NCBI GenBank assembly: GCA_947174415.1
Contig: CAMWIW010000002.1
Location: 1-64,000, forward strand
Origin: an uncultured Clostridia bacterium
GTDB lineage: Bacteria > Bacillota > Clostridia > Christensenellales > Borkfalkiaceae
DNA: 64,000 nt
Reading direction: 5' to 3'
Positions 1-64,000 of the stretch are shown here, piece after piece (within the stretch, counting starts at the first letter, position 1; each line of letters begins with the position of its first letter). The position numbers and the translations under genes are program-made. The notes under the pieces were generated by a model that was not told where the DNA came from, ran no database searches, and was given only the letters and a program-made list of their open reading frames with translations.

Positions 1-67
1 ATTTTTTTTAAAAGATACCGCTTTCCGGCCCTCCATTTCTCCGGAATTTTTTGTGGGTGTCACGGGT

Positions 68-98
68 GGGGGGGGGGGGTTATAAAACCCCCCGCGCC
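68..98. other. G12 homopolymer and G/C hairpin upstream of nth
   Basis: A run of 12 G (68-79) is followed by TTATAAAA and a run of six C, so the two runs can pair. It lies just upstream of the nth promoter. It could be a hairpin ending an upstream transcript, but no T-tract follows. Long homopolymers are also prone to length errors, so the exact count is uncertain. Confidence 0.4.
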
Positions 99-107
99 GC
101 CGTTTAG

Positions 108-136
108 TTGATTTTATTTTGCCGCTGTGGTAAAAT
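108..136 (+). promoter_or_regulatory. nth promoter (TTGATT-17-TAAAAT)
   Basis: TTGATT at 108-113 and TAAAAT at 131-136 are separated by 17 bp. The predicted +1, seven bases after the -10 box, is 143, the A of the nth start codon. No Shine-Dalgarno precedes the ATG, so nth is probably translated from a leaderless mRNA. Confidence 0.65.
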
Positions 137-142
137 CGGGGT

Positions 143-763
143 ATGAACGATACCGAAGAAATTTTAAAAGAGCTTGCCGCTCTCTATCCCGACGCACAGC
201 CCGCACTGCACTTTAAGTCCCCTTACGAGCTTTTGGTTGCCGTGATACTTTCCGCGCAGTGCACCGACGAGAGAGTAAACAAGGTTACGCAAGTTCTTTT
301 TGAAAAGTACAACACGCCCGAAAAAATGATTGAGCTTACCCAAAGCGAGCTTGAAAAATATATTTTCTCATGCGGGTTCTACCGCAATAAAGCGGCGCAT
401 ATTCTTTCAGCTTCGCACGATATATTGGAGAAATTCGGGGGCGAAGTCCCCTCTACACTCGAAGAGCTGAAAACGCTTGCGGGCGTTGGGCAGAAAACCG
501 CAAACGTCGTTTACGCCGTAGGCTTCGGCGGGGACGCGATTGCCGTTGATACGCACGTTTTCCGCGTTTCAAACAGGCTTGGTATTTCCGAGGGAAACAC
601 GCCTGCGAAGGTTGAAGAGGGCTTGTGTTCGGCTATCCCGAAAGAGCTATGGTCAAAAGCGCACCACTACCTTATCTATCACGGGCGGAGGGTTTGCCAT
701 TCGCAACGCCCCGATTGCACGAACTGCACTTTGAAAAACTACTGTAAGTTTTATAAGAAATAA
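143..763 (+). CDS. nth: Endonuclease III (base-excision repair DNA glycosylase/AP lyase)
   Basis: This 206-residue protein matches the usual length of Nth. It removes oxidised pyrimidines from DNA and cleaves the abasic site. The helix-hairpin-helix LAGVGQKTANVV lies at about residues 112-123 and contains the catalytic Lys118; the catalytic Asp136 is in VDTHVFRVSNR. The C-terminus carries the [4Fe-4S] loop Cys185-x6-Cys192-x2-Cys195-x5-Cys201. It is a single-gene unit on the plus strand, with its own promoter and a terminator shared with the convergent zinc-ribbon gene. The start is supported by a promoter that places +1 on the ATG. Confidence 0.97.
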   Translation: MNDTEEILKELAALYPDAQPALHFKSPYELLVAVILSAQCTDERVNKVTQVLFEKYNTPEKMIELTQSELEKYIFSCGFYRNKAAHILSASHDILEKFGGEVPSTLEELKTLAGVGQKTANVVYAVGFGGDAIAVDTHVFRVSNRLGISEGNTPAKVEEGLCSAIPKELWSKAHHYLIYHGRRVCHSQRPDCTNCTLKNYCKFYKK

Positions 764-795
764 AAAAAGGAACGCTTGAAAGCGTTCCTTTTTTG
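763..795. terminator. Bidirectional terminator between nth and zinc-ribbon gene
   Basis: AAGGAACGCTT pairs with AAGCGTTCCTT around a two-base loop, flanked by A6 and T6, so it can end transcription from both convergent genes. Confidence 0.85.
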
Positions 796-800
796 TTAAA

Positions 801-1145
801 TTAATAAGTGCCACTTAATGCTGCGCAACCGACGATACTGCCGCAGGTTGCCAAAAGAATGATGTACAAACCTATGTAAACGCAACTGATAACGATACCG
901 GCAATTGCAAAACCTTTGCCGTCGCCAGCGTATTCGGGCTTCTTAGAATTTGATAAGCCAATGATTGAAATAATCAAAGCAATGACGTTGAAACTCAAAA
1001 GAGCCAGAATGAAGCCGACAAGTGCCATCGTATTCTTCTGTGCGGGAGCGGGAGCATTCTTTGCCATGTTCTCGGTAGCTACGCCACAGTTAGGACATAC
1101 GACTGCGCTGTCGTCTATCTCTTTGCCACAATTCTTACAAAACAT
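801..1145 (-). CDS. Zinc-ribbon, two-TM membrane protein (DUF4190-like)
   Basis: A 114-residue protein that begins with a zinc ribbon (CKNCG near residue 3 and CPNCG near residue 18) and, after a short linker rich in Ala and Pro, has two hydrophobic segments (about 41-65 and 80-105). The ribbon-plus-hairpin layout is common in clostridia; function is unknown. AGGAGA precedes the ATG by about nine bases. A paralogue with the same layout lies upstream (1399-1773), so the two probably arose by tandem duplication, but each has its own consensus promoter. The C-terminus ends in a Cys/Gly-rich hydrophobic segment. Confidence 0.8.
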   Translation of the reverse strand: MFCKNCGKEIDDSAVVCPNCGVATENMAKNAPAPAQKNTMALVGFILALLSFNVIALIISIIGLSNSKKPEYAGDGKGFAIAGIVISCVYIGLYIILLATCGSIVGCAALSGTY

Positions 1146-1200
1146 CTTTTTTTCTCTCCTTGATTTTTTACCGCAGAAATTAAATCAATCAACGTTTTTT

Positions 1201-1237
1201 CTTCTTTACGCAGTAAAGAAGAACCCCCGCGGGGGTT
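1201..1237 (-). other. Two perfect hairpins in the zinc-ribbon gene 5' UTR
   Basis: CTTCTTTAC/GTAAAGAAG (1201-1221) is followed directly by the 16-bp palindrome AACCCCCGCGGGGGTT (1222-1237). Both lie in the predicted 120-base leader of the 801-1145 gene, whose +1 is near 1267. They may shape leader stability or translation; no known riboswitch pattern is recognised. Confidence 0.5.
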
Positions 1238-1273
1238 GAAAAAATTCAATTTTTACGGTTGATTAACAAATTT

Positions 1274-1302
1274 ATTATAAAATAATTTATTTTCTATGTC
1301 AA
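1274..1302 (-). promoter_or_regulatory. Consensus promoter for zinc-ribbon gene 1
   Basis: On the minus strand TTGACA (1302-1297) and TATAAT (1279-1274) are separated by exactly 17 bp, a perfect vegetative sigma-factor consensus. Confidence 0.85.
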
Positions 1303-1354
1303 TATAATATGAGAAAATTATCGAATATTTTGTGGAAATATACGGAAATTTGTT

Positions 1355-1388
1355 TAAAAAAAGCCCGCGGGTTTTATCACCCGCGGGC
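1355..1388 (-). terminator. Terminator of zinc-ribbon gene 2
   Basis: On the minus strand GCCCGCGGG pairs with CCCGCGGGC around a short A/T-rich loop and is followed by T8. Confidence 0.85.
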
Positions 1389-1398
1389 CTTTTACTCA

Positions 1399-1773
1399 TT
1401 AAAAATAATAGATAAAGTTAATCCAGCTTGCCCAAGCAATTGCGCCCCAGATTATCAACCAGATTAAAAGACCGAGCGCGCCTACTATTATGCCTGCAAG
1501 CGCAAAACCGTAGCCTGACTTAAACTCCTTAACCTTGACAAAACCGATTATGCTGAAAATCAAACCGACTATCGAGGGGATACACCATATCCAATTTCCG
1601 CCGATAATTCCGACGATTGCACAAATCATACCCGCAAGAGCAAAGCCGTTGAACTTGTTGTCGGTTGTCTTTGAGGGAGTTGCCACAGCAGCGTAATTAT
1701 CCGTAGGAACGCCGCACTCGGGACAGATTATGGCGTTTTCGTTGACTTCTTTTCCACAGTGTTTACAAAACAT
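1399..1773 (-). CDS. Zinc-ribbon, multi-TM membrane protein (DUF4190-like)
   Basis: This 124-residue protein has an N-terminal zinc ribbon (CKHCG near residue 3, CPECG near residue 18), a polar linker and about three hydrophobic segments, with Gly-rich motifs such as GFALAGM typical of DUF4190-type proteins. The start at 1773 is chosen over an upstream in-frame ATG because AGGAGA lies eight bases before it and the ribbon begins right there. It resembles the neighbouring 801-1145 product. Function is unknown; a membrane-bound metal or redox sensor would fit, but that is a guess. Confidence 0.8.
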   Translation of the reverse strand: MFCKHCGKEVNENAIICPECGVPTDNYAAVATPSKTTDNKFNGFALAGMICAIVGIIGGNWIWCIPSIVGLIFSIIGFVKVKEFKSGYGFALAGIIVGALGLLIWLIIWGAIAWASWINFIYYF

Positions 1774-1868
1774 ATTGTTCTCTCCTTTTGCTTCTTTTAA
1801 AATTATAACGATTGAAAGAAGACCGTTGTCCCGCTTAATCAAAACTTTTTATAATTTACTATATTAAA

Positions 1869-1897
1869 ATTATATTACAATTTTTACTGATTGTAAA
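1869..1897 (-). promoter_or_regulatory. Promoter for zinc-ribbon gene 2
   Basis: On the minus strand TTTACA (1897-1892) and TATAAT (1874-1869) have a 17-bp spacer. Confidence 0.8.
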
Positions 1898-1953
1898 GCA
1901 AAATTTGCCGACTGAACTCCTCCCTCCTGCGTGCGAATAATGAAACAGTTCAA

Positions 1954-2001
1954 TGTACAGTATCTGTACAATTTACTTAATTATAGTACATAAAATGTAC
2001 A
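1954..2001 (+). promoter_or_regulatory. Paired TGTACA operator boxes upstream of Xre gene
   Basis: TGTACA occurs at 1954, 1965 and 1996, and a related AGTACA at 1985. The first pair and the second pair are each spaced 11 bp, one helical turn, and TGTACA is itself palindromic. The array ends 36 bp before the Xre start codon, which suggests autoregulation. No good -35/-10 pair was identified for the Xre gene here. Confidence 0.6.
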
Positions 2002-2037
2002 ATGTCAACGTAAATTAAATAACGGTGAAAGAAATTT

Positions 2038-2244
2038 ATGTTGCAAATCGGTAGCAAATTGAAAAAATTAAGACAAGAGGAACGTTTAACCCAAGAAGAA
2101 GTAGCTAAAAAACTTAATATCAGCAGAGTTAATTATACCCGTTACGAAACCAACGCCGCAAGACCCGACTATGAAACTCTTATCTTAATTGCAGACTTTT
2201 ATCAAGTTTCGTTAGACGAAATTTTCGGTAGAGATAATTACTGA
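2038..2244 (+). CDS. Xre-family helix-turn-helix regulator
   Basis: A 68-residue protein that is essentially one HTH domain: LKKLRQEERLTQEEVAKKLN forms the first helices and NISRVNYTRYETN the recognition helix, followed by the usual PDYETLILIADFYQVSLDEI segment. It lacks any sensor domain, so it is a minimal DNA-binding protein. GGTGAAAG lies before the ATG. The TGTACA boxes at 1954-2001 are its likely operator. The divergent zinc-ribbon gene could share that control, but its promoter (1869-1897) lies 57 bp away from the nearest box. Confidence 0.9.
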   Translation: MLQIGSKLKKLRQEERLTQEEVAKKLNISRVNYTRYETNAARPDYETLILIADFYQVSLDEIFGRDNY

Positions 2245-2252
2245 ATAAATAT

Positions 2253-2288
2253 ATCCCGCACTGCGTAAATCGCGGTGCGGGATTTTTT
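2253..2288 (+). terminator. Terminator of Xre gene
   Basis: ATCCCGCAC pairs with GTGCGGGAT and is followed by T6. Confidence 0.85.
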
Positions 2289-2297
2289 ATTGCGGAA

Positions 2298-2332
2298 CAA
2301 ATAAAACAGCCCGCACGTAAACCGCGCAGGCT
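2298..2332 (-). terminator. Terminator of tuf / str operon
   Basis: On the minus strand AGCCTGCGCG pairs with CGTGCGGGCT (two G-U pairs) around GTTTA, followed by GTTTTATTTGTT. Confidence 0.75.
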
Positions 2333-2365
2333 GAGTGTTTCGAATTAACAGTTATTTAACTTAAA

Positions 2366-3577
2366 TTATAATACTTTTACAATCGTACCCGAACCAACCG
2401 TTCTGCCGCCTTCACGGATAGCGAAACGGAGCTTTTCTTCAACTGCAACGGGTTTGATGAGCTCAACGCTGATTTCTACGTTATCGCCGGGCATAACCAT
2501 TTCAGTGCCTGCGGGAAGCTCGATTGAACCGGTAACGTCGGTAGTTCTGATGAAGAACTGAGGACGGTAGTGGTTGAAGAAAGGAGTATGACGGCCGCCT
2601 TCGTCTGCTTTAAGAACGTAAACCTGAGCGGTGAACTTGGTAGCAGTCTTAACCGTGCCGGGTTTAGCAAGAACCTGACCTTTCTCGATGCCCTTTCTGT
2701 CGATACCACGAAGAAGTGCGCCTACGTTGAAGCCTGCGATAGCTTCGTCAACGCTCTTGTGGAACATTTCAAGACCGGTAATAACGGTTGAAACGGGCTT
2801 TTCGATAAGACCTACGATTTCAGCGGGATCGCCTACGTGAGCAGTACCTCTTTCTACTCTACCGGTAGCAACAGTACCACGACCGGAAATCGTGAATACG
2901 TCTTCCACGGGAAGAAGGAAAGGTTTAGCGGTATCTCTTTCAGGAGTAGGGATAAAGCTGTCGATAGTATCCATAAGCTGAAGAATGCACTGGCATTCGG
3001 GAGCTGCAAGAACTTCTGCATCGGGAGCGCCCGAAGAAGCCTTTTCAAGCGCCTTCAAAGCCGAACCGCGAATGATGGGGCAATCTTTGAAGCCCTGTGC
3101 TTCGAGGGTATCGGTGATTTCCATTTCAACGAGCTCGAGAAGTTCGGGGTCGTCCATCTGGTCGCACTTGTTAAGGAATACTACGATGTAAGGAACGCCT
3201 ACCTGACGGGAAAGGAGGATGTGCTCCTTGGTCTGGGGCATGGGACCGTCGGTTGCAGCAACTACGAGGATTGCGCCGTCCATCTGGGCAGCACCGGTAA
3301 TCATGTTCTTAACGTAGTCTGCGTGTCCCGGGCAGTCAACGTGAGCGTAGTGTCTCTTTTCGGTCTGATACTCTACGTGTGCGGTGTTTATTGTTATACC
3401 ACGAGCTTTCTCTTCGGGAGCTTTATCGATCTCGTCGTATTTCATTTTTGCTGCCTGACCTTTGCACGCCATTACCATAGTGATAGCTGCGGTCAGAGTG
3501 GTCTTGCCGTGGTCAACGTGGCCGATTGTGCCGATGTTAACGTGGGGCTTGCTGTTGTCGTACTTAGCCTTTGCCAT
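2366..3577 (-). CDS. tuf: Translation elongation factor Tu
   Basis: EF-Tu delivers aminoacyl-tRNA to the ribosome. The 403-residue protein has the G-domain motifs [10 protein letters not shown] (about 19-28), DCPGHADY and NKCD, then beta-barrel domains 2 and 3 ending in [16 protein letters not shown] precedes the ATG. It is the last gene of the str operon but has its own promoter 104 bp upstream of its start, and a 332-bp gap separates it from fusA. A typical single full-length copy; nothing unusual in the protein itself. Confidence 0.99.
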
Positions 3578-3680
3578 TTTTGTTTCTCCTATAAATATAT
3601 TTTTTATATATACTTCCGCAGCTTTGCGGTAAGTCGCTTAAATTATAAGCTTTTAGTGCGTTTTTGTACGCATTGTCTAT

Positions 3681-3709
3681 ATTATAAATTAAATTTATTA
3701 AAAAGACAA
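3681..3709 (-). promoter_or_regulatory. Internal tuf promoter
   Basis: On the minus strand TTGTCT (3709-3704) and TATAAT (3686-3681) are separated by 17 bp. The roughly 95-base leader contains the hairpin ACCGCA-AAGC-TGCGG near 3613-3632. Confidence 0.7.
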
Positions 3710-3737
3710 TTAAAAAACGCGAAAAATTTAACTTTTT

Positions 3738-3784
3738 TTGCCAAATAAGGCAACCCCTGACGGGGAAATGCATATAAGCATTTT
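3738..3784. other. Three tandem short hairpins downstream of fusA
   Basis: TGCC-AAATAA-GGCA, CCCC-TGA-CGGGG and AATGC-ATATAA-GCATT lie end to end between the fusA tail remnant and the tuf promoter. No strong T-tract follows on the minus strand, so a role as processing or partial termination site is only a possibility. Confidence 0.4.
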
Positions 3785-3830
3785 AGTTTTTCTTGGACCT
3801 TTCGCCGATAACCTTTTCAGCAACGGACTT
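3783..3830 (-). pseudogene. Remnant of a second fusA 3' end
   Basis: Read on the minus strand this segment encodes [15 protein letters not shown] followed by TAA. Intact fusA, which ends 80 bp upstream, finishes [15 protein letters not shown]-stop. The match begins two residues before the conserved SVAEK and runs to the stop; an in-frame stop lies four codons before it, so it cannot be expressed as part of a larger protein. At DNA level most differences are third-position or end changes. The simplest reading is that a duplicated or paralogous fusA was deleted except for its last 16 codons, or that the end was duplicated by slippage. No start codon or ribosome site is present. Confidence 0.8.
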
Positions 3831-3909
3831 GAAAAAATTTTATGGTTTGCCGCGCTACGCTTTGGCAAGGCAATACGCAATATAAATTTTTTCAATTGCC
3901 GAAAAAGCA

Positions 3910-6015
3910 TTACGCTCTTTTTGACCTCTCGCCGATAACTTTTTCGGCAACCGATTTGGGCACTTCTGCGTAATGGTCAAACTGCATGGTGAACTGTCCG
4001 CGTCCCTGAGTTCTCGAACGGAGGTCGGTTGCGTAACCGAACATTTCCGAAAGGGGAACTTCTGCGTCTACTACCTTTGCGCCCGCTCTGTCGTCGGTTG
4101 AAACGATAGTGCCGCGGCGTGCGGTAACGTTACCCATGATATCGCCGAAATAATCGTCGGGGGTGATGACTTCTACTTTCATTATGGGTTCAAGGAGAAC
4201 TGCCTTAGCCTTTGCCATACCGTCCTTAAAGCCCATCGAGCCTGCGATTTGGAATGCCATTTCCGAAGAGTCGACTTCGTGGTAGCTTCCGTCGTAAACC
4301 TGAATTTTGAAGTCAACGACTTCGTAGCCTGCAAGGAAACCGTTCTTGGCTGCGCCGCGGATACCTTTATCGATTGCGGGAATATATTCTTTGGGAATAG
4401 ATCCGCCGACGGTTAAATCCTCGAACGTGTAGCCCGAACCGGGTTCGCCGGGTATCATGTGAAGTTTGCAGTGTCCGTACTGACCTTTACCACCGGACTG
4501 GCGTTTGTACATACCTTCGCAGTCAACAGCCTGACGGATAGTTTCGCGATATGCAACCTGAGGTGCGCCGACGTTAGCTTCGACTTTGAATTCTCTTAAA
4601 AGTCTGTCTACGATAATGTCGAGGTGCAACTCGCCCATACCTGCGATAATGGTCTGACCCGTTTCCTGATCGGTGTAGGTTTTGAAAGTGGGGTCTTCTT
4701 CCGCAAGCTTTACGAGAGCCATAGTCATCTTCTCTTGTCCCGCTTTGGTCTTAGGCTCGATTGAGAGCTGGATAACGGGATCGGAGAAAGTCATTTGCTC
4801 CAAAACGATGGGGTTCTTCTCGTCGCAGAGAGTATCACCCGTGGTGGTATCTTTTAAGCCTACGATTGCGCAGATGTCGCCCGAATAAACCTTGGGAATT
4901 TCCGTACGGGTGTTTGCGTGCATCTGTACAAGACGGCCTACGCGCTCTTTCTTGCCCTTTACAGAGTTATAAACGTAAGAGCCTGAGTCGAGAACGCCCG
5001 AATATGCTCTGAAATATGCAAGACGGCCTACGAAGGGGTCGGTTGCGATTTTGAATGCAAGACCTGCGAAGGGTGCGTTATCCGAAGTTTCTCTCTCTTC
5101 TTCTGCGCCCGTGTCGGGATTAACGCCCTTGACGTGAGCTACGTCTACGGGGGAAGGAAGGAAGTCGATTACAGCGTCCAAAAGCATCTGAACGCCCTTG
5201 TTTTTGTACGAAGAACCGCACAAAACAGGGGTACATTTCATTGCGATAGTTGCTTTGCGAAGTCCTTTGCGGATTTCGTCGGGAGTGAGTTCCATGGTCT
5301 CAAGGAACTTTTCCATAAGCTCATCGTCGCCCTCGGCTGCCGCTTCCATAACCGCCATATGAGCTTCTTCCGCCGCGTCCTTTAAGTCTGCGGGGATTTC
5401 GTCCCTATGGTACTGCTTGCCGTCGTCGCTGTCGTAAATTTCAGCGTTCATTTCGATAAGGTCAACGATGCCGCGGAAGGTATCTTCCTTACCGATGGGA
5501 AGCTCGATGGGAACGGGGTTAGCCTGTAATCTTTCACGCATCATATCGACTGCGCGCTGGAAGTTTGCGCCGTTGATGTCCATTTTGTTGACGTAAGCGA
5601 TACGGGGTACTTGGTACTTGTCCGCCTGACGCCAAACGGTTTCGGACTGAGGCTCAACGCCGCCCTTTGCGCAGAAAGTTGCGACTGCGCCGTCGAGGAC
5701 GCGAAGGGAACGCTCTACTTCTACGGTGAAGTCAACGTGTCCCGGAGTGTCGATAATGTTTATACGGCACTCGTCCTTTTTGGTTGCGCCCGTCCTCGTC
5801 CAATGACAGGTGGTCGCTGCGGAAGTGATGGTAATACCTCTTTCCTGTTCCTGAACCATCCAGTCCATAGTTGCAGTACCGTCGTGCGTTTCACCTATTT
5901 TATGGTTGATGCCCGTATAATACAGAATACGTTCGGTAGTGGTGGTTTTACCCGCATCGATGTGCGCCATTATACCGATGTTTCTCGTATGCAATAAATC
6001 GTATTCTCTTGCCAT
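3910..6015 (-). CDS. fusA: Translation elongation factor G
   Basis: EF-G drives ribosomal translocation and, with RRF, ribosome recycling. The 701-residue length is standard. G1 [15 protein letters not shown] is at about residues 17-31, G3 DTPGHVDF and G4 NKMD follow, and domains II-V are complete to the end ERSKRA. It sits 14 bp downstream of rpsG in the str operon. A 16-codon copy of its own 3' end is found 80 bp further downstream. Confidence 0.99.
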
Positions 6016-6029
6016 AATTTAACCTCTGA

Positions 6030-6500
6030 TTAGAAACGGAAGTGTGCAAACGCCTTGTTTGCCTCTGCCATTCTGTGCGTGTCTTCCTTTTTCTTGACAG
6101 CGCCGCCTGCGTTGTTATAAGCGTCGATAAGCTCTGCTGCGAGCTTAGCGCTCATTTCGCGCTCGCTGCGTTTTCTCGTTGCGATAACGAGCCAACGGAT
6201 TGCAAGGGTTTGTCTTCTTTCGGGTCTGATTTCGATGGGAACTTGATAGTTAGCACCGCCGACACGCCTTGCCTTTACTTCCAAAACGGGCATGATGTTG
6301 TTCATTGCCTGCTCGAAAATTTCCATTGCGTCTTTGCCGAGTTTTTCACTCATGATATTGAAAGCATCGTAAACGATGTTCTGTGCCGTTCCGCGCTTGC
6401 CGTCGTACATAATCTGGTTGACGAGTTTGGTTACAACCTTGGAATTGTACACGGGATCGGGTAATACGTCCCTCTTGGGAACGCCGCCTCTTCTGGGCAT
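6030..6500 (-). CDS. rpsG: 30S ribosomal protein S7
   Basis: The 156-residue protein is the primary 16S rRNA 3'-domain binder. It starts [15 protein letters not shown] and ends [13 protein letters not shown] as expected. AGGAGG precedes the ATG by about seven bases. It lies between rpsL and fusA; the 219-bp spacer upstream is long and structured and may hold an S7 autoregulatory site. Confidence 0.99.
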
Positions 6501-6719
6501 AATTTTATCCTCCTTTTTGATTTTTAAGGGTTTACCTTAAATAAGCTAATGCTTGCCGCAAATTGCGGTAGCAAATCTTCTCTGCGGGTGTCCGCAAATA
6601 CTGCCTACTTTTATGACGGTAAGGGTGAAATGTCCGTAAACAAGTAGGGCAACTTAACGTTGCTTTTAGTTCCTTTATCGGTTTGCTTTTAGACTTGCAG
6701 TGAGCAAATCTAACTTAAA
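6501..6719 (-). promoter_or_regulatory. Structured rpsL-rpsG intercistronic region
   Basis: This 219-bp spacer folds, on the minus strand, into a long interrupted hairpin (GCC-TACTT ... AAGTA-GGC with TTTA/TAAA and GAC/GTC inside, about 6607-6655), then GCGG-ACAC-CCGC and CCGCA-ATT-TGCGG. In E. coli ribosomal protein S7 represses translation by binding this same intercistronic region; a similar role here is inferred from position and structure only. No open reading frame with a ribosome site is seen. Confidence 0.45.
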
Positions 6720-7094
6720 TTACTTCTTGGGGCGTTTTGCACCGTAACGCGAACGGGCTTGCATTCTCTTGGAAACGCCTGCCGTATCGAGCGCGCCGCG
6801 AATGATATGATAACGAACGCCGGGCAAGTCCTTAACACGGCCGCCGCGAATGAGGACGGACGAGTGCTCCTGCAAGTTGTGTCCTTCACCGGGGATATAA
6901 ACAGTACCTTCCTGCTTATTGGTAAGGCGAACTCTTGCAATCTTTCTTATAGCGGAGTTAGGCTTTTTAGGCGTAGTAGTCGTAACCGAAAGGCATACGC
7001 CGCGTTTTTGAGGACAGTTATCCAAAATGGGCGACTTCGACTTGTAAACCTGCTTTTCTCTGCCGTTTCTTATGAGCTGGTTGATTGTAGGCAT
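6720..7094 (-). CDS. rpsL: 30S ribosomal protein S12
   Basis: The decoding-centre protein S12, 124 residues, first gene of the str operon. It begins [12 protein letters not shown] and contains the conserved [15 protein letters not shown] and [10 protein letters not shown] segments, with the streptomycin-site lysines in the normal wild-type contexts (TTPKKPNS and GRVKDLPG). An upstream in-frame ATG at 7127 is rejected because AAGGAGG lies seven bases before 7094 and the S12 family starts there. Confidence 0.98.
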
Positions 7095-7240
7095 CTTTTT
7101 ACCTCCTTGTTTTATTGAATATTTCACCTCTTCCGCTACCCTTAAAGCGGAGAAAGTAAAAGGCTATATATAATATGGTTAAAGCAAAAATTGCTTTTGC
7201 TGCGCTTTAAACAGTTGTCCATAGTAAGCGTGCGAAAGCA

Positions 7241-7269
7241 ATTTTAACAAATATTTACTTGATTGTCAA
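7241..7269 (-). promoter_or_regulatory. str operon promoter
   Basis: On the minus strand TTGACA (7269-7264) and TAAAAT (7246-7241) are separated by 17 bp. The 140-base leader carries two short hairpins (AAAGCAA-TTT-TTGCTTT; CCGCT/AGCGG). Confidence 0.8.
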
Positions 7270-7353
7270 TTAATTTGAAGAGGATTTTCAATTTGTTTAT
7301 CAGTCATAATTTACTAAAAAATTGCAATTGTCAATTTTATTATTTTTAGAGAA

Positions 7354-8361
7354 CTAACAGTTAACGGTAGAATTTTTTGCTACAGGAATATATACTTTTT
7401 CCAATGGAATCATTTTTCGATAATTTTCGCTTAATTTTTCGTAATATATCAATATCAGGTCCGCTAAGGTAGGGCCGTCTATACCGCGTATTCTTGGTGT
7501 ATTATCTAAAAATTTTTGAGCGTTTTTTGTATAGTTTGACAATGTAACAAAAAGCCCGTAATCACCTTCACTCATTGCACCCTTCAAAGCTTGTAACGTT
7601 TCCTCTTTTATATCACTGTTCTGACTTTTAACCTGAACGACGATTCTAGGAGGCAACTCATCTTTAAAGGCTTTAATATCTATACCGCTATCTCCGCCAT
7701 GCGGAGACAACTCGGCACGATAACCCATTGCTTTCAGCAAATCAGCTATAAAGTCTTCAAGCCTATAACCTTTTAAATTTTTACTCAGTTCTTTTAAGAT
7801 GTAATCTCTCGTGCCTTCCTTTATATCATCAGCGGTTGCGGCTACAGTCTCGTTTTCTTCATCTGCAGAAGCAAAAATCGGCTTAACGCTTTTATTAGTT
7901 AACGCATCTATAAACTCATCGCTATAATTTCTAACGGTAAAGAAAGACATTGCAGAACCTATTTCATATAACGCTCCTTGCGAAAAAGCCGTTCTCGGCA
8001 AATGCTTAAGCCACCTTACTTTACGTTGCTGCACATATTCCCGAGCCGTATTCTCATACTTATACTCTCCATCTACAATACCAAGGTTTATCATTCTGTT
8101 TGATTTAGACGGATATACAATGTAATCACCAGTCTGCACTTCATAGCAAAAACGATATAGCATGCCTGCACCATTGGCGACGGATTGTTTGGTTTTTCCC
8201 GGATAAGTTTCAGCATATTTGCGTTTGAATGCTTCTCGGTTGTTTTCTATATGCGATAAATCGCCCATTGCTTTCCAACCGATTGCTATAATATTATCTT
8301 TTAAAAACAGATTATCGTCTTGTGTATGTATTCCCCAAATTCTTTTTTCTTCTGTTCTCAT
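7354..8361 (-). CDS. Mrr-type restriction endonuclease (candidate type IV)
   Basis: A 335-residue protein. The C-terminal third is an Mrr-family PD-(D/E)xK nuclease: Glu202 in YRLEDFIADLL, Asp228 in HGGDSGIDIK and the Gln243-x-Lys245 of VVQVKSQ form the active site. The N-terminal half (about 1-155) has the W-x-I-H start, a GDYIVYPSKS strand and GIVDGEY, which resemble PUA/EVE-like modified-base readers; that assignment is inference. Such fusions usually cut foreign DNA carrying modified bases. AAGGTGG precedes the ATG. No methyltransferase is adjacent, as expected for type IV. The gene is AT-richer than its neighbours, which together with its isolated position hints at transfer. Confidence 0.8.
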   Translation of the reverse strand: MRTEEKRIWGIHTQDDNLFLKDNIIAIGWKAMGDLSHIENNREAFKRKYAETYPGKTKQSVANGAGMLYRFCYEVQTGDYIVYPSKSNRMINLGIVDGEYKYENTAREYVQQRKVRWLKHLPRTAFSQGALYEIGSAMSFFTVRNYSDEFIDALTNKSVKPIFASADEENETVAATADDIKEGTRDYILKELSKNLKGYRLEDFIADLLKAMGYRAELSPHGGDSGIDIKAFKDELPPRIVVQVKSQNSDIKEETLQALKGAMSEGDYGLFVTLSNYTKNAQKFLDNTPRIRGIDGPTLADLILIYYEKLSENYRKMIPLEKVYIPVAKNSTVNC

Positions 8362-8411
8362 TGTTCCACCTTAATTTACTATTTTTTATATTGCATCTGC
8401 TCTGTTGCTTA

Positions 8412-8519
8412 TTAAGCCAAGCTTCCTATATTATTACCTTTCTCAGTTGGCATTTTCCCAAGCTTTCCGTTTTCTTTTTCAATTAAAGTTAAATATTCAT
8501 TTTTAATGAGCCAACCGAT
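8412..8519 (-). pseudogene. Coding remnant (C-terminal fragment)
   Basis: Directly after the stop codon of the membrane-protein gene, and in the same frame, 35 codons remain open and read IGWLIKNEYLTLIE..., then ENGK, then MPTEKGNNIGSLA and a stop. The pattern ENGK-x5-PTEKG-x3-G looks like the end of a genuine protein domain rather than random translation. No start codon with a ribosome site exists, so this is a gene tail left by deletion or insertion. The parent family is not recognised with certainty. It marks a breakpoint beside the Mrr gene. Confidence 0.5.
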
Positions 8520-9047
8520 TTAGTATCCGAGCCACTGTCCAAACATATTGTAGCAATAACAAATACGGTATACGGATAATTTTCTGCCGACGGCTTTGAT
8601 TTTGGTTTTATCGTTGGTATACTGTACGTCCGTTACGTCTAACACGTTGAAAGTATACCTCTTGGAAAAAGCGGGTGTTACTTTTGCGGTATCGCCGTTG
8701 ATTTCTACTTTTTGCCGCATAAACATATACGCATAAACAAGGCACAAAATATCAAGCGCGCCTATACCGATATCGCCTGTTAGAATTTGCGACCAAGGAA
8801 TTCCCTCGGTGGATTGGGCAATTACCTGACGGGTAAAAAATACGGCGATAACGGTAAAGACTATAAAAGCCGTAATCAAACTAATTGTAAATATTACGGG
8901 CATTCTGACGGTAAAGCAGCCGGGGTCTGACTTTGCCTCTCTTTTGCGCTGTGCCCTTTCCAACGATAACTGCACGACTAAGTTAACGATAATTAAAAAA
9001 CTCGGTATTGCCACGTATTCGATAATTTGTTTAGCTGTTTCTCCCAT
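8520..9047 (-). CDS. Membrane protein of unknown function
   Basis: This 175-residue protein has three predicted membrane segments (about 10-27, 48-72 and 90-110) and a C-terminal soluble part of about 60 residues (VEINGDTAKVTPAFSKRYTFN) that could be a small PH-like beta domain. AGGAGA lies before the ATG, 13 bp after recG, so it is cotranscribed with recG. It ends abruptly with MFGQWLGY, and a protein-like reading frame continues in frame after the stop, so the C-terminus may have been altered by rearrangement. Family not recognised. Confidence 0.6.
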   Translation of the reverse strand: MGETAKQIIEYVAIPSFLIIVNLVVQLSLERAQRKREAKSDPGCFTVRMPVIFTISLITAFIVFTVIAVFFTRQVIAQSTEGIPWSQILTGDIGIGALDILCLVYAYMFMRQKVEINGDTAKVTPAFSKRYTFNVLDVTDVQYTNDKTKIKAVGRKLSVYRICYCYNMFGQWLGY

Positions 9048-9060
9048 TCTTTCTCCTTTA

Positions 9061-11079
9061 TCAGTTGAGGGTTACGTCGGCGAGGGACTTATACTTCTCG
9101 GCAACGATTCGGGTTAAGGTGCGGGTATCGAGCGTGCCCGAAAAAGCCTCGTCCGATAATTTTTTTGCGGTAAAGATTGTTTCCACGGGAAAGCGTAAAT
9201 TCTTTATTTCCGATAACATTCTGCCGCTTTGGCGCGTGCCCATAAAGTCGCCGCCGCCGCGCATCTTCAAATCGGCTTCGGCTATTTCGAAACCGTCGGT
9301 ACAGTTTTTTATGACGGACAGGCGTTCGCGCGCCTCCTCCGTGTCAGAACCCATAAGTAAGAAGCAGTAGCTCTTTTTATCCCCTCTGCCGACGCGCCCG
9401 CGAAGCTGGTGAAGCTGAGAAAGCCCGAAACGCTCGGCGTTGTATATTATCATAGTGGTTGCGTCGGGAACGTCCACGCCGACCTCTATAACCGTGGTTG
9501 ACACCAAGCAATCGTACTCCTTAGCCTTAAACGCCGACATAACTGCGTTCTTTTCCTTATCCTTCATTTTGCCGTGCAACAGAGCGAGACGGACTGAGGG
9601 CATCTTTTGTTTAAGCTCTTCGAAAAGCTCGGTTACTGACATAACCGTGCCCTCGTCGTCGCCCTCGATTTTGGGGCAGACGAAGTAGGTTTGGTTGCCC
9701 GCCCTTGCTTGCTCCGCAACGTATTTAAGCATATCGTTATATTTGCGTTGGGGGACGATTGACGTGGATATATCCTGCCGTGAACGGGGTTTATCCTTGA
9801 TAGTCGTAATATCCAAATCGCCGTAGAAAATGAGAGATAACGTGCGGGGAATGGGCGTTGCCGACATAACGAGAACGTCGCACCCGTCGCCCTTATCCAA
9901 AAGCGAAGAACGCTGAGCCACGCCAAAGCGGTGTTGCTCATCGCAAACGGCGAAAGCAAGGTTCTTGAACGCGACGTCCGACTGAATTACGGCGTGCGTG
10001 CCGCAAACGACGTCCACTTCACCGCTTGCTAATCCTTTTTTAACGGTTTTTTTCTCGGCGGCGGGCGTCGAACCCGTTAAAACCGCTATATTGTATTCGG
10101 GAAGGTACTTCTTTATAAGCTCTGCATTTTGGCGGGCGAGAACCTCAGTAGGAGCAAGCATTGCAGCCTGAAATCCCGATTTGACCCCCATATATATGCC
10201 GGTTAACGCAACAGCCGTCTTACCGCTGCCCACATCGCCTTGCAAAAGCATATTCATTTTATGCGGGGAACGGACGGCGTTGTAAATGCTTTGAACCGCA
10301 TTCTTCTGCCCCTCGGTAAACTCGAAGGGAAAACGGGCGATAAATGCGTTTAAATCGCTTTCCGTAACTGAGTAACGGCGCACCCTTGCCTCTTCGCGCC
10401 CGCCTTTCATTACTTTGAACGCCGAAACGAGCAAAAAATACTCCTCTAACGCTATGCGCTCCGAACCCGCTTTTATATCCTCTGCGGTCTCGGGACAATG
10501 CACTTTGAAGTACGCCTCGGATAGCGGTAAAAGATTGTACTTTTGTATCAAAGGTGTGGGGATATGGCTTAAATAAGGCACTTTTCTGAGGGCTTGGCGG
10601 ACGGCCGTTCTGACGACGCCCTGCGTTAATCCGCCCGTAAGAGAGTATACGGGGACGAGCCCTTTTAAGTTTGAATTTTTATCCGTACTTTCGAACGACG
10701 GGTTGGTCATCTGACAGCCCATACCGTATTTGTTTTGCACTCTGCCGTAAAACAAGTATTCTCCCGTTTTGAGCTTTTGCGCTACGTAGGGCTGGTTGAA
10801 CCAAATAGCCGTAAACATGTAGCCGCCCTGCTGACAGAGCGCTTTTACGAACGGGCGGCGGGCGTAGCGGTTTACTTCGACGTTTAAAACTTCGCAAACC
10901 GTTAAAACGACATCGTTGTGGTAGGCGTTTTTCAAGAGCGTGGCGTGGCGCAAATCAAGGTAGTCGCGCGGGAAGTGGCGGACTAATTCTTCAAGCGTAT
11001 ACACGCCCATTTTATTAAATTCTTTTTCCCGTTTTTCGGAAACGTATTTTAAAGAAGTTAATAACATTTTACTGCCCAT
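9061..11079 (-). CDS. recG: ATP-dependent DNA helicase RecG
   Basis: RecG remodels stalled forks and Holliday junctions. The 672-residue protein has the N-terminal wedge/OB domain (about 50-170), helicase motif I GDVGSGKTAVA (about 280-290), motif II as DEQH (in AVCDEQHRFG), motif III SATPIPRT and motif VI QLRGRVGRGD, then the C-terminal RecG-specific region with GGGDFMGTRQSG. It lies between the YloV gene and the membrane protein, as in other Firmicutes where recG follows yloV. Its Shine-Dalgarno GGAGG is buried in the 3' arm of a strong hairpin, so its translation may depend on read-through or unfolding. Confidence 0.98.
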   Translation of the reverse strand: MGSKMLLTSLKYVSEKREKEFNKMGVYTLEELVRHFPRDYLDLRHATLLKNAYHNDVVLTVCEVLNVEVNRYARRPFVKALCQQGGYMFTAIWFNQPYVAQKLKTGEYLFYGRVQNKYGMGCQMTNPSFESTDKNSNLKGLVPVYSLTGGLTQGVVRTAVRQALRKVPYLSHIPTPLIQKYNLLPLSEAYFKVHCPETAEDIKAGSERIALEEYFLLVSAFKVMKGGREEARVRRYSVTESDLNAFIARFPFEFTEGQKNAVQSIYNAVRSPHKMNMLLQGDVGSGKTAVALTGIYMGVKSGFQAAMLAPTEVLARQNAELIKKYLPEYNIAVLTGSTPAAEKKTVKKGLASGEVDVVCGTHAVIQSDVAFKNLAFAVCDEQHRFGVAQRSSLLDKGDGCDVLVMSATPIPRTLSLIFYGDLDITTIKDKPRSRQDISTSIVPQRKYNDMLKYVAEQARAGNQTYFVCPKIEGDDEGTVMSVTELFEELKQKMPSVRLALLHGKMKDKEKNAVMSAFKAKEYDCLVSTTVIEVGVDVPDATTMIIYNAERFGLSQLHQLRGRVGRGDKKSYCFLLMGSDTEEARERLSVIKNCTDGFEIAEADLKMRGGGDFMGTRQSGRMLSEIKNLRFPVETIFTAKKLSDEAFSGTLDTRTLTRIVAEKYKSLADVTLN

Positions 11080-11084
11080 ACTTT

Positions 11085-11119
11085 AAAGCCTCCGCGCGCC
11101 GATTGCGCGCGGAGGCTTT
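11085..11119 (-). promoter_or_regulatory. Hairpin masking the recG ribosome-binding site
   Basis: AAAGCCTCCGCGCGC pairs perfectly with GCGCGCGGAGGCTTT around five bases. On the minus strand the 3' arm contains GGAGG (11093-11089), the only Shine-Dalgarno for recG, ten bases from its ATG. The stem looks like a terminator for the YloV gene, but the following T-tract is only three bases. It may do both. Confidence 0.65.
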
Positions 11120-11136
11120 TATAAATTAATTTTGCG

Positions 11137-12789
11137 TTACTCCAAAGATACCATATAATAATACACGGGCTGACCGCCGAAATGACAGTCTACGTCGCAA
11201 TCGGGGTACTGCTCGGAAAGCTTGCCTGCAAGCTCTTCAGCTTCCTCTTCCTTTACTCCCTCGCCGTAGTATAAGGTTATCATACCATGTTCGTCGTTCT
11301 TCAACGATTTTACGAGTTTTAAGGTGGCGTCAACCACGTTATCGCTTTTGGCAAGAATTCGCTTGTTGTCAAGCCCGATAATATCGCCCTCTTTGAGTTT
11401 GAAACCGTTCATAGTGGTTTCGCGAACGGCGTAGGTTACTTGTCCTGACGCAACGTTGTCTATTGCGTGGGTCATGTTCGTTTTATTTTCGGGAACGGAA
11501 GCTTCGGGGTTGAACGCAAGCGCAGCCGCAAAACCCTGAGGCACGTTCTTTGTAGGTATAACGTGAATGGTGCGGTTGTTAACAAGTCCCTTTGCCTGCT
11601 CCGCCGCAAGAATTACGTTGGAGTTGTTGGGGAAAACGAAGACGTTTGCCGCGTTTATTTTCTGCACGGCGTCCGCAATGTCCTGAGCGGAAGGGTTCAT
11701 AGTCTGTCCGCCTTCGATTACTCTGTCGCACATAAGGTCCTTGAAGATTTCTTCAAGTCCCTTGCCCGCACAGATTGAAAGCATGCCCATTTCCTTCTTT
11801 TCCGCCTCGAGCTTGGCTTTAAGGGCGCGGTTTTCTTCGAGCATGTTTTCTATCTTAATTCTGTCGAGCTCGCCGAGTTCGAGCGCGTAGGTAAGAGCTA
11901 TTCCGGGCGTGTTGGTGTGAACGTGAACCTTGATAAGCTCCAAATCGCCGATACAGATGACGCTGTCGCCTATGTTCATTAACTTCTCTTTGAGCCTGTC
12001 AATGTCGGCAAGGGTGGTCATTTGTTTTAAGTTGATTACGAAAAACTCGGTACAGTATGCGAATTCTATGTCGCCGAGGTCAAGATTGATAATATCGGAA
12101 TTGTCCCCGAAAACGTCGTCGTCCTTCTTCGCGTCGGAAGCTTCGGAAGGAATGTCGGCAAGGTCGGCTTCTTCACCCGAAAGTGCAGAAAGGAAACCGC
12201 GCATTATGGTCATAAGCCCCATACCGCCCGAATCGACTACGCCGGCTTTCTTTAAAACGGGCATAAGCTCGGGGGTTTTTGCAAGCGCTTCGTCGCCGAC
12301 TTCGATAAGCGCAGTTAAGAAAGGAACGAATTCTTTATGCTTGCTTGCGAGTTTTGGTGCGGCTTCCGCCATTAAGCGGATAACCGTTAAAATAGTACCT
12401 TCTTTGGGAATGGATACCGCACTGTAAGCGATCTTCGAACCTGCTTCCATTGCCTTTGCGAAGGTTTTAGTATCGAATGCGTCCTTGGTTTCGCGGACGA
12501 CCGAGCATATACCGCGGAAAATCTGCGAGGAGATTACGCCCGAATTGCCGCGAGCGCCGCGCAAAGCGCCCTTGGAGACTGCGTCGCAAATTTCCTGAAA
12601 ACGGTTGGACGCACATGCGTTCATTTCCCTGACTGCCGACTGTAAAGTGAGCGACATATTCGTACCCGTATCGCCGTCGGGAACGGGGAAAACGTTTCTT
12701 GCGTCTATTTCCGCCCTGTTTATTTCCAAATTTCTAGCACCGAAAGCCACCATTTTACGGAATTCGGTACTGTTTACCGTTTTTGCCAT
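11137..12789 (-). CDS. YloV/FakA-like DAK2-domain protein (fatty acid kinase ATP-binding subunit)
   Basis: The 550-residue protein begins with a DhaL/DAK2 kinase domain (1-205) with the metal/ATP motif NVFPVPDGDTGTNMSLTL (about 27-44) and GARGNSGVISSQI. The middle and C-terminal regions (VFVFPNNSNVILAAEQA, about 380) match the FakA/YloV layout. In S. aureus FakA phosphorylates fatty acids bound to FakB partners. No FakB (DegV) gene is in the window. It follows the asp23-like gene by 70 bp in the same order as yloU-yloV of Bacillus. Confidence 0.9.
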   Translation of the reverse strand: MAKTVNSTEFRKMVAFGARNLEINRAEIDARNVFPVPDGDTGTNMSLTLQSAVREMNACASNRFQEICDAVSKGALRGARGNSGVISSQIFRGICSVVRETKDAFDTKTFAKAMEAGSKIAYSAVSIPKEGTILTVIRLMAEAAPKLASKHKEFVPFLTALIEVGDEALAKTPELMPVLKKAGVVDSGGMGLMTIMRGFLSALSGEEADLADIPSEASDAKKDDDVFGDNSDIINLDLGDIEFAYCTEFFVINLKQMTTLADIDRLKEKLMNIGDSVICIGDLELIKVHVHTNTPGIALTYALELGELDRIKIENMLEENRALKAKLEAEKKEMGMLSICAGKGLEEIFKDLMCDRVIEGGQTMNPSAQDIADAVQKINAANVFVFPNNSNVILAAEQAKGLVNNRTIHVIPTKNVPQGFAAALAFNPEASVPENKTNMTHAIDNVASGQVTYAVRETTMNGFKLKEGDIIGLDNKRILAKSDNVVDATLKLVKSLKNDEHGMITLYYGEGVKEEEAEELAGKLSEQYPDCDVDCHFGGQPVYYYMVSLE

Positions 12790-12859
12790 AAATTAATTCA
12801 CCGTTAAATTTTTTCTATTTAATAGTATAGTAAATCCACCCAAACCGAATTTGCGTGGA

Positions 12860-13210
12860 TTATAACTTGACACCTATAACGTTGACGTTCACGGTGTCTA
12901 CAATCATACCCGTGAACTTTTCAACTTTGTATTTGACGCCCTCTTTAAGGGACTCGGCAACGGCGTTAATCGATACGCCGTATTTTATTATAACGTTGAC
13001 GTCGATAAAAATTCTGTCGCCTGAGGTTACTACCTTAATTCCTCTGCCGTCGGGTTGTTTCTTCAACAGCTCGGAGAGAGAGTCGGTAAGTTTGCGGGAG
13101 CTTGTGTCCACGATGCCGTAACATTCGAGGGCAGCATTTTTAGCCACCTTTGCGATGGCTGAATCGGATATTGAAATTTTACCGAATACGTTGCTGGTGT
13201 TGACGGACAT
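12860..13210 (-). CDS. Asp23/Gls24 family protein (YloU-like)
   Basis: The 116-residue protein has the Asp23 pattern: ISISDSAIAKVAKNAALECYGI at 12-33, then GIKVVTSGDRIFIDVNVIIKYGVSI and a C-terminal VDTVNVNVIGV strand. Asp23 proteins associate with the membrane or cell envelope and respond to alkaline or wall stress in some Firmicutes. GGGAGA precedes the ATG. It heads the asp23-yloV-recG unit. Confidence 0.92.
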   Translation of the reverse strand: MSVNTSNVFGKISISDSAIAKVAKNAALECYGIVDTSSRKLTDSLSELLKKQPDGRGIKVVTSGDRIFIDVNVIIKYGVSINAVAESLKEGVKYKVEKFTGMIVDTVNVNVIGVKL

Positions 13211-13263
13211 TTTATTCTCCCGTAATTAGCTTTTTGCGCAAAATCGCGCTTTTGCCTTTTACT

Positions 13264-13292
13264 ATTTTAAAACATTTAATTGTAATTTGCAA
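13264..13292 (-). promoter_or_regulatory. Promoter of asp23-like/yloV/recG unit
   Basis: On the minus strand TTGCAA (13292-13287) and TAAAAT (13269-13264), spacer 17 bp. The 313-bp divergent region 13211-13523 holds this promoter, the rpmB promoter and the rpmB leader hairpin; nothing else is seen in it. Confidence 0.75.
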
Positions 13293-13406
13293 GTAATTAC
13301 AGTAAAAAATTAGCAAGTTAATGGTTAAGCGCTGGAATTTAAAGCAAAGGTTTTAAAATTATTTTGCAAAATAATCAAAAAAATAAAACTTACGTCGTGT
13401 TTTTGA

Positions 13407-13435
13407 TTGATTTTTTTTAAATTGCGTGATATATT
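13407..13435 (+). promoter_or_regulatory. rpmB promoter
   Basis: TTGATT (13407-13412) and TATATT (13430-13435) with a 17-bp spacer. The leader then contains AGCCG-CTTTT-GA-AAAA-CGGCT (13441-13461) followed by TTATTTTG, an attenuator-like hairpin. Confidence 0.7.
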
Positions 13436-13523
13436 TATTTAGCCGCTTTTGAAAAACGGCTTTATTTTGTCAGCTTTTTACTGAAAATGCGTGATGCATT
13501 ATACCTATTCGGAGGTGTTAGAT

Positions 13524-13706
13524 ATGTCGAGAGTATGCACAGTCTGCGGAAAAGGTCAGACCACGGGCAACAACGTGAGCCACTCTAAGAGAAGAACGAG
13601 AAGAACGTTTAAAGCAAACGTTCAGAAAGTTTCCTACGTAAACGACGGAAAGGTCGTTACGGGTTACGTTTGCACGAGATGCCTTAAATCCGTTGAAAGA
13701 GCGTAA
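13524..13706 (+). CDS. rpmB: 50S ribosomal protein L28
   Basis: The 60-residue protein starts [27 protein letters not shown] and carries the two CxxC pairs of zinc-binding L28 (CTVCG and CTRCL). The start at 13524 has GGAGGTG upstream at 13511-13517; an in-frame ATG pair at 13491 is rejected for lack of a ribosome site and family start. It is transcribed opposite to the surrounding operons. Confidence 0.97.
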
Positions 13707-13741
13707 ACATTTACGCTTCTTTTACAGTACTTTAAATTAGC

Positions 13742-13777
13742 AAAAAAGCAGCTGCGTTTTAATACGCAGCTGCTTTT
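13742..13777. terminator. Bidirectional terminator of rpmB and the dipeptidase operon
   Basis: GCAGCTGCGT pairs with ACGCAGCTGC around six bases, with A6 on one side and T4 on the other, between two convergent genes. Confidence 0.85.
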
Positions 13778-13791
13778 GTAGTTTCTTAAAT

Positions 13792-14733
13792 TTAACCGCA
13801 AACTTCTTTAAATACTCTTAAAAAGTTTTTATAAGCTAATTTTTCTACCGTCTTGTACGGTATAGCGTTTTCTTCAAAATAGTTTAAAAGCGCGGGCACG
13901 CGAGTGCAATCGGGAAGTTCGGGATTTTGGGGGATACCGTCAAAGTCCGAGCCGAGTGCTATAACTTCCTCGCCGCCTATCTTAATAATATGAAGAGCGT
14001 GTTTTAAAGCGTAGCCGAAAGCGGGCGCACCCAAAAAATCTTTACAGAAATTAATGCCTATTACGCCGCCGCAGTCGGCGATTTTTTTTATTAAATCGTC
14101 TGAAAGATTGCGGCTGACGTCAACAACGCTTTGCGCGTTGGAGTGGCTGGCGACTATCGGAATTTTTCTGCCGTTTAAAATATCGTGCGCGCCACCGTCC
14201 GAAAGGTGAGAAACGTCAACGATAATTTTATTACAATCAAGACGCTCGACGGCCTCTTTACCGAGGTCGGTAAGCCCCTCGTCCACTCTTTGTCCGAACT
14301 GCGGCAAGCCGTCTTTAAATACAAGATTGGGGCTAGCGAATTGATTTTTATTATTCCACACTAATGACGCCATCTTAACGCCTTCATTTTTCAGACGGTC
14401 TATCATTTCAAGGTCAGAACCTATAAAGCCGAGGTTTTCAACCGTGAGAATACAACCCACCTTGCCCTCTTCTTCACACCGCAAAATATCGTTATAATTT
14501 TCAATTGGTGTGGCAATATGCCTTAGTTTCGGCATGTTTTGCTTATAAAAGGCAAGATATCTTTCAAAGTTAAAAGCAGCATCAGCGCCCTCCGTAAAAA
14601 TGGCAAAGCACTGTGCCGCACAATTGCTTTTTTGAAGCTTGTTTAAGCTTGTTTGTCCGTTGAACCACTCTAAGTCTACGCCACTGTCCGCACAGACAGT
14701 GAGCGTATCGGAGTGCATATCGGTGTAAATCAT
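13792..14733 (-). CDS. Membrane dipeptidase (peptidase family M19)
   Basis: A 313-residue zinc dipeptidase of the renal-dipeptidase fold. Metal ligands are visible as HSD in YTDMHSDTL (residues 3-10), the bridging Glu in VENLGFIG (about 119), His residues in VDVSHLSDGG and VASHSNAQS, and Asp in ALGSDFDGIP. It probably hydrolyses dipeptides, perhaps D-amino-acid-containing ones from wall turnover. No signal peptide is seen, so it is cytoplasmic. Its ATG overlaps the TGA of the SpoVM-like ORF (ATGA), and it has no Shine-Dalgarno of its own, so translation is coupled to spoVM. In Bacillus this position is occupied by rpmB, so the gene is an insertion relative to that order. Confidence 0.9.
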   Translation of the reverse strand: MIYTDMHSDTLTVCADSGVDLEWFNGQTSLNKLQKSNCAAQCFAIFTEGADAAFNFERYLAFYKQNMPKLRHIATPIENYNDILRCEEEGKVGCILTVENLGFIGSDLEMIDRLKNEGVKMASLVWNNKNQFASPNLVFKDGLPQFGQRVDEGLTDLGKEAVERLDCNKIIVDVSHLSDGGAHDILNGRKIPIVASHSNAQSVVDVSRNLSDDLIKKIADCGGVIGINFCKDFLGAPAFGYALKHALHIIKIGGEEVIALGSDFDGIPQNPELPDCTRVPALLNYFEENAIPYKTVEKLAYKNFLRVFKEVCG

Positions 14734-14798
14734 TTTCTAATAAACAGCCTTAAAATTTTCCTTATAGCTTTTGGCGGTTTTACACAGATTACAGTCAT
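14730..14798 (-). CDS. spoVM: SpoVM-like amphipathic sporulation peptide (22 aa)
   Basis: A 22-codon ORF with AAGGGGTG five bases upstream of its ATG. It begins MTVICVKPPKAIRKILR and ends in LFIRK. Aligned without gaps to Bacillus subtilis SpoVM (MKFYTIKLPKFLGGIVR...), it shares Met1, Lys7, Pro9, Lys10, Ile15 and Arg17 plus the hydrophobic pattern; Bacillus SpoVM is 26 residues. The gene lies 53 bp after rpe and before rpmB, the same neighbourhood spoVM has in Bacillus. SpoVM is an amphipathic helix that marks the convex forespore membrane and anchors SpoIVA at the start of coat assembly. A -10-like CATATAAT (14831-14824) lies upstream without a clear -35. Differences such as Pro8 and Arg13-Lys14 replacing Leu and Gly-Gly are notable. 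Its stop overlaps the dipeptidase start. Confidence 0.75.
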   Translation of the reverse strand: MTVICVKPPKAIRKILRLFIRK

Positions 14799-14851
14799 CG
14801 TTCACCCCTTGAAATTATGGTACATTATATGCGGTGAACGGTAAATACGTG

Positions 14852-15517
14852 CTAACCCCTTATTTTTTCGATTGCAACAGCCATATCGGGCGATTTGAAG
14901 ACAGCAGAGCCCGCAACGAGAACGTTTGCCCCCGCTTCTCTTATTATTTGGGCGTTTTCTTCGGTAACGCCGCCGTCGATTTCTATATCCATATCGGGAC
15001 GACCGATTTCAATAGCGTAAGCGCGCGCCTTTCTGACCTTTTCCAAAACGTCGGGAATGAACTTCTGACCGCCGTAACCGGGGTATACGGACATCAAAAG
15101 AACCATATCGCACAGCGGGAAAACGGGAAAGATATTTTCGACGGGGACATCGGGATTGACGACCGCGCCGCACTTGACTCCGTAGGACTTAATTAGGCGC
15201 AAGGTTTCTTCGAGATAGGTATCGGAAATTTTTTTGCAAGCCTTATAATGTACCGTTATAATATCCGCGCCAGCGTCTGCAAAGAACTTTATCTGTGTTT
15301 TGGGGTGTTCAATCATAAGATGTGCGTCCAAAGGAAGCTTCGTTAAGGGACGGATATTTTTTATCATTTGTCCGCCAAAGGTTATCGGCTCGACAAAGCT
15401 TCCGTCCATAACGTCGCAGTGAATTAAGTCTGCGCCGCATTTTTCCAACTTTTTGATGGTTTCGCCCATAACAGAGAAGTCCGCCGAAAGTATCGAGGGC
15501 GCGATTTTGATTTGCAT
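14852..15517 (-). CDS. rpe: Ribulose-phosphate 3-epimerase
   Basis: The 221-residue TIM barrel interconverts ribulose-5-P and xylulose-5-P in the pentose phosphate pathway. Visible motifs are APSILSADF (6-14), HCDVMDGSFV with metal-binding His/Asp, LDAHLMIEHP, MSVYPGYGGQKFI and EIDGGVTEENA with the catalytic Asp, and VAGSAVFKSPD. It follows rlmN by 11 bp; the prpC-prkC-rsgA genes that separate these two in Bacillus are missing here. Confidence 0.98.
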   Translation of the reverse strand: MQIKIAPSILSADFSVMGETIKKLEKCGADLIHCDVMDGSFVEPITFGGQMIKNIRPLTKLPLDAHLMIEHPKTQIKFFADAGADIITVHYKACKKISDTYLEETLRLIKSYGVKCGAVVNPDVPVENIFPVFPLCDMVLLMSVYPGYGGQKFIPDVLEKVRKARAYAIEIGRPDMDIEIDGGVTEENAQIIREAGANVLVAGSAVFKSPDMAVAIEKIRG

Positions 15518-15528
15518 AAATTTACTCC

Positions 15529-16566
15529 TTAGTTATTTTTAAGATAGTTAACTCGCAGTTGTCCGCACGCGCCGCCTATATCAACGCCTATCTGGCGACG
15601 TAATGTTGCGGAAAGCCCGCCCTTTTCCAAAAGGCCCAAGAACCTGTAAGCTTCTTTTTCGGTTACGGTTTCTAAGTCCCGTTCTTCGACCTCGTTAAGC
15701 CGTATCAGATTGACGTGGCAGGGCCTGCCCTTTAAAAGCTTTATAAGTCCTTCAGCATGCTCTTCGTCGCAGTTTTCACCGCTTATCAAGGAATACTCGA
15801 AGATGTATCTTCTGCCTGTCTTATCGAAGTAATATTCGCAGGCTTTAAGTATCTCCGAAATGCCGTATTTTTTTGCGACAGGCATTGTGCGCGCGCGGCC
15901 CGCGTCAGTGGTTTGGTGCAGGGATATGGTCAAGTTAACGGGTATTTGCTCATCTGCAAGCGCGTAAATTTTAGGGACGAGACCGCAGGTAGAAAGGGAA
16001 ATATTTCTTGCCGAAATATTGATGCCGCAAGGCGCGGAAACGTTCTTTAAAAATGACAGAACGCTATCGTAATTATCAAGCGGTTCGCCGCTGCCCATAA
16101 GCACGATGTTCGTTACCGCGCGCTTATCGGTATTGCCACCGTGAAGGGCGTTTACTACAAGGACTTGCGAAAGGATTTCACCCGAAGTGAGATTGCGTAC
16201 AAGTCCTTGCAGAGTGCTTGCGCAAAACTTACAGCCCATTCGGCAGCCTACCTGCGTGGAAACGCACTGGGTGTTGCCGTATTTGTACTTCATAAGCACA
16301 CCTTCTATGACGTTGCCGTCCGATAAGGCGAAAAGGTATTTTTCAGTTCCGTCGGAAGAGGTCAGAGTTTGTATTATTTTGACGGGCTCGTCTTCATACT
16401 CTTCCGAAAGCTTTTCGCGCAAGGTGGCGGGAATATTGATTTTGGAAATCTTTTTGCCCTGCATAAGCCCCGCATAGAGCTGTTTTGCGCGGAAGGACTT
16501 TTCACCGAGAGAGAGTATTAAGTTTTCGAGTTCGGAAAAACTCAAATCCTGTAAAATCTTTTTCAT
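15529..16566 (-). CDS. rlmN: 23S rRNA (adenine2503-C2)/tRNA methyltransferase RlmN
   Basis: A radical SAM methyltransferase of 345 residues. The cluster motif CRMGCKFC (CxxxCxxC, about 108-115) is followed by ASTLQGLVRNLTSGEIL; SAM-binding GSGEPLDNYD and the C-terminal catalytic Cys in GGACGQL are present. It modifies A2503 at the peptidyl transferase centre. The start ATG overlaps the rsmB stop by four bases. Confidence 0.98.
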   Translation of the reverse strand: MKKILQDLSFSELENLILSLGEKSFRAKQLYAGLMQGKKISKINIPATLREKLSEEYEDEPVKIIQTLTSSDGTEKYLFALSDGNVIEGVLMKYKYGNTQCVSTQVGCRMGCKFCASTLQGLVRNLTSGEILSQVLVVNALHGGNTDKRAVTNIVLMGSGEPLDNYDSVLSFLKNVSAPCGINISARNISLSTCGLVPKIYALADEQIPVNLTISLHQTTDAGRARTMPVAKKYGISEILKACEYYFDKTGRRYIFEYSLISGENCDEEHAEGLIKLLKGRPCHVNLIRLNEVEERDLETVTEKEAYRFLGLLEKGGLSATLRRQIGVDIGGACGQLRVNYLKNN

Positions 16567-17786
16567 TGTTTTTTAGTGAAAGACGCAAGATAAAAACCTG
16601 CGCCGAGGGATATTTGCGGCAAGAACTGCAAGCCGTATTTCGTTTCTCTGTGTTCAAGAGGCGAAACGGGCTTATTTAAGGCATATTCGGGGTGCAATCG
16701 CATAAAATTGCATACTATGCTGTCGTTTTCTTCGGGCAATACCGAACACGTTGAATAGAACAAAAGTCCGCCCGATTTGACGTAGCGCGAACAATTTTCC
16801 AAAATTGCGAGCTGGACTTTCGTTAAACTTTCGATATCGCTCTCTTTGCGGAAAAGCTTAATATCGGGGTTTTCGTTTATAACGCCCGTACCCGAACAGG
16901 GAACGTCGCAAAGCACGGTATCGAACTTGTTTTCAAATTCGGGATTGAAAACGGTGCTGTCGGCTTGGACTGCCATCAGATTAGTTACCCCCATTCTTTG
17001 CGCGTAGGAATTGATTAATTCCACGCGGTGCGGATGAAGTTCGGTAGAAGTTACGCTTTTGCACCTTTTCGCAAGGAGAACGGACTTGCCGCCGGGGGCA
17101 GCACAAGCGTCCAAAAGAGAGTCGCAGGCAGGAATTGCCGAGCAAATTGCAACTGAACCGACCGATTGAAAGGTGTAATCGCCCGTAAAAAAGTTTTCGT
17201 CCCGTACGAAATTGTTAAAAATAAATAAGTTTTCAAAGGGAGTGTTTGTATGTGGCTTATCCAAATATTTTTCAGCGCCGCGCTCAAAACGCACGCAAAG
17301 CCCTAAGCTCGGCGCTGTGAGAATTTGAGCTGCTTCCGACTTGTAACTGCGCCTTAGTTTCTTAACGAGCCACAGGGGCGCGCTGCACTCTACAGACGTT
17401 CTCTCGTCCGCTTTTTCAGGCAGAGAGGGGATTTTATAAGTTCTTAAAAACGCATTAACAAAACCCGCCGCGCCCTCTTTGCCGAGTTTTTTAGTGAGCT
17501 CCACCGCATAATCGACTACCATATAGTCGTGTTTCGATAAAAATTCGAGCATATAGAGCGCGATTTTCAGAATAATTTTTATAGAGGCTTTGGGTTGCTT
17601 TTTTGCGTTAGACCCCAATATATACTCCAAATAAACGTCTTTTTCAAGCACGCCGTAACATATTTTTACGGTGCGCGGCTTGTTCAAAGGTTCTATCGGC
17701 GTTTCCGAAACGGACTGCTTTAAAAACTTGCCGTCCTTATAAACTTTTGAAAGTATTAAGTAAGGGTCGGTTAAGGGATTAGTCAA
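16563..17786 (-). CDS. rsmB: 16S rRNA (cytosine967-C5) methyltransferase RsmB
   Basis: 407 residues with an N-terminal NusB-like helical domain (about 1-130) and a C-terminal SAM methyltransferase. SAM motif DACAAPGGKSVLLA, catalytic Cys pair in CDVPCSGTG and FYSTCSVLPEEND are visible. It overlaps fmt by eight bases and rlmN by four, keeping the def-fmt-rsmB-rlmN order of Firmicutes. Confidence 0.95.
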   Translation of the reverse strand: MTNPLTDPYLILSKVYKDGKFLKQSVSETPIEPLNKPRTVKICYGVLEKDVYLEYILGSNAKKQPKASIKIILKIALYMLEFLSKHDYMVVDYAVELTKKLGKEGAAGFVNAFLRTYKIPSLPEKADERTSVECSAPLWLVKKLRRSYKSEAAQILTAPSLGLCVRFERGAEKYLDKPHTNTPFENLFIFNNFVRDENFFTGDYTFQSVGSVAICSAIPACDSLLDACAAPGGKSVLLAKRCKSVTSTELHPHRVELINSYAQRMGVTNLMAVQADSTVFNPEFENKFDTVLCDVPCSGTGVINENPDIKLFRKESDIESLTKVQLAILENCSRYVKSGGLLFYSTCSVLPEENDSIVCNFMRLHPEYALNKPVSPLEHRETKYGLQFLPQISLGAGFYLASFTKKQ

Positions 17787-18696
17787 GAACGTCGCCCACC
17801 TTTATCTTTCTGCCGTTGACGAAATCGGCAGCTTTCATTCTTTTGCCGCCCGCGGGCTGCAACTCGGTGATTAATATTGAGCCTTCACCGCATTGAACGG
17901 CTATTCCGCGCTTGTCCGCCGAGAGAACTTCGCCCGCTTTCCCGCCCGCAAGTTCGCAAAGCCGAGCATTATAAATATTTAAAATTGTTCCGTTAAAGTT
18001 GCAAAATGCAGCGGGTGCAGGGCTGAAAGCCTTTATTAAACGGCATATATGTTGGGGGGAACGGGTAAAATCAAGTTTACCGTCCTCCTTTTTCACCTTA
18101 GTGCAATAAGTGGCTTTTGCGTCGTCCTGCATAAGCAGTTGGGTGCTACCGTTTTCCAAAAGTCCGACAGCCTCCAACGCCGCCTCTGCGCCCAATTCAG
18201 ACAGTTTTTCCGTCAATTCACCGCAAGTGAGGTCTCCGACTTCGCATCTTTTGACAAGCAAAATATCACCCGTATCGAGGGCAAGCTCGGTTTTCATAAT
18301 CGTTACGCCTGTATACAATTCACCCCCTAATATGGCCGATTGAATGGGTGATGCACCGCGGAATTTAGGCAAAAGCGAGGCGTGAATATTCCAAACCCCG
18401 CCTTTAAAACAGTTTAAAACTTCCTGCGTCAAAATCTGTCCGTAGGCGCAAGTTATCATTACGTCGGCGTTCAAGGCACGGAGCGTATCGCAATTTTCAC
18501 GAATTTTTTTAAAGTCGTAGACCGGCACGCCTTGGGATAAAGCGAAAGCCTTAACGGGCGTAGGAGTTAAAATTTGCTTTCTGCCGACGGGCTTGTCGGG
18601 CTGGGTTATTACGGCTACGACTTCTTTCCCACTTTGAAGAAGATTTTTAAGTGCGGGAACGGCAAATTCCGGCGAGCCTGCAAAAACGATTTTCAT
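17779..18696 (-). CDS. fmt: Methionyl-tRNA formyltransferase
   Basis: 305 residues. Starts MKIVFAGSPEFAVPALKNLL, has the catalytic/formyl-folate region SLLPKFRGASPIQSAI with the preceding NIHAS, and DTGDILLVKR. It formylates initiator Met-tRNA; the product is later deformylated by Def encoded just upstream. The open frame extends upstream into def, but the start at 18696 is set by GGAGG four bases past the spacer and by the family N-terminus; it begins one base after the def stop. Confidence 0.97.
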   Translation of the reverse strand: MKIVFAGSPEFAVPALKNLLQSGKEVVAVITQPDKPVGRKQILTPTPVKAFALSQGVPVYDFKKIRENCDTLRALNADVMITCAYGQILTQEVLNCFKGGVWNIHASLLPKFRGASPIQSAILGGELYTGVTIMKTELALDTGDILLVKRCEVGDLTCGELTEKLSELGAEAALEAVGLLENGSTQLLMQDDAKATYCTKVKKEDGKLDFTRSPQHICRLIKAFSPAPAAFCNFNGTILNIYNARLCELAGGKAGEVLSADKRGIAVQCGEGSILITELQPAGGKRMKAADFVNGRKIKVGDVLD

Positions 18697-18697
18697 T

Positions 18698-19159
18698 TTA
18701 GTCCTCCGCCAAATCGTAAAGCTCGTCCGCCTTGTCGGTGTATAAAACTCCGTCGAGATGGTCGAGTTCATGGCAGACGGCGCGGGCAAAGAAACCCTCA
18801 GCCGTGAGCTTGTGTTTTTTACCGAACCTGTCGCGGTATTCTGCCTTGACTTTGTTGGGACGGCGAACAGTGCCCTGCTTTCCCTTGACCGAAAGGCAGC
18901 CTTCAGGACCGACCTGTTCACCCTTAGTGGAAATTATGACGGGGTTGATAAGTTCGAAAAAACCCTCTTCGACGTCGATTACCACCACCCTTATAGGCAG
19001 ACCTATCTGCGGAGCGGCAAGTCCCGCGCCGTTCTCGGCGCGGACTGTTTCTTTCATATCGGCAAGAAGCTGCCAAAGCTCGGAATTAAAAGTTCTTACT
19101 TCCTTGCATTTTTCTCTTAACACGGGGTCGCCCGTCTGTACGACGAATTTAACTGACAT
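18698..19159 (-). CDS. def: Peptide deformylase
   Basis: The 153-residue metalloenzyme removes the N-formyl group from nascent proteins. All three family motifs are intact: GAGLAAPQIG (about 43-52), EGCLSV (about 87-92) and HELDHLDG (HExxH, about 129-136). It is cotranscribed with priA upstream and fmt downstream. Confidence 0.98.
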   Translation of the reverse strand: MSVKFVVQTGDPVLREKCKEVRTFNSELWQLLADMKETVRAENGAGLAAPQIGLPIRVVVIDVEEGFFELINPVIISTKGEQVGPEGCLSVKGKQGTVRRPNKVKAEYRDRFGKKHKLTAEGFFARAVCHELDHLDGVLYTDKADELYDLAED

Positions 19160-19167
19160 AAAAGCTC

Positions 19168-21339
19168 CTATGATAAATTTGTGGGATTTTCTTCCACGTA
19201 GACGAGTACGTAAGGTGTAGTGTTGGAAACCGCTATTTCGTAAATTTTTTGCAACAGCGCGTCGTCTTTTAAACGCATAAGCACCTGATAGCGGTGTTTG
19301 CCCTGAATTTTTTTCACGGGCGAATGCATTTTATTGAGGAAAATGAACCGTTTAGGCTGAGCCTTTCTCAATTCCTCTATTTCAAAATATACAGATTTTA
19401 ACGCTTCAAGCGTCTTTTTATCGTCCTCGCCCGTTACCATTACGCGGCAAATGAGCGAATACGGCGGAAAAAGCGTTGCTTTTCGTATCTGAATTTCGTT
19501 ATTAAAAAAGCCCGTATAGTCGTAATTTACGGCGTAGCGGAGAATGTAATTTTCGGGACAGTAAGTTTGTAAAACGACCTTGCCTTTGTCGTCCGCCCTG
19601 CCGCTTCTGCCTGAAACCTGCGTTATAAGCTGAAAAGTGCGCTCTCCGCTACGGTAGTCCGAAAACTGTAAACTCATATCGGCGTCCAGAATTCCGACTA
19701 ACGTTACAGCGGGGAAGTCGTGGCCCTTTGCTATCATCTGAGTTCCAACGAGAATATCTGCCTCTTTACTTGCAAACTTTTTTAAAATTTTATAGTGCCC
19801 GTCCTTACCTGAAACGGTGTCGTTATCCATTCTAATAATGCGGGCTTGGGGGAAAAGCGACGTAAGCTCGGCAACTACTCTTTGCGTACCCGTACCGCTG
19901 TAACGGATATGTACGCCGCCGCAGTCGGGACAAGCGGGCAACATTCTGTACTTTGCACCGCAATAATGGCATTTTAAACAGTCCTCTTCGCTGTGGTAAG
20001 TCAGCGAAACGTCGCAATTTTCGCACTTGGCAACGTAGCCGCAGTCGCGGCAGATTACCTTTTGCGAATAGCCGCGGCGATTAAGAAATATAATCGCTTG
20101 GTTGCCGCATTTCAAGGTTGCGTCAAGCTCTTCGCGCAGCGCCGAAGAAAATGGCGAAGGGTTGCCGCGCTTGACTTCCTTACGCATATCCGCGATTATA
20201 ATTTCAGGCAAAGGTCTTTTATTTATCCTCTCGGGCAACGTAATAAGATTGTATTCGCCCTCGGTTGCAGCAAGGTAGCTCTCCACGGAAGGCGTCGCAC
20301 TGCCTAAGATAAGTTTGCAGCCGTTGTACTCGGCGCGGAGCTTTGCTATTTCCACCGTAGAATAGCGGGGAGCGGTTTCGGACAGATACGAAGTATCGTG
20401 TTCCTCGTCGATTATTATCGCGCCTAAATTTTCAAGGGGGGCAAAAATCGCGCTTCTTGCGCCTATCGCTATCTTTGCCTCGCCCGAACGAAGCCGCCAC
20501 CACTCGTCGAATTTTTCACCTGCGGAAAGCCCGCTGTGCAAAATAGCCGCCTCGCCCTTAAAGCGTGCGCGAAGCTGAGAAAGCATTTGGGGCGTTAAAG
20601 AAATTTCGGGCACGAGAAAGATTGCCGATTTGCCTTTTTTAATTTCGTTTGCGATAAGTTGAAGATAAATTTCGGTTTTGCCGCTGCCCGTAACGCCGTG
20701 CAGAAGATGCACCGTTTTAGAAGAATTTTCAATGCTTTTTATTGCATTGCCCTGCATATATGTTAAAGTTTTGGGCTTTTCTTCATAATAATTTCCCAAA
20801 ACGGGGTTACGTTTTATTTGGCGTTTTTCAACCGTTATTGCGCCCTTTTCAACAAGAGAATTGACGGCGGCGCGGCCGTATTCGTTGCAAAGCGCGGTAT
20901 AATCGTATTCGTCTATACCCTGCAAGAAAACTACAATTTCCTGCTGCTTTTTTGCTGTTTTTGAGATTGGTACGCTGATATGCGAGAGTTTTGCGTATTT
21001 TCTATAAACTTCGTGCACTTTTCCAAGGCGCATTTCGGAAGGCAAAAACAAACGAAGCGCCGCGGCTTTGGGAACTTTATAGCGCGAAGAAATGCGCTCC
21101 ATCAGCGAAAAACATTCGGATTGAAGCGCAGGCAATTCGTCGAATACTTCGGCTATCGGTTTGACTTTTTCGGGTGGATAGACGGAAGCTTCCTTTACGC
21201 TTAAAACGAAGCCGTCTATTATCCTTCCGCCGAAAGGTACTTTAACGCGACATCCCGCCGTTAAATCCGGCGGGCAAGAGTATTCGAATATTCTGTCCAC
21301 TTGGCTGTGGGCTATGTCAACAATAACCTCTGCGTACAC
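19168..21339 (-). CDS. priA: Primosomal protein N' (replication restart helicase PriA)
   Basis: 723 residues. N-terminal 3'-DNA-binding domain, Walker A HGVTGSGKTEIYLQ (about 214-227), Walker B IIIDEEHD, two zinc sites in CRDCGYVAKCENCDVSL and CHYCGAKYRMLPACPDCGG, and VSGRSGRADDKGKV near helicase motif VI. It reloads the replisome at repaired forks. Spacing to rpoZ is 10 bp. Confidence 0.98.
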   Translation of the reverse strand: MYAEVIVDIAHSQVDRIFEYSCPPDLTAGCRVKVPFGGRIIDGFVLSVKEASVYPPEKVKPIAEVFDELPALQSECFSLMERISSRYKVPKAAALRLFLPSEMRLGKVHEVYRKYAKLSHISVPISKTAKKQQEIVVFLQGIDEYDYTALCNEYGRAAVNSLVEKGAITVEKRQIKRNPVLGNYYEEKPKTLTYMQGNAIKSIENSSKTVHLLHGVTGSGKTEIYLQLIANEIKKGKSAIFLVPEISLTPQMLSQLRARFKGEAAILHSGLSAGEKFDEWWRLRSGEAKIAIGARSAIFAPLENLGAIIIDEEHDTSYLSETAPRYSTVEIAKLRAEYNGCKLILGSATPSVESYLAATEGEYNLITLPERINKRPLPEIIIADMRKEVKRGNPSPFSSALREELDATLKCGNQAIIFLNRRGYSQKVICRDCGYVAKCENCDVSLTYHSEEDCLKCHYCGAKYRMLPACPDCGGVHIRYSGTGTQRVVAELTSLFPQARIIRMDNDTVSGKDGHYKILKKFASKEADILVGTQMIAKGHDFPAVTLVGILDADMSLQFSDYRSGERTFQLITQVSGRSGRADDKGKVVLQTYCPENYILRYAVNYDYTGFFNNEIQIRKATLFPPYSLICRVMVTGEDDKKTLEALKSVYFEIEELRKAQPKRFIFLNKMHSPVKKIQGKHRYQVLMRLKDDALLQKIYEIAVSNTTPYVLVYVEENPTNLS

Positions 21340-21349
21340 TTGGGGGAGA

Positions 21350-21568
21350 TTAGTCCTTTACGCATTTAACTTTACCGCTTGCGATTTCGCGCGAGGCAAC
21401 GGCAAGCTCTTTTATAATCTCCTTGCTGTTCGCGTTCTGTCCTGCGGTCTGTTCGATTATCTGCCTTGCGCGTTTTGATGCAACTACGCAAAGGCAATAG
21501 CGCGAAACGGGCTGCCCGTCCGTGCCGAGTTGTTCGATAAGTAAGTCAACGGGGGGATAATTTATCAT
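21350..21568 (-). CDS. rpoZ: RNA polymerase omega subunit
   Basis: A 72-residue small subunit that helps RNA polymerase assembly. It has PPVDLLIEQL at the start and the conserved SRYCLCVVASKRARQIIE helix (about 22-39). It overlaps gmk by four bases, the usual gmk-rpoZ pair. Confidence 0.93.
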   Translation of the reverse strand: MINYPPVDLLIEQLGTDGQPVSRYCLCVVASKRARQIIEQTAGQNANSKEIIKELAVASREIASGKVKCVKD

Positions 21569-22128
21569 ATATTTACTCCTTTTAATTCTTTGATTAAGTT
21601 ATTTAATCGTTTTACGCAAGCTTCAAGGTCGTCGTTAACGACCGAATAGTCGTACAATTCCTGTTTGGAAAGCTCGTATTCCGCTCTTTTGATGCGGCGG
21701 TCTATCTCGTCCTCACTCTCCGTTGCCCTGCCTTTAAGGCGGTTTCTTAACGCTTCTTGCGACGGGGGCAACAGCATAATGAGGATAGCCTCGGGATAAG
21801 ATTTTTTTACTTGCAACGCGCCGTTTACGTCTATTTCGAGAATGACGTCGTGCGTTTCAAGCTGTTTTTCAACGAATTTTCTGGGCGTACCGTAGTAATT
21901 TTCAAAGTGGTTGGAATACTCTAAAAAGCCGTTTTCTTCAACCGTTTTTAAAAATTGCTCCTTACTTATAAAGAAGTAAGACTTACCGTCCACCTCACCT
22001 TCGCGCATTTTTCGTGTGGTGCAGGAAACGCTTAACGCATAACCGTCCGAAGATGAGAGAAGTTTTTTTAAAACCGTGCCTTTACCTACGCCCGAAGGTC
22101 CGGACAGCACTATCAACAAATTTTTCAT
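21565..22128 (-). CDS. gmk: Guanylate kinase
   Basis: 187 residues, phosphorylates GMP to GDP. P-loop SGPSGVGKGTVLKKLL (9-24), GMP-binding SCTTRKMREGEVDGKSYFF and EIDVNGALQVKK are intact. It lies four bases after the yicC stop and overlaps rpoZ. Confidence 0.98.
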   Translation of the reverse strand: MKNLLIVLSGPSGVGKGTVLKKLLSSSDGYALSVSCTTRKMREGEVDGKSYFFISKEQFLKTVEENGFLEYSNHFENYYGTPRKFVEKQLETHDVILEIDVNGALQVKKSYPEAILIMLLPPSQEALRNRLKGRATESEDEIDRRIKRAEYELSKQELYDYSVVNDDLEACVKRLNNLIKELKGVNI

Positions 22129-22132
22129 AGGC

Positions 22133-23008
22133 TTACTCGACGTTCTGTACTTGCTCCCTGACCTTTTCGATTTCGTTCTTTAAAGCAAGCCCCAACCTTG
22201 TTATTTCCAAATCGTTGGATTTTGAACAGATCGTGTTAGTTTCGCGGTTAAATTCCTGAACGAGGAAGTCAAGCTTTCTTCCGACGAGGGTTTCTCGGCA
22301 GATTTCGCGGAATTGCGAGATATGGGAATGAAGGCGTGTCAGCTCTTCGTCTATATTGCTTTTGTCGGCAAAGAGCGCGGCTTCGGTTAACAGCCTGCCC
22401 TCGTCCACTTCGACACCCTCCAAAATCTTTTTCATTTTGGTTTCGAGCTTCTGTCTGTAATTCTGAACGACCGCAGGAGCGCGTTTTTCGACCTCGCCTA
22501 CGAGGTGTTCTATCGTTTTCATTCTCGAAAGCATATCCTCTTCGAGTTTTTTGCCCTCCACCTTGCGCATTGCGTTGAGTTTTTCGAGAGCAACGGAAAG
22601 CGCCGACTTTAACGCAGTTAAAATTTCTTCGTCGGCTGCGGCTACGTCCTCGCTCTTTATAACGTCGGGGTAGCGCAGAACGCCGCTTACGCTTATATCG
22701 TCCTGAATTTCAGGAAAGAGATTTTTTATGCGCGACGCCGCGGCAACGTAAGATTTAGCCGTTTCTTCGTCGAGGTAGAGGTTTTTCTCGCGCTCGCGTT
22801 TATCAGATAAGGAAACGAAGATATCGGCATGCCCGCGCGTAAGCTTTTCACGCAGTGCGGTGCGGACGGTTTCCTCGTGAGCGACTAAAATTCTGGGGGC
22901 TTTAACCGCCGCGTCGAGATAGCGGTTGTTTACTGTTTTAACCTCAACCGTCAGTTCGATACCGCCGTTTTTATATTCGCCCCTGCCGTAACCCGTCATA
23001 CTGTACAT
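22133..23008 (-). CDS. YicC/YloC family endoribonuclease-like protein
   Basis: 291 residues beginning MYSMTGYGRGEYKNGGIELTVEVK..., the signature YicC N-terminus, and ending with the DUF1732 region DFLVQEFNRETNTICSKSNDLEIT. Members act as endoribonucleases in E. coli and Bacillus. It heads the long minus-strand operon down to the dipeptidase and is the usual neighbour of gmk. Confidence 0.93.
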   Translation of the reverse strand: MYSMTGYGRGEYKNGGIELTVEVKTVNNRYLDAAVKAPRILVAHEETVRTALREKLTRGHADIFVSLSDKREREKNLYLDEETAKSYVAAASRIKNLFPEIQDDISVSGVLRYPDVIKSEDVAAADEEILTALKSALSVALEKLNAMRKVEGKKLEEDMLSRMKTIEHLVGEVEKRAPAVVQNYRQKLETKMKKILEGVEVDEGRLLTEAALFADKSNIDEELTRLHSHISQFREICRETLVGRKLDFLVQEFNRETNTICSKSNDLEITRLGLALKNEIEKVREQVQNVE

Positions 23009-23081
23009 CGTAACACCTCAGCTAAGCTGTAAATTATTATATAATTTAATTATAGCAGTGTTTTTCGTAAAATACAAGTAA

Positions 23082-23117
23082 AAGCGGCGTTTTGAAAAAT
23101 TTTTCAAAACGCCGCTT
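23082..23117. terminator. Terminator of the maltose-acetyltransferase-like gene
   Basis: AAGCGGCGTTTTGAAAA pairs with TTTTCAAAACGCCGCTT; the stem includes its own A/T flank and works on both strands. Confidence 0.8.
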
Positions 23118-23123
23118 ATTAAG

Positions 23124-23741
23124 TTAAAAAAGTTCTTTTTTCAAACTGATTGCGTCTTTTGCGGTTATTTTTCTTACCAGACGGCACGGAACGCCGTAGG
23201 CAAGAGTATTTTCGGGAATTTCGCCAGAAACGACCGAGCCTGCGCCTATCACACAACCCGAGCCTATTTTTGCGCCGGCAAGAATAGTTACGTTGCCCGC
23301 AATCCAACAGTTATCGCCTATCGTAATAGGCGCGCCGTACTCTTTATCCGTAATATAACCTTTTTCGTGAGTATAAGGGTTTCTGTCCTCGAACCTCAAC
23401 GGATGCAAGGGAGTTAAAACGGACACGTTAGGTCCGAAGAATACGTTGTCGCCTATCGTAACGGGACAGGTATCCAAAACGGTCAGATTGAAGTTAGCGT
23501 AAAAATTTTTACCTACAGTTGTAAATACGCCGTAATCGAAATGGACAGGTCCTTGAAGATAAGTACCTTCGCCCCTGTTTGGCAAAAGTTTATCGAGAAT
23601 TTTTTCTCTTTTTTTAAAGCGAGTGTCGGGTGTACTGTTGTACTTTAAACACAGCGCATGTGCGCGTGAGCTTAATTCTCTCAACCCGCCGTCGTGCGGG
23701 TCGTAGATTTTACCCGCAAGCATCTTTCCTTTTTCCGTCAT
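23124..23741 (-). CDS. Maltose/galactoside O-acetyltransferase family protein
   Basis: 205 residues, left-handed beta-helix acetyltransferase of the Maa/LacA type. An N-terminal helical Mac domain (KMLAGKIYDPHDGGL) is followed by hexapeptide repeats, the catalytic His in PLHPLRFEDRN and GAPITIGDNCWIAGNVTILAGAKIG. It acetylates sugars with acetyl-CoA; the exact substrate is unknown. Its promoter places +1 on the ATG, so it is probably leaderless. Confidence 0.9.
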   Translation of the reverse strand: MTEKGKMLAGKIYDPHDGGLRELSSRAHALCLKYNSTPDTRFKKREKILDKLLPNRGEGTYLQGPVHFDYGVFTTVGKNFYANFNLTVLDTCPVTIGDNVFFGPNVSVLTPLHPLRFEDRNPYTHEKGYITDKEYGAPITIGDNCWIAGNVTILAGAKIGSGCVIGAGSVVSGEIPENTLAYGVPCRLVRKITAKDAISLKKELF

Positions 23742-23747
23742 AATTCA

Positions 23748-23775
23748 ATTATAACCGATTTCGCTTGGTTGTCAA
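23748..23775 (-). promoter_or_regulatory. Leaderless promoter of the acetyltransferase gene
   Basis: On the minus strand TTGACA (23775-23770), a 16-bp spacer and TATAAT (23753-23748). The sixth base after the -10 is followed by ATG, so the predicted +1 (23741) is the A of the start codon; no Shine-Dalgarno can fit. Confidence 0.75.
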
Positions 23776-23779
23776 TAGT

Positions 23780-24448
23780 TCAGTAGTCGTTTTTAGCGTC
23801 GGCAGTGATACCTTTTATTCGCGTTGTAACGAGGTGATAATTGTTTCTGGGACTTACTTCAAACAGGGTAATATTTTGCGTTGAAGTAGCAATTGCCCCC
23901 GATATATCCGCGAAATAAGCCGTTTTCCCCGCTGTCATAATTACGGGAATTCCGTACAGATACGAATAGGCGCGAATGAGAAGCGGCGGGACGTTATCGC
24001 GCAGCTCCTCCAACAAAACTATGATTATGTTGCAACCGCACATAGACAGGCTTTTGAAGGTGTCGGGAAAGAGTAAATCGTTTTCTACGCACAGTCCGAC
24101 TTTGCAGCCGTTGACGCGGTAAAAGCCGAGAGACGAGCCGCTTTTGTAGTCCTCGCAGTCGAGGACGTGGAGCATATCGGAGATGCCTAGGAGCTTGCCC
24201 CTGTCCGACACTGCCGCGGACTTTCTTACAAGTCCGCGGCTTACCGTTTTACAGCCGCATACAAGTCCGCAACCGTTATCCTTGGATAACCTTGCGACTT
24301 TATCGAACTTATCCGTTTCGCCTTTAAGCTCGCTTTCATAGTCCACTTCGCCCAAGCCGCCGAACCCGAATACTGCAACGTCGCAGTCGGGAAGTTCTTC
24401 GCGCTCGACCGAGCCGTCGTTAACAACGCAAAATACCATATTGTACAT
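23780..24448 (-). CDS. Nitrilase-fold protein lacking the catalytic triad
   Basis: 222 residues, short for the carbon-nitrogen hydrolase family (about 260-300). The fold signature is visible in KVGLCVENDLLFPDTFKSL followed by CGCNIIIVLLEE and the helix LLIRAYSYLYGIPVIMTA. The Glu-Lys-Cys triad is not: the DxVVFPE Glu is Phe29 (DVAVFGFGG), the YRKxHL Lys is Met92 (SDMLHV), and the ICYDxRFPE Cys is Glu122, with a Cys two positions earlier (Cys120). It is therefore probably a non-enzymatic relative. No clear ribosome site was seen; Met4 is an alternative start. Confidence 0.65.
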   Translation of the reverse strand: MYNMVFCVVNDGSVEREELPDCDVAVFGFGGLGEVDYESELKGETDKFDKVARLSKDNGCGLVCGCKTVSRGLVRKSAAVSDRGKLLGISDMLHVLDCEDYKSGSSLGFYRVNGCKVGLCVENDLLFPDTFKSLSMCGCNIIIVLLEELRDNVPPLLIRAYSYLYGIPVIMTAGKTAYFADISGAIATSTQNITLFEVSPRNNYHLVTTRIKGITADAKNDY

Positions 24449-24550
24449 TTTATTACGGCGGCTTGAAATATGTTAAAAAACGGTTTTATTTGCTTTTATG
24501 TAAGCATATCTTATTTAAAAAGCGCGATTTGCGCCCATAGAGGTGAAAGA

Positions 24551-26002
24551 GTGAAAAAATTTATTGCAGTTATACTTATAGTATGCGCGATTTCTTTCAG
24601 CGTTACTTTATCCGCCTGCACGAAAGACGGCGGCAAGATTACTTCATACGACATTACCTGCACTTACGAGGAAGAGACGGGAACTCTTAGCGGAATAATG
24701 AACGTCGATTATTATAACGATACCGATACGGAAATTTCGGACCTGAAATTCAATCTTTACGGCAACGCGTTCAGAGAGGGCGCGCTTTATTCGCCCGTAT
24801 CCGATACCTATAAAAACCGTGCGTATTATGCGGGGGAAAGCTACGGCGGAATGGAAATCGAAAACGTTAAAAACTGTGCGGGTTGGAACATAGGCGGCGA
24901 AGACGAAAATATACTGACCGTAAACCTGTTGACCCCCATATATCCCGAAGATAACGTGGTTTTGACGGTTCATTATACCCTTACGCTCGCAAAGGTAAAT
25001 CACCGTACGGGCATAACCCAAAACGCCGTGAATTTGGGAAATTTCTATCCTATACTTTGCGGAAGGAATACGGAAGGGTTCGTTGAATGCAACTATTACT
25101 ATTGCGGCGACCCGTTCTATTCAGAGTGCGCGAACTATACCGTAACCTTGGATATACCCGAAAGCTTTACTGCGGCAAGCAGCGGAAAGCTTACACAGGA
25201 AAGCTGTGTGAACGGCAGAAAAAAATGCAGCTATACCTTAAACAATGCGCGGGATTTCGCACTCGTGCTTTCGGATAAGTTCGAAGTTATTTCCGAGACT
25301 GTTGACGGAGTTGAGGTAAGCTATTACTACGTTTCCGACTCAACTCCGCAAAATTCCTTGACTGCGGCTACTGAGAGCTTAAAGTATTTTTCGGATACGT
25401 TCGGCAAATACATCTACCCCACTCTTTCCGTGGTTCAAACGGGATTTTGCTACGGAGGAATGGAATACCCCGCCCTCACTATGATTGCGGAAGGTTTGGA
25501 CGCCGACAACAATATTTACACCGTAGTACACGAAAACGCGCATCAGTGGTGGTATGCGATGGTCGGCAGCGACCAAATGAACGACGGCTGGCAAGACGAA
25601 GGTCTGGCGGAATACTCTACCCTTATGTTTTTTGAGAGCCACCCCACTTACGGGTTTACGCGCAAGGGCATGATTAATTCGGCAACGAGTTATTACAGAG
25701 CATTTTTTACCGTATTCAGTCAGTTGAACGACGTCGCCGATACGCGTATGCACAGACACCTCAGCGAGTATTCAAGCGAACTCGAATACAACAACGTTAC
25801 TTATAATAAGGGTATGATTTTATTCGAGATGCTCAGAAACACCTTAGGGGACGAAAAATTCACCCTTGGGCTAAGAAAGTATTTTGACGACAGCTGCGGT
25901 AAAATTGCCTCCTCCGACGAGCTTATAGGGTGCTTTATCAAAAGCGGAACTGACGTTGAGGGACTGTTTGCGTCATTCTTAGAGGGAAAAATTCTGATTT
26001 GA
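24551..26002 (+). CDS. Gluzincin (M1-like) metallopeptidase lipoprotein
   Basis: 483 residues from a GTG start with AGGTGA upstream; the open frame continues further upstream but without a ribosome site. A lipoprotein signal KKFIAVILIVCAISFSVTLSAC puts the lipidated Cys at residue 23. A beta-rich N-terminal domain is followed by GGMEYP (about 302), a GAMEN-like exopeptidase loop, and HENAH (327-331) with the third zinc ligand Glu350 in WQDEGLAEY, the HExxH-x18-E of family M1. It would act outside the membrane on peptides. It is monocistronic, divergent from the nitrilase-like gene. Confidence 0.85.
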   Translation: MKKFIAVILIVCAISFSVTLSACTKDGGKITSYDITCTYEEETGTLSGIMNVDYYNDTDTEISDLKFNLYGNAFREGALYSPVSDTYKNRAYYAGESYGGMEIENVKNCAGWNIGGEDENILTVNLLTPIYPEDNVVLTVHYTLTLAKVNHRTGITQNAVNLGNFYPILCGRNTEGFVECNYYYCGDPFYSECANYTVTLDIPESFTAASSGKLTQESCVNGRKKCSYTLNNARDFALVLSDKFEVISETVDGVEVSYYYVSDSTPQNSLTAATESLKYFSDTFGKYIYPTLSVVQTGFCYGGMEYPALTMIAEGLDADNNIYTVVHENAHQWWYAMVGSDQMNDGWQDEGLAEYSTLMFFESHPTYGFTRKGMINSATSYYRAFFTVFSQLNDVADTRMHRHLSEYSSELEYNNVTYNKGMILFEMLRNTLGDEKFTLGLRKYFDDSCGKIASSDELIGCFIKSGTDVEGLFASFLEGKILI

Positions 26003-26049
26003 CAAATCGAAAAACCCGTCCGCAGCTCTTTTGCGGGAGGTTTAAAGCG

Positions 26050-26092
26050 AAGACCCGCGAAGCGTATATACGCTCCGCGGGCTTTATTTTTA
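26050..26092 (+). terminator. Terminator of the metallopeptidase gene
   Basis: GACCCGCGAAGCGTATATACGC pairs with its downstream half CGGAGCG... to form a long imperfect stem followed by TTTATTTTT. Confidence 0.75.
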
Positions 26093-26115
26093 CGCAAAAT
26101 ATTTATAACTTTAAC

Positions 26116-26144
26116 TTGCAATTTTAAATATAATAATATATAAT
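26116..26144 (+). promoter_or_regulatory. corA leader promoter
   Basis: TTGCAA (26116-26121) and TATAAT (26139-26144) with a 17-bp spacer; predicted +1 near 26151, giving a leader of about 145 bases before corA. Confidence 0.8.
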
Positions 26145-26170
26145 AGTTATACTATTTTTAGGAGTTCGTT

Positions 26171-26206
26171 ATGGACGTGCCTGACAGTTGTTATTTAACT
26201 TTATAG
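26171..26206 (+). CDS. 11-residue leader peptide of corA
   Basis: AGGAG (26160-26164) lies six bases before an ATG that opens 11 codons, MDVPDSCYLTL, and stops with TAG. It sits between the leader promoter and an intrinsic terminator, so its translation could set terminator formation. No similar peptide is recalled from other corA or mgtA leaders. Confidence 0.6.
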   Translation: MDVPDSCYLTL

Positions 26207-26216
26207 AGCGATAAAA

Positions 26217-26272
26217 TTCCGTACAGAAGCATAAGTTTGTCTTGCACGGGATTTGTTCCGTGCATTTTTTTT
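26217..26272 (+). promoter_or_regulatory. Attenuator upstream of corA
   Basis: TGCACGG (26243-26249) pairs with CCGTGCA (26258-26264), then T8: an intrinsic terminator before corA. An upstream segment TTCCGTACA (26217-26225) copies the 3' arm TTCCGTGCA (26256-26264) except for one base, so it can pair with the 5' arm as an antiterminator. This mutually exclusive layout is typical of attenuation. It does not show the conserved cores of the M-box magnesium riboswitch. Confidence 0.65.
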
Positions 26273-26295
26273 GACAAATTTACAGGAGGGGACTT

Positions 26296-27300
26296 ATGGT
26301 AAAGTACTTTTTCTCTGCCGCTGACGGAAAGTTAGAAAAGTCCGACAAATTTTTAAAAAACTGCTGGGTTGATATGGTTGACCCCACAGACGACGAGTGC
26401 GAAGACGTAGCCGCAGCAACGGGCGTTCCCGAAGACATGATAAAAGCCGCACTGGACGAAGAAGAACGCGCGCGTTCGGAATTTGACGAGGGGTGCAGCA
26501 TGTTCGTCGTGGACTGTCCCATCATGGAAGAAGGTGCAAACGGCGACAGCTACACCACTCTTCCTCTATCAATAATTTATAATTCGCGCTGCATAATTAC
26601 GGTTAGTCTGAAAGGAAACACCGTTTTAAAAGAGTTTATTACGGGAAGAGAGCGCGTATATTGCGACAAGCCCGTTCACTTTGCCCTTACCTTTATGCTG
26701 AATAACGCCAAGCGGTTTTTGTACTGTCTTAAACAGATAGACAGAAAAAATCACCGTATTCAGAACGAAGTGGGCAGAACTATGAAGAACACCGAAATTA
26801 TTCAGCTTCTCGATTTGCAGAACTCGCTCGTGTACTTTTCAACCTCTTTGACGGCAAACGAGCGCGTACACGAAAAGCTTTCAAAGGTTGAGGCGGTCAA
26901 AGACCACGAAGATTATCAAGACCTTTACGACGACGTAAGCATAGAGAATAAACAGGCTATTGAAACCTGTAACATATACAAAAACATACTTAGCGTTACT
27001 ATGGACGCTTACGGTTCGGTCATTTCGAATAACTCGAACGACTCGATGCGGAAGCTGACTATTATAACAATTCTGCTTGCTATACCTACGATGATTGCGG
27101 GGTTCTGGGGTATGAATATGCCCGTACCCTTTCAGGACGGATACAGCTTTTTGCAGACGGGTTGGTTCTGGCTGGTCATTTTCGCAACGATTTTACTTAC
27201 CGCAGGAATTGCCGTGATAATAGTAAGGGGAAATCCCTTCAAACGAACTAATAGGCAGAAAAAGAGACGCAGAAAGGACAAACGGGATAAAAATAAATAA
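26296..27300 (+). CDS. corA: CorA-family magnesium/divalent cation transporter
   Basis: 334 residues. A large cytoplasmic N-terminal domain (1-265) precedes two C-terminal TM helices; the pore signature GMN is in GFWGMNMPVP at the end of TM1 (about 274). AGGAGG lies seven bases before the ATG. Transports Mg2+ (or Co2+/Ni2+) through a pentameric pore. Transcription passes an attenuator-like leader, which suggests control by metal or translation status. Confidence 0.93.
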   Translation: MVKYFFSAADGKLEKSDKFLKNCWVDMVDPTDDECEDVAAATGVPEDMIKAALDEEERARSEFDEGCSMFVVDCPIMEEGANGDSYTTLPLSIIYNSRCIITVSLKGNTVLKEFITGRERVYCDKPVHFALTFMLNNAKRFLYCLKQIDRKNHRIQNEVGRTMKNTEIIQLLDLQNSLVYFSTSLTANERVHEKLSKVEAVKDHEDYQDLYDDVSIENKQAIETCNIYKNILSVTMDAYGSVISNNSNDSMRKLTIITILLAIPTMIAGFWGMNMPVPFQDGYSFLQTGWFWLVIFATILLTAGIAVIIVRGNPFKRTNRQKKRRRKDKRDKNK

Positions 27301-27303
27301 TTC

Positions 27304-27339
27304 AAAGCGGTGCGGTTTTCACAACCGTACCGCTTTTTT
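27304..27339 (+). terminator. corA terminator
   Basis: AAAGCGGTGCGGTT pairs with AACCGTACCGCTTT, then T-run. Confidence 0.85.
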
Positions 27340-27424
27340 GTTGCGCTTTTTTAAAAAAATTTAATTACAACGTTTAATTTTGTAATTTAGGGCAATAACC
27401 AACACGTAAAAAGGGGGTTAGGCT

Positions 27425-27844
27425 ATGCAGCTTGCAAGACTATTATTTTTGACGATATCAGCTGTATTCGTGCTTGCGGCAGTTGCTTTTTTGCCGCAAA
27501 ACCTGTGTTTCGACAGCGGCAACGCCTACACCTTCTACTGCGGAACGAGTTCGGCAGACTGCAAAGTCGTTACCGTGCAGAATTTTGCTTCACTGCAAAA
27601 GTTGTGTCTTAAAGACGTTTGCGGTGAGAGCACGGATTACGACAACTTCGATTTGGAAAGCTTTTTGGAGAGCGTCGGCGGCAAAGTCGTGTTCAAAGAA
27701 GAATTTTCAGACGGAGTGAATTACTACTGCACCGCTAACCTGCCCTATTCTGTTACGCTTTATAACCATACGATAAATCTGCACGTTGCTGTGCGGGGCG
27801 ATACGGCAAGAGTGGCATCGCCGATTATTTTCGGCGGTTACTGA
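27425..27844 (+). CDS. YwmB-like exported or membrane-anchored protein
   Basis: 139 residues with an N-terminal hydrophobic segment (4-24) and an extracytoplasmic domain. The C-terminal pattern NLHVAVRGDTARVASPIIFGGY resembles the end of Bacillus YwmB (NLQIALR...VTVGTPIVTTEY), and in Bacillus ywmB lies close to spoIIQ, as here. The match is short and recalled, so the family call is tentative. GGGGG lies upstream of the ATG. It is 48 bp before the SpoIIQ-like gene. Confidence 0.5.
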   Translation: MQLARLLFLTISAVFVLAAVAFLPQNLCFDSGNAYTFYCGTSSADCKVVTVQNFASLQKLCLKDVCGESTDYDNFDLESFLESVGGKVVFKEEFSDGVNYYCTANLPYSVTLYNHTINLHVAVRGDTARVASPIIFGGY

Positions 27845-27892
27845 ATAAAAGGCTTTAATGCTGTCAAAAAAATATAAAAAGGAGTTAAAAAA

Positions 27893-28522
27893 ATGAAAAA
27901 CAAGCAAAAAACCCAACCTACGAAGAAAAGAATATTAATGTACTACCTCATTTTGGCGGCTTGCCTTTTGGTAATTGCCGCTATAACCGTCGGAGTTTTG
28001 TTCGGCGTTAAACCTGCGGACAACTCTCCCACCATTGACTCTGGTTCAACAGAAGAGCCGCCCGTCAAAGAACCTGACGACGAGCCTACCGTGGATACCT
28101 CTTCGAAATACGAGTTCATTTCGCCTATCGAAAATGTAACCGTATCTCAGGCGCACGTATTCTGGCACAATAAAACGTTAAACATTTTCCGCTTACATCA
28201 AGGTATGGACTTTGCGTGCGATGCTGGAACGGAAGTTTTTGCTACCGTTGACGGCACTGTAAAGAGTGTTTACACTAACGACAGGCTTTACGGCGGAATG
28301 ATTGTAATCGAGCACGCAGACGGCGTTACCACCGTTTACAAATTCGTTGACCCCAGCGAAACTTTGAGGGCGGGCAGCACGGTTAACCGCGGCGACGTTA
28401 TCGGCACGGTTGCGGTAGCAACGGGCGTAGAGAACGCAGACGGCGACCACCTCCACTTCGAAGTTTATAAAAATGACAAAATTCAGAATCCCGACTTGTA
28501 TCTGAAATTGATTTCAAAGTAA
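27893..28522 (+). CDS. spoIIQ: SpoIIQ-like M23 (LytM) family protein
   Basis: 209 residues with a short cytoplasmic N-terminus, one TM helix (about 16-38), an acidic/Pro linker and a LytM domain. The zinc motif H-x3-D is intact in RLHQGMDF (about 102) and HLHFE near 182, so, unlike Bacillus SpoIIQ where the first His is lost, it should bind zinc like clostridial SpoIIQ. SpoIIQ spans the forespore membrane and zips to SpoIIIAH during engulfment. The IENVTVS and IEHADGVTTVY segments also match SpoIIQ. A generic cell-wall M23 peptidase remains possible. Confidence 0.65.
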   Translation: MKNKQKTQPTKKRILMYYLILAACLLVIAAITVGVLFGVKPADNSPTIDSGSTEEPPVKEPDDEPTVDTSSKYEFISPIENVTVSQAHVFWHNKTLNIFRLHQGMDFACDAGTEVFATVDGTVKSVYTNDRLYGGMIVIEHADGVTTVYKFVDPSETLRAGSTVNRGDVIGTVAVATGVENADGDHLHFEVYKNDKIQNPDLYLKLISK

Positions 28523-28544
28523 TTTTACCCCAAATATTTAAAAA

Positions 28545-28574
28545 TTACAGCCGCCATAAGGCGGCTGTAATTTT
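28545..28574 (+). terminator. Terminator of SpoIIQ-like gene
   Basis: TTACAGCCGCC pairs with GGCGGCTGTAA, then TTTT. Confidence 0.8.
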
Positions 28575-28632
28575 ACGTTTTAAGAGCCGAATGATTGCAA
28601 TTTTCAAAAAAGACACTGCCAGCTTTTAATAT

Positions 28633-28819
28633 TTAACAAAAATGTGAATTATGTTGATAATAAACAAAGAAAAATGTTAATTTTGAAAATTAATTACACT
28701 TAAAAATTTGCTTATTTGTTAACTTAACAAAAATTATCCAAATTAACATAAAATAGTGTTATAAACTAACAAAAATAAAAATTTTAAAAATTATTGAAAT
28801 GTTATTGACTAACAAAAAA
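28633..28819 (+). promoter_or_regulatory. Repeated (T/C)TAACAAAAA boxes upstream of a microprotein gene
   Basis: The gene-free stretch 28575-28866 is very AT-rich. TTAACAAAAAT occurs at 28633 and 28724, CTAACAAAAAT at 28766 and CTAACAAAAAA at 28809. The 28724 copy forms the dyad TTTGTTAA-C-TTAACAAA with a flanking inverse copy, and the last copy overlaps the -35 box. The array looks like a set of operator sites for one regulator. Confidence 0.55.
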
Positions 28820-28833
28820 CTCAATGCTATACT
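28805..28833 (+). promoter_or_regulatory. Microprotein promoter
   Basis: TTGACT (28805-28810) and TATACT (28828-28833), spacer 17 bp. Confidence 0.8.
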
Positions 28834-28866
28834 GCAAGTGCAATCAAGATTCGGGAGGTAAAAAAT

Positions 28867-28950
28867 ATGATTTACGATTTATTAATCGAGCTTGACGACA
28901 GGGAGGGCGTATCGCCTCTTTCCTACGAAGTTCTGAACTGCGCAAGATAA
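28867..28950 (+). CDS. 27-residue microprotein of unknown function
   Basis: GGGAGG nine bases upstream, ATG, 27 codons and TAA. The product starts MIYDLLIELDDREG, is acidic at its N-terminal half and ends with a single Cys (LNCAR). It has its own near-consensus promoter, a repeat array upstream and a strong terminator downstream, so it is a complete transcription unit for a very small protein. It is not an obvious leader of the next gene, which is on the other strand. No homologue is recognised. Confidence 0.6.
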   Translation: MIYDLLIELDDREGVSPLSYEVLNCAR

Positions 28951-29017
28951 GGTTACGTTTTATAGCGTAGCTTATTTACCAAAGCGTTCGACTTACAAAT
29001 CAAACTTAAATTAAACA

Positions 29018-29053
29018 CCGCGGCAACTTTGTTGCCGCGGCTATTTTATATTT
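29018..29053. terminator. Bidirectional terminator of microprotein and mocR
   Basis: CCGCGGCAAC-TTT-GTTGCCGCGG followed by CTATTTTATATTTT. Confidence 0.85.
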
Positions 29054-30392
29054 TGGAAAGAAGCTCTTGAGTAAGCCCCGAGTAGTTGATTACTGCGCAC
29101 CCTTCCACCCCCGCCATAGGGGCAAGGAGATAATCTGAAAGGCATTTAATTCTTATTCCTCGGGCGGCTGCAAGAAGCTTTATCTGCCCGTCAGACTTGG
29201 CGTCGGGAAATTTTGCAATTACGTGAAGCCCGCTACCCGTATCCACCACTTCACACTTTTCAGGCAAAGCGGCAAGCTTTTTTATAAGCGCGCCGTGAAT
29301 TGTTCGGTAATAGTTTCTTAAACGGTTAATGTGGCGTTCGAAGTAACCGCCGTCAAGCATTTGGGCAAGGGCTTTTTGCTCGAATAGCGGAACGAAATTC
29401 GCCGATGAAGAAAAAATCTGCAAAAACCTTTCATACAGTTCAGGCGGCAAAACCATATATCCTAAACGCATTGAGGGCGCAAGGCTCTTGGAGAACGTGT
29501 TCATATAGATAACCTTTTCGGGGCACAGCCCGCACATACACTGCAAAGGTTTACCTGTGAGGCGGAACTCGCTGTCATAATCGTCCTCAACGATATAGCC
29601 GCCGCTTGACTTTGCCCACTCTATGAGGCGCGAACGGGCGGAAACGGGCGTTACAACGCCCGTGGGGAATTGGTGCGACGGCGAAACGTGGGCAACGAAC
29701 GCACCGCTATTTTCAAGCACTGAAATATCAATCCCTTTATCGGTTACACCAACTGGCGTGAAACGCGCGCCGTTTAACGCGTACGTTGACGATATTTTGC
29801 CATAGCCGGGATTTTCCACAGCGTAAATCTTATCTCGTCCTAAAAGCTGAACGATAACGCCGTAGAGATGTTCCGCGCCCGCGCCGACAACAATGTAGCG
29901 CGGGTCGGCGTCAATTCCGCGGGAGCGGTAAAGATACGCTGAAATCGCACGCTTTAACTGTTTGTCGCCATCACAGGGGACGCGTTCTAAAAGGTGTTCA
30001 CCAACGTCAGATAAAACGCCGCGAATAAGTCGCGCCCATACCGAAAACGGGAACATATTCGGGGGGGTATTGCCGTGAACAAGGTCGATTATAAACTTTT
30101 CTCCCTCTTTCGTTTCTTCCTTTTTCACTGCCGCAGGGCGTTGTTTTTTCAGCCCCTCCGCTACACTTTCGGCAAAGAAACCGCTGCGCTCCTTAGAGCT
30201 GATATAGCCCTCTGCAAGAAGCTGGTCGTAGGCAAGCTGAACCGTAACTACGCTGACACCCAATTCGGCGGCAAAAGCGCGTTTGGAAGGAAGCCTTTCA
30301 CCTCCTCTTATCTTGCCGCGCAAAATATCGTCGCGTATCAAAGAATAAAGCGTATAATATTTATTTCTACCTGATAAGTCATAATTGTACAT
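29046..30392 (-). CDS. MocR/PdxR-type GntR regulator with aminotransferase domain
   Basis: 448 residues. An N-terminal GntR winged helix (YTLYSLIRDDILRGKIRGGERLPSKRAFAAELGVSVVTV, 10-50) is joined to a fold-type I aminotransferase domain; the PLP lysine is in NTFSKSLAPSMRLGY. PdxR-type members sense pyridoxal phosphate. It is divergent from an ECF S-component gene, so the pair probably controls vitamin B6 uptake. A TATAAT at 30405-30400 puts +1 one base before the ATG, so the mRNA is almost leaderless. Confidence 0.9.
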   Translation of the reverse strand: MYNYDLSGRNKYYTLYSLIRDDILRGKIRGGERLPSKRAFAAELGVSVVTVQLAYDQLLAEGYISSKERSGFFAESVAEGLKKQRPAAVKKEETKEGEKFIIDLVHGNTPPNMFPFSVWARLIRGVLSDVGEHLLERVPCDGDKQLKRAISAYLYRSRGIDADPRYIVVGAGAEHLYGVIVQLLGRDKIYAVENPGYGKISSTYALNGARFTPVGVTDKGIDISVLENSGAFVAHVSPSHQFPTGVVTPVSARSRLIEWAKSSGGYIVEDDYDSEFRLTGKPLQCMCGLCPEKVIYMNTFSKSLAPSMRLGYMVLPPELYERFLQIFSSSANFVPLFEQKALAQMLDGGYFERHINRLRNYYRTIHGALIKKLAALPEKCEVVDTGSGLHVIAKFPDAKSDGQIKLLAAARGIRIKCLSDYLLAPMAGVEGCAVINYSGLTQELLSKI

Positions 30393-30396
30393 ATCT

Positions 30397-30454
30397 GGTA
30401 TTATAAAATTATTTTAAATTGATTATTCTAATAACACCAAACGGTTGATATAAT
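30397..30454. promoter_or_regulatory. Divergent mocR / ECF transporter control region
   Basis: Minus-strand TATAAT (30405-30400) serves mocR and plus-strand TATAAT (30449-30454) serves the transporter. GGTATTAT (30397-30404) and ATAACACC (30431-30438) form an imperfect inverted repeat between them, a candidate MocR site. Confidence 0.5.
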
Positions 30455-30484
30455 AATTTGCGTAATAAAATTAATGAGGGTTTT

Positions 30485-31120
30485 ATGATTAAAGCAAAAA
30501 ATAAAAAAACGTTTTTTACTACTAAATGGATAACTACCACTGCACTTTTGACTGCGCTTGTCATTGCTACAAGTTTTATCCCATCCGTTCCCGTAACATT
30601 AAACGGAAACCTTTATTGGTGCGACTGCATCATTTTCCTTGCGGCATATCTTCTTGACCCGCTTGCATCATTTATTGTAGGGGGCATAGGCACTCTTCTA
30701 TATGATGTAATAAAAGGAAATGGATACATGATGTTTGCTTCGCTTATAATTCACGGATTACAAGCAGCCGCGACATCTGCTATTTTACACTTTATATTTG
30801 CAAAATTTCCTAAAAAACTTGAACCTGTTTGGGCGTTAATAGCATCAATTGTAGGCGGTGCTATCGTAATATTGGGATATTTTATTCAAAGGTACTATAT
30901 TTTACATACAGAATGGATTTACATAGGCGACAAAGCGATAGCAAACCTAATACAGGAAGTGGTCGGAATTTCTATCGCAATGGTTATTTGTTATGGCACA
31001 ACGTTTAAAAAACAGCTTGAAAGACAACACCTTCTGCCTGATTTTATCAGAGAAGTTCTAACTAAAAAGAATATTGTAGAAACAGCTGAAACTGAAAGTG
31101 ATACCGTTCTACCTGAATAA
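30485..31120 (+). CDS. ECF transporter S-component (probable vitamin B6 type)
   Basis: 211 residues with about six hydrophobic segments and the S-component-like start TALLTALVIATSFIPSVPVTLNGN plus DPLASFIVGGIGTLLYDVIKGNGYM. The start at 30485 has GAGGG upstream; a TTG further upstream lacks one. Substrate specificity cannot be read directly; the divergent MocR regulator points to pyridoxine or a related vitamer. The ECF energising module (EcfA/A'/T) is not in this window. Confidence 0.75.
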   Translation: MIKAKNKKTFFTTKWITTTALLTALVIATSFIPSVPVTLNGNLYWCDCIIFLAAYLLDPLASFIVGGIGTLLYDVIKGNGYMMFASLIIHGLQAAATSAILHFIFAKFPKKLEPVWALIASIVGGAIVILGYFIQRYYILHTEWIYIGDKAIANLIQEVVGISIAMVICYGTTFKKQLERQHLLPDFIREVLTKKNIVETAETESDTVLPE

Positions 31121-31132
31121 TCAATTTTAAAA

Positions 31133-31167
31133 TGCCCCGCGCAGCAAGCTGCGCGGGGCACTTTTTT
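31133..31167. terminator. Bidirectional terminator of ECF gene and ddl
   Basis: TGCCCCGCGCAGC pairs with GCTGCGCGGGGCA, then T6. Confidence 0.85.
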
Positions 31168-32275
31168 AGTTTTCTAAGTGTTTACTTCCTTTAATCGAGC
31201 GGGAAGAGATATTTTCAAGTATACCCGTATGGAGAAGTTTTTTACTTTTTGCAAAGTGAAAGTCCTCCTCTGCCTGCTCTATGACGGCGTTAAGGACGGC
31301 GAAAAAGTCTTTAAACCCGCTTGACAAAAGATAGTACGAAAGCGAACCCGGTACGGTATTGACTTCGCTGAGATAGACTTCTCCGCCGCTTATTATGTAG
31401 TCGAAACGCACGATGCCGCGCATATTCAAATCGGAATAGACTTTGCGGGTGGTGTCCTTTATCAGCTTTGCCGTATCTGTGGGAATATCAGCGGGAAGAA
31501 CGCTTTTGCCGCCGCCCTGATACTTATCCTCAAAGCTTAATATTTCACCGCCCGAGATTGCCTCTTCACATTCGGAAGTAACGACTTCACCGCCGTAAAA
31601 ATATGCAGCGCAGTTGATTTCTCTGCGGTTCTCTAAATATTTTTCAACTATGACCGCGCTATCGTAAATCAGCGCCGTTTCTACGGCAGACTGCAGTTCT
31701 TTAAGATTATTGGCCTTTTCGACGCCTATGCTCGAACCGAGGGTTACAGGCTTCACAATTAGCGGAAACTGAGGCATATTATGGGGGCAATCGACTTCTT
31801 CGCGGGTTTTTATATAGGTGTACTCCGCCGTTTTGACGCCCAAAGCCGATAATATGAGCTTGGTTAAATATTTATCCATAAACAGCGAGGATTCAAAAAT
31901 ACCCGCGCTTGCAAGGGGAATATCCGCAGTTTGAAAAAGTCCGCTAACAGCACCGCCCTCCCCCGTTCCGCCGTGGCAGCAGTTGAGCGCTGCGTCCGCC
32001 TTTACAAACTTCTTCATTTTGCCCTTTTTGTTGAATAGGTAAACACCGCCGTTAGCTATTAAAGCTTTCGGGAATCTGCGAAAATTATCGCCCTTGAACA
32101 CGCTTACGTCTGCAAGCGAGGGAGAGCAATAAGTCGTGCCGTCCTGCGCAATGTATACGGGAATGACGGTGAGCCCGCCGTTTTTTAAAATATTTGCAGC
32201 CATAGTACCCGTTATAACGGATACTTCGTTTTCGTTGGAAACACCGCCGAATACGACGATTACGTTTTTTGCCAT
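31166..32275 (-). CDS. ddl: D-alanine--D-alanine ligase
   Basis: 369 residues of ATP-grasp fold. VVFGGVSNENEVSVITG at the N-terminus, CHGGTGEGGAVSGLFQ, the ATP-binding LIVKPVTLGSSIGVEKA and VRFDYIISGGEVYLSEVNTVPGS with the metal Glu/Asn are conserved. Its product D-Ala-D-Ala is added by MurF, encoded 59 bp upstream in the same unit. GGAGGTG precedes the ATG. Confidence 0.96.
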   Translation of the reverse strand: MAKNVIVVFGGVSNENEVSVITGTMAANILKNGGLTVIPVYIAQDGTTYCSPSLADVSVFKGDNFRRFPKALIANGGVYLFNKKGKMKKFVKADAALNCCHGGTGEGGAVSGLFQTADIPLASAGIFESSLFMDKYLTKLILSALGVKTAEYTYIKTREEVDCPHNMPQFPLIVKPVTLGSSIGVEKANNLKELQSAVETALIYDSAVIVEKYLENRREINCAAYFYGGEVVTSECEEAISGGEILSFEDKYQGGGKSVLPADIPTDTAKLIKDTTRKVYSDLNMRGIVRFDYIISGGEVYLSEVNTVPGSLSYYLLSSGFKDFFAVLNAVIEQAEEDFHFAKSKKLLHTGILENISSRSIKGSKHLEN

Positions 32276-32334
32276 AAAAAAATCACCTCCGCTTATTTTT
32301 TAGCTTTGGTGAATTAGAGTTTTTGAAGCATATT

Positions 32335-33927
32335 TTAATAAATATCGGGCAAGTCGTTTAAGAAAAGCACGGTATCGCCGTCGTGAAGAAAAGATTTAAG
32401 CTCTTCCTGAGCGGCGTTGAGTGTGGGAACGACTTTGATTTTAGACGCGTCGCCGCCATTTTCGAGATAGCCTTTTTTAACGGGAGTTATTAGGGTTTCA
32501 CCGACTAAAATTACAAAGTCAAATCCTACGAGTTCTTCACCCAAACGGGTGTTTTCTTCTTCCTCTAAGACGCCGAGTTCGACAAGCCCCGGAGTTACGA
32601 CTATTTTTCTGCCGCCAAAGCTTTTAAGAACTTCCAATGCGGCCGCCGCTCCCTTTACGTTGGAATTGTAGCCGTCGTCAAGTATATTAACGCCGCCCGA
32701 TTTAATAAGTTGAAGCCTGTGTTCGATAAAGTCGATTTCTTCGATAGCGGCAACGATTTCTTCTGCCGCCATACCCAAATTATATGCAACACACGCGGAA
32801 ATTGCTACGTTCTGAACCGAGTGAGCACCCAAAAGACGGGTGTGTGCCCTGTAAGATTTGCCGCCCAAGTTCAAATTGAAGGTACTGCCCTCTGAGTTGC
32901 AAACAACGTCGGAAAAGCAGTCTGCACAGTGTTTGCCCCCCGAATATGCCTCAAATAACGCAAAACAGTCGGGTGAAATGAACGCTTCTGCGCCGCCATT
33001 TAAAATTTCGCCTTTTGCTTTTACAACGTTTTCCAAACTGCCGAAGCTTTCAAGATGCTGGGGGCAAATTCCCGTAATGACCGCAACGTCAGGCGGGCAG
33101 AATTCACAAAGCTCGGCGATATCGCCGACGTGCCTTGCACCCATTTCCGCTACGAAAATATCGTAATCGTTTAAGTCGTTATTATTTATTGAAAGAGCAA
33201 GCCCCATGGGAGTATTGTGAGAACGAGGTGTTGAGAGCACGCGGAATTTCTTGGAAAGAATATCCGTGAGAATTTTTTTACAGCTCGTTTTGCCGTAACT
33301 GCCCGTTATACCTATTACTTTAATATCCGAGCCTTCAAGCTTCTTCTTTGCCTTTTTGACAAACGATTTATTGTGCGGTACTTCGTAAATTTTTGAAATT
33401 AGATTTGCAAGCACTGTTATGGGGAAAATCAAAAGAGGGAAAAGCGAAAGCGCGCAATAGCGCAAGGTCGTAAAGACCTGATTACTCCAAACGGCGTCCG
33501 CAAAGTTCAAAAGGCAGATTGCAAGGTATGAAAGAACAGCGTTTAACAGCACCAATACCGCCAAAAGCCGTTTTAAACGGGGCGTCAAGGTTAAAGGAAC
33601 GCGTAAAGCCACCCTGTTATCCGCCCAGATATAGACGGCAAAGAAAATTATATAGGACGCGAAGCCTATTACAGCCGCCCATTCGCCCGCAAAAGAAAAG
33701 CAAAGAGAAATGACGGCGCACGCAAAAGCACACAAAAGCGCCAAAAGAACGTGCCTGCCGAAAATGAGGTTGCCTTTTTTATGCGACCATTTTATAAGTC
33801 GCGCGCCGCCGTAACCTGACGACTGCAAGATACCCAACAGCTTATAAAAGCAGCCACTGAATAAAAGCGAAAAAATAACGGCGCAAAGCACACATTCGAT
33901 TGTCTTTGGAACTGAAATAAAAAACAT
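32335..33927 (-). CDS. Membrane-anchored MurF-like Mur ligase
   Basis: 530 residues. The N-terminal 180 residues form about five membrane helices (about 8-30, 58-80, 84-102, 119-142, 156-178). The ATP-binding Mur ligase domain begins with GITGSYGKTSCKKIL (about 206-220) and runs through NTPMGLALSINNN, and the C-terminal domain has DDGYNSNVKGAAAALEVL. The usual MurF substrate domain 1 is not visible; the membrane region occupies its place. Adjacency to ddl favours D-Ala-D-Ala ligation, but another lipid- or wall-linked substrate is possible. It overlaps the hydrolase stop by one base. Confidence 0.75.
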   Translation of the reverse strand: MFFISVPKTIECVLCAVIFSLLFSGCFYKLLGILQSSGYGGARLIKWSHKKGNLIFGRHVLLALLCAFACAVISLCFSFAGEWAAVIGFASYIIFFAVYIWADNRVALRVPLTLTPRLKRLLAVLVLLNAVLSYLAICLLNFADAVWSNQVFTTLRYCALSLFPLLIFPITVLANLISKIYEVPHNKSFVKKAKKKLEGSDIKVIGITGSYGKTSCKKILTDILSKKFRVLSTPRSHNTPMGLALSINNNDLNDYDIFVAEMGARHVGDIAELCEFCPPDVAVITGICPQHLESFGSLENVVKAKGEILNGGAEAFISPDCFALFEAYSGGKHCADCFSDVVCNSEGSTFNLNLGGKSYRAHTRLLGAHSVQNVAISACVAYNLGMAAEEIVAAIEEIDFIEHRLQLIKSGGVNILDDGYNSNVKGAAAALEVLKSFGGRKIVVTPGLVELGVLEEEENTRLGEELVGFDFVILVGETLITPVKKGYLENGGDASKIKVVPTLNAAQEELKSFLHDGDTVLFLNDLPDIY

Positions 33928-34649
33928 TAACTCTCCGTCAAAAATCTGAATAGTTTAAAATTAAATTCGTTGGGGTGTTCGGAAAAGCAGAAATGCCCGC
34001 CGTCCATAAGTTCAAGCGAACTGCCCGCAATTAAAGAATTAAAAGTTTCGCCCTCCTCGCTCGGGGGAGTAACCGTATCATCTCGGCCGTATATAAGAAG
34101 GGTCGGCGCGGTAATTTTTGCGGCGCACTCTTTTAAATCCTCGTTGACTATTTTTTTAAAGCTCTTTTTCATAAGAGGCGAAAGGGCTCTGTATTCTTCG
34201 CTGCCGAAATGCTTTTCGGCAAACCTCGGAAAGAACCGTTTTACCCGTCTATAACGCGTTATTTGGCGCATATATTGGGGGGAACGGGGTTTTACAACTC
34301 CTGCACCGCCCGTAATTACGAGCTTATCGAACCTTGAATTTTCGGATGAGAAGAGCTTAAACGCCACCCTTGCCCCGAAGGAATGGGCTAATACATGGGG
34401 GCGTTTCAGACCCGACGCATCCATAAATTTTAAAAGCCAATCGGCGTATTCTTTTACTCCCCACGGCGTATCCGTGCACTCGCTTGCGCCGAAACACGGG
34501 AAGTCCACCGCGGTTACGCGGAAATAATTTTTCAAGAAATTTATCTGATAGTAAAAGCTTTCTTTTTTAGAACCGTAACCGTGTAAAAGAAGGACGTCGT
34601 CCCCGACGCCGCAGCTTGTAAACGATACGAATTTACCATAGATAAAAAT
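33927..34649 (-). CDS. Alpha/beta hydrolase with probable AUU start codon
   Basis: The reading frame with protein-like sequence begins directly after a stop codon and contains no ATG, GTG or TTG before the oxyanion-loop HGYG. The first possible start is ATT at 34649, seven bases after AAGGAG, giving 240 residues that begin with F-I-Y-G-K-F after the initiator. Catalytic features: HGYGS at 23-27, nucleophile Ser90 in AHSFG, Asp190/191 in YGRDDTVTP and His219 in DGGHFCF. A TTG at 34535 would remove the oxyanion strand and half the core, so it is rejected. The gene lies one base after rimI and overlaps murF-like by one base. Substrate unknown. Confidence 0.8.
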   Translation of the reverse strand: MFIYGKFVSFTSCGVGDDVLLLHGYGSKKESFYYQINFLKNYFRVTAVDFPCFGASECTDTPWGVKEYADWLLKFMDASGLKRPHVLAHSFGARVAFKLFSSENSRFDKLVITGGAGVVKPRSPQYMRQITRYRRVKRFFPRFAEKHFGSEEYRALSPLMKKSFKKIVNEDLKECAAKITAPTLLIYGRDDTVTPPSEEGETFNSLIAGSSLELMDGGHFCFSEHPNEFNFKLFRFLTES

Positions 34650-34650
34650 A

Positions 34651-35085
34651 TTAAAGCTCCTTTACCATTACTAAGCAGTCTTCGCCGTCGGAATAGTAAC
34701 GCGTTCTTGCGTACGCACCCTTAAATCCGCTTTTAAGATAAAGCTTCATTGCGGTAGCGTTGGATACGCGCACTTCCAAAAAGACCTTGCTTGCACCGCA
34801 GTCTTTTGCAATTCGCAACAGTTCTTCGATAATAGCAGTACCCACGCCGCTGTTGCGGTATGGCTCGGTTACGGCAACGTTGTCAATATCCGCGCTTTCC
34901 GCGGCAACCGTTATTCCGCCGTAGCCGATAATTTCTCCGCCGTCCTCGGCAAGCACGCCGTGAAAGCTTTCGGTTTCGAAGCTCGAAGCAAGCATCTGAA
35001 AATTCCACGGTTCTTTGGGGAAGCACTCAGTTTCAATCTGTGAGATGCGGAGAATATCTTTATATTCCCATTTTCTTATTTGCAC
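34651..35085 (-). CDS. rimI: Ribosomal-protein-alanine N-acetyltransferase (RimI-type GNAT)
   Basis: 144 residues from a GTG start with AGGAGGT five bases upstream; the frame stays open into tsaB but no ribosome site supports a longer form. GNAT motif A YRNSGVGTAIIEELLRIA (about 75-92) binds acetyl-CoA, and KVFLEVRVSNATAMKLYLKSGF is typical of RimI. It overlaps tsaB by 26 bases and is part of tsaE-tsaB-rimI. Confidence 0.93.
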   Translation of the reverse strand: MQIRKWEYKDILRISQIETECFPKEPWNFQMLASSFETESFHGVLAEDGGEIIGYGGITVAAESADIDNVAVTEPYRNSGVGTAIIEELLRIAKDCGASKVFLEVRVSNATAMKLYLKSGFKGAYARTRYYSDGEDCLVMVKEL

Positions 35086-35677
35086 AAAGCACCTCCTCTG
35101 CCTGACTTTTGCGGACGTAGAGCGCGTGCATATCTTCGGATAAAGTTTCACACCGTTCAACAGCATTTTTCAGACAATTTTTGACTTCCATTTTTGTGTA
35201 GTTTTTAAATGGCAAATCTTCAAATCCGAAAAGAGGCACACATAAAGCGGCAACCTCTTCTTCCGAAAGATAGCAAGGTTCTTTGAATACCTTGCCGCCG
35301 TCATAGCCGCAAACGTAGTAGTGTGCGTGCGCCGCGTCAATTACGACGAAGAACTTTTTACTGTTGACATTATATGCAATAAGGTCGAACGCGGTGAGGG
35401 GCTTTAACGGCTTTTTTGCGGCGAGAGCGAACCCTTTTGCCGCAGAAATACCTATTCTTATACCGGTAAAAGACCCCGGTCCTGTTACGGCCGCGAAAAA
35501 ACCGCACTCTTGGGGAGTGAGATTTATTTCCTTTAAAGCTTTGTCGATTTCGTCCATTAATATTACAGAGTGTTGCATAGCACACTCCGGCAAGTGCCTT
35601 AACGAGGACTTTTCACCCTTTTGTGCGTAAACGGTGAGATAGCGCGACGAGGTGTCTATAGCGAGAAAATCAGTCAT
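35060..35677 (-). CDS. tsaB: tRNA t6A biosynthesis protein TsaB
   Basis: 205 residues. ASKHA-fold start LAIDTSSRYLTVYA, central GPGSFTGIRIGISAAKGFALA (about 71-91). TsaB scaffolds TsaD and TsaE in forming threonylcarbamoyl-adenosine at position 37 of tRNAs. It overlaps tsaE by eight bases. tsaD is not in the window. Confidence 0.95.
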   Translation of the reverse strand: MTDFLAIDTSSRYLTVYAQKGEKSSLRHLPECAMQHSVILMDEIDKALKEINLTPQECGFFAAVTGPGSFTGIRIGISAAKGFALAAKKPLKPLTAFDLIAYNVNSKKFFVVIDAAHAHYYVCGYDGGKVFKEPCYLSEEEVAALCVPLFGFEDLPFKNYTKMEVKNCLKNAVERCETLSEDMHALYVRKSQAEEVLCANKKMGI

Positions 35678-36074
35678 AAATAATTTTTCTTTCGTCCTCC
35701 CCCGTCTTTTCTATCTTAACCGTTTTAAAATTCTGCGGCAGAACGTCGCGAACGTTTTCCGCCCATTCTATTAAACAAACGCCGCCCGCGTAGAAATAAT
35801 CGCAAAGTCCGAGCGCCTCGGCCTGCGCGCCGCTTGTAAGGCGGTAACAGTCGAAGTGATACAGCTTGCCCGAGTAGTCGTTCATATAGGCGTAAGTTGG
35901 GCTTAAAACTTCGTCGTCTATTCCGAGACCTTTCGCTACGCCCTTACAAAAGACGGTTTTACCCGCGCCCATATCGCCTTGGAGCACGACGACTGCGCCT
36001 TGCTTTAAATTTTTAGAATAGTTTTCCCCGAATTTAAGCGTTTCTTCGGGGCTTTTCGAAATAAAAACCGACAT
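35670..36074 (-). CDS. tsaE: tRNA t6A biosynthesis ATPase TsaE
   Basis: 134 residues with Walker A LQGDMGAGKTVFCKG (about 32-46), SPTYAYMNDY and HFDCYRL. The ATG at 36074 is chosen because the predicted promoter starts transcription only about three bases upstream; an in-frame ATG at 36095 would precede the transcript. There is no Shine-Dalgarno. First gene of tsaE-tsaB-rimI-hydrolase-murF-ddl. Confidence 0.92.
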   Translation of the reverse strand: MSVFISKSPEETLKFGENYSKNLKQGAVVVLQGDMGAGKTVFCKGVAKGLGIDDEVLSPTYAYMNDYSGKLYHFDCYRLTSGAQAEALGLCDYFYAGGVCLIEWAENVRDVLPQNFKTVKIEKTGEDERKIIYD

Positions 36075-36083
36075 TACAGCAAT

Positions 36084-36111
36084 ATAATAACACAAAAAGG
36101 TTTATTGTAAA
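36084..36111 (-). promoter_or_regulatory. tsaE operon promoter
   Basis: On the minus strand TTTACA (36111-36106), spacer 16 bp, TATTAT (36089-36084); +1 near 36077, three bases before the ATG. Confidence 0.6.
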
Positions 36112-36176
36112 ATCATTTGCGGAAGAAATTTTTCAATTAATTTTTAAGATGCCTAAATAAAACCCTGTTTACACGC

Positions 36177-36205
36177 TTGACACGGCGCTCGAACGCAGAT
36201 ATAAT
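36177..36205 (+). promoter_or_regulatory. ribU promoter
   Basis: TTGACA (36177-36182) and TATAAT (36200-36205), spacer 17 bp, perfect consensus upstream of the FMN riboswitch. Confidence 0.9.
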
Positions 36206-36224
36206 GAAAGTACAATTTAAAGTT

Positions 36225-36336
36225 GTTCTTTGGGGCGGGGTGAAATTCCCCACCGGCAGTAAAGTCTGCGAAGAGCGAAAGCTCCCGAACGGGTGAAATT
36301 CCCGTACCGACGGTAAAGTCCGGATGTGAAAAGAAC
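36225..36336 (+). ncRNA. FMN riboswitch (RFN element)
   Basis: The P1 stem GTTCTT (36225-36230)/AAGAAC (36331-36336) encloses the conserved core: GGGGTGAAATTCCCCACCGG, CAGTAAAGTCTGCGAAG, CGGGTGAAATTCCCGTACCG and GGTAAAGTCCGGATG. It binds FMN and controls ribU. A terminator stem follows. Confidence 0.97.
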
Positions 36337-36362
36337 TTATAATGCGGTTTATAATATCGTTT

Positions 36363-36396
36363 TGCGCCCCAAATGTTTATTTTGGGCGCATTTTTT
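36363..36396 (+). terminator. FMN riboswitch expression-platform terminator
   Basis: TGCGCCC-AAA pairs with TTT-GGGCGCA, then T6, so FMN binding probably ends transcription before ribU. Confidence 0.85.
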
Positions 36397-36443
36397 ATAC
36401 AGAGAACGGCTTTGAAAATATTTTTTACGAGGTGTTTTTTTGT

Positions 36444-37208
36444 ATGGAACAGGTTTCAACTTCACGGCGCGGATATTTTAATTCCGCAAGAATAGCGGTC
36501 ATCGCTATGTTTTCTTCGCTTGCGGGGATATTGTACATATTCAATTTCTCAATGTCCTTTGCATTCCCGAGCTTTCTCGAATTCAACTTTTCGGATATTC
36601 CGACGCTTATCGGTTCGTTCACGTTAGGACCTGTGGCGGGCGTAATTATCTCGGTTATAAAAATTCTTTTAAAGCTAGTGTTTAAAGGAACTTCGACGGT
36701 ATTCGTCGGGGAGCTTTCCGACCTTGTAACCTCTTGCGTGTTTGCCGTAACGGCAGGACTGATTTACAAAAAGAAACGCACTTTCAAGGGCGCACTGATA
36801 GGCATGGCTGTGGGAACGGCAGCGGAAGTTGTGGTTGCAATAATTTTCAACTGGTTGGTTTTAGTGCCGTTCTACGTTCAGTTCTTCTTCCACGGAAGTT
36901 GGCAACCCCTTATCGGAATGATGACCCCGCTTTTCCCCGATTGCACCAAGGAAAATTTTTACAACTTCTATCTTTGGGTTTCGATACTGCCCTTTAACCT
37001 ATTGCGCTGTCTTGTTGCCGTGCTGGTTACGCTGCCCGTCTACAAACGCATATCTAACCTTATTAACAAATTCAATGCAAAGATTACACCGAAAGAGGAT
37101 GAAAGCGGCGAAAAGACGAGGAAGATTAATATCGGCGCAATCGTAGCGGGCGCTGTAATCGTTGCGCTTTTAGTACTGTTTGCACTGCTAAGATATTTCG
37201 TTTTTTGA
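36444..37208 (+). CDS. ribU: Riboflavin ECF transporter S-component
   Basis: 254 residues with about six TM segments. The start at 36444 has GAGGTG upstream; the open frame extends back into the riboswitch. FPSFLEFNFSDIPTLIGSFTLGPVAGVIIS is the RibU signature region, and an FMN riboswitch controls it, which together identify riboflavin as substrate. The C-terminus has an extra Lys/Glu-rich loop and a final TM helix (about 228-252). Confidence 0.93.
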   Translation: MEQVSTSRRGYFNSARIAVIAMFSSLAGILYIFNFSMSFAFPSFLEFNFSDIPTLIGSFTLGPVAGVIISVIKILLKLVFKGTSTVFVGELSDLVTSCVFAVTAGLIYKKKRTFKGALIGMAVGTAAEVVVAIIFNWLVLVPFYVQFFFHGSWQPLIGMMTPLFPDCTKENFYNFYLWVSILPFNLLRCLVAVLVTLPVYKRISNLINKFNAKITPKEDESGEKTRKINIGAIVAGAVIVALLVLFALLRYFVF

Positions 37209-37251
37209 CGAAAGACCCCCATATATGCCTAAAATAACGGCTTTTTGATAG

Positions 37252-37286
37252 AATACGCCCCGCGCTTTGAAAGCGCGGGGCGTATT
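37252..37286. terminator. Bidirectional terminator of ribU and glyA
   Basis: AATACGCCCCGCGCTTT pairs with AAGCGCGGGGCGTATT. Confidence 0.85.
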
Positions 37287-37288
37287 GA

Positions 37289-38539
37289 TTATTTTACTAA
37301 ATTTTCATATAAAGGGTGCGCCTTGCAAAGCTTTGCAACTTCTTTATTTACGTAGTCGAACGCTCCCTCGCCTTCTTCGATTACTTTGGTTATAAGCCTT
37401 GCGATATTGCGGGCGTCTTCCTCTTTCATTCCTCGCGCAGTCATTGCGGGCGTGCCTATTCTTATGCCCGAAGTAACGAAAGGTTTTTGAGTATCGAACG
37501 GTATTGCGTTTTTATTGACTGTGATATGTACCTCGTCCAAAAGCTCGGTCAGGCGTTTGCCCGTTATATTTTTATCAGTAAGGTTCAACAGTATCAGATG
37601 GTTATCCGTGCCGCCCGATACCATTTTAACGCCGAGCTTTTTGAACTCGTCAGCCATAGCCGCGGCGTTTTTGACGATTTGCGTTTGGTAAGCTTTGAAT
37701 TCGGGAGAAAGCGCCTCTTTGAAGGCAACGGCTTTCGCTGCAATAATATGCATTAAAGGTCCGCCCTGAATACCGGGGAATACTGCTTTATCTATATCCT
37801 TGCCCCACTTCTCCTTGCACATAATTACGCCGCCGCGAGGTCCGCGAAGAGTTTTGTGCGTGGTCGTGGTTACAAAGTCCGCATAAGGCACGGGCGAGGG
37901 GTGAAGTCCCGCTGCAACCAAGCCCGCAATGTGCGCGATGTCCACAAACATCAACGCGCCGACTTTATCGCATATTTCTCTTATTCTTTTGAAGTCAATT
38001 ACACGGGGATATGCGCTTGCGCCCGAAATTATCACTTTGGGCTTGCACTCCACGGCGATGCGTTCCATTTCGTCATAATCGATAATCTCTGCGTCCTCTT
38101 TGACGCCGTAAGGAACTATGTTAAAGTATTTGCCCGAAATGTTTACGGGCGAGCCGTGAGACAGATGTCCGCCGTGGGCAAGGTTCATACCCATAACGGT
38201 ATCGCCCGGTTGACAAGTTGCAAACAGCACTGCAAGGTTAGCGCTTGCACCCGAATGGGGCTGCACGTTACAGTATTCGCAACCGAAAATCTTTTTAAGG
38301 CGTTCACGCGCCAAATCCTCAGCAACGTCAACGCACGCGCAACCGCCGTAATAACGTTTACCGGGGTAGCCCTCTGCGTACTTATTTGTGAGGTGGCTGC
38401 CTGCCGCCGCCATAACTGCGGGAGAAACGAAATTTTCACTTGCAATAAGCTCGATATTGTTCTGTTGGCGGGAAAGCTCTGCTTTTAACGCCTCTGCGAT
38501 TTCAGGGTCGGTTTGTGCAATAAGGGAAAAATCTAACAT
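37289..38539 (-). CDS. glyA: Serine hydroxymethyltransferase
   Basis: 416 residues, PLP enzyme converting serine and tetrahydrofolate to glycine and 5,10-methylene-THF. The PLP lysine is in [15 protein letters not shown] (about 229), with SGASANLAV and [12 protein letters not shown] upstream. AGGAG precedes the ATG. Single-gene unit with its own terminator. Confidence 0.98.
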
Positions 38540-38625
38540 AGAGAACTCCTGTGGCGATGCGCCGTTTTTATTTATTTTATCATATATTGAACATTAAAAC
38601 AACTGCTTGAAAAAAATTTTATTTA

Positions 38626-38658
38626 AAAAACGCCGCCCGCGCTTTCAAAGCGCGGGCG
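38626..38658 (-). terminator. Terminator of large lipoprotein gene
   Basis: On the minus strand GCCCGCGCTTT pairs with AAGCGCGGGC, then GGCGTTTTTT. Confidence 0.8.
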
Positions 38659-38676
38659 ATAACCGTAATAACAGTT

Positions 38677-40581
38677 TTATGCGTTCTTGGCGATAATTTC
38701 AGCTACGGTTGAAGTCTTATCAACTTCTTTCGCGTTTAACTGAATACGCCAGAGAGTTATACCTTCTACCGATACTTGCAACTCGACGCACTCGTATTCA
38801 AGACCTTTATATCTGGAAGTTTCCTCAACGGAATACGTATTACTGCCGAGAAGGAAGTTGAACGAAGACTCAGCACAGGCTGCAAGGTCATAGTCAGCGT
38901 CGTACACCTTAAAGCCAAGATATTCGCCGTTTTCCGCCCATGCACCGAGATAGAAATCCTTGTATTCGTCGTTAAGGTCGTCGTAAACGGAGAACAAGTA
39001 AATATCTTCTTCGTTCCATACGACTTCGGTATAGCTTACGGGATTGTCGCTTATATCAGTAAGAGCTGGTGCGGAAGTTTCGTAAACAAGCTCCAAAGTG
39101 CCTTCCTGCGTTTCTTTCGTTTCATAGAAATAATAAGTGTATATGCCGTTGCCTGTTGACGTGCCGACTCCGCCGCTGACATACTCTTGCTCGAAAGCGT
39201 AGTTTACCTTCTGCGAAATAAGTTCTTCTCCCTCCACTTTGTACTCTACGCTAAATTCCGTAAGCGCAGACGTTTCGGCAGGATTGGTGGCTACTTGCAG
39301 CTTTTCCCCGTCGCAAACGGTTGCGATATAAGTTTTATAAGTGTTTTGAAGTAATTTGAGGGTAATGGGAGTTTCAATTCCAAGTAACCCGTTTACCGTG
39401 GATAAAATTTCGTTGACTGTGTACTTATCAAAAGTTTTTGTAAATAACGCTCCTTGCATATCCGAAGAAATACTTGCCATAGGCGTAGCGCTATTGCCCT
39501 CGTACTGCATAGCTATACTTGCCACGTTGTTAGCGATATTTAAAACGTTTTCCGAACTGATAAGCGCAACTAAGTAGTCGTAAGTATCGTTCGCGGTAAT
39601 TTGTTTGACTGCTGCAAGATCGTTCTTGAAGAAAGGAAGCAAAGGCTTTATCTTTTCTATTTCGTCCAAAGCGTCTATCCCCGTTGCCACAGCATTCTTA
39701 ACTTCGTCTACGGGTACGGCGTTGGTAAATACGGAAAGATATTTTTTGACGATATCGTTGTTTAAAATTTCGCCGACGGTGTTAGTACCTTTCAATGCAT
39801 AAATTACAGAACCGACTTCGGTCAAAACAGTGTCAACGGTGTCGATAAGGTCGATAGAGTAAACGCCGTTTTCATACTTGACTGTGTTTGCTGCCGCCGC
39901 AAGCTGAACCAACACGTAATTTTCGCCTGTAAGGGACTGTTTAATCAAATCTTCAGTTTGCGGAAGGACGTCTAGCCAAGGAAAAACGTCGATGTTTTCT
40001 GCCTCTAAAGTCATTATGCCGCCGACAGAGCTTAACTGCCCTAAAATTTCTTCCCAATCGATTTTTAACGAACCGCCGTAGTTGAGTTCTTTGCCGGTAA
40101 AATCCGTTACTTCTTTATTATCGGGAGTATCGTAAATAAAAGTGTTCCAGTCGCGCAGGAATGCATAGCTGACAAAATTATTGCCGGAATACTGATACGA
40201 AACGTCCCTGCCGCCATCGTTTTCATAAGTCGCTACGGACTTGGCAACAAGGTCCGCATCACCGTTTTGCACGTCAACTTTTCCGTTTACAACCGAATTA
40301 ATCTCGTAACTTGTCGTGTCGGAAGTCGTTTCTACGCTGCCGGTCTTGCTGTAATATCTTTCAGTACCGCTTATTTTGTTGGTTAAGTTTACGGAAACGT
40401 AGTTCTTTTCATTCTGTAAAGCAGAAACGAAAGAAGCGTCGAGTGTCTGCGCAGGCTTACCCGAAGGAAGTCCGATTTCAGTCTCACCGTCGCCGTTGGG
40501 ATTGCAGGCGGTAAACGCCAAAACCGAGCAACTCATAGTCATAGCTACTGCAATTGCCGTAATTTTTTTTAAAGCCTTCAT
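38677..40581 (-). CDS. Large secreted lipoprotein of unknown function
   Basis: 634 residues. Start at 40581 has AGGAGA five bases upstream; the frame extends further but without a ribosome site. A lipoprotein signal MKALKKITAIAVAMTMSCSV ends in a lipobox with Cys26 (LAFTAC). The rest is polar and secreted, with many Asn/Thr, several repeated strands (TNKISGTERYYSK; EFSVEYKVEGEELISQKV) and no catalytic motif recognised. Probably a surface protein specific to this lineage. It is a single-gene unit. Confidence 0.75.
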   Translation of the reverse strand: MKALKKITAIAVAMTMSCSVLAFTACNPNGDGETEIGLPSGKPAQTLDASFVSALQNEKNYVSVNLTNKISGTERYYSKTGSVETTSDTTSYEINSVVNGKVDVQNGDADLVAKSVATYENDGGRDVSYQYSGNNFVSYAFLRDWNTFIYDTPDNKEVTDFTGKELNYGGSLKIDWEEILGQLSSVGGIMTLEAENIDVFPWLDVLPQTEDLIKQSLTGENYVLVQLAAAANTVKYENGVYSIDLIDTVDTVLTEVGSVIYALKGTNTVGEILNNDIVKKYLSVFTNAVPVDEVKNAVATGIDALDEIEKIKPLLPFFKNDLAAVKQITANDTYDYLVALISSENVLNIANNVASIAMQYEGNSATPMASISSDMQGALFTKTFDKYTVNEILSTVNGLLGIETPITLKLLQNTYKTYIATVCDGEKLQVATNPAETSALTEFSVEYKVEGEELISQKVNYAFEQEYVSGGVGTSTGNGIYTYYFYETKETQEGTLELVYETSAPALTDISDNPVSYTEVVWNEEDIYLFSVYDDLNDEYKDFYLGAWAENGEYLGFKVYDADYDLAACAESSFNFLLGSNTYSVEETSRYKGLEYECVELQVSVEGITLWRIQLNAKEVDKTSTVAEIIAKNA

Positions 40582-40649
40582 TATTCTCCTGTTTGCTTTG
40601 CGTTTTAATTTTGCTTTCGAAAGCAATAGCGCTAAACAATGACAGTATA

Positions 40650-40679
40650 AATATATAACTTTTAACTTGTAATTGTCAA
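40650..40679 (-). promoter_or_regulatory. Promoter of lipoprotein gene
   Basis: On the minus strand TTGACA (40679-40674) and TATATT (40655-40650) with 18 bp, or TATATA with 16 bp. Confidence 0.6.
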
Positions 40680-40689
40680 ATGAAATAAC

Positions 40690-40714
40690 AAAAAAAGCCC
40701 GCAACGGGGCTTTT
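40690..40714 (-). terminator. Terminator of comM-to-trxA operon
   Basis: On the minus strand AAAGCCC-CGTTG-CGGGCTTT followed by T4GTT. Confidence 0.75.
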
Positions 40715-40757
40715 AGAAAATTGCGTGATTTGTCGCATTTAAAAACTTTTTTGTAAA

Positions 40758-41072
40758 TTAAAGGTTTTTAGAAAGAAACTCTTCAACGTCTTCTCTCGGA
40801 GTGTAGCCAAGAGTTCTGTCAACTATTTCGCCGTTTTTGTAGACGATAACTGTGGGTATGGAAGAAACGCTGTAGCGAACGGCAAGCTCCATACACAAAT
40901 CTATATCCACTTTAATAAATACTGCTTTATCGGCGTAAATCTCCGCCATTTCTTCCACTATGGGCGTCAGAACCTTGCAAGGTCCGCACCACGTTGCATA
41001 AAAATCACAAACGACGGGTTTATCTCCCTTCAAAATCTCGTCGAAACGAGTTGCAGTTGTTACTCTTTCCAT
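40758..41072 (-). CDS. trxA: Thioredoxin
   Basis: 104 residues with the active site WCGPCK (about 29-34) in VCDFYATWCGPCKVLTP and cis-Pro in SIPTVIVYKNG. Reduces protein disulfides. Its start overlaps the hisS stop by one base, an unusual pairing but clearly one operon. Confidence 0.96.
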   Translation of the reverse strand: MERVTTATRFDEILKGDKPVVCDFYATWCGPCKVLTPIVEEMAEIYADKAVFIKVDIDLCMELAVRYSVSSIPTVIVYKNGEIVDRTLGYTPREDVEEFLSKNL

Positions 41073-42331
41073 TATTTATCCTCCTTTAATAAGTATGAGT
41101 AAAGTTCTTCAAGTTTAACCGAAGCACAAGAGCCGTCGGACATTTTCTTTACGTTTAAAACACCGCTTTCAAGTTCGCTTTCACCTATTACGGCTACGAA
41201 CTTCGCACCGATTTTATCGGCGTATTTTAGCTGCGCTTTCACGCTTCTTTGCATATGATCGACTTCTGCCGAAACGCCTTTGCCCCTTAAATCCAAAGCG
41301 GTTTTGAAAGCCTGTGCCCTGCTTTTTTCGTCCATACCAGCAATATAAATCAGCGGTGCGGTTTCTTCCGGAAAAGGCACGCCTGTGTTTTCCATGAGAA
41401 GCAAAAGTCGCTCAATCCCCGCGGCAAAGCCTATCGCAGGCAAAGAGTTGCCGCCGAGCTGCTCCAAAAGTCCGTCGTATCTGCCGCCGCCGCAAACCGT
41501 GCCCTGCGCGCCGATTTCGGTGGAAACAAACTCGAATACGGTGCGTGAATAATAGTCTAAACCCCTTACTATGTTTGAGTTAACGCTATATTCAAGCCCT
41601 TGAGCATCTAAAAGCGAACGGACGCCCTCGAAGTGTTTTTTACAGTCATCGCAAAGATAATCGGTAATTTTAGGGGCGTTTTTTGCAACCGTTTTGCACT
41701 TTTCTTCCTTACAGTCAAGTATTCTTAACGGGTTTTTATCGAACCTTGTACGGCAGTTGTTGCACATCTCTTCAACGTGGGGCGCAAAGTAATTTTTAAG
41801 CGCTTTGTTGTATTCGTTGCGGCATATCCTGCACCCAATTGAATTTATTTCGAGTTTTACGCCCTTGATTTTAAGCTTGTTTAAAAACGAAGAAGCGGCA
41901 AAAATTACCTCCGCATCCGTTTCGGGCGAAGACGAACCGAACACCTCTATTCCGAATTGGTGAAACTCTCTGAGCCTTCCCGCCTGCGGATTTTCATAAC
42001 GGAACGCGGGAGTTATATAAAAGGTCTTGACGGGCATAGGAGAGCTTGCAAGTCCGTTTTCGATAAACAATCTCGCAACACCCGCAGTACCCTCGGGCTT
42101 TAACGTCATACTTCTTCCGCCCTTATCCAAAAAGGTGTACATTTCCTTATTTACGACGTCGGTGGTTTCCCCTACGCCGCGCTGAAAAAGCTCGGTATGC
42201 TCGAAAGCGGGGGTGCGGACTTCTTTATAATTATAAAGACGCGCCACCTCGCGTGCGGTTTCCTCTAAATATTGCCATTTGTAAGACTGATTGGGCAGAA
42301 CGTCTTTCGTGCCCTTGGGAACATTAATCAT
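41072..42331 (-). CDS. hisS: Histidyl-tRNA synthetase
   Basis: 419 residues, class II. Motif 2 FRYENPQAGRLREFHQFGIE (about 111-130), the histidine motifs RGLDYYSRTVFEF (about 259) and GGGRYDGL, and motif 3 GFAAGIERLL. The middle has two CxxC pairs (CRICRNEY; CNNC). No T-box is seen upstream because it is inside an operon, overlapping hslU by four bases. Confidence 0.97.
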   Translation of the reverse strand: MINVPKGTKDVLPNQSYKWQYLEETAREVARLYNYKEVRTPAFEHTELFQRGVGETTDVVNKEMYTFLDKGGRSMTLKPEGTAGVARLFIENGLASSPMPVKTFYITPAFRYENPQAGRLREFHQFGIEVFGSSSPETDAEVIFAASSFLNKLKIKGVKLEINSIGCRICRNEYNKALKNYFAPHVEEMCNNCRTRFDKNPLRILDCKEEKCKTVAKNAPKITDYLCDDCKKHFEGVRSLLDAQGLEYSVNSNIVRGLDYYSRTVFEFVSTEIGAQGTVCGGGRYDGLLEQLGGNSLPAIGFAAGIERLLLLMENTGVPFPEETAPLIYIAGMDEKSRAQAFKTALDLRGKGVSAEVDHMQRSVKAQLKYADKIGAKFVAVIGESELESGVLNVKKMSDGSCASVKLEELYSYLLKEDK

Positions 42332-43638
42332 AATACATACTTCTTTAAATCGCGGTTTTTAATTATATTTTCCAAATGCTCTTCTACGTATTTTTCATTT
42401 ACTTCGACTGGGATAACGGGGTAATCGTTGCCGCCTGCGTTGAACGAAATATCCTCTAAAAGATACTCCATAACCGTGTGAAGACGGCGCGCGCCGATAT
42501 CCTCGGAAGTAGTATTTATATCCTCGGAAACCTCGGCTATCTTTTCTATAGCGTCCTTAGTAAAATGCAAGTCGATATTATCGACGGCAAGAAGCGCCGA
42601 ATACTGCGTGGTAATAGCGTTCTGCGGCTGAGTGAGAATATTTACGAAATCTTCCTTCGTAAGGCTTTTAAGTTCTACCTGTATGGGAAACCTGCCTTGA
42701 AGCTCGGGAATTAAGTCCTCGACTTTCGAAACGTGGAAAGCGCCCGCCGCTATGAAAAGAATATAGTCGGTTTTGATAGGACCGTACTTAGTCATAACGG
42801 TGCAGCCCTCGACTATAGGCAGTATATCGCGTTGCACTCCTTCGCGCGAAACGTCCGCTCCCTGATTGCCCTTGCCCGCGATTTTGTCGATTTCGTCAAT
42901 GAAGATTATACCGTCGTTCTCCGCGCGGCGCAAAGCCTCGGTGTTTACTGCGTCGTTGTCGATAAGTTTATCCGCCTCTTCCGCAATGATAAGGTTTTTC
43001 GCCTCCTTCACGGAAATTTTGCGTTTTTTCTTCTTGTGCATGCCTATTCCGCTGAAAATCGAGCCGATATCGATTGCCGCGCCGCTACCGGGGGAAAGCT
43101 CCAACGGCTTGGGCACGTCGTTTACTTCTATTTCGATTACGGCGTTATCGTGCTTGCCCGCATGAATTTCTTCCACGAGCTTGTCCTCGAATACCGCAAT
43201 TGCCGTTTCACCGCGCTCGTTCTTCTTGATTTCGGCAAGAGCTTTGGCAATGCGCCTTTCCGCAACCGCAGTTGCCTTAAAACTGACTTCCTGCGTCTTT
43301 TCCTCTTTAACGAGGCGAATGGCACACTCCGCCAAATCGCGCACCATACTCTCAACGTCGCGACCAACGTAGCCGACTTCGGTATATTTGGTTGCCTCTA
43401 CCTTTATAAAGGGGGCTTTGACAAGCTTTGCAAGCCGCCTTGCGATTTCGGTTTTGCCGACGCCGGTAGGTCCTTTCATTATAATATTCTTAGGCGTTAT
43501 TTCGTCCTGCAATGCGGGCGAAAGCTGACTGCGACGATAACGGTTTCTAAGCGCTATGGCAACCGCCTTTTTAGCCTCGTCCTGCCCTATGATGTATTTG
43601 TTCAGTTCGTGTACTATTTGTTTAGGTGTTAAATCCAC
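42328..43638 (-). CDS. hslU: HslU (ClpY) protease ATPase subunit
   Basis: 436 residues, AAA+ unfoldase for HslV. Walker A GPTGVGKTEIARRLA (about 55-69), the I-domain (about 110-235) and Walker B GIIFIDEIDKIA (about 243-254) are intact. It follows hslV by 14 bp, as clpQ-clpY of Bacillus. Confidence 0.97.
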   Translation of the reverse strand: MDLTPKQIVHELNKYIIGQDEAKKAVAIALRNRYRRSQLSPALQDEITPKNIIMKGPTGVGKTEIARRLAKLVKAPFIKVEATKYTEVGYVGRDVESMVRDLAECAIRLVKEEKTQEVSFKATAVAERRIAKALAEIKKNERGETAIAVFEDKLVEEIHAGKHDNAVIEIEVNDVPKPLELSPGSGAAIDIGSIFSGIGMHKKKKRKISVKEAKNLIIAEEADKLIDNDAVNTEALRRAENDGIIFIDEIDKIAGKGNQGADVSREGVQRDILPIVEGCTVMTKYGPIKTDYILFIAAGAFHVSKVEDLIPELQGRFPIQVELKSLTKEDFVNILTQPQNAITTQYSALLAVDNIDLHFTKDAIEKIAEVSEDINTTSEDIGARRLHTVMEYLLEDISFNAGGNDYPVIPVEVNEKYVEEHLENIIKNRDLKKYVL

Positions 43639-43652
43639 TGTCGTTCCCCCCC

Positions 43653-44189
43653 TTAAATCGTTTCACACTTTATATTGTCGTTGGTGAATACGCAGATTTC
43701 ACTCGCGATTTTGAGCGATTTTTTAGCAATTTCCGCGGCTGTAAATTCGGTGTTCTGGAACAGTGCGCGTGCAGCAGCCAAAGCGTAGTTGCCGCCGCTG
43801 CCTATTGCCGCGATGCCGTCGTCGGGCTCGATTACTTCACCCGTACCAGAAACGATTAAAAGCGTTTCTTTGTCCGCAACAATCATAAGCGCTTCCAACT
43901 TTCTTACGGCTTTGTCGCTGCGCCAAAGCTCCGCAAGTTCAACTGCGGAACGCATAAGGTTGCCCGAAAATTTATTGAGCATACCCTCGAATTTTTCGCT
44001 TAAAGAAAACGCGTCGGATACAGAGCCTGCAAAGCCCAAAATTACTTTGCCGCCGTAAATTCTTCTCACCTTCTGGGCGGAATTTTTGAAAATTACGCTT
44101 TCGCCCATAGTAACCTGTCCGTCTCCCGCGATAGCCGTTTCGCCGTTTCTTTTAACGGCGCAAATAGTCGTTGCGTGGAATTCTGTCAT
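43653..44189 (-). CDS. hslV: HslV (ClpQ) peptidase subunit
   Basis: 178 residues, proteasome-like N-terminal nucleophile peptidase. It begins [26 protein letters not shown]. As in Bacillus CodW, a short FHA segment precedes the TTI that forms the active Thr in E. coli, so the nucleophile could be Thr2 after Met removal or Thr7 after further processing. [14 protein letters not shown] is conserved. Overlaps trmFO by four bases. Confidence 0.95.
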
Positions 44190-45481
44190 AATAAACTCTC
44201 CTTGTATGCGCGTATGCTTTCTAACGCCCGTTCGGCGAGATAGGCATACCGTTGCTTTTTGTCTTTTATTAATTTTTCGGCGGGTTTCAATATGCCGAAA
44301 TTCGCGTTCATTGGCTGAAAATTTTCGGTTGCCCCCGATATATGTGCCGATAACGCGCCTAAAACGGTTGTGTTGTCGGGAATTTTGGGCGACCGTCCTT
44401 TTAACCTTTCATAGAGGTGAATTGCCGCTAAAAGTCCGCTTGCAGCGCTTTCGACGTAGCCTTCGACGCCCGTTATCTGTCCCGCAAAGAAAACCTGCGG
44501 GTTGCTTTTTAACGAAAAATCCGCATTCAAACAGGTGGGCGAATTTATAAAAGTATTGCGGTGCATAACGCCGTAGCGGAGAAATTCTGCGTTTCTGAGC
44601 GCGGGAATGAGCGAAAACACACGCTTTTGTTCACCCCATTTTAAATTGGTTTGGCAACCCACGAGGTTGTACGCCGTGCCCTCTTTATTCTCTTTTCTAA
44701 GCTGCAAAACGGCGTAAAAGCGGTTTCCCAAACTGTCTTTCAGCCCTACGGGCTTGAAATTTGCAAACCTTAAACTTTCAAAACCGCGCGCCGCCATAAC
44801 TTCAACGGGCATACACCCTTCGAAAATTTCACGCTTTTCAAATTCGTGCAAAATCGTTTTCTCTGCGCTGATAAGCTCGGATACGAAAGTTTCGTATTCC
44901 TCCTTAGTGAGCGGACAATTGACGTAATCGTCGCCGCCCTTGCCGTATCTGTCGCCGTAAAATGCACGGTCAAAATCGATACTTTCCCTTGAAACTATGG
45001 GAGCGGATGCGTCGTAAAAGTGCAATTGCCCCCCACATATGCGTGAAATACCGCAAGAAAGCTTGTCCGTGGTCAAAGGTCCTGTGGCGACTATGCACCA
45101 ATTTTCGGGAACTTCTTCCACCTCTTTACAGACGACTGAAATATTATTCTTGCTCTTGATTTTATCTGTAACGAACGAGGCAAACTTCTCTCTGTCCACG
45201 GCGAGCGCACCGCCCGCAGGAACGGAGGTTTTTGCCGCCGCCTCCATTGTGAGCGAACCCAAGATGCGCATTTCTTCCTTTAAAAGTCCGCACGCGTTCG
45301 TTTGAGGGTCGTTACCCTTTAACGAGTTGGAGCAAACGAGTTCGCAAAAATTTTTATCCGAATGGGCGGGCGTGAAAGTCCTTGGTTTTATATCGTATAA
45401 AACGACCTCCACTCCGCGTTCCGCAAGATAATTTGCCGCCTCACAGCCCGCGAGCCCTGCGCCTATTACCTCAACCTTCAT
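44186..45481 (-). CDS. trmFO: Methylenetetrahydrofolate--tRNA-(uracil54-C5) methyltransferase
   Basis: 431 residues, FAD- and folate-dependent tRNA T54 methyltransferase. FAD motif [19 protein letters not shown] (4-22), the Cys-containing [14 protein letters not shown] and the C-terminal [16 protein letters not shown]. In Bacillus the order topA-trmFO-xerC-hslV-hslU is seen; xerC is missing here and trmFO abuts hslV directly. Confidence 0.97.
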
Positions 45482-47795
45482 TTTCGGGCAAGTCCTTTGA
45501 ATAGTCGCACTCTTTATCCGAACACTTTATTTTCCCGCCCTTCTTTATAAGGTATTTGCCGCACTTGGGGCATTTATCTCCCGTGGGGACGTCCCAACTT
45601 AAAAACTTGCAGTCGGGATAACCCGTACAGCCGAAATAGATTTTGCCCGATTTGGAGGACATTCTGCGCATAGGCTTGCCACATTCGGGGCATTTGCCTT
45701 CGGATTTGTTTTCTCCCTCTTTTGCGGGTTCTTTGGAAAGATAGGGGCGCTTGGAAGCGCAAATGGGGCACTCCAAATACTTACCGTACTTGCCGCGTTT
45801 TAACAGCATATTGGCGTTGCACTCCGTGCATTTCTCTTCAGTCGGTTCTGCGTCTATGGGCAAAATCGAAGAACACTCGGGGTAGTTGGGGCAAGCGAGG
45901 AATTTACCGTATTTTCCGCTTTTGACGACCATATTCGCGCCGCATTTAGGGCAGCGCATAGGCGAAATTTCAACGTTGCTTTCGCTTACGATATTCGAAC
46001 AGTTGGGGTAGTTGGAACAAGCAAGATACTTGCCGTATTTGCCTATTCTTCTTATCATTACGCTGCCGCACTTTTCACAGATTACGTCCGTTTCCTCGTC
46101 GCCGTCCGTTGAAGCCGTTTTAAGCTGCTCCGCAAAGCCGGGGTAGAAGTCGGCAATAATCTTGTGCCAATCGCAACCGCCGTCCTCGATTTTATCGAGT
46201 TCGTCCTCCATATGCGCGGTAAAGCCCACGTCCATAATATCCGTGAAGTATTTTAAAAGCATATCCGTTATAGAATAGGCAACTTCGGTGGGTTTCATAT
46301 ACTTTCCGTCTTTTTCAACGTACTTTCTTTTGTTGAGAACGGAGATTATCGACGCGTAAGTGGAAGGTCTGCCTATACCCTTTTCTTCCATGGTTTTAAC
46401 TAAAGACGCGTCCGTGTAGCGGTAAGGGGGCTTAGTGTATTTTTGTTCTTTTACGAATTCATTCAAATTCAGCAAATCACCCTCGTTCAAAGGGGGAAGA
46501 AGCTTTGAAGTTTCCTCTTCGTCGTCCTTTTCTTTCTGGGCGTCCTGATAGGCTGCGGTGTAACCTGCAAAAAGCAACGCCTTGCCGCTCGCCTTGAAAG
46601 TATAGCCCGCGCACTCCGTTTCTATCTGCATTGAATTGTACTGCGCCTCCGCCATTTGGGAAGCGATAAATCTGTCGTAAACAAGCTTATAAATATTATA
46701 GTGCTTTTTATCGAGGCTGTTCTTTACGCTTGCGGGGGTAACCGACAAGTTTATCGGACGAATAGCCTCGTGAGCGTCCTGTGCGCCCTTTTTGGTTGCG
46801 TAAAAGTTGGGTTTTGCGGGAACGAACTCTTCACCGTAAGTCGTCTTAATGAACGACAGCGCGTTATCCTGCGCCTCTTTTGAAACGCGGACGGAGTCCG
46901 TTCTTATATAAGTTATAAGTGCAATATGGTCGCCGCCTACGTCCATACCCTCGTAAAGATGCTGTGCAATCAGCATGGTTTCGGGCGACGTCATACCGAA
47001 CTTATTCGATGCGTCCTGCTGCAATGACGACGTTGTGAAAGGTGCGGGCGCGTGTTGCTTAGTTACGCCTTTCTTGACTTTGACAACTGTGAATTTGCCC
47101 GCTTTTACCTTCTTTTCTATCTCTTCGGCTACTTCTGCGGGGATACTTTCGCCGCTCTTCTTGCACTGATATACGGCTTTAAAGGGTGCATAATTTGCCG
47201 CCTCGTCCTGAAGATATGCGTTCATAAGCCAATAGCCCTCGGGCTTGAAGGCCTGAATTTCACGCTCTCTGTCTACGATAAGACGGAGTGCAACAGATTG
47301 CACTCTGCCCGCTGAAAGCCCGTTCTGAATACGCTTGTTTAAAAGAGGCGAAAGCTTGTAGCCTACGAGTCTATCCAAAACTCTTCTCGCCTGCTGAGCG
47401 TCTACGAGGTTAATATTTATCTTGCGCGGGTTTTTAAGCGCGTTTTGCACCGCCGCGGGAGAAATCTCGTTAAACTCTATACGGTTTGCCGAATTCTCGT
47501 CTAAGCCCAAAACGGTCTGCAAGTGCCAGCTTATAGCCTCGCCCTCTCGGTCGGGGTCGGTTGCAAGGTAGACTTTGCCGCTCTTTTTAGCCTCTTGTGC
47601 AAGTCTTTTTATAATTTCCTTCTTTGTAGGGGTAATTTCGTACTTAGGCTCGAAATTTTCGGTGATTTTCACGCCCAAAGTACGCTCGGGCAAATCCCTT
47701 ACGTGCCCGCCCGATGCGTCAACTCTGTACTTGCCTTTCAAATATTTTGAAATGGTTTTTGCCTTTGACGGCGACTCAACTATTATCAAATCCAT
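45471..47795 (-). CDS. topA: DNA topoisomerase I
   Basis: 774 residues, type IA. Toprim start DLIIVESPSKAKTISKYL, DPDREGEAISWHL, the active Tyr in LITYIRTDSVRVS and GRPSTYASII. The C-terminus carries five zinc ribbons (CEKCG..., CPKCG..., CTECN..., CPECG..., CPKCG...), more than the three or four common in the family. The start at 47795 has GGAGGA upstream; an in-frame ATG at 47837 lacks one. Overlaps trmFO by 11 bases. Confidence 0.97.
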   Translation of the reverse strand: MDLIIVESPSKAKTISKYLKGKYRVDASGGHVRDLPERTLGVKITENFEPKYEITPTKKEIIKRLAQEAKKSGKVYLATDPDREGEAISWHLQTVLGLDENSANRIEFNEISPAAVQNALKNPRKININLVDAQQARRVLDRLVGYKLSPLLNKRIQNGLSAGRVQSVALRLIVDREREIQAFKPEGYWLMNAYLQDEAANYAPFKAVYQCKKSGESIPAEVAEEIEKKVKAGKFTVVKVKKGVTKQHAPAPFTTSSLQQDASNKFGMTSPETMLIAQHLYEGMDVGGDHIALITYIRTDSVRVSKEAQDNALSFIKTTYGEEFVPAKPNFYATKKGAQDAHEAIRPINLSVTPASVKNSLDKKHYNIYKLVYDRFIASQMAEAQYNSMQIETECAGYTFKASGKALLFAGYTAAYQDAQKEKDDEEETSKLLPPLNEGDLLNLNEFVKEQKYTKPPYRYTDASLVKTMEEKGIGRPSTYASIISVLNKRKYVEKDGKYMKPTEVAYSITDMLLKYFTDIMDVGFTAHMEDELDKIEDGGCDWHKIIADFYPGFAEQLKTASTDGDEETDVICEKCGSVMIRRIGKYGKYLACSNYPNCSNIVSESNVEISPMRCPKCGANMVVKSGKYGKFLACPNYPECSSILPIDAEPTEEKCTECNANMLLKRGKYGKYLECPICASKRPYLSKEPAKEGENKSEGKCPECGKPMRRMSSKSGKIYFGCTGYPDCKFLSWDVPTGDKCPKCGKYLIKKGGKIKCSDKECDYSKDLPENEG

Positions 47796-47890
47796 ATAAA
47801 TCCTCCTCACAAATATTTCGCGCCATTCCGCACGCAAAATATTTCGTGAATTTTAGAGGCTTCTCGCCCCTTGTACCGCAATCCTGTAAT

Positions 47891-48961
47891 TTACACGGCA
47901 GAATATCTGTTTCCGCCAATTCTGACGATAAGTCCTTTAATTTCCAACTTTGATAAAACAGGAATAATCCTGAACGGTAAAGTATCCAACTGTTCCGCAA
48001 GGTCTGAAATAAAGGCTTCACCCAGATTGCGTATAGCTGAAAGAAGGTTTTCTTCTTCCTTTGAAAGCTTTAAGCCTTCTTGCGGTTTAAAGTCTAAACC
48101 AAAATCGCCAAATATGTCAAGTGTATTTTGCGCAAGCGTTGCGCCATTTTTTAATAACCAATTGCAGCCTTCACCCGAGGCAACGCCTATCGTATAGGGG
48201 TATGCAAACAATCTTCTACCGTATAATTTCGCATATTCCGCAGTTATAAGCGCTCCGCTTTTCAGCCCCGCAGATACTGTCAGCGTGCCCTGTGAAATGC
48301 CAGCTATTATTCTGTTTCTTATAGGAAACAAATACCTTTGAGGGGGAGTTTCGGGCGGATACTCGGATATAACAAGTCCGCGCTCCTCCACCTTTTTGAT
48401 AAGCGATTTATTGTTAGCGGGATAGAAATAGTTAAAGCCGTAGGCTAAAACGGAAATTATCTTGCCGCCTTCTAGCGCGCCTTCAACGGCGGCGGTATCA
48501 GCTCCGTCGGCAATGCCCGTAACAACTGTGAAATGCTGGGTAAGCTCATTTGCAGTCTTTTTACATTCCTTTAAAATCTGAGGCAAAGTACGCCTTGAAC
48601 CGACTACCGCAAAGCACTCGGTATCGAGAAGTCCGATATTGCCCTTACAGTACAAAACTATGGGCGGAATTTCGATATTTTTTAGGCTTTGGGGATAATG
48701 CTTGGAAAAATAAGTTACACATTTTACACCCGCCGTTTCAAGGTCAGTCAAAACGCATTCGCGAAATCCGCGGTCAAAATATTTTTCCTTTACTTTATTA
48801 TATACGCCGTGAGAAAGACTTTTAATCAGACTTTTTTCATATTTCACAAAATCGGGCTTTGACGAGGCTAAATCCGAAAGCAATGCTTTGCGTTGATTAT
48901 AGGTTAGCTCGTCTATCGCGCAGAGCGTTATTAAATTTATTTCTTCATCCGTGTAGTTCAA
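47891..48961 (-). CDS. dprA: DNA processing protein DprA
   Basis: 356 residues, loads RecA on incoming single-stranded DNA in natural transformation. SAM-like N-terminus, Rossmann region FAVVGSRRTLPQILKECKK (about 119-137), VTGIADGADTAAVEGAL, SEYPPETPPQRYLFPIRNRIIAG, and a C-terminal winged helix. The usual GSGLdxxYP is changed to AYGFNYFYP. Overlaps comM by four bases. Confidence 0.95.
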   Translation of the reverse strand: MNYTDEEINLITLCAIDELTYNQRKALLSDLASSKPDFVKYEKSLIKSLSHGVYNKVKEKYFDRGFRECVLTDLETAGVKCVTYFSKHYPQSLKNIEIPPIVLYCKGNIGLLDTECFAVVGSRRTLPQILKECKKTANELTQHFTVVTGIADGADTAAVEGALEGGKIISVLAYGFNYFYPANNKSLIKKVEERGLVISEYPPETPPQRYLFPIRNRIIAGISQGTLTVSAGLKSGALITAEYAKLYGRRLFAYPYTIGVASGEGCNWLLKNGATLAQNTLDIFGDFGLDFKPQEGLKLSKEEENLLSAIRNLGEAFISDLAEQLDTLPFRIIPVLSKLEIKGLIVRIGGNRYSAV

Positions 48962-50481
48962 CCGTTTACTTCATAGCTCCTGTAAGAAGCCGCCTCCAAA
49001 ATGTGGTCGGGCTTTATCTCTTCGGAAAAGTCCAAATCCGCTATAGTTCTTGCAACCTTAATAATTCGCGAACGGGCGCGCGCAGACAGGTGAAACGTTT
49101 CGAACGCGGTGCGCAGTATCCCCTCACACTCGGGCGTAAGGCGGCAATACTTTTTAATCTGCTTTTCGTTCATACCAGCATTTACCGAATTTTGCTCGCC
49201 CTCGAAGCGAATTCTTTGCACGGTGCGTGCAGTTTCAACCCTCTTCTTTACTTCCGCACTCGTTTCACCGTTTGCTTCGCCCGCCAAATCTTCGTACTTG
49301 ACACCGTCCACTTCCACCTGTAAATCTATTCTGTCCAAAAGCGGACCTGAAATTTTACTCCTGTACTTTTGAACCTGTGAAGGAGTGCAGGTGCAAGTTA
49401 AATAAGCCGAGCCGTAGTTGCCGCAAGGACAAGGGTTCATACTTGCGCAAAGCATAAAGTCTGCGGGGAAGGTTACTGCCCCGCCCGCACGCGCAACCGT
49501 TATAACCCCGTCTTCGAGAGGCTGACGGAGAGATTCTAACGTTCTTCGCGTATATTCGGGAAGCTCGTCCAAAAAAAGCACGCCCTTATGCGCCATAGAT
49601 ATTTCGCCGGGGTGAACCTTGACGTTGCCTCCGCCGCAAAGCGCGACGACGGTCGAGGTGTGGTGAGGCGTACGGAACGGGCGCAAGGACACGATGCCGT
49701 CTTCCATAAGGCAACCCGCAATCGAGTGAATTTTGGTTACTTCCAACGCCTCTTCGAAGGTCATGTCGGGCATAATCGTGGGAATACACCGAGCGAGCAT
49801 AGTTTTGCCCGTACCGGGAGGTCCTGCAAGCAATATATTGTGCCCGCCCGCAACGGCAATTTCCAGAGCGCGTTTAGCAACCTTTTGCCCGCGCACGAGA
49901 GACAAGTCGAAACCGTATTCTTGCGAGCTTGCCGCCGCCCTGAAGTTGCGTGAGCTTACGGTACTGAACGAGCTTTCGCCCGCAAGTAGCGCTACAACCT
50001 CACCGAGGTTTTTCAAAGCAAAGACGGTTACGCCCTCGATATAGCTTGCCTCGTTGGCGTTTGCCGCGGGAACTATGAAGCGCGTAAAGCCCTTTGCCTT
50101 TGCCGAAATCAGAATGGGGAGAATGCCGGTAACGGGTCTTAACGCACCGTCCAAGGCAAGCTCACCCAAAAATACCGTTCCCTCTGCGTTTGCCGTAATC
50201 TGATTTGCTGCAATCAAAATACTTATTGCAAGGGGCAAATCGTACTGTGAACCCTCTTTTTTTAAGTCGGCGGGAGCAAGATTTATAGTAATTCTGTTCA
50301 CGGGAAATTGAAACAAACTGTTCTTTATTGCCGAACGCACCCGCTCTTTACTCTCTTTGACCGCCGCGTCAGGCAAGCCGACCATATCGAATGAAACCAT
50401 ACCTTTGTTAATGTCGGTTTCAACCTCGACGGGAATACCTTCAAGTCCGCATAGCGCGAAACTCGTTATTTTAGATAACAT
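48958..50481 (-). CDS. comM: YifB/ComM family Mg-chelatase-like AAA ATPase
   Basis: 507 residues. N-terminal Lon-like domain (VDMVGLPDAAVKESKERV), Walker A AGPPGTGKTMLARCIP (about 216-231), Walker B GVLFLDELPEY and the C-terminal Mg_chelatase_C region with ARARSRIIKVARTIADL. In Gram-negative bacteria ComM aids branch migration during transformation. Adjacent dprA supports a competence role. AGAGGT precedes the ATG. Confidence 0.93.
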   Translation of the reverse strand: MLSKITSFALCGLEGIPVEVETDINKGMVSFDMVGLPDAAVKESKERVRSAIKNSLFQFPVNRITINLAPADLKKEGSQYDLPLAISILIAANQITANAEGTVFLGELALDGALRPVTGILPILISAKAKGFTRFIVPAANANEASYIEGVTVFALKNLGEVVALLAGESSFSTVSSRNFRAAASSQEYGFDLSLVRGQKVAKRALEIAVAGGHNILLAGPPGTGKTMLARCIPTIMPDMTFEEALEVTKIHSIAGCLMEDGIVSLRPFRTPHHTSTVVALCGGGNVKVHPGEISMAHKGVLFLDELPEYTRRTLESLRQPLEDGVITVARAGGAVTFPADFMLCASMNPCPCGNYGSAYLTCTCTPSQVQKYRSKISGPLLDRIDLQVEVDGVKYEDLAGEANGETSAEVKKRVETARTVQRIRFEGEQNSVNAGMNEKQIKKYCRLTPECEGILRTAFETFHLSARARSRIIKVARTIADLDFSEEIKPDHILEAASYRSYEVNG

Positions 50482-50501
50482 GATTACCTCTTTGGTAAAT
50501 T

Positions 50502-50534
50502 AAAAGCTCCCGCACGCAACGGGAGCTTTTTTTA
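50502..50534. terminator. rplS terminator
   Basis: AAAAGCTCCCG pairs with CGGGAGCTTTT around seven bases, located between rplS and comM on the same strand. Confidence 0.8.
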
Positions 50535-50535
50535 A

Positions 50536-50880
50536 TTATTTGATTTCTGCTATCTTGGCAGCCTTGCCTGTAAGTCCGCGCAGGTAGTAAAGTTTTGCGC
50601 GCCTTACCTTACCGCGCTTAACGACGGTAATCGAGGCAATTTTGGGTGAATGTAAGGGGAACGTTCTTTCAACGCCTACGCCGAAAGAAAGCCTTCTTAC
50701 CGTAAAGCTTTCTCTTATGCCGCCGTGCTTTTTAGCGATTACAACGCCTTCAAAGTTCTGAATTCTCTCCTTAGTTCCTTCAATAACCTTGAAGCCTACT
50801 TTAACCGTATCGCCCACGTTGAACACGGGCACTTCCTTTTTCATACCCTCGTTTTCAATGGCTTCAACTAAACCTTTCAT
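50536..50880 (-). CDS. rplS: 50S ribosomal protein L19
   Basis: 114 residues; starts [18 protein letters not shown] and has [21 protein letters not shown]. The start at 50880 has GGAGG seven bases upstream, an earlier frame extension does not. It is separated from trmD, its usual partner, by the PRTase-like, yraN, rnhB and rbgA genes, and has its own promoter. Confidence 0.98.
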
Positions 50881-50978
50881 AATAAACCTCCGTAATATTA
50901 AGACATTCTTGCAGTATTTCAAGCAGAGGACTGTCCGAAGTCGAAATTTATATTAACAAATAAAAAATCAAAATGCAA
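50881..50978 (-). promoter_or_regulatory. rplS promoter and structured leader
   Basis: On the minus strand TTGCAT (50978-50973) and TAATAT (50955-50950), spacer 17 bp. The 63-base leader has GACA ... TGTC enclosing CTTG-AAATACTG-CAAG, a candidate L19 autoregulatory structure like those reported upstream of rplS in Firmicutes; not verified. The rest of 50979-51081 holds an AT-rich dyad TATACAT-ATA-ATGTATA. Confidence 0.5.
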
Positions 50979-51081
50979 CTCATTTTAGGGGGTGTGTCGC
51001 AATTTTCACAAAACTATTTTCGCCGTTTCATTATACATATAATGTATAGAGAAATCGGTATTGCAAAGCAGCTCTGTGTTT

Positions 51082-51708
51082 TTAAATTATTTTACTGTAA
51101 CCGTAAGAGTTCACTACCGCGTCTACCTTAACCCCTTTTTTGCAAAGAGGGCAATCCACGGGCGAATAGGAAGAATAATCGGGCACGTCGGAAAGCCCGA
51201 AAAGCTTGTATACGGGTACGTCGCATTCGAAGTCGCCGCCGAACACGTTGGCAACCCCGACGGGGATACCGCCGTAATAGCGTATTCCCTCGACAACGCT
51301 CTTTACGTCCTTACCCGTCGTAGCGGAAGCCGTTAAAAGCATAACGCGCTTATTCTTAACATAGGACAGGAAGTTGTCGCGAAGCAACAGCTTATCGTTT
51401 GAAATTTCGGGGGAAATGACGGAAATGTCCTGACCCTTGTTAATATGGGTATGCGAAAGGTAGTGCGCTATAAATGCGCCCACCATTTTCATTCTGTCGA
51501 GCGTAATAATCGTATCCACGGGAGTTGAGCCCAAAGCGTCGCAGAAAAGTTTAGCCGTTGCTTTGGAAGAATTCAGCTCTGACTTGACCTTAGTCATATC
51601 GACACAGTAATTAACGTGCGAGTGCCGAGTTGCGAAATGCCCCGGTATTATTCTTATGCAAACTTCTCTCGTTGCCTTTGAAAAAATATCGTAAGCTCTT
51701 TTTTCCAT
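51082..51708 (-). CDS. Phosphoribosyltransferase-like protein with altered PRPP loop
   Basis: 208 residues with PRTase-like layout (TLDRMKMVGAFIAHYLS; KNKRVMLLTASATTGKDVKSVVEGIRYYGGIPVG). The PRPP-binding loop, normally two acidic residues then xxTTG, reads LLTASATTG at 124-132, so both acids are replaced by Thr and Ala. A C-terminal CPLCKKG pair adds a possible metal site. It resembles orotate PRTase-related proteins of clostridia of unknown activity. Adjacent to yraN, 18 bp apart. Confidence 0.65.
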   Translation of the reverse strand: MEKRAYDIFSKATREVCIRIIPGHFATRHSHVNYCVDMTKVKSELNSSKATAKLFCDALGSTPVDTIITLDRMKMVGAFIAHYLSHTHINKGQDISVISPEISNDKLLLRDNFLSYVKNKRVMLLTASATTGKDVKSVVEGIRYYGGIPVGVANVFGGDFECDVPVYKLFGLSDVPDYSSYSPVDCPLCKKGVKVDAVVNSYGYSKII

Positions 51709-51726
51709 AATTTTCCCCTCCTTGAT

Positions 51727-52083
51727 TTATGCCGTAAAGGCGTTTTCTATATGGTTTAACTGTCCTTTAAAAATTTCTATAATATCGAAACGAACCGTGC
51801 AATCTATATTTTTATTGCAAAAATAATAGTTTGCCCCCCTAATATATTTGAGTTTCCGACTGTTTGTAACTGCTTCGGACGGAGCACCGAACTCGTCGGA
51901 AAGTCTGGTTTTAACCTCGATAAAGGCGCAGATTTCACCGCGCATTGCTATGATATCAACCTCGCCGAAAGGGTTCTTCCAATTCCTTTCGAGAATTTGC
52001 CAACCGTTCCCTTCCAAATATTTTTGCGCCTGCCTTTCGCCAGATTTTCCGAGTTTTATATTCCTGTTTTCTACTTTTGCCAT
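51727..52083 (-). CDS. YraN family (UPF0102) endonuclease-like protein
   Basis: 118 residues. KSGERQAQKYLEGNGWQILERNWKNPFGEVDIIAM and AFIEVKTR form the PD-(D/E)xK-like core (Glu-Asp-Glu-x-Lys). Function is undefined. The ATG at 52083 overlaps the rnhB end by 13 bases; a TTG at 52116 is less likely. No separate ribosome site, so translation is coupled to rnhB. Confidence 0.88.
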   Translation of the reverse strand: MAKVENRNIKLGKSGERQAQKYLEGNGWQILERNWKNPFGEVDIIAMRGEICAFIEVKTRLSDEFGAPSEAVTNSRKLKYIRGANYYFCNKNIDCTVRFDIIEIFKGQLNHIENAFTA

Positions 52084-52670
52084 TTCTTTGTAAAACTTTT
52101 GCGGTGAATTGGGCAAATTCCCGCCTTCAAAATACCGTCGATATGCTTTTTTGTGCCGTAGCCCTTATTTTCGGCAAAGGCGTATTCGGGGTATACCGTG
52201 TCGTATTCCTCCATAAGCCTGTCCCTGTATTCTTTTGCTATTATGGACGCCGCGCCTATGGAATAGCTGTAAAAGTCGCCCTTTACGATACTTTGCTGCG
52301 GCACTGATATATCAAGCGTCATATTGCCGTCTGTGAGGACGAAATCGGGATTGACGTCAAGACTTTCAACCGCGTTTTTCATACAGAGCTTAGTTGCTTC
52401 CAAGATATTAATAGCGTCGATAATTTGCGGTTCGATGAGGCATATTGCGTAGGCAATTGCTTTTTCGGTAATTTTTTCGGCAAGATAAGCCCGCTTTTTC
52501 GGGCTTAATTTTTTACTGTCGTCAACACCCTCGATAACGTCGTCAAGCGGCATAATTACCGCCGCGCACACAACCGGTCCTGCAAGCGGTCCGCGCCCTA
52601 CCTCGTCTACGCCGCAAACTAACTTATAGCCCTGTAAATTCAGTTCTCTTTCGTATTTAAGCTTGTCCAT
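52071..52670 (-). CDS. rnhB: Ribonuclease HII
   Basis: 199 residues. GVDEVGRGPLAGPVVCAAV (20-38) holds the first two acidic residues; DLVLTDG-like FVLTDGNMTL and AASIIAKEYRDRLM follow. Removes ribonucleotides and primers from DNA. Start overlaps rbgA by one base. Confidence 0.96.
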   Translation of the reverse strand: MDKLKYERELNLQGYKLVCGVDEVGRGPLAGPVVCAAVIMPLDDVIEGVDDSKKLSPKKRAYLAEKITEKAIAYAICLIEPQIIDAINILEATKLCMKNAVESLDVNPDFVLTDGNMTLDISVPQQSIVKGDFYSYSIGAASIIAKEYRDRLMEEYDTVYPEYAFAENKGYGTKKHIDGILKAGICPIHRKSFTKKWQK

Positions 52671-53524
52671 TAAAACTTCAAATCCTTTAAGTCGTCGGGT
52701 GTGTCGAGAGTTATTCTGCCCAGCTTGCCCTTGCGGAAATCGTCTATCACCGCGCGCTCGGCGCGTTCGTAATCATACTCGCCCCCGCGCAACAAAAATT
52801 GCCGCCTTATACACACTGTTTCAAGCATATTAAGGGGTGTACCGCCTTCTATGCCGTATCTTTCGTTTAGTCTTTGAGGGTATTTGTTGCTTAGCTCTTC
52901 TAATAGTGCAAGCGCAATATCGTCCATATCGAGAATATCGTCGTTAACGCTTCCGACGAACGCCAAGTGCGTTGCAAGGTGTTGGTTTTCAAATGCAGGC
53001 GGCATCGTACCGGGGGTATCCAAAAGCTCGAAGCTTCCGCACCTTATCCACTGCTTACCGCGGGTTACGCCCGCTTTGTCGCCCGTTTCGGCGCGCTTGC
53101 CGCCTGCAAGTAAATTTATTAGGGTTGACTTGCCTGTATTAGGTACGCCCGCAACCATAAAACGGAAAACTTTGTTATAGCCTTTTTCAAGCGCCTTCGC
53201 GCGTTTTTCGGCAACTAATTTTTCAATTGCCCCCATAATATCCCGCTTTGAAGCCATATTCACCGCGTTTATTTTAACGGCTTGTGCGCCCGTATCTTTA
53301 ATAATTTTCAAGAGTATATCCGCACGCTCGTCGGCTAAATCGCCCTTATTAAGAACGTATAAAACGGGCTTTGACTGCGCCATTTTTTTGAGCCGCGGGT
53401 TGAACGAGGCGGCGGGACATCTTGCGTCAAGGACGAAAACCACGCCGTCAACCAAAGACAGGTGAGCCTCCATCATGCGCATCGCCTTGGTCATATGACC
53501 GGGAAACCACTGAATAGTTTTCAT
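52670..53524 (-). CDS. rbgA: Ribosome biogenesis GTPase RbgA (YlqF)
   Basis: 284 residues, circularly permuted GTPase: G4 LNKGDLAD (about 57-64) comes before G1 GVPNTGKSTLINLL (about 126-139) and G3 DTPGTMPP. Needed for late 50S assembly. N-terminus IQWFPGHMTKAMRMM is characteristic. Overlaps trmD by four bases. Confidence 0.96.
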   Translation of the reverse strand: MKTIQWFPGHMTKAMRMMEAHLSLVDGVVFVLDARCPAASFNPRLKKMAQSKPVLYVLNKGDLADERADILLKIIKDTGAQAVKINAVNMASKRDIMGAIEKLVAEKRAKALEKGYNKVFRFMVAGVPNTGKSTLINLLAGGKRAETGDKAGVTRGKQWIRCGSFELLDTPGTMPPAFENQHLATHLAFVGSVNDDILDMDDIALALLEELSNKYPQRLNERYGIEGGTPLNMLETVCIRRQFLLRGGEYDYERAERAVIDDFRKGKLGRITLDTPDDLKDLKF

Positions 53525-54198
53525 TTGTTTTCACCGCCTAAAAGGTCGGGGCGGCGGCTTAAAGTAAGCTTTTGCGCCTCTTCCTTTCTCCACTCGTCTA
53601 TTTTTTTATGGTCGCCCGACAATAGAACTTCGGGCACTTTCATTCCTTTAAATTCGGCGGGACGGGTGTATTGAGGATATTCGAGCCCACCGCCCGAAAA
53701 GCTTTCGTCAACCAAAGAACCGTCCGAAATCACGCCGTCAACGTAGCGCGCAACGCAGTCGCACACTACCATTGCGGGCAGTTCGCCGCCCGTTAAAACG
53801 TAGTCTCCTATGGAAATCTCCTCGTCGATATACAAGTCGATAACTCTTTGGTCGAGCCCCTCGTAATGCCCGCACAGAAGCACGAGGTGTTCGTAATTTA
53901 AAAGTGAAAACACCTTTTCCTGCTTAAACGTTTCACCCTTTGGAGACATATAAATGCGCCTTGCCTTGTGGTCGGCGTCAACCGCTTCGATTGCCGACGC
54001 AACGGGCTGAGGCATCATAACCATTCCCGCGCCGCCGCCGAAGGGATAGTCGTCGCACTTAAAATGCTTGTTTTGCGCGAAGTCGCGTATGTTGACGATT
54101 TCGATATTAAGTTTTCCCGAATTGACAGCCCGTCCGACTATGCTCTCCTTTAAAGGAGTAAACATATCGGGAAAGAGCGTTAGAACGGTGATTTTCAA
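53521..54198 (-). CDS. trmD: tRNA (guanine37-N1) methyltransferase
   Basis: 225 residues, SPOUT knot enzyme. ITVLTLFPDMFTPL at the N-terminus, YPFGGGAGMVMMP, LCGHYEGLDQRV and EISIGDYVLTGGELPA. The C-terminus ends near YPQYTRPAEF and the short knot tail. Overlaps rimM by four bases. Confidence 0.97.
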   Translation of the reverse strand: MKITVLTLFPDMFTPLKESIVGRAVNSGKLNIEIVNIRDFAQNKHFKCDDYPFGGGAGMVMMPQPVASAIEAVDADHKARRIYMSPKGETFKQEKVFSLLNYEHLVLLCGHYEGLDQRVIDLYIDEEISIGDYVLTGGELPAMVVCDCVARYVDGVISDGSLVDESFSGGGLEYPQYTRPAEFKGMKVPEVLLSGDHKKIDEWRKEEAQKLTLSRRPDLLGGENK

Positions 54199-54692
54199 AC
54201 CGAAACTTCCTTAAATCTCTTTTTGTTGACGGTAATTTTTTTGTTTTGGGTATCCACTTCCTCGATAACGCCCTCGGCCGCAGCAAAGCTCACCTCGCCG
54301 TTCGGGGTATTAAGTGTGTAAATATCCGTTCTTGCGGGGGTAACGGCAATCACTTCGCCTATCGTCTCACCCGAAGAAGTTACGACTGCGCAACCCGTCA
54401 AATCCGCAATATAGAAGCGGTTTTCTGGAAGTGGCGGCATATCTTCGCGTAGCGCCTCGATTTCCTTACCGCGGAGAAGCTCTGCGGCGTTTCTGTCAAA
54501 TACGCCCTTTAAAGAAATATAGCCAACGTCGCCCTGAGCGCGCACGCCGAGAACGCCGTATTCCACGCCGTCAATAAAAACGCGCTTTAAGCCTTTTAAG
54601 TCTTCCGCGCTGTCGCATAGAGCTTTAACTTTTATTTCGCCGCGGATACCTTGCGGCTTTAACACGGCGGCAACCGTAAGTTTACTTTCCAT
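54195..54692 (-). CDS. rimM: 16S rRNA processing protein RimM
   Basis: 165 residues. Starts MESKLTVAAVLKPQGIRGEIKV and has the PRC barrel region FYIADLTGCAVVTSSGETIGEVI. Acts in 30S maturation. The start at 54692 has only a weak GGGAAAA; an upstream in-frame ATG at 54758 adds non-family residues. Confidence 0.93.
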   Translation of the reverse strand: MESKLTVAAVLKPQGIRGEIKVKALCDSAEDLKGLKRVFIDGVEYGVLGVRAQGDVGYISLKGVFDRNAAELLRGKEIEALREDMPPLPENRFYIADLTGCAVVTSSGETIGEVIAVTPARTDIYTLNTPNGEVSFAAAEGVIEEVDTQNKKITVNKKRFKEVSV

Positions 54693-54779
54693 AAATTTTC
54701 CCGTTAACAAATCCGCCTTCCCGCAAATCGGAAAAGCCGTATGGTAAAAATCGCGCAAAACATTGCGCGATTATAAAAC

Positions 54780-55028
54780 CTAATTTTTTTCTTTGATTTC
54801 AACCGCGTAGCGTTTAGAGCTGCGGGGCGTGGACGACGCAACGAGCGTTCTTAAAGCCTTGGCAATTTTTCCTTGTTTGCCTATAACCTTGCCCATATCG
54901 CTTTCGTCAAGAAGAACGGTTACTTCAACGACGCTCTCCTTTTCCTCGACTTCGTACTTGATTTCGTCTTTCTTGTCCGCGAAAGTTTCAACTACGTATT
55001 TGATTAAATCAAGAATTTTTTCGTTCAT
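54780..55028 (-). CDS. khpA: KH-domain RNA-binding protein (KhpA)
   Basis: 82 residues, one KH domain with the GxxG loop VIGKQGKIAKALR (about 53-65). Located between rpsP and rimM as in Firmicutes; partners KhpB in RNA binding and cell elongation in streptococci. KhpB (jag) is not in the window. Confidence 0.93.
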   Translation of the reverse strand: MNEKILDLIKYVVETFADKKDEIKYEVEEKESVVEVTVLLDESDMGKVIGKQGKIAKALRTLVASSTPRSSKRYAVEIKEKN

Positions 55029-55082
55029 AAATTGCTCCCTTGGGCGCGTTAATTAAGGGATATATGCGCCCCAATTGAAAAA

Positions 55083-55379
55083 TTAGTCCTTTTTCTTCTT
55101 GTCGTTGGTCTTGGGTGCGGAAAGCTTAGCGCTCTGCTCCATAGCGCCGACTTTAACGAGGTAGCTTTTTACCGTTTCGGTAGGCTGAACGCCCTTTGCA
55201 AGCCATGATTTAGCCTTTTCAACGTTGATGTTGATTTCAGCGGGCGTTTTGAGGGGGTCGACGTAACCGATTTTGTCGATATACTCGCCCGAACGCGCCT
55301 TTCTCGAATCGATAACCACTACGCGATAGAAGGGGGACTTCTTGTCGCCCATTCTCGTAAGTCTCATTTTTACTGCCAT
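55083..55379 (-). CDS. rpsP: 30S ribosomal protein S16
   Basis: 98 residues; [42 protein letters not shown] is the standard S16 N-terminus, written here in part: [17 protein letters not shown] Lys-rich tail ends the protein. Confidence 0.98.
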
Positions 55380-55437
55380 TTTTGTAAAACTCCTTAAATA
55401 TATAAAATTTTATTTTTTGTAATTGAATTAGTTAATG

Positions 55438-56748
55438 CTAAAAAGGTAACCGTCTTTTGCCGCTTTTGAGCTGTTTCATAAGCTGTTTCGTCTGTTCGAA
55501 CTGCTTTAAAAGCTGGTTTATCTCCTGCACGCTAGTGCCGCTGCCTGCGGCAATTCTTTTCTTTCTCGAAGAGTTGATTATTGCGGGGTCTACCCGTTCC
55601 CTCTTCGTCATAGATTGGATTATGGCTTTCGTGCGCTCTATTTTCTTCTCGTCAATATCCTCGGCTTTAACCTTGCCGCCCATTCCCGGCATCATTGAAA
55701 GAAGTGCCTGCGCGCCGCCCATTTTCTTCATGCTCTCGAACTGCACGAGATAGTCCTCTAAGGTAAAGGTATTTTCAAGCATTTTTTTCTGCATTGCCTT
55801 TGCCTGTTCTTCCGAAACGACCTCCTGCGCCTTTTCAATAAGGGTTAAAACGTCGCCCATACCGAGAATTCTCGACGCCATTCTGTCGGGATAGAACGGT
55901 TCTAAGTCGGTAAGCTTTTCGCCCACGCCGATAAATTTAATGGGTTTGCCCGTTACGGCTTTTATGGAGAGACACGCGCCGCCGCGGGTATCGCCGTCAA
56001 GCTTGGTAAGAATTACGCCCGTAACTTCAAGCCTTTCGTTGAACGTCTTTGCGACGTTGACGGCAACCTGACCCATCATACTGTCAACGGTCAGAAGAAT
56101 TTCGCAAACTTCAACCGACTTTTTGATGTTTTCAAGTTCCTGCATAAGAGGCTCGTCTATTTCGAGTCTGCCCGCAGTATCTATTACGACAGTATCGTAG
56201 CCCATCGAACGTGCGTACTCTACCGCCTCTTTCGCGGTCTTTACTGGATTTTGCGTACCCTTTTCAAATACCTCCGCTCCCGCTTTTCCGCCGACTACTT
56301 TAAGTTGGTTAATTGCCGCGGGGCGGTAAATGTCGCAACCGACCAAAAGTGGCTTTTTACCGCTTTTTTTCAAATTCACTGCAAGCTTGCCGCACATCGT
56401 CGTCTTGCCTGCGCCCTGTAAGCCGCACATCATTATTACAGTGGGGGGCTTGGGGGAAATATTAAGCTTTTGATTGGTTGAGCCCATCAAAGCGATAAGC
56501 TCATCGTTAACAATTTTAATAACTTGCTGCGCGGGGTTAAGGCTTTTTAAAATTTCCTGTCCTACTGCCTTTTCCGAAACTTCGCGGCAGAACTCCTTTG
56601 CAACCTGAATATTTACGTCCGCTTCCAAAAGAGCCACGCGCACTTCGCGCATAGCCGTCTTTATTTCAAGCTCGGTAAGCCGTCCGCGCTTAGTCAGCTT
56701 GGAAAATATATGATTTAATCTTTCGGAAAGAGAAGAAAATGCACCCAA
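55438..56748 (-). CDS. ffh: Signal recognition particle protein Ffh
   Basis: 436 residues with N and G domains (Walker A CGLQGAGKTTMCGKLA about 107-122, DTAGRLEID, TKLDGDTRGGA) and a Met-rich M domain (LLSMMPGMGGKVK). Targets nascent membrane proteins with SRP RNA; no SRP RNA was found in the window. Starts four bases after ylxM. Confidence 0.98.
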   Translation of the reverse strand: MGAFSSLSERLNHIFSKLTKRGRLTELEIKTAMREVRVALLEADVNIQVAKEFCREVSEKAVGQEILKSLNPAQQVIKIVNDELIALMGSTNQKLNISPKPPTVIMMCGLQGAGKTTMCGKLAVNLKKSGKKPLLVGCDIYRPAAINQLKVVGGKAGAEVFEKGTQNPVKTAKEAVEYARSMGYDTVVIDTAGRLEIDEPLMQELENIKKSVEVCEILLTVDSMMGQVAVNVAKTFNERLEVTGVILTKLDGDTRGGACLSIKAVTGKPIKFIGVGEKLTDLEPFYPDRMASRILGMGDVLTLIEKAQEVVSEEQAKAMQKKMLENTFTLEDYLVQFESMKKMGGAQALLSMMPGMGGKVKAEDIDEKKIERTKAIIQSMTKRERVDPAIINSSRKKRIAAGSGTSVQEINQLLKQFEQTKQLMKQLKSGKRRLPF

Positions 56749-56752
56749 AACG

Positions 56753-57103
56753 TTAATTATCCTTATTTAATATATCCGTGAGATTGTTGACTTCGGTTGA
56801 AAATTCGGGGTGGGAAGATTTGAATTCTTCCGCCCAGACGTTAATTTCAGTCGCCTTAAGGGAAACCCGCAGCGAAATATCCTGAAGTTTTTTATAAATA
56901 TGCAACCGCTCTTCATATTCTTCAAGCTGCTTTTTGCAGGTTTTTAAACATTCGGATACGCCCTGACGGGTGATGCCCTTTTCTTCGGCGATTTCCGAAA
57001 GGGTTAAATCGAGGTTGAAATACAGGTCGGTTATCTCCTGCTGAGTGGGTGTTAAAAGCCCGCGGTAAATATCCCACAACCCGATAAAAGAAACTTTGTC
57101 CAT
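56753..57103 (-). CDS. ylxM: YlxM-family helix-turn-helix SRP-associated protein
   Basis: 116 residues. MDKVSFIGLWDIYRGLLTPTQQEITDLYFNLDL and the HTH LTLSEIAEEKGITRQGVSECLK are typical, here matched in parts. In streptococci it modulates SRP function. It heads the ffh operon; the mRNA leader is only about nine bases and lacks a ribosome site. Confidence 0.93.
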   Translation of the reverse strand: MDKVSFIGLWDIYRGLLTPTQQEITDLYFNLDLTLSEIAEEKGITRQGVSECLKTCKKQLEEYEERLHIYKKLQDISLRVSLKATEINVWAEEFKSSHPEFSTEVNNLTDILNKDN

Positions 57104-57118
57104 ATAAGATACTTAAAA

Positions 57119-57147
57119 AGTATATAACGATTTCGTAAAGCTGTCAA
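57119..57147 (-). promoter_or_regulatory. ylxM-ffh operon promoter
   Basis: On the minus strand TTGACA (57147-57142) and TATACT (57124-57119), spacer 17 bp. Confidence 0.85.
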
Positions 57148-57258
57148 GCATTTTCACTTGACAAAAACTCGGGATTTCAGATAAAATCATAACGGTTTTA
57201 ACATAAAAATTTATTTTTTAACAAATGACAAAGTTAAAATCACATAAAACGCTTTAAA

Positions 57259-57287
57259 TTGACATATTTTTATCAATATGATAAAAT
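57259..57287 (+). promoter_or_regulatory. Promoter of 76-aa orphan gene
   Basis: TTGACA (57259-57264) and TAAAAT (57282-57287), spacer 17 bp. Confidence 0.8.
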
Positions 57288-57313
57288 TCTATTGATTGAG
57301 GGAAGTGATAACT

Positions 57314-57544
57314 ATGAGTAAAGAAATAAACGATATTCTTTACGACACGGCGTCCTCCACCGTAGATAAAAAATTCACTTACGGTTTTCCCGGCGACCCT
57401 GACGGCTATGAAGAGACTTTATATATAACGCAAAGCGGAAAATATTTTATCTACACTAACGGCGGACCTAAGTCTAAATATCCAACGGAAAATATAACCG
57501 CCATAGCGCGTGAAGACGTAAAAAATTGGATTCTTTCGCACTGA
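57314..57544 (+). CDS. 76-residue hypothetical protein
   Basis: Starts MSKEINDILYDTASSTVDKK, is acidic and soluble and contains FPGDPDGYEETLYITQSGKYF and ENITAIAREDVKNWILSH. The GDPDGYEETL and TKxGxYFIY-like strand pattern suggests a small beta protein. The ATG at 57314 has GGAAGTGA upstream; a TTG 18 bases earlier is not preferred. It is followed by an 18-bp direct repeat and a terminator. No family is recognised. Confidence 0.7.
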   Translation: MSKEINDILYDTASSTVDKKFTYGFPGDPDGYEETLYITQSGKYFIYTNGGPKSKYPTENITAIAREDVKNWILSH

Positions 57545-57546
57545 GC

Positions 57547-57626
57547 AACGTTCCGTTGCATCAAAGTATCTTAATTGCGTCAACGGCAAACTGACTTTCA
57601 GCAAATCAAACGTTCCGTTGCATCAA
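57547..57626 (+). repeat. 18-bp direct repeat, two copies
   Basis: AACGTTCCGTTGCATCAA occurs at 57547-57564 and 57609-57626, 62 bp apart, in the 3' UTR of the 76-aa gene. Between them TTGCGTCAACGG can pair with CCGTTG of either copy. Confidence 0.8.
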
Positions 57627-57658
57627 TATATTTCCAATGCCAACTATAAATAAACACA

Positions 57659-57696
57659 GCCGCGCGGCTTTCAAAAGCCGCGCGGCGAAATTTTTT
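57659..57696. terminator. Terminator of the 76-aa gene and of the minus-strand RNA
   Basis: GCCGCGCGGCTTT pairs with AAAGCCGCGCGGC; GAAATTTTTT follows on the plus strand and TGTGTTTATTTA on the minus strand. Confidence 0.75.
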
Positions 57697-58003
57697 ATTA
57701 AGTTTTGATTTTTGAAATCGCCTCCTACGCGGGGCATACGCCAAATCGGTTCTAAACCATGCAGTTAATTGACTGCAGATTAATTAACTGCTAACAATCC
57801 GCGTTTTCGGAATTAGATTTCACCCCTAAAATTGTACATCGGAGTTTACCTTCCTTTCTCTTTCTTCATTCTGGTGTAAGTTCTCATACTCTTACCTCCC
57901 AAAATATACTACCCTTATCATATAGAGGCGGCGTTTGCTGACCTCTCGAAACAACCCGTAAAAATGTTCGCGCGCAACATTTTTTGTAAGTTATTTTCTT
58001 TTC
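57697..58003 (-). ncRNA. Putative unannotated RNA with micro-ORFs
   Basis: This part of the 602-bp gene-free stretch 57545-58146 has a consensus minus-strand promoter and ends at the 57659-57696 terminator, predicting a transcript of about 310-340 bases. It contains stem-loops AATGTT/AACATT, AGAGG/CCTCT, CTAAT-TCCG/CGGA-GTTAG and a 10-bp perfect stem GCAGTTAATT/AATTAACTGC whose loop holds the palindrome CTGCAG. A 13-codon basic ORF with an excellent ribosome site lies in its middle. It does not show tmRNA, RNase P or SRP RNA cores. Confidence 0.5.
57846..57887 (-). CDS. 13-residue basic micro-ORF
   Basis: GGGAGG (57900-57895) is seven bases before an ATG opening MRTYTRMKKEKGR and TAA. Six of 13 residues are Arg or Lys. 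An 8-codon ORF (MYNFRGEI) follows 6 bases later with a weaker site. It may be a peptide or a ribosome-controlled element in the RNA. Confidence 0.45.
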   Translation of the reverse strand: MRTYTRMKKEKGR

Positions 58004-58009
58004 ACCTAT

Positions 58010-58037
58010 ATTGTAACACGGTTTTTTAATTTGTCAA
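58010..58037 (-). promoter_or_regulatory. Promoter of putative RNA
   Basis: On the minus strand TTGACA (58037-58032), 16-bp spacer, TACAAT (58015-58010). Confidence 0.75.
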
Positions 58038-58108
58038 GACCTTTTTTTAAAAATTTTTTCAGCAAAATCATAAAAAGAAATAAAAAAAGCGCAATTTTAA
58101 AAACTATG

Positions 58109-58117
58109 TGCTATAAT
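58109..58117 (+). promoter_or_regulatory. Extended -10 promoter of antiporter gene
   Basis: TG-C-TATAAT (58109-58117) without a clear -35; +1 near 58124. Confidence 0.6.
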
Positions 58118-58146
58118 AATTCGGAATAACGGACAGGAGATAAAAA

Positions 58147-59592
58147 ATGAACGGAGTTTTCTTAATTAACAGCGGCTTGGGCTTTGTAATTATCCTTGCC
58201 TTAATACTGTTTTTCACAAAACTTTTCGGACTGATTTTCAGAAAAATAGGACTTCCGCAAGTTCTCGGCTATATAATTGCGGGCATAATTATCGGCCCTG
58301 CAATATTCGGCGAGCTTTGCGGCTTCTCTCTTATCGGGCTTGACAAGGGCAACGGCGCAGAGTATACTTCGCTGTTCTTATTAAACGGCGTTGACTCCGA
58401 AGGAAACGCTTTTGCGGCAGGCACGGACGGACTTGCTATTTTCTCGAAAATAGGCGTTCTTCTTTTAATGTTCTCTACGGGACTTGAAACTAATTTAAAA
58501 GAATTGAAAAAGACAGGTCCTGCGGCAATTTTAATAGCTTGCGCGGGCGTATTTATCCCTCTCGTGCTCGGCACGGTAATTTCTCTGCCGTTCGGCGATA
58601 TAGGACTTGGCACGGAAAATATTTACAACAGTATTTTCATTGGTATGATACTTACCGCAACGAGCGTTGCGATAACCGTATCGGTTTTAAAGGAGCTTGG
58701 AAAAATCAACACTAAGCTCGGCACTACTATCGTTTCCGCCGCAATAATCGACGACGTCATCGGCATAATTCTTTTATCCGTAGTTACGGGCATTGCAAAA
58801 GCGGGCGTCGTGAGTGCTGAAACGGGCAGTTTCGAATGGTTTAAAGCCCAATGGTGGGGAACGCTTATAATGATTGTTGCGTTCTTCGTAGTGGCTATCG
58901 GACTCGGTTTCGGTGTTTCTTACCTTTTCAAATGGCTTGATAAAAAATGGCCTGTAACTCACCGTATCCCTGTTTTCTCGCTTGTGGTATGCTTTCTTTA
59001 CAGCTGGGCAGCCGAAGAGATTTTCGGCGTTGCGGATATAACGGGCGCGTTCCTTGCGGGCGTTGTGCTTTCGACTGTACACCGTGCAAGTGCGTATACA
59101 GATAAAAAAATAGAAGTAAACACCTACACTATGTTTGCACCCGTGTTCTTTGCGAATATAGGCATAAGCAACATATCGTTCGACGGCATGAGCGGTATGA
59201 TAGTTCTCCTTGCCTTCCTTGCAGTGATTATGGGGCTTATAGGCAAAGTCGTCGGCTGCGGAGCAGTTGCCAAAGGCTTTAAATACAATTGGCGCGAAAG
59301 CGCGATAGCGGGCGTCGGTATGATGGCGCGCGGCGAAGTTGCTCTTATCGTTACCGATAAAGCCGTAGACGCGGGCTTGCCCGAAGGCTTCGTGCTTATG
59401 ACGGTACTTTTAATACTCATTTCGTCAATACTTACACCTATACTTTTAAAGGTATTGTACAGCGAGAAAAAGAAGCCCGACGGCGGCGACGGCGGAAACG
59501 CCGTTGAAGAAGAACCCGCGCATCCGGCGGGACACACGGCGGCGGAAGAGCTCGGCTTTGCCGAACCCAATACTCCGACAGAAACGAAATAA
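58147..59592 (+). CDS. CPA2-type cation:proton antiporter (KefB/NhaP-like)
   Basis: 481 residues with about 12-13 TM helices. LIFRKIGLPQVLGYIIAGIIIGPAIFGE (about 33-60), VLLLMFSTGLETNLKELKK and AAIIDDVIGIILLS (with the conserved acidic pair at about 206-207) are typical of the Na+/H+ exchanger domain. It lacks RCK or TrkA domains; a charged tail of about 45 residues ends the protein. AGGAG precedes the ATG. Ion specificity (Na+ or K+) cannot be told. Confidence 0.9.
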   Translation: MNGVFLINSGLGFVIILALILFFTKLFGLIFRKIGLPQVLGYIIAGIIIGPAIFGELCGFSLIGLDKGNGAEYTSLFLLNGVDSEGNAFAAGTDGLAIFSKIGVLLLMFSTGLETNLKELKKTGPAAILIACAGVFIPLVLGTVISLPFGDIGLGTENIYNSIFIGMILTATSVAITVSVLKELGKINTKLGTTIVSAAIIDDVIGIILLSVVTGIAKAGVVSAETGSFEWFKAQWWGTLIMIVAFFVVAIGLGFGVSYLFKWLDKKWPVTHRIPVFSLVVCFLYSWAAEEIFGVADITGAFLAGVVLSTVHRASAYTDKKIEVNTYTMFAPVFFANIGISNISFDGMSGMIVLLAFLAVIMGLIGKVVGCGAVAKGFKYNWRESAIAGVGMMARGEVALIVTDKAVDAGLPEGFVLMTVLLILISSILTPILLKVLYSEKKKPDGGDGGNAVEEEPAHPAGHTAAEELGFAEPNTPTETK

Positions 59593-59593
59593 A

Positions 59594-59632
59594 AAAAGCG
59601 CCCCGCGCGGCATTGCCGCGCGGGGCTTTTTT
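59594..59632. terminator. Bidirectional terminator of antiporter and yfbR
   Basis: GCCCCGCGCGG-CATT-CCGCGCGGGGC, with T6 following on the plus strand. Confidence 0.9.
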
Positions 59633-59633
59633 A

Positions 59634-60218
59634 TTAGATTTCTTCCAACTCGTCCAAAGTTAACGCAAAGCCGTTTATAAAGTTTTCGAAAAAGTACTCG
59701 ACTTCGGGCATATTGCGGGAATGTAAGTCGTCCTCTATACTCTTCTTCGCTTTTACGAACTCGGTATTGCCGCACTTCAATTCTTCAAGGCACTTGACGT
59801 AAGCCGCAAGCCTGTCCGCCGCCTTCATAATCTTGTATTCGAGGCTGTCGCCGTCAGGCTTTACCGCAATGGCAAAATCTTCCCTCAGTGCTTCGGGCAA
59901 GGTGTTTAACAGCTTGTCGCACGCCCTGTCCTCCAACTGCTTATACGCGCCGTGAATAGAGTTGTTGAAGTACTTTATGGGCGTAGGCAAATCGCCCGTC
60001 ATAACCTCGCTGCACTCGTGATAGACGGCGTAGAGTACGGCTTTTGCCGCGTCCGCGTTGCCCCCGTATACCTTATTGTTAATGACTGCAAGCGCATGCG
60101 CAAACATTGCGACCTGTTGGGAATGTTCCATAATGTTCTCTTCCCGCACGCTTCGCATAAGCTGCCAGCGCTTGATATACTTCATTCTGTCCATAAAAGC
60201 GTAAAAATTGTAACCCAT
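59634..60218 (-). CDS. YfbR-like HD-domain 5'-nucleotidase
   Basis: 194 residues. MGYNFYAFMDRMKYIKRWQLM then SVREENIMEHSQQVAMFAHAL with the first His, HECSEV with the HD pair (about 77), and TGDLPTPIKYFN match YfbR. It dephosphorylates deoxynucleoside monophosphates. The ATG at 60218 coincides with the predicted +1, so the mRNA is leaderless; the earlier in-frame start at 60236 lies upstream of it. Confidence 0.9.
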   Translation of the reverse strand: MGYNFYAFMDRMKYIKRWQLMRSVREENIMEHSQQVAMFAHALAVINNKVYGGNADAAKAVLYAVYHECSEVMTGDLPTPIKYFNNSIHGAYKQLEDRACDKLLNTLPEALREDFAIAVKPDGDSLEYKIMKAADRLAAYVKCLEELKCGNTEFVKAKKSIEDDLHSRNMPEVEYFFENFINGFALTLDELEEI

Positions 60219-60224
60219 ACACTT

Positions 60225-60230
60225 ATTATA
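60225..60230 (-). promoter_or_regulatory. yfbR -10 box, leaderless start
   Basis: TATAAT on the minus strand (60230-60225), with GTGCAA about 17 bp upstream as weak -35. Seven bases after the box is 60218, the A of ATG. Confidence 0.6.
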
Positions 60231-60241
60231 ACGCAAATTAT

Positions 60242-60270
60242 TTGACTTTGCACCTTATTTATAATATAAT
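60242..60270 (+). promoter_or_regulatory. thiT promoter
   Basis: TTGACT (60242-60247) and TATAAT (60265-60270), spacer 17 bp. Confidence 0.85.
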
Positions 60271-60290
60271 TTTAGCATAATAAATTAAAT

Positions 60291-60375
60291 ACCGTCGGGG
60301 GTGCTTTGAACAGACTTCAAGGCTGAGATTATACCCTTTGAATCGGCAACGTAATGGTTGAGCGATAAGGCAAAG
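60291..60375 (+). ncRNA. TPP riboswitch (THI element)
   Basis: GGGGGTGC ... a TTTGAA/TTCAAG arm ... GGCTGAGATTATACCC gives the pyrimidine-sensor half, and CAAC-GTAATG-GTTG with GCGATAAGG gives the P4/P5 half with a slightly non-consensus 3' end. P1 is weak. It precedes thiT, the expected target. Confidence 0.85.
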
Positions 60376-60388
60376 AGATTATTTCTTT

Positions 60389-60418
60389 CGTCCCCGTTTT
60401 TTGCGTGGGCGATTTTTA
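60389..60418 (+). terminator. Candidate TPP riboswitch terminator
   Basis: CG-T-CCC pairs with GGGCG with one bulge around a T-rich loop, followed by ATTTTTATTTT. Plausible but weaker than the FMN one. Confidence 0.5.
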
Positions 60419-60441
60419 TTTTCGGCGGTAGAAGGAGTTTT

Positions 60442-61677
60442 ATGTTTTTTTCACACCTTGCAAGCTCGTACTTCGACCGCATCAAGTACGAGGACGGACA
60501 AAAGTACTATTTGTACTCGGAAGTTTGGACTGAATACGCGCAGAGCCTGTTAAATCAGATATTCTTTTATACGGCTATTGCGTTGGTTGCGATTATTATC
60601 GCCGTCGGCGTATTGGTTCATTTTAAAAAGCCCGAAGCTTTTAAAAGCTTTGCCCGCGCCGCCGTTGCCGTAGCCTGCGGCTTTGCCGTTACCGTAATAG
60701 TGAGTATGCTTGCCCTCGGCTATGCGAAAATCGCCGAAAAAGGCTACGCCGAATACCCCGAAATTTTAGGGCTCGTGCTTGTACCGTTTACGGTTGTCGG
60801 CGGCATCGCAATTCTCGGAATTGCCGCGGCGTATATTTCCTCACTTTTCAACAAAAAAGCGTTTAAAATCACCTGCTTGACCGTTGCCGCCCTTTTCCTT
60901 GCGGCGTTTATTGCGACGTTCATATGTCTTGCAGTGTACTCTTCGCACGGCACGGCGGAAGAAAACAACGGAGCGGTAATAACCGTTACGGAAAACGCAG
61001 TTCTGTATATTTGCGCGGCAATAATAATCGCACTAATCGTACTTGTAGCGGTATTCGTCGGCAGGAACGAAAAGCGCGGCTTCGATTCCAAATCGATTTC
61101 CTATGCGGCGGTATGCATTGCCATGAGCTTTGCCCTCTCCTACATAAAACCCATTGACTTGCCGCAAGGCGGCTCGGTTACGCCCGCGTCCCTTCTGCCT
61201 CTTATGATTTACGCGTATTTATTCGGCGTAAGAAAGGGCGTTTTGGCGGGCCTTGTGTACGGAACTTTGCAAGCCGTGCAAGACCCTTGGATAATACACC
61301 CCGCGCAATTTCTTTTGGACTACCCCCTCGCTTTCACTGCTATGGGCTTGGCGGGAACTTTCACTAAAATCAAGAAGCTCGATAAGCTCCCTCAGGTGCA
61401 GTTTGCACTCGGCGCGGTGTGCGCAGCCGTTTTGCGCTTTGCTTGCCATACCCTTTCGGGCGTGTTTGCATTCTCGGAATACTCCACCCTCGACAGCGTT
61501 TGGGCGTACAGCCTTGCATATAACTCGTTCGTGTTTATCGACGCGCTTGTGTGCATAGTAGTCGGAGCTATAATATTCTCGGTAAAGCCGTTCGTAAAGC
61601 AGCTTAAAGCAATACAAGCGGGCGCGCTTATAAAACCCAAAGCCGAAGAACCCAAAGAAATCACTGCGGAAAATTAA
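60442..61677 (+). CDS. thiT: Thiamine ECF S-component ThiT with long N-terminal membrane extension
   Basis: 411 residues, about twice the usual 190-200. The C-terminal half (about 213-400) is ThiT: ISYAAVCIAMSFALSYIKPI, LPQGGSVTPASLLPLMIYA, GVRKGVLAGLVYGTLQAVQDPWIIHPAQFLLDYPLAF read in parts. The N-terminal 210 residues hold about five extra membrane segments of unknown role. The start at 60442 has AAGGAG upstream. A TPP riboswitch controls it, which supports thiamine as substrate. Confidence 0.92.
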   Translation: MFFSHLASSYFDRIKYEDGQKYYLYSEVWTEYAQSLLNQIFFYTAIALVAIIIAVGVLVHFKKPEAFKSFARAAVAVACGFAVTVIVSMLALGYAKIAEKGYAEYPEILGLVLVPFTVVGGIAILGIAAAYISSLFNKKAFKITCLTVAALFLAAFIATFICLAVYSSHGTAEENNGAVITVTENAVLYICAAIIIALIVLVAVFVGRNEKRGFDSKSISYAAVCIAMSFALSYIKPIDLPQGGSVTPASLLPLMIYAYLFGVRKGVLAGLVYGTLQAVQDPWIIHPAQFLLDYPLAFTAMGLAGTFTKIKKLDKLPQVQFALGAVCAAVLRFACHTLSGVFAFSEYSTLDSVWAYSLAYNSFVFIDALVCIVVGAIIFSVKPFVKQLKAIQAGALIKPKAEEPKEITAEN

Positions 61678-61683
61678 ATAAAC

Positions 61684-61723
61684 TAAAAAGCCCCGCGCGT
61701 TTTACCGCGCGGGGCTTTGTTTT
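61684..61723. terminator. Bidirectional terminator of thiT and small ORF
   Basis: AGCCCCGCGCG pairs with CGCGCGGGGCT around TTTTAC, T-rich on both strands. Confidence 0.85.
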
Positions 61724-61841
61724 ATTTTAACGCCGCTTCTGCGGCAAGCATTAAACAGAGTTTGACCCCCTCTTTATAGTGCTGAAATAAAGCTTCTGCT
61801 TGTTGTTCGGTTTCTATACAATCGCAGTTTTCATAATACAC
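61722..61841 (-). CDS. 39-residue small protein, divergent from Xre gene
   Basis: GTG start at 61841, 39 codons and TAA. The product reads YYENCDCIETEQQAEALF then QHYKEGVKLCLMLAAEAALK, with a Cys pair near the N-terminus and a Lys/Glu helix, so it looks coding. Its ribosome site is weak; AGAGGTG in the same position would instead suit a six-codon ATG ORF, leaving the start uncertain. A perfect promoter lies upstream. Confidence 0.55.
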   Translation of the reverse strand: MYYENCDCIETEQQAEALFQHYKEGVKLCLMLAAEAALK

Positions 61842-61861
61842 CTCTTGCTTTCATTTCATTT

Positions 61862-61890
61862 ATTATAATTCCAGCATTGTGGAATGTCAA
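61862..61890 (-). promoter_or_regulatory. Consensus promoter with operator in its spacer
   Basis: On the minus strand TTGACA (61890-61885) and TATAAT (61867-61862), spacer 17 bp. ATTGTGGAA (61876-61884) within the spacer is repeated inverted as TTCCACAAT at 61898-61906, a 9-bp dyad likely bound by the divergent Xre protein. Confidence 0.75.
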
Positions 61891-61908
61891 GCATTTTTTC
61901 CACAATTA

Positions 61909-61917
61909 TGTTTTAAT
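61909..61917 (+). promoter_or_regulatory. Extended -10 of Xre gene 2, leaderless start
   Basis: TG-T-TTTAAT (61909-61917); +1 predicted at 61924, the A of the Xre start codon. No Shine-Dalgarno exists upstream. Confidence 0.5.
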
Positions 61918-61923
61918 GTTTAT

Positions 61924-62127
61924 ATGGAAAAATTTATCGAAAGACTGAAAGAATTGAGATTGGCAAAAAAATTTACACTTGTTCAGCTTGCAAAAGAAAC
62001 GGGCATCAGTAAAAGTACGCTTTCTTCTTGGGAGACAGGAGAGAGAGTGCCGAGCGCACTTGCAATCATTACTCTTGCAAAGTTTTTCGGCGTAACCGCC
62101 GATTACCTTTTAGGGTTGGACGATTAA
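61924..62127 (+). CDS. Xre-family helix-turn-helix regulator
   Basis: 67 residues, a single HTH domain: FIERLKELRLAKKFTLVQLAKETGISKSTLSSWETGERVPS and the C-terminal FFGVTADYLLGLDD, matched in parts. The start at 61924 begins the domain and fits the predicted transcription start; an in-frame ATG at 61879 lies inside the operator region. It is divergent from a 39-residue ORF, with an inverted repeat between them, an arrangement typical of autoregulated small modules. Confidence 0.9.
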   Translation: MEKFIERLKELRLAKKFTLVQLAKETGISKSTLSSWETGERVPSALAIITLAKFFGVTADYLLGLDD

Positions 62128-62140
62128 TCATAAAATTAAA

Positions 62141-62175
62141 GCACCCCGACGGCTAAGCCGTCGGGGCTTTGTTTA
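62141..62175. terminator. Bidirectional terminator of Xre gene 2 and rseP
   Basis: GC-CCCGACGGC-TAA-GCCGTCGGGGC followed by TTTGTTT. Confidence 0.85.
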
Positions 62176-63309
62176 ACATCGAACGAATTGTAAAATATCC
62201 ACAAGCACCGCAAAAACAAGAATTAATATAAAGCCCACGGAGTGGATAATTGCCTCTATTTTTCTTGGCACGGGTTTTCGGAAAATCCATTCTATCAGAC
62301 AGAATATTACTTTACTGCCGTCGAGGGCGGGTATAGGCAACAAATTGAACACGGCAAGGTTTACGCCTATATACGCCGCAATTTCCAAGAACGACTGCAC
62401 GCTTTGGGTAGCTATTTCCGAAGTTAGTTTTATAGTCGTAACAGGACCGCCCATTGCGTTCAGTCCTAAGCTGCCCGTCAATAGCTCGCCCAAAACCTTG
62501 AAGATTGTTCCCGCTATTTTAAAAGAATAAACAAACGACGCGCCTATCGTTTGGAAAAAACCCAACCTGTAATTGTCCGCCGAAACGTTCCAATACTTGC
62601 CGTCCTCCCTTTGGACGGTGTCTATGCCGAGAGCCCGCCACAGCTTACTCGTTTCGTTGGAGTTCTGAAAATCGCAATCCCCGCGGAGAACTACTTCCTC
62701 CGTAATTTCCTCTCCGCCGCGGCTGACGAGTATGGGCACGAGGTCGTCCTCGACCTTGTTTTTAAGCGCAGTCATCATATCTGTTATAAGATAAATGCGC
62801 TTGCCGTTTACTTCCAAAATCAAGTCGCCTGCCTGAAGGCTGTGCCCTTCGTACTTTTCGGCATTTACGATTGCCGTTTCACTCGTGGTATCGATTCCGC
62901 CCACCTTAAAAACCTGTTGCCCGAACGAAAACATCGATACGATAATTAAAAGCAACGCAAGGACGTAGTTCATTAACGGCCCTGCAAGCAGGACTATAAT
63001 TCTTTTCCACGGAGCTTTGGATACGAAGCTTTCTTTGCTCTCTTCCTCGTTCCCGTCCTCGTCTTCGAACGCGCAAAAACCGCCGAGGGGCAAAAGTCTG
63101 ATCGAAAACAGCTCACCCGTGCGCTTGGATTTGCGTTTGAAAATTTTTGGTCCGAAACCTATCGCAAACTCGTTTATTTTGAATTTTAACGCTTTACCCG
63201 CAAGATAATGCCCGAATTCGTGAACGGTTATCATAATAAGCAAGATAAGAATTGCAAGTGCAACCGAACCTATCGTTGACATTACCGAGGAAACTGAAAG
63301 TAATACCAT
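62173..63309 (-). CDS. rseP: RIP metalloprotease RseP (site-2 protease)
   Basis: 378 residues. HEFGHYLAGK (HExxH, about 29-38) in the first TM segment, a central PDZ-like domain with GLRAGDLI-like LQAGDLILEVNGK, and NLLPIPALDGSKVIF holding the third zinc ligand. Cleaves membrane-spanning regulators such as anti-sigma factors. Follows dxr as in Firmicutes, where dxr-rseP are adjacent. Confidence 0.95.
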   Translation of the reverse strand: MVLLSVSSVMSTIGSVALAILILLIMITVHEFGHYLAGKALKFKINEFAIGFGPKIFKRKSKRTGELFSIRLLPLGGFCAFEDEDGNEEESKESFVSKAPWKRIIVLLAGPLMNYVLALLLIIVSMFSFGQQVFKVGGIDTTSETAIVNAEKYEGHSLQAGDLILEVNGKRIYLITDMMTALKNKVEDDLVPILVSRGGEEITEEVVLRGDCDFQNSNETSKLWRALGIDTVQREDGKYWNVSADNYRLGFFQTIGASFVYSFKIAGTIFKVLGELLTGSLGLNAMGGPVTTIKLTSEIATQSVQSFLEIAAYIGVNLAVFNLLPIPALDGSKVIFCLIEWIFRKPVPRKIEAIIHSVGFILILVFAVLVDILQFVRC

Positions 63310-63354
63310 TAATTCCTTTATCCGCGGTTGCCTGAAAAACGCGGCGTCGCGGAA

Positions 63355-64000
63355 TTATTTTGAGAGTTTATATATAAATTTCTGCGCCTTCCAACGCGCC
63401 GTTCTGTCCACCTCTTCGAGCTGCTTATAGCTTACGACTTCGTCGCGTGCGGTCGTGGAAATGACGTGTTCCGCTGTAGCGTAAATGTCGGTGAATTTTA
63501 TCTTGTCGTCCAAAAATGCTTTTACGGCAACCTCGTCCGCAGCGTTAAGCGCGCAGGGCATAGTACCCCCTTCCTTTCCGCAATTCAAAGCCAAATCGTA
63601 CAGAGGATACTGCTTTCTCGCCAAAGGTATGAACTCTAATGACAACGCCTTTTTAAAGCTTAACGGTTGCGCCGTCGTAGACATATGGCGCGGATAAGTC
63701 AGGGCAAGCTGAACGGGCACTTGCATATCGGGCGAGCCCATTTGCGCCATTACTGCGCCGTCGGCAAATTCCACGAGGGAATGTACCACACTCGTCGGCT
63801 GAATAACCGTTTCAATCTTGGAATAGGGCGTACCGAAAAGCTCGTGTGCTTCGATTACTTCATAACCCTTGTTTAAAAGAGTTGCACTGTCTATAGTTAT
63901 TTTTTTGCCCATTTGCCACGTGGGGTGATTCAGGGCTTGCTGAGGAGTAACCTTTTCGAGCTGTTCGGGAGTAAAACCTCTGAACGGACCGCCGCTTGCC
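63355..64000 (-). CDS. dxr: 1-deoxy-D-xylulose 5-phosphate reductoisomerase, C-terminal part
   Basis: The gene runs off the window; 215 codons are present. ASGGPFR, ALNHPTWQMGKKITIDSATLLNKGYE and MPCALNAADEVAVKAFL are typical of Dxr, which makes MEP in isoprenoid synthesis. The metal/substrate regions within this part are intact; the N-terminal NADPH domain lies beyond position 64000. Confidence 0.95.
   Translation of the reverse strand, partial: ASGGPFRGFTPEQLEKVTPQQALNHPTWQMGKKITIDSATLLNKGYEVIEAHELFGTPYSKIETVIQPTSVVHSLVEFADGAVMAQMGSPDMQVPVQLALTYPRHMSTTAQPLSFKKALSLEFIPLARKQYPLYDLALNCGKEGGTMPCALNAADEVAVKAFLDDKIKFTDIYATAEHVISTTARDEVVSYKQLEEVDRTARWKAQKFIYKLSK

Follow-up and report, generated by a model that had tools for sequence, protein, structure and literature searches.

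The window, by which we mean the whole stretch of 64,000 nucleotides that was analysed, contains on its minus strand a 22-codon open reading frame (14798-14730) that is very probably the spoVM gene of this genome in a divergent form. The encoded peptide is conserved among relatives, syntenic, amphipathic and cationic, carries a proline (P9) at the position of the SpoVM kink and is by its sequence related to the SpoVM peptides of clostridia. The earlier note on this DNA had reported a 22-codon ORF with a strong ribosome site, and this is confirmed, AAGGGGTG lying upstream of the ATG; a G-rich Shine-Dalgarno sequence also precedes the peptide gene in relatives. The features of the locus are the following:

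14730..14798, minus strand: spoVM orthologue (very probable), 22 codons plus TGA, peptide MTVICVKPPKAIRKILRLFIRK
14803..14810, minus strand: ribosome-binding site AAGGGGTG, 5-12 nt before the spoVM ATG
14824..14831, minus strand: -10-like element CATATAAT of a putative sigma-K/E-type mother-cell promoter, found in 18/20 distinct thiN-less loci
14848..14851, minus strand: -35-like CACG, immediately following the rpe stop at a distance of 16 nt from the -10 element; several relatives have AACC, which matches better
14852..15517, minus strand: rpe, the upstream gene (TIGR01163, 256 bits versus a cut-off of 212.6)
13792..14733, minus strand: M19 dipeptidase (PF01244, 231.8 bits versus a cut-off of 26), its start overlapped by the spoVM stop
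13491..13706, plus strand: rpmB (L28; TIGR00009, 73 bits), convergent with the spoVM block
12860..13210, minus strand: Asp23/YloU-like gene, named by reading the sequence from an AmaP match below cut-off and from synteny

How can so short an ORF be recognised as a gene? NCBIfam and Pfam searches gave no match to the window peptide, and the evidence comes from relatives. A search for the dipeptidase, run on this genome and on those of 60 relatives (36 from the same genus), matched in 37/61 genomes. In all 24 same-genus loci fetched by means of the dipeptidase (L003-L026, among 30 loci fetched) rpe adjoins the dipeptidase, and a peptide orthologue of 21-28 codons lies just upstream of the dipeptidase in the same 24 loci. 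A profile of 23 peptides finds the ORF at E 1e-3 in 35/37 same-genus genomes, the own genome included, it being understood that 16 of the 23 profile rows come from those 37 genomes. Since relatives share ancestry, counts across them overstate independence throughout. Moreover, summed over all pairs of 55 distinct 22-codon sequences, 9,970 synonymous codon differences stand against 10,081 nonsynonymous ones, a synonymous share of 50% as compared to 23% for random point changes, the pairs not being independent; for codons 10-22 alone the share is 41% versus 22%. This motif-free count replaced a first one on 50 sequences (8,495 synonymous, 7,397 not), which was biased to synonymous differences because it was restricted to peptides with the motif MT[IV]IC[IV]KPP. 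Judged by synteny in relatives and by the synonymous excess, the ORF is a real gene and not a product of chance.

In Bacillus, spoVM lies between rpe and rpmB, and the earlier note had placed the window ORF in the same position. The gene is indeed found between rpe and rpmB, with rpe upstream as in Bacillus and, in many relatives, thiN in between, but rpmB is on the opposite strand and the dipeptidase is inserted before it, and the Bacillus gene order is therefore altered. The window itself has no thiN; many relatives have it after rpe. The order kept among relatives is rlmN-rpe-(thiN)-peptide-(dipeptidase)-rpmB-asp23-dak, the gene next to the Asp23-like gene being DAK/FakA-like, a name taken from sequence and gene order. 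A wider set of 64 loci came from a scan of named genomes; most of the assemblies bear the title uncultured Clostridia or Clostridiales, and there is one Candidatus Coproplasma, which NCBI places in Clostridia, and one Christensenella sp.; we infer the order name Christensenellales for these relatives. The peptide was recognised by a sequence pattern in 63 of these loci, in 62 of which rpe is on the peptide's strand; rpmB is on the opposite strand in 42/63, and for the other 21 none was found within the fetched stretch. The locus sets overlap, having contigs in common.

The residues M1, K7, P9, K10, I15 and R17, singled out in the earlier note, are common to the window peptide and the Bacillus subtilis SpoVM chain 2mvh, which is likewise a short amphipathic peptide. 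An alignment with clostridial SpoVMs had also been suggested, and it bears out the relationship. On a position matrix built from 21 SpoVMs of other orders (out of 30 loci; ungapped from Met1, position 1 skipped) the window peptide scores 24.5 bits, a value reached by 0/20,000 shuffles, and comes out top among the 1,275 small-ORF starts of the window, the runner-up scoring -4.2. As a consequence of this design, peptides that are extended at the N-terminus score badly; L018 obtains -28.7, with 40% of shuffles equal or better, and L020 8.1, with 0.015% of shuffles. In an hhalign comparison the genus peptides align with 19 of those other-order SpoVMs over all 22 positions at a probability of 94.8 and E = 5.5e-8. 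The matrix and the profile-profile test were made because the circularity of the 23-row profile had to be avoided: its best PDB match is 2mvh, 'Stage V sporulation protein M' (E 0.0015, positions 1-20), a match that is partly circular because 7/23 rows were found with a SpoVM model and that is not used alone. Searched against the PDB, a genus-only peptide profile did not find SpoVM.

Automatic annotation does not pick up the peptide. The NCBIfam SpoVM_broad model does not match it even at E 10; at that threshold the genome yields three weak matches to the NCBIfam SpoVM model, all of them away from the window ORF, and the curated cut-off of 31 bits is not reached. Applied to 293 genomes of the class, the NCBIfam SpoVM model matches at E 0.01 in 104 and above cut-off in only 11/293. 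This cut-off is an automatic label and not a biological definition, and the peptide is assigned to SpoVM by orthology. The same model matches order-level relatives below 31 bits (29.6 in G047, whose intermediate peptide is MRFYCIKLPRFV, 23.3 in G054 and 19.7 in G060); MKIYCFKAPRFI and MKIICIKPPKII are further order-level intermediates, and weakly matched relatives have their peptides after rpe or thiN (MRFYCIKLPRFVGAVIRFVLGK..., MKIYCFKAPRFIKAILRIFKRA, MKIVCVKPPRFLRAILRLFVRG, MKIICIKPPKIIRGILRLIFRKQLN). Going by their sequences, these order-level peptides form a chain that links canonical SpoVM to the window peptide.

Which residues are kept and which have changed? C5, K7, P8, P9, R13 and L16 are invariant in a 25-row genus alignment, and both Pro9 (25/25 and 23/23) and Cys5 are found in every row of this alignment and of the wider 23-row alignment. 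Pro9 is described as the only residue conserved in all SpoVM homologues of Fig. 1 of PMC5607322 and as needed for curvature sensing. With clostridial SpoVM (NF033436; C. difficile SpoVM, PMC5607322) the window peptide shares the core M-x-[IV]-x-x-[IV]-K-x-P-[KR] and a helix with L and R/K, but it has Cys5 where the fetched other-order SpoVMs have V, I or A, and the curated model does not match it. Compared to the B. subtilis peptide it is shorter, 22 instead of 26 residues, and has T2 for K2, C5 for T5, P8 for L8 and R13-K14 for G13-G14. Three of the residues to which functions have been ascribed can be compared: I6, reported to be needed for SpoIVA binding (PMC5607322), is conservatively replaced by V6, I15 is kept, and K2 is replaced by T2. 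According to the same source mutation of K2 or I15 triggers the CmpA checkpoint, and loss of K2 in Bacillus blocks cortex formation. As the quality-control pathway is stated to be conserved only in Bacillales (PMC7549369), the loss of K2 in the window peptide would fit. A short amphipathic helix following Pro9 is predicted, the hydrophobic moment of residues 10-22 being 0.90, with 1.6% of shuffles as high (calculation only).

As a finding that would speak against SpoVM, the earlier note had named in advance a genome without spoIVA or other sporulation genes and an ORF without conservation in relatives. What was found is that spoIVA, spo0A and sigK are present and that the ORF recurs in 35/37 same-genus genomes. 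In the own genome SpoIVA is full length (G000:C6:31747-33219, 597 bits versus a cut-off of 459.9), Spo0A scores 231 bits (cut-off 200) and sigma-K 302.8 bits (cut-off 298.65), and a second, lower match of the sigma-K model at 259 bits fits sigma-E. SpoIVB, with 301.3 bits, is just below its cut-off of 305.25, and a single frame of 507 codons carries two SipL-type domains, with 23.0 and 22.6 against a cut-off of 23.6. From this gene content the organism of the window is predicted to be able to form spores.

The distribution of the peptide was compared with that of sporulation genes. At a profile threshold of E 1e-3 it is present in 47/61 genomes, 23 of which supplied profile rows, as compared to 0/61 with the curated SpoVM model above cut-off, and the 23-row alignment could serve as a marker for spore formation in metagenome genomes. 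The peptide occurs in 47/56 genomes with a sigma-K-type match (E 1e-60) and in 0/5 without (Fisher p 3.4e-4); the label is loose and means a mother-cell-type sigma factor, since a threshold of E 1e-60 probably lets sigma-E through as well, 29/61 genomes passing the model's own cut-off. The same five genomes lack SpoIVA as well as the peptide. With SpoIVA as label, the peptide is found in 44/53 positive versus 3/8 negative genomes (Fisher p 0.012), leaving as exceptions 9/53 SpoIVA-positive genomes without peptide at E 1e-3 and three SpoIVA-negative genomes with it, two of which are split over about 300 and 360 contigs, while the third is 74% complete. Two weaker peptide matches, at E 0.0036 and 0.043, are left out of the count; they lie just after rpe, and one of them is then followed by rpmB. 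G028, 76% complete, has no peptide at E 1e-3, and no rpe was found in it. In the congener G024, 93% complete, nothing matches SpoIVA, sigma-K, SpoIVB, SipL or the peptide, and Spo0A is not found above cut-off; the G024 locus (L242) has rpe and thiN and no SpoVM-like ORF after them. G024 is thus a natural control for the co-loss of peptide and sporulation genes.

Upstream of the gene lies a putative mother-cell promoter. After loci with identical 120 nt upstream had been dropped, 82 loci were compared with a pattern that also allowed CATATATA and CATATATT. In the 18/20 distinct thiN-less loci with a match, CATATAAT (once CATACAAT, once CATATATA) stands 27-53 nt before the ATG, usually with AACC, CACC, ACAC or similar 16 nt upstream of the box as judged by eye. 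In 46/62 loci with thiN, CATATAAT or CATATATT is located inside thiN, 149-196 nt before the ATG; 16/62 have no match to the box, AATATAAT and CATATACT variants being among them. Inside thiN the box is encoded by a His-Ile pair with fixed codons: Ile is ATA in 56/56 cases versus 447/897 for the other Ile codons of the same thiN genes, His is CAT in 52/52 versus 63/148 elsewhere in thiN genes, and the third base of the preceding codon is G in 51/56. This codon count dropped 7/63 thiN genes in which the protein pattern was not matched, four with ATA and three of other families without it, the embedded site being absent from these three. In G024, where thiN has Ser-Ile with ATT at this pair, the embedded CATATAAT site is gone. 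A site kept inside the thiN frame would show a 22-codon gene being regulated with almost no intergenic space.

Sigma-E and sigma-K are reported to share -10 boxes and to differ at -35, with ATA or AC, respectively, and the C. difficile sigma-K promoter is given as -10 CATATAAT and -35 AC (PMC3789822). On these descriptions the site upstream of spoVM is best read as a putative mother-cell promoter that by its -35 AC is closer to sigma-K than to sigma-E, although the spoVM gene of C. difficile is reported to be sigma-E-dependent (PMC5607322). Sigma-A was also considered because CATATAAT contains TATAAT. It is a conceivable but less probable reader of the site, since a conserved GCA precedes and AC at 16 nt replaces a TTGACA-like -35. 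When the stretches before spoIVA were searched for CATA boxes, 19/34 loci showed a pattern of another and less regular kind, and many spoIVA genes (L158, L172, L221-L239) have a common AATAAGTTATTATACACATAG-like upstream stretch, unlike the promoter-like site of spoVM.

The gene downstream encodes a peptidase of the M19 family, related to the renal-type enzymes 3ly0, 3fdg and 1itq in the PDB and containing HxD, E, SHL, SHSN and GSDFDG, which we take to be the M19 metal-site motifs. The earlier note had called it a membrane dipeptidase, of which the family assignment stands; 'membrane' is only the family name; the protein starts MIYTDMHSDT and, in distinction from the renal-type enzymes, has no visible signal or membrane anchor. 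Without a visible hydrophobic leader it looks cytosolic. The coupling through ATGA (14733-14730), in which the spoVM TGA overlaps the dipeptidase ATG, is present as the earlier note had it and kept in part of the genus, but it is lineage-bound: in the same-genus loci, chosen for having the dipeptidase, the two genes overlap in 16/24 and lie within 35 nt in 24/24, and in the wider set the dipeptidase stands beside the peptide in 50/63 loci, 38 of them overlapping. It could be imagined that the peptide is a leader ORF, serving only for translational coupling to the dipeptidase gene. These overlaps would suit such a role, as would the fact that by eye no separate ribosome site is obvious for the dipeptidase. 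Yet no dipeptidase was found beside the peptide in 13/63 loci of the wider set and in 20/21 further loci (the two sets sharing at least five contigs; the exception, L034, is of another family), so that SpoVM does not require the coupling. Furthermore, it is the amino acids that are conserved and not length alone, the peptide resembles SpoVM in matrix and profile-profile comparisons, and in G024 it is absent along with the sporulation genes. A mere leader is accordingly very improbable.

Equally improbable is some other cationic, membrane-active peptide, a toxin or an antimicrobial, that would be SpoVM-like by composition. Seven K/R, no D/E and an amphipathic character are what such a peptide would have, but the position-specific score is above that of 20,000 composition-preserving shuffles, the gene is fixed after rpe or thiN, and it is lost together with the sigma-K-type match. 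Chance alone could have produced an ORF of this short length in the intergenic gap, and the lack of a curated family match would be in line with that; conservation, synteny and codon pattern are all contrary, and we regard this explanation as refuted, with hardly any probability left to it. A divergent SpoVM thus remains as the reading to be preferred.

By analogy with SpoVM elsewhere, a mother-cell sigma factor would start transcription at CATATAAT during sporulation, just after rpe in the window and inside thiN in most of the thiN-bearing relatives examined. The peptide would then take the form of a kinked amphipathic helix lying in the outer membrane of the forespore, recognise the convex curvature of that membrane and recruit SpoIVA, which in turn would build the base of the coat. 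Through the stop-start overlap the dipeptidase would be a translational passenger here, and the mother cell would simultaneously produce some of it. The earlier note had speculated that coat assembly might be linked with peptide turnover; a recycling of peptides in the mother cell by the dipeptidase is a guess.

SpoVM is described as rarely recognised in annotation and as not found in some spore-forming clostridia, and distant versions of it have been asked about (PMC3533761). The window peptide is very probably such a distant SpoVM, one that synteny brought to light in uncultured gut Clostridia. The new details are Cys5, constant in the peptides of the order, which offers a Cys5 subfamily of SpoVM for testing, the mother-cell-sigma-like promoter often located inside thiN, and the lineage-specific coupling to a dipeptidase. 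Literature searches on SpoVM (with rpmB/dipeptidase, Christensenella, small proteins) and on membrane dipeptidase in sporulation returned no description of these points in titles or abstract openings among the matches listed, which mostly lay outside subscription journals.

The partner protein SpoIVA shows an unexpected variation among congeners. In 12 same-genus genomes (G001, G002, G003, G014, G015, G026, G028-G032, G035) SpoIVA lacks the P-loop ATPase region, its profile being matched only from residue 149-222 onward (L159-L170). The 12 frames, shorter by some 110-130 residues, are open, have a normal SpoIVA start and contain no GxxxxGK[ST], and a split-off ATPase domain, searched for as a second SpoIVA match at E 1e-3, was found in none of the 12. 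In a tree of the C-terminal part of SpoIVA (34/36 rows, two being without a frame by the pattern used) the short forms make up two groups, of 5 and 7, and well-supported branches force two changes. In one of these ATPase-less clades, 6/7 genomes have SpoVM peptides (L018, L019, L174, L175, L176, L181) that are lengthened by MNK, MNR, MKK or more ahead of the usual start, the start codons having been chosen by hand. Spo0A is above cut-off in all 12, SpoIVB matches at E 1e-80 or better in 11 (the G028 match runs across two stops), SipL has a match in 9, and the SpoVM peptide is present in 11.

ATP hydrolysis by SpoIVA is reported to be required in B. subtilis, and C. difficile to tolerate mutation of the ATPase motif far better (PMC7549369). 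It is possible, at slightly less than an even chance in our estimate, that in this genus the coat base can form without nucleotide hydrolysis, SpoVM on the curved membrane and not ATP-driven polymerisation directing the assembly, with the window species and its full ATPase representing the ancestral state. Searches on SpoIVA ATPase, metagenomes and a missing Walker A gave no description of an ATPase-less SpoIVA in titles or abstract openings among the matches listed. The ATPase-less SpoIVA of close relatives makes the need for ATP hydrolysis by SpoIVA directly testable.

Two further features of the window are recorded. An FMN riboswitch (RF00050, 110 bits) stands directly before the gene for an ECF transporter substrate-binding protein (36222-37208, plus strand), which is probably a riboflavin transporter, and a Mrr-type restriction endonuclease domain protein (7354-8361, minus strand) is encoded amid an otherwise housekeeping region.
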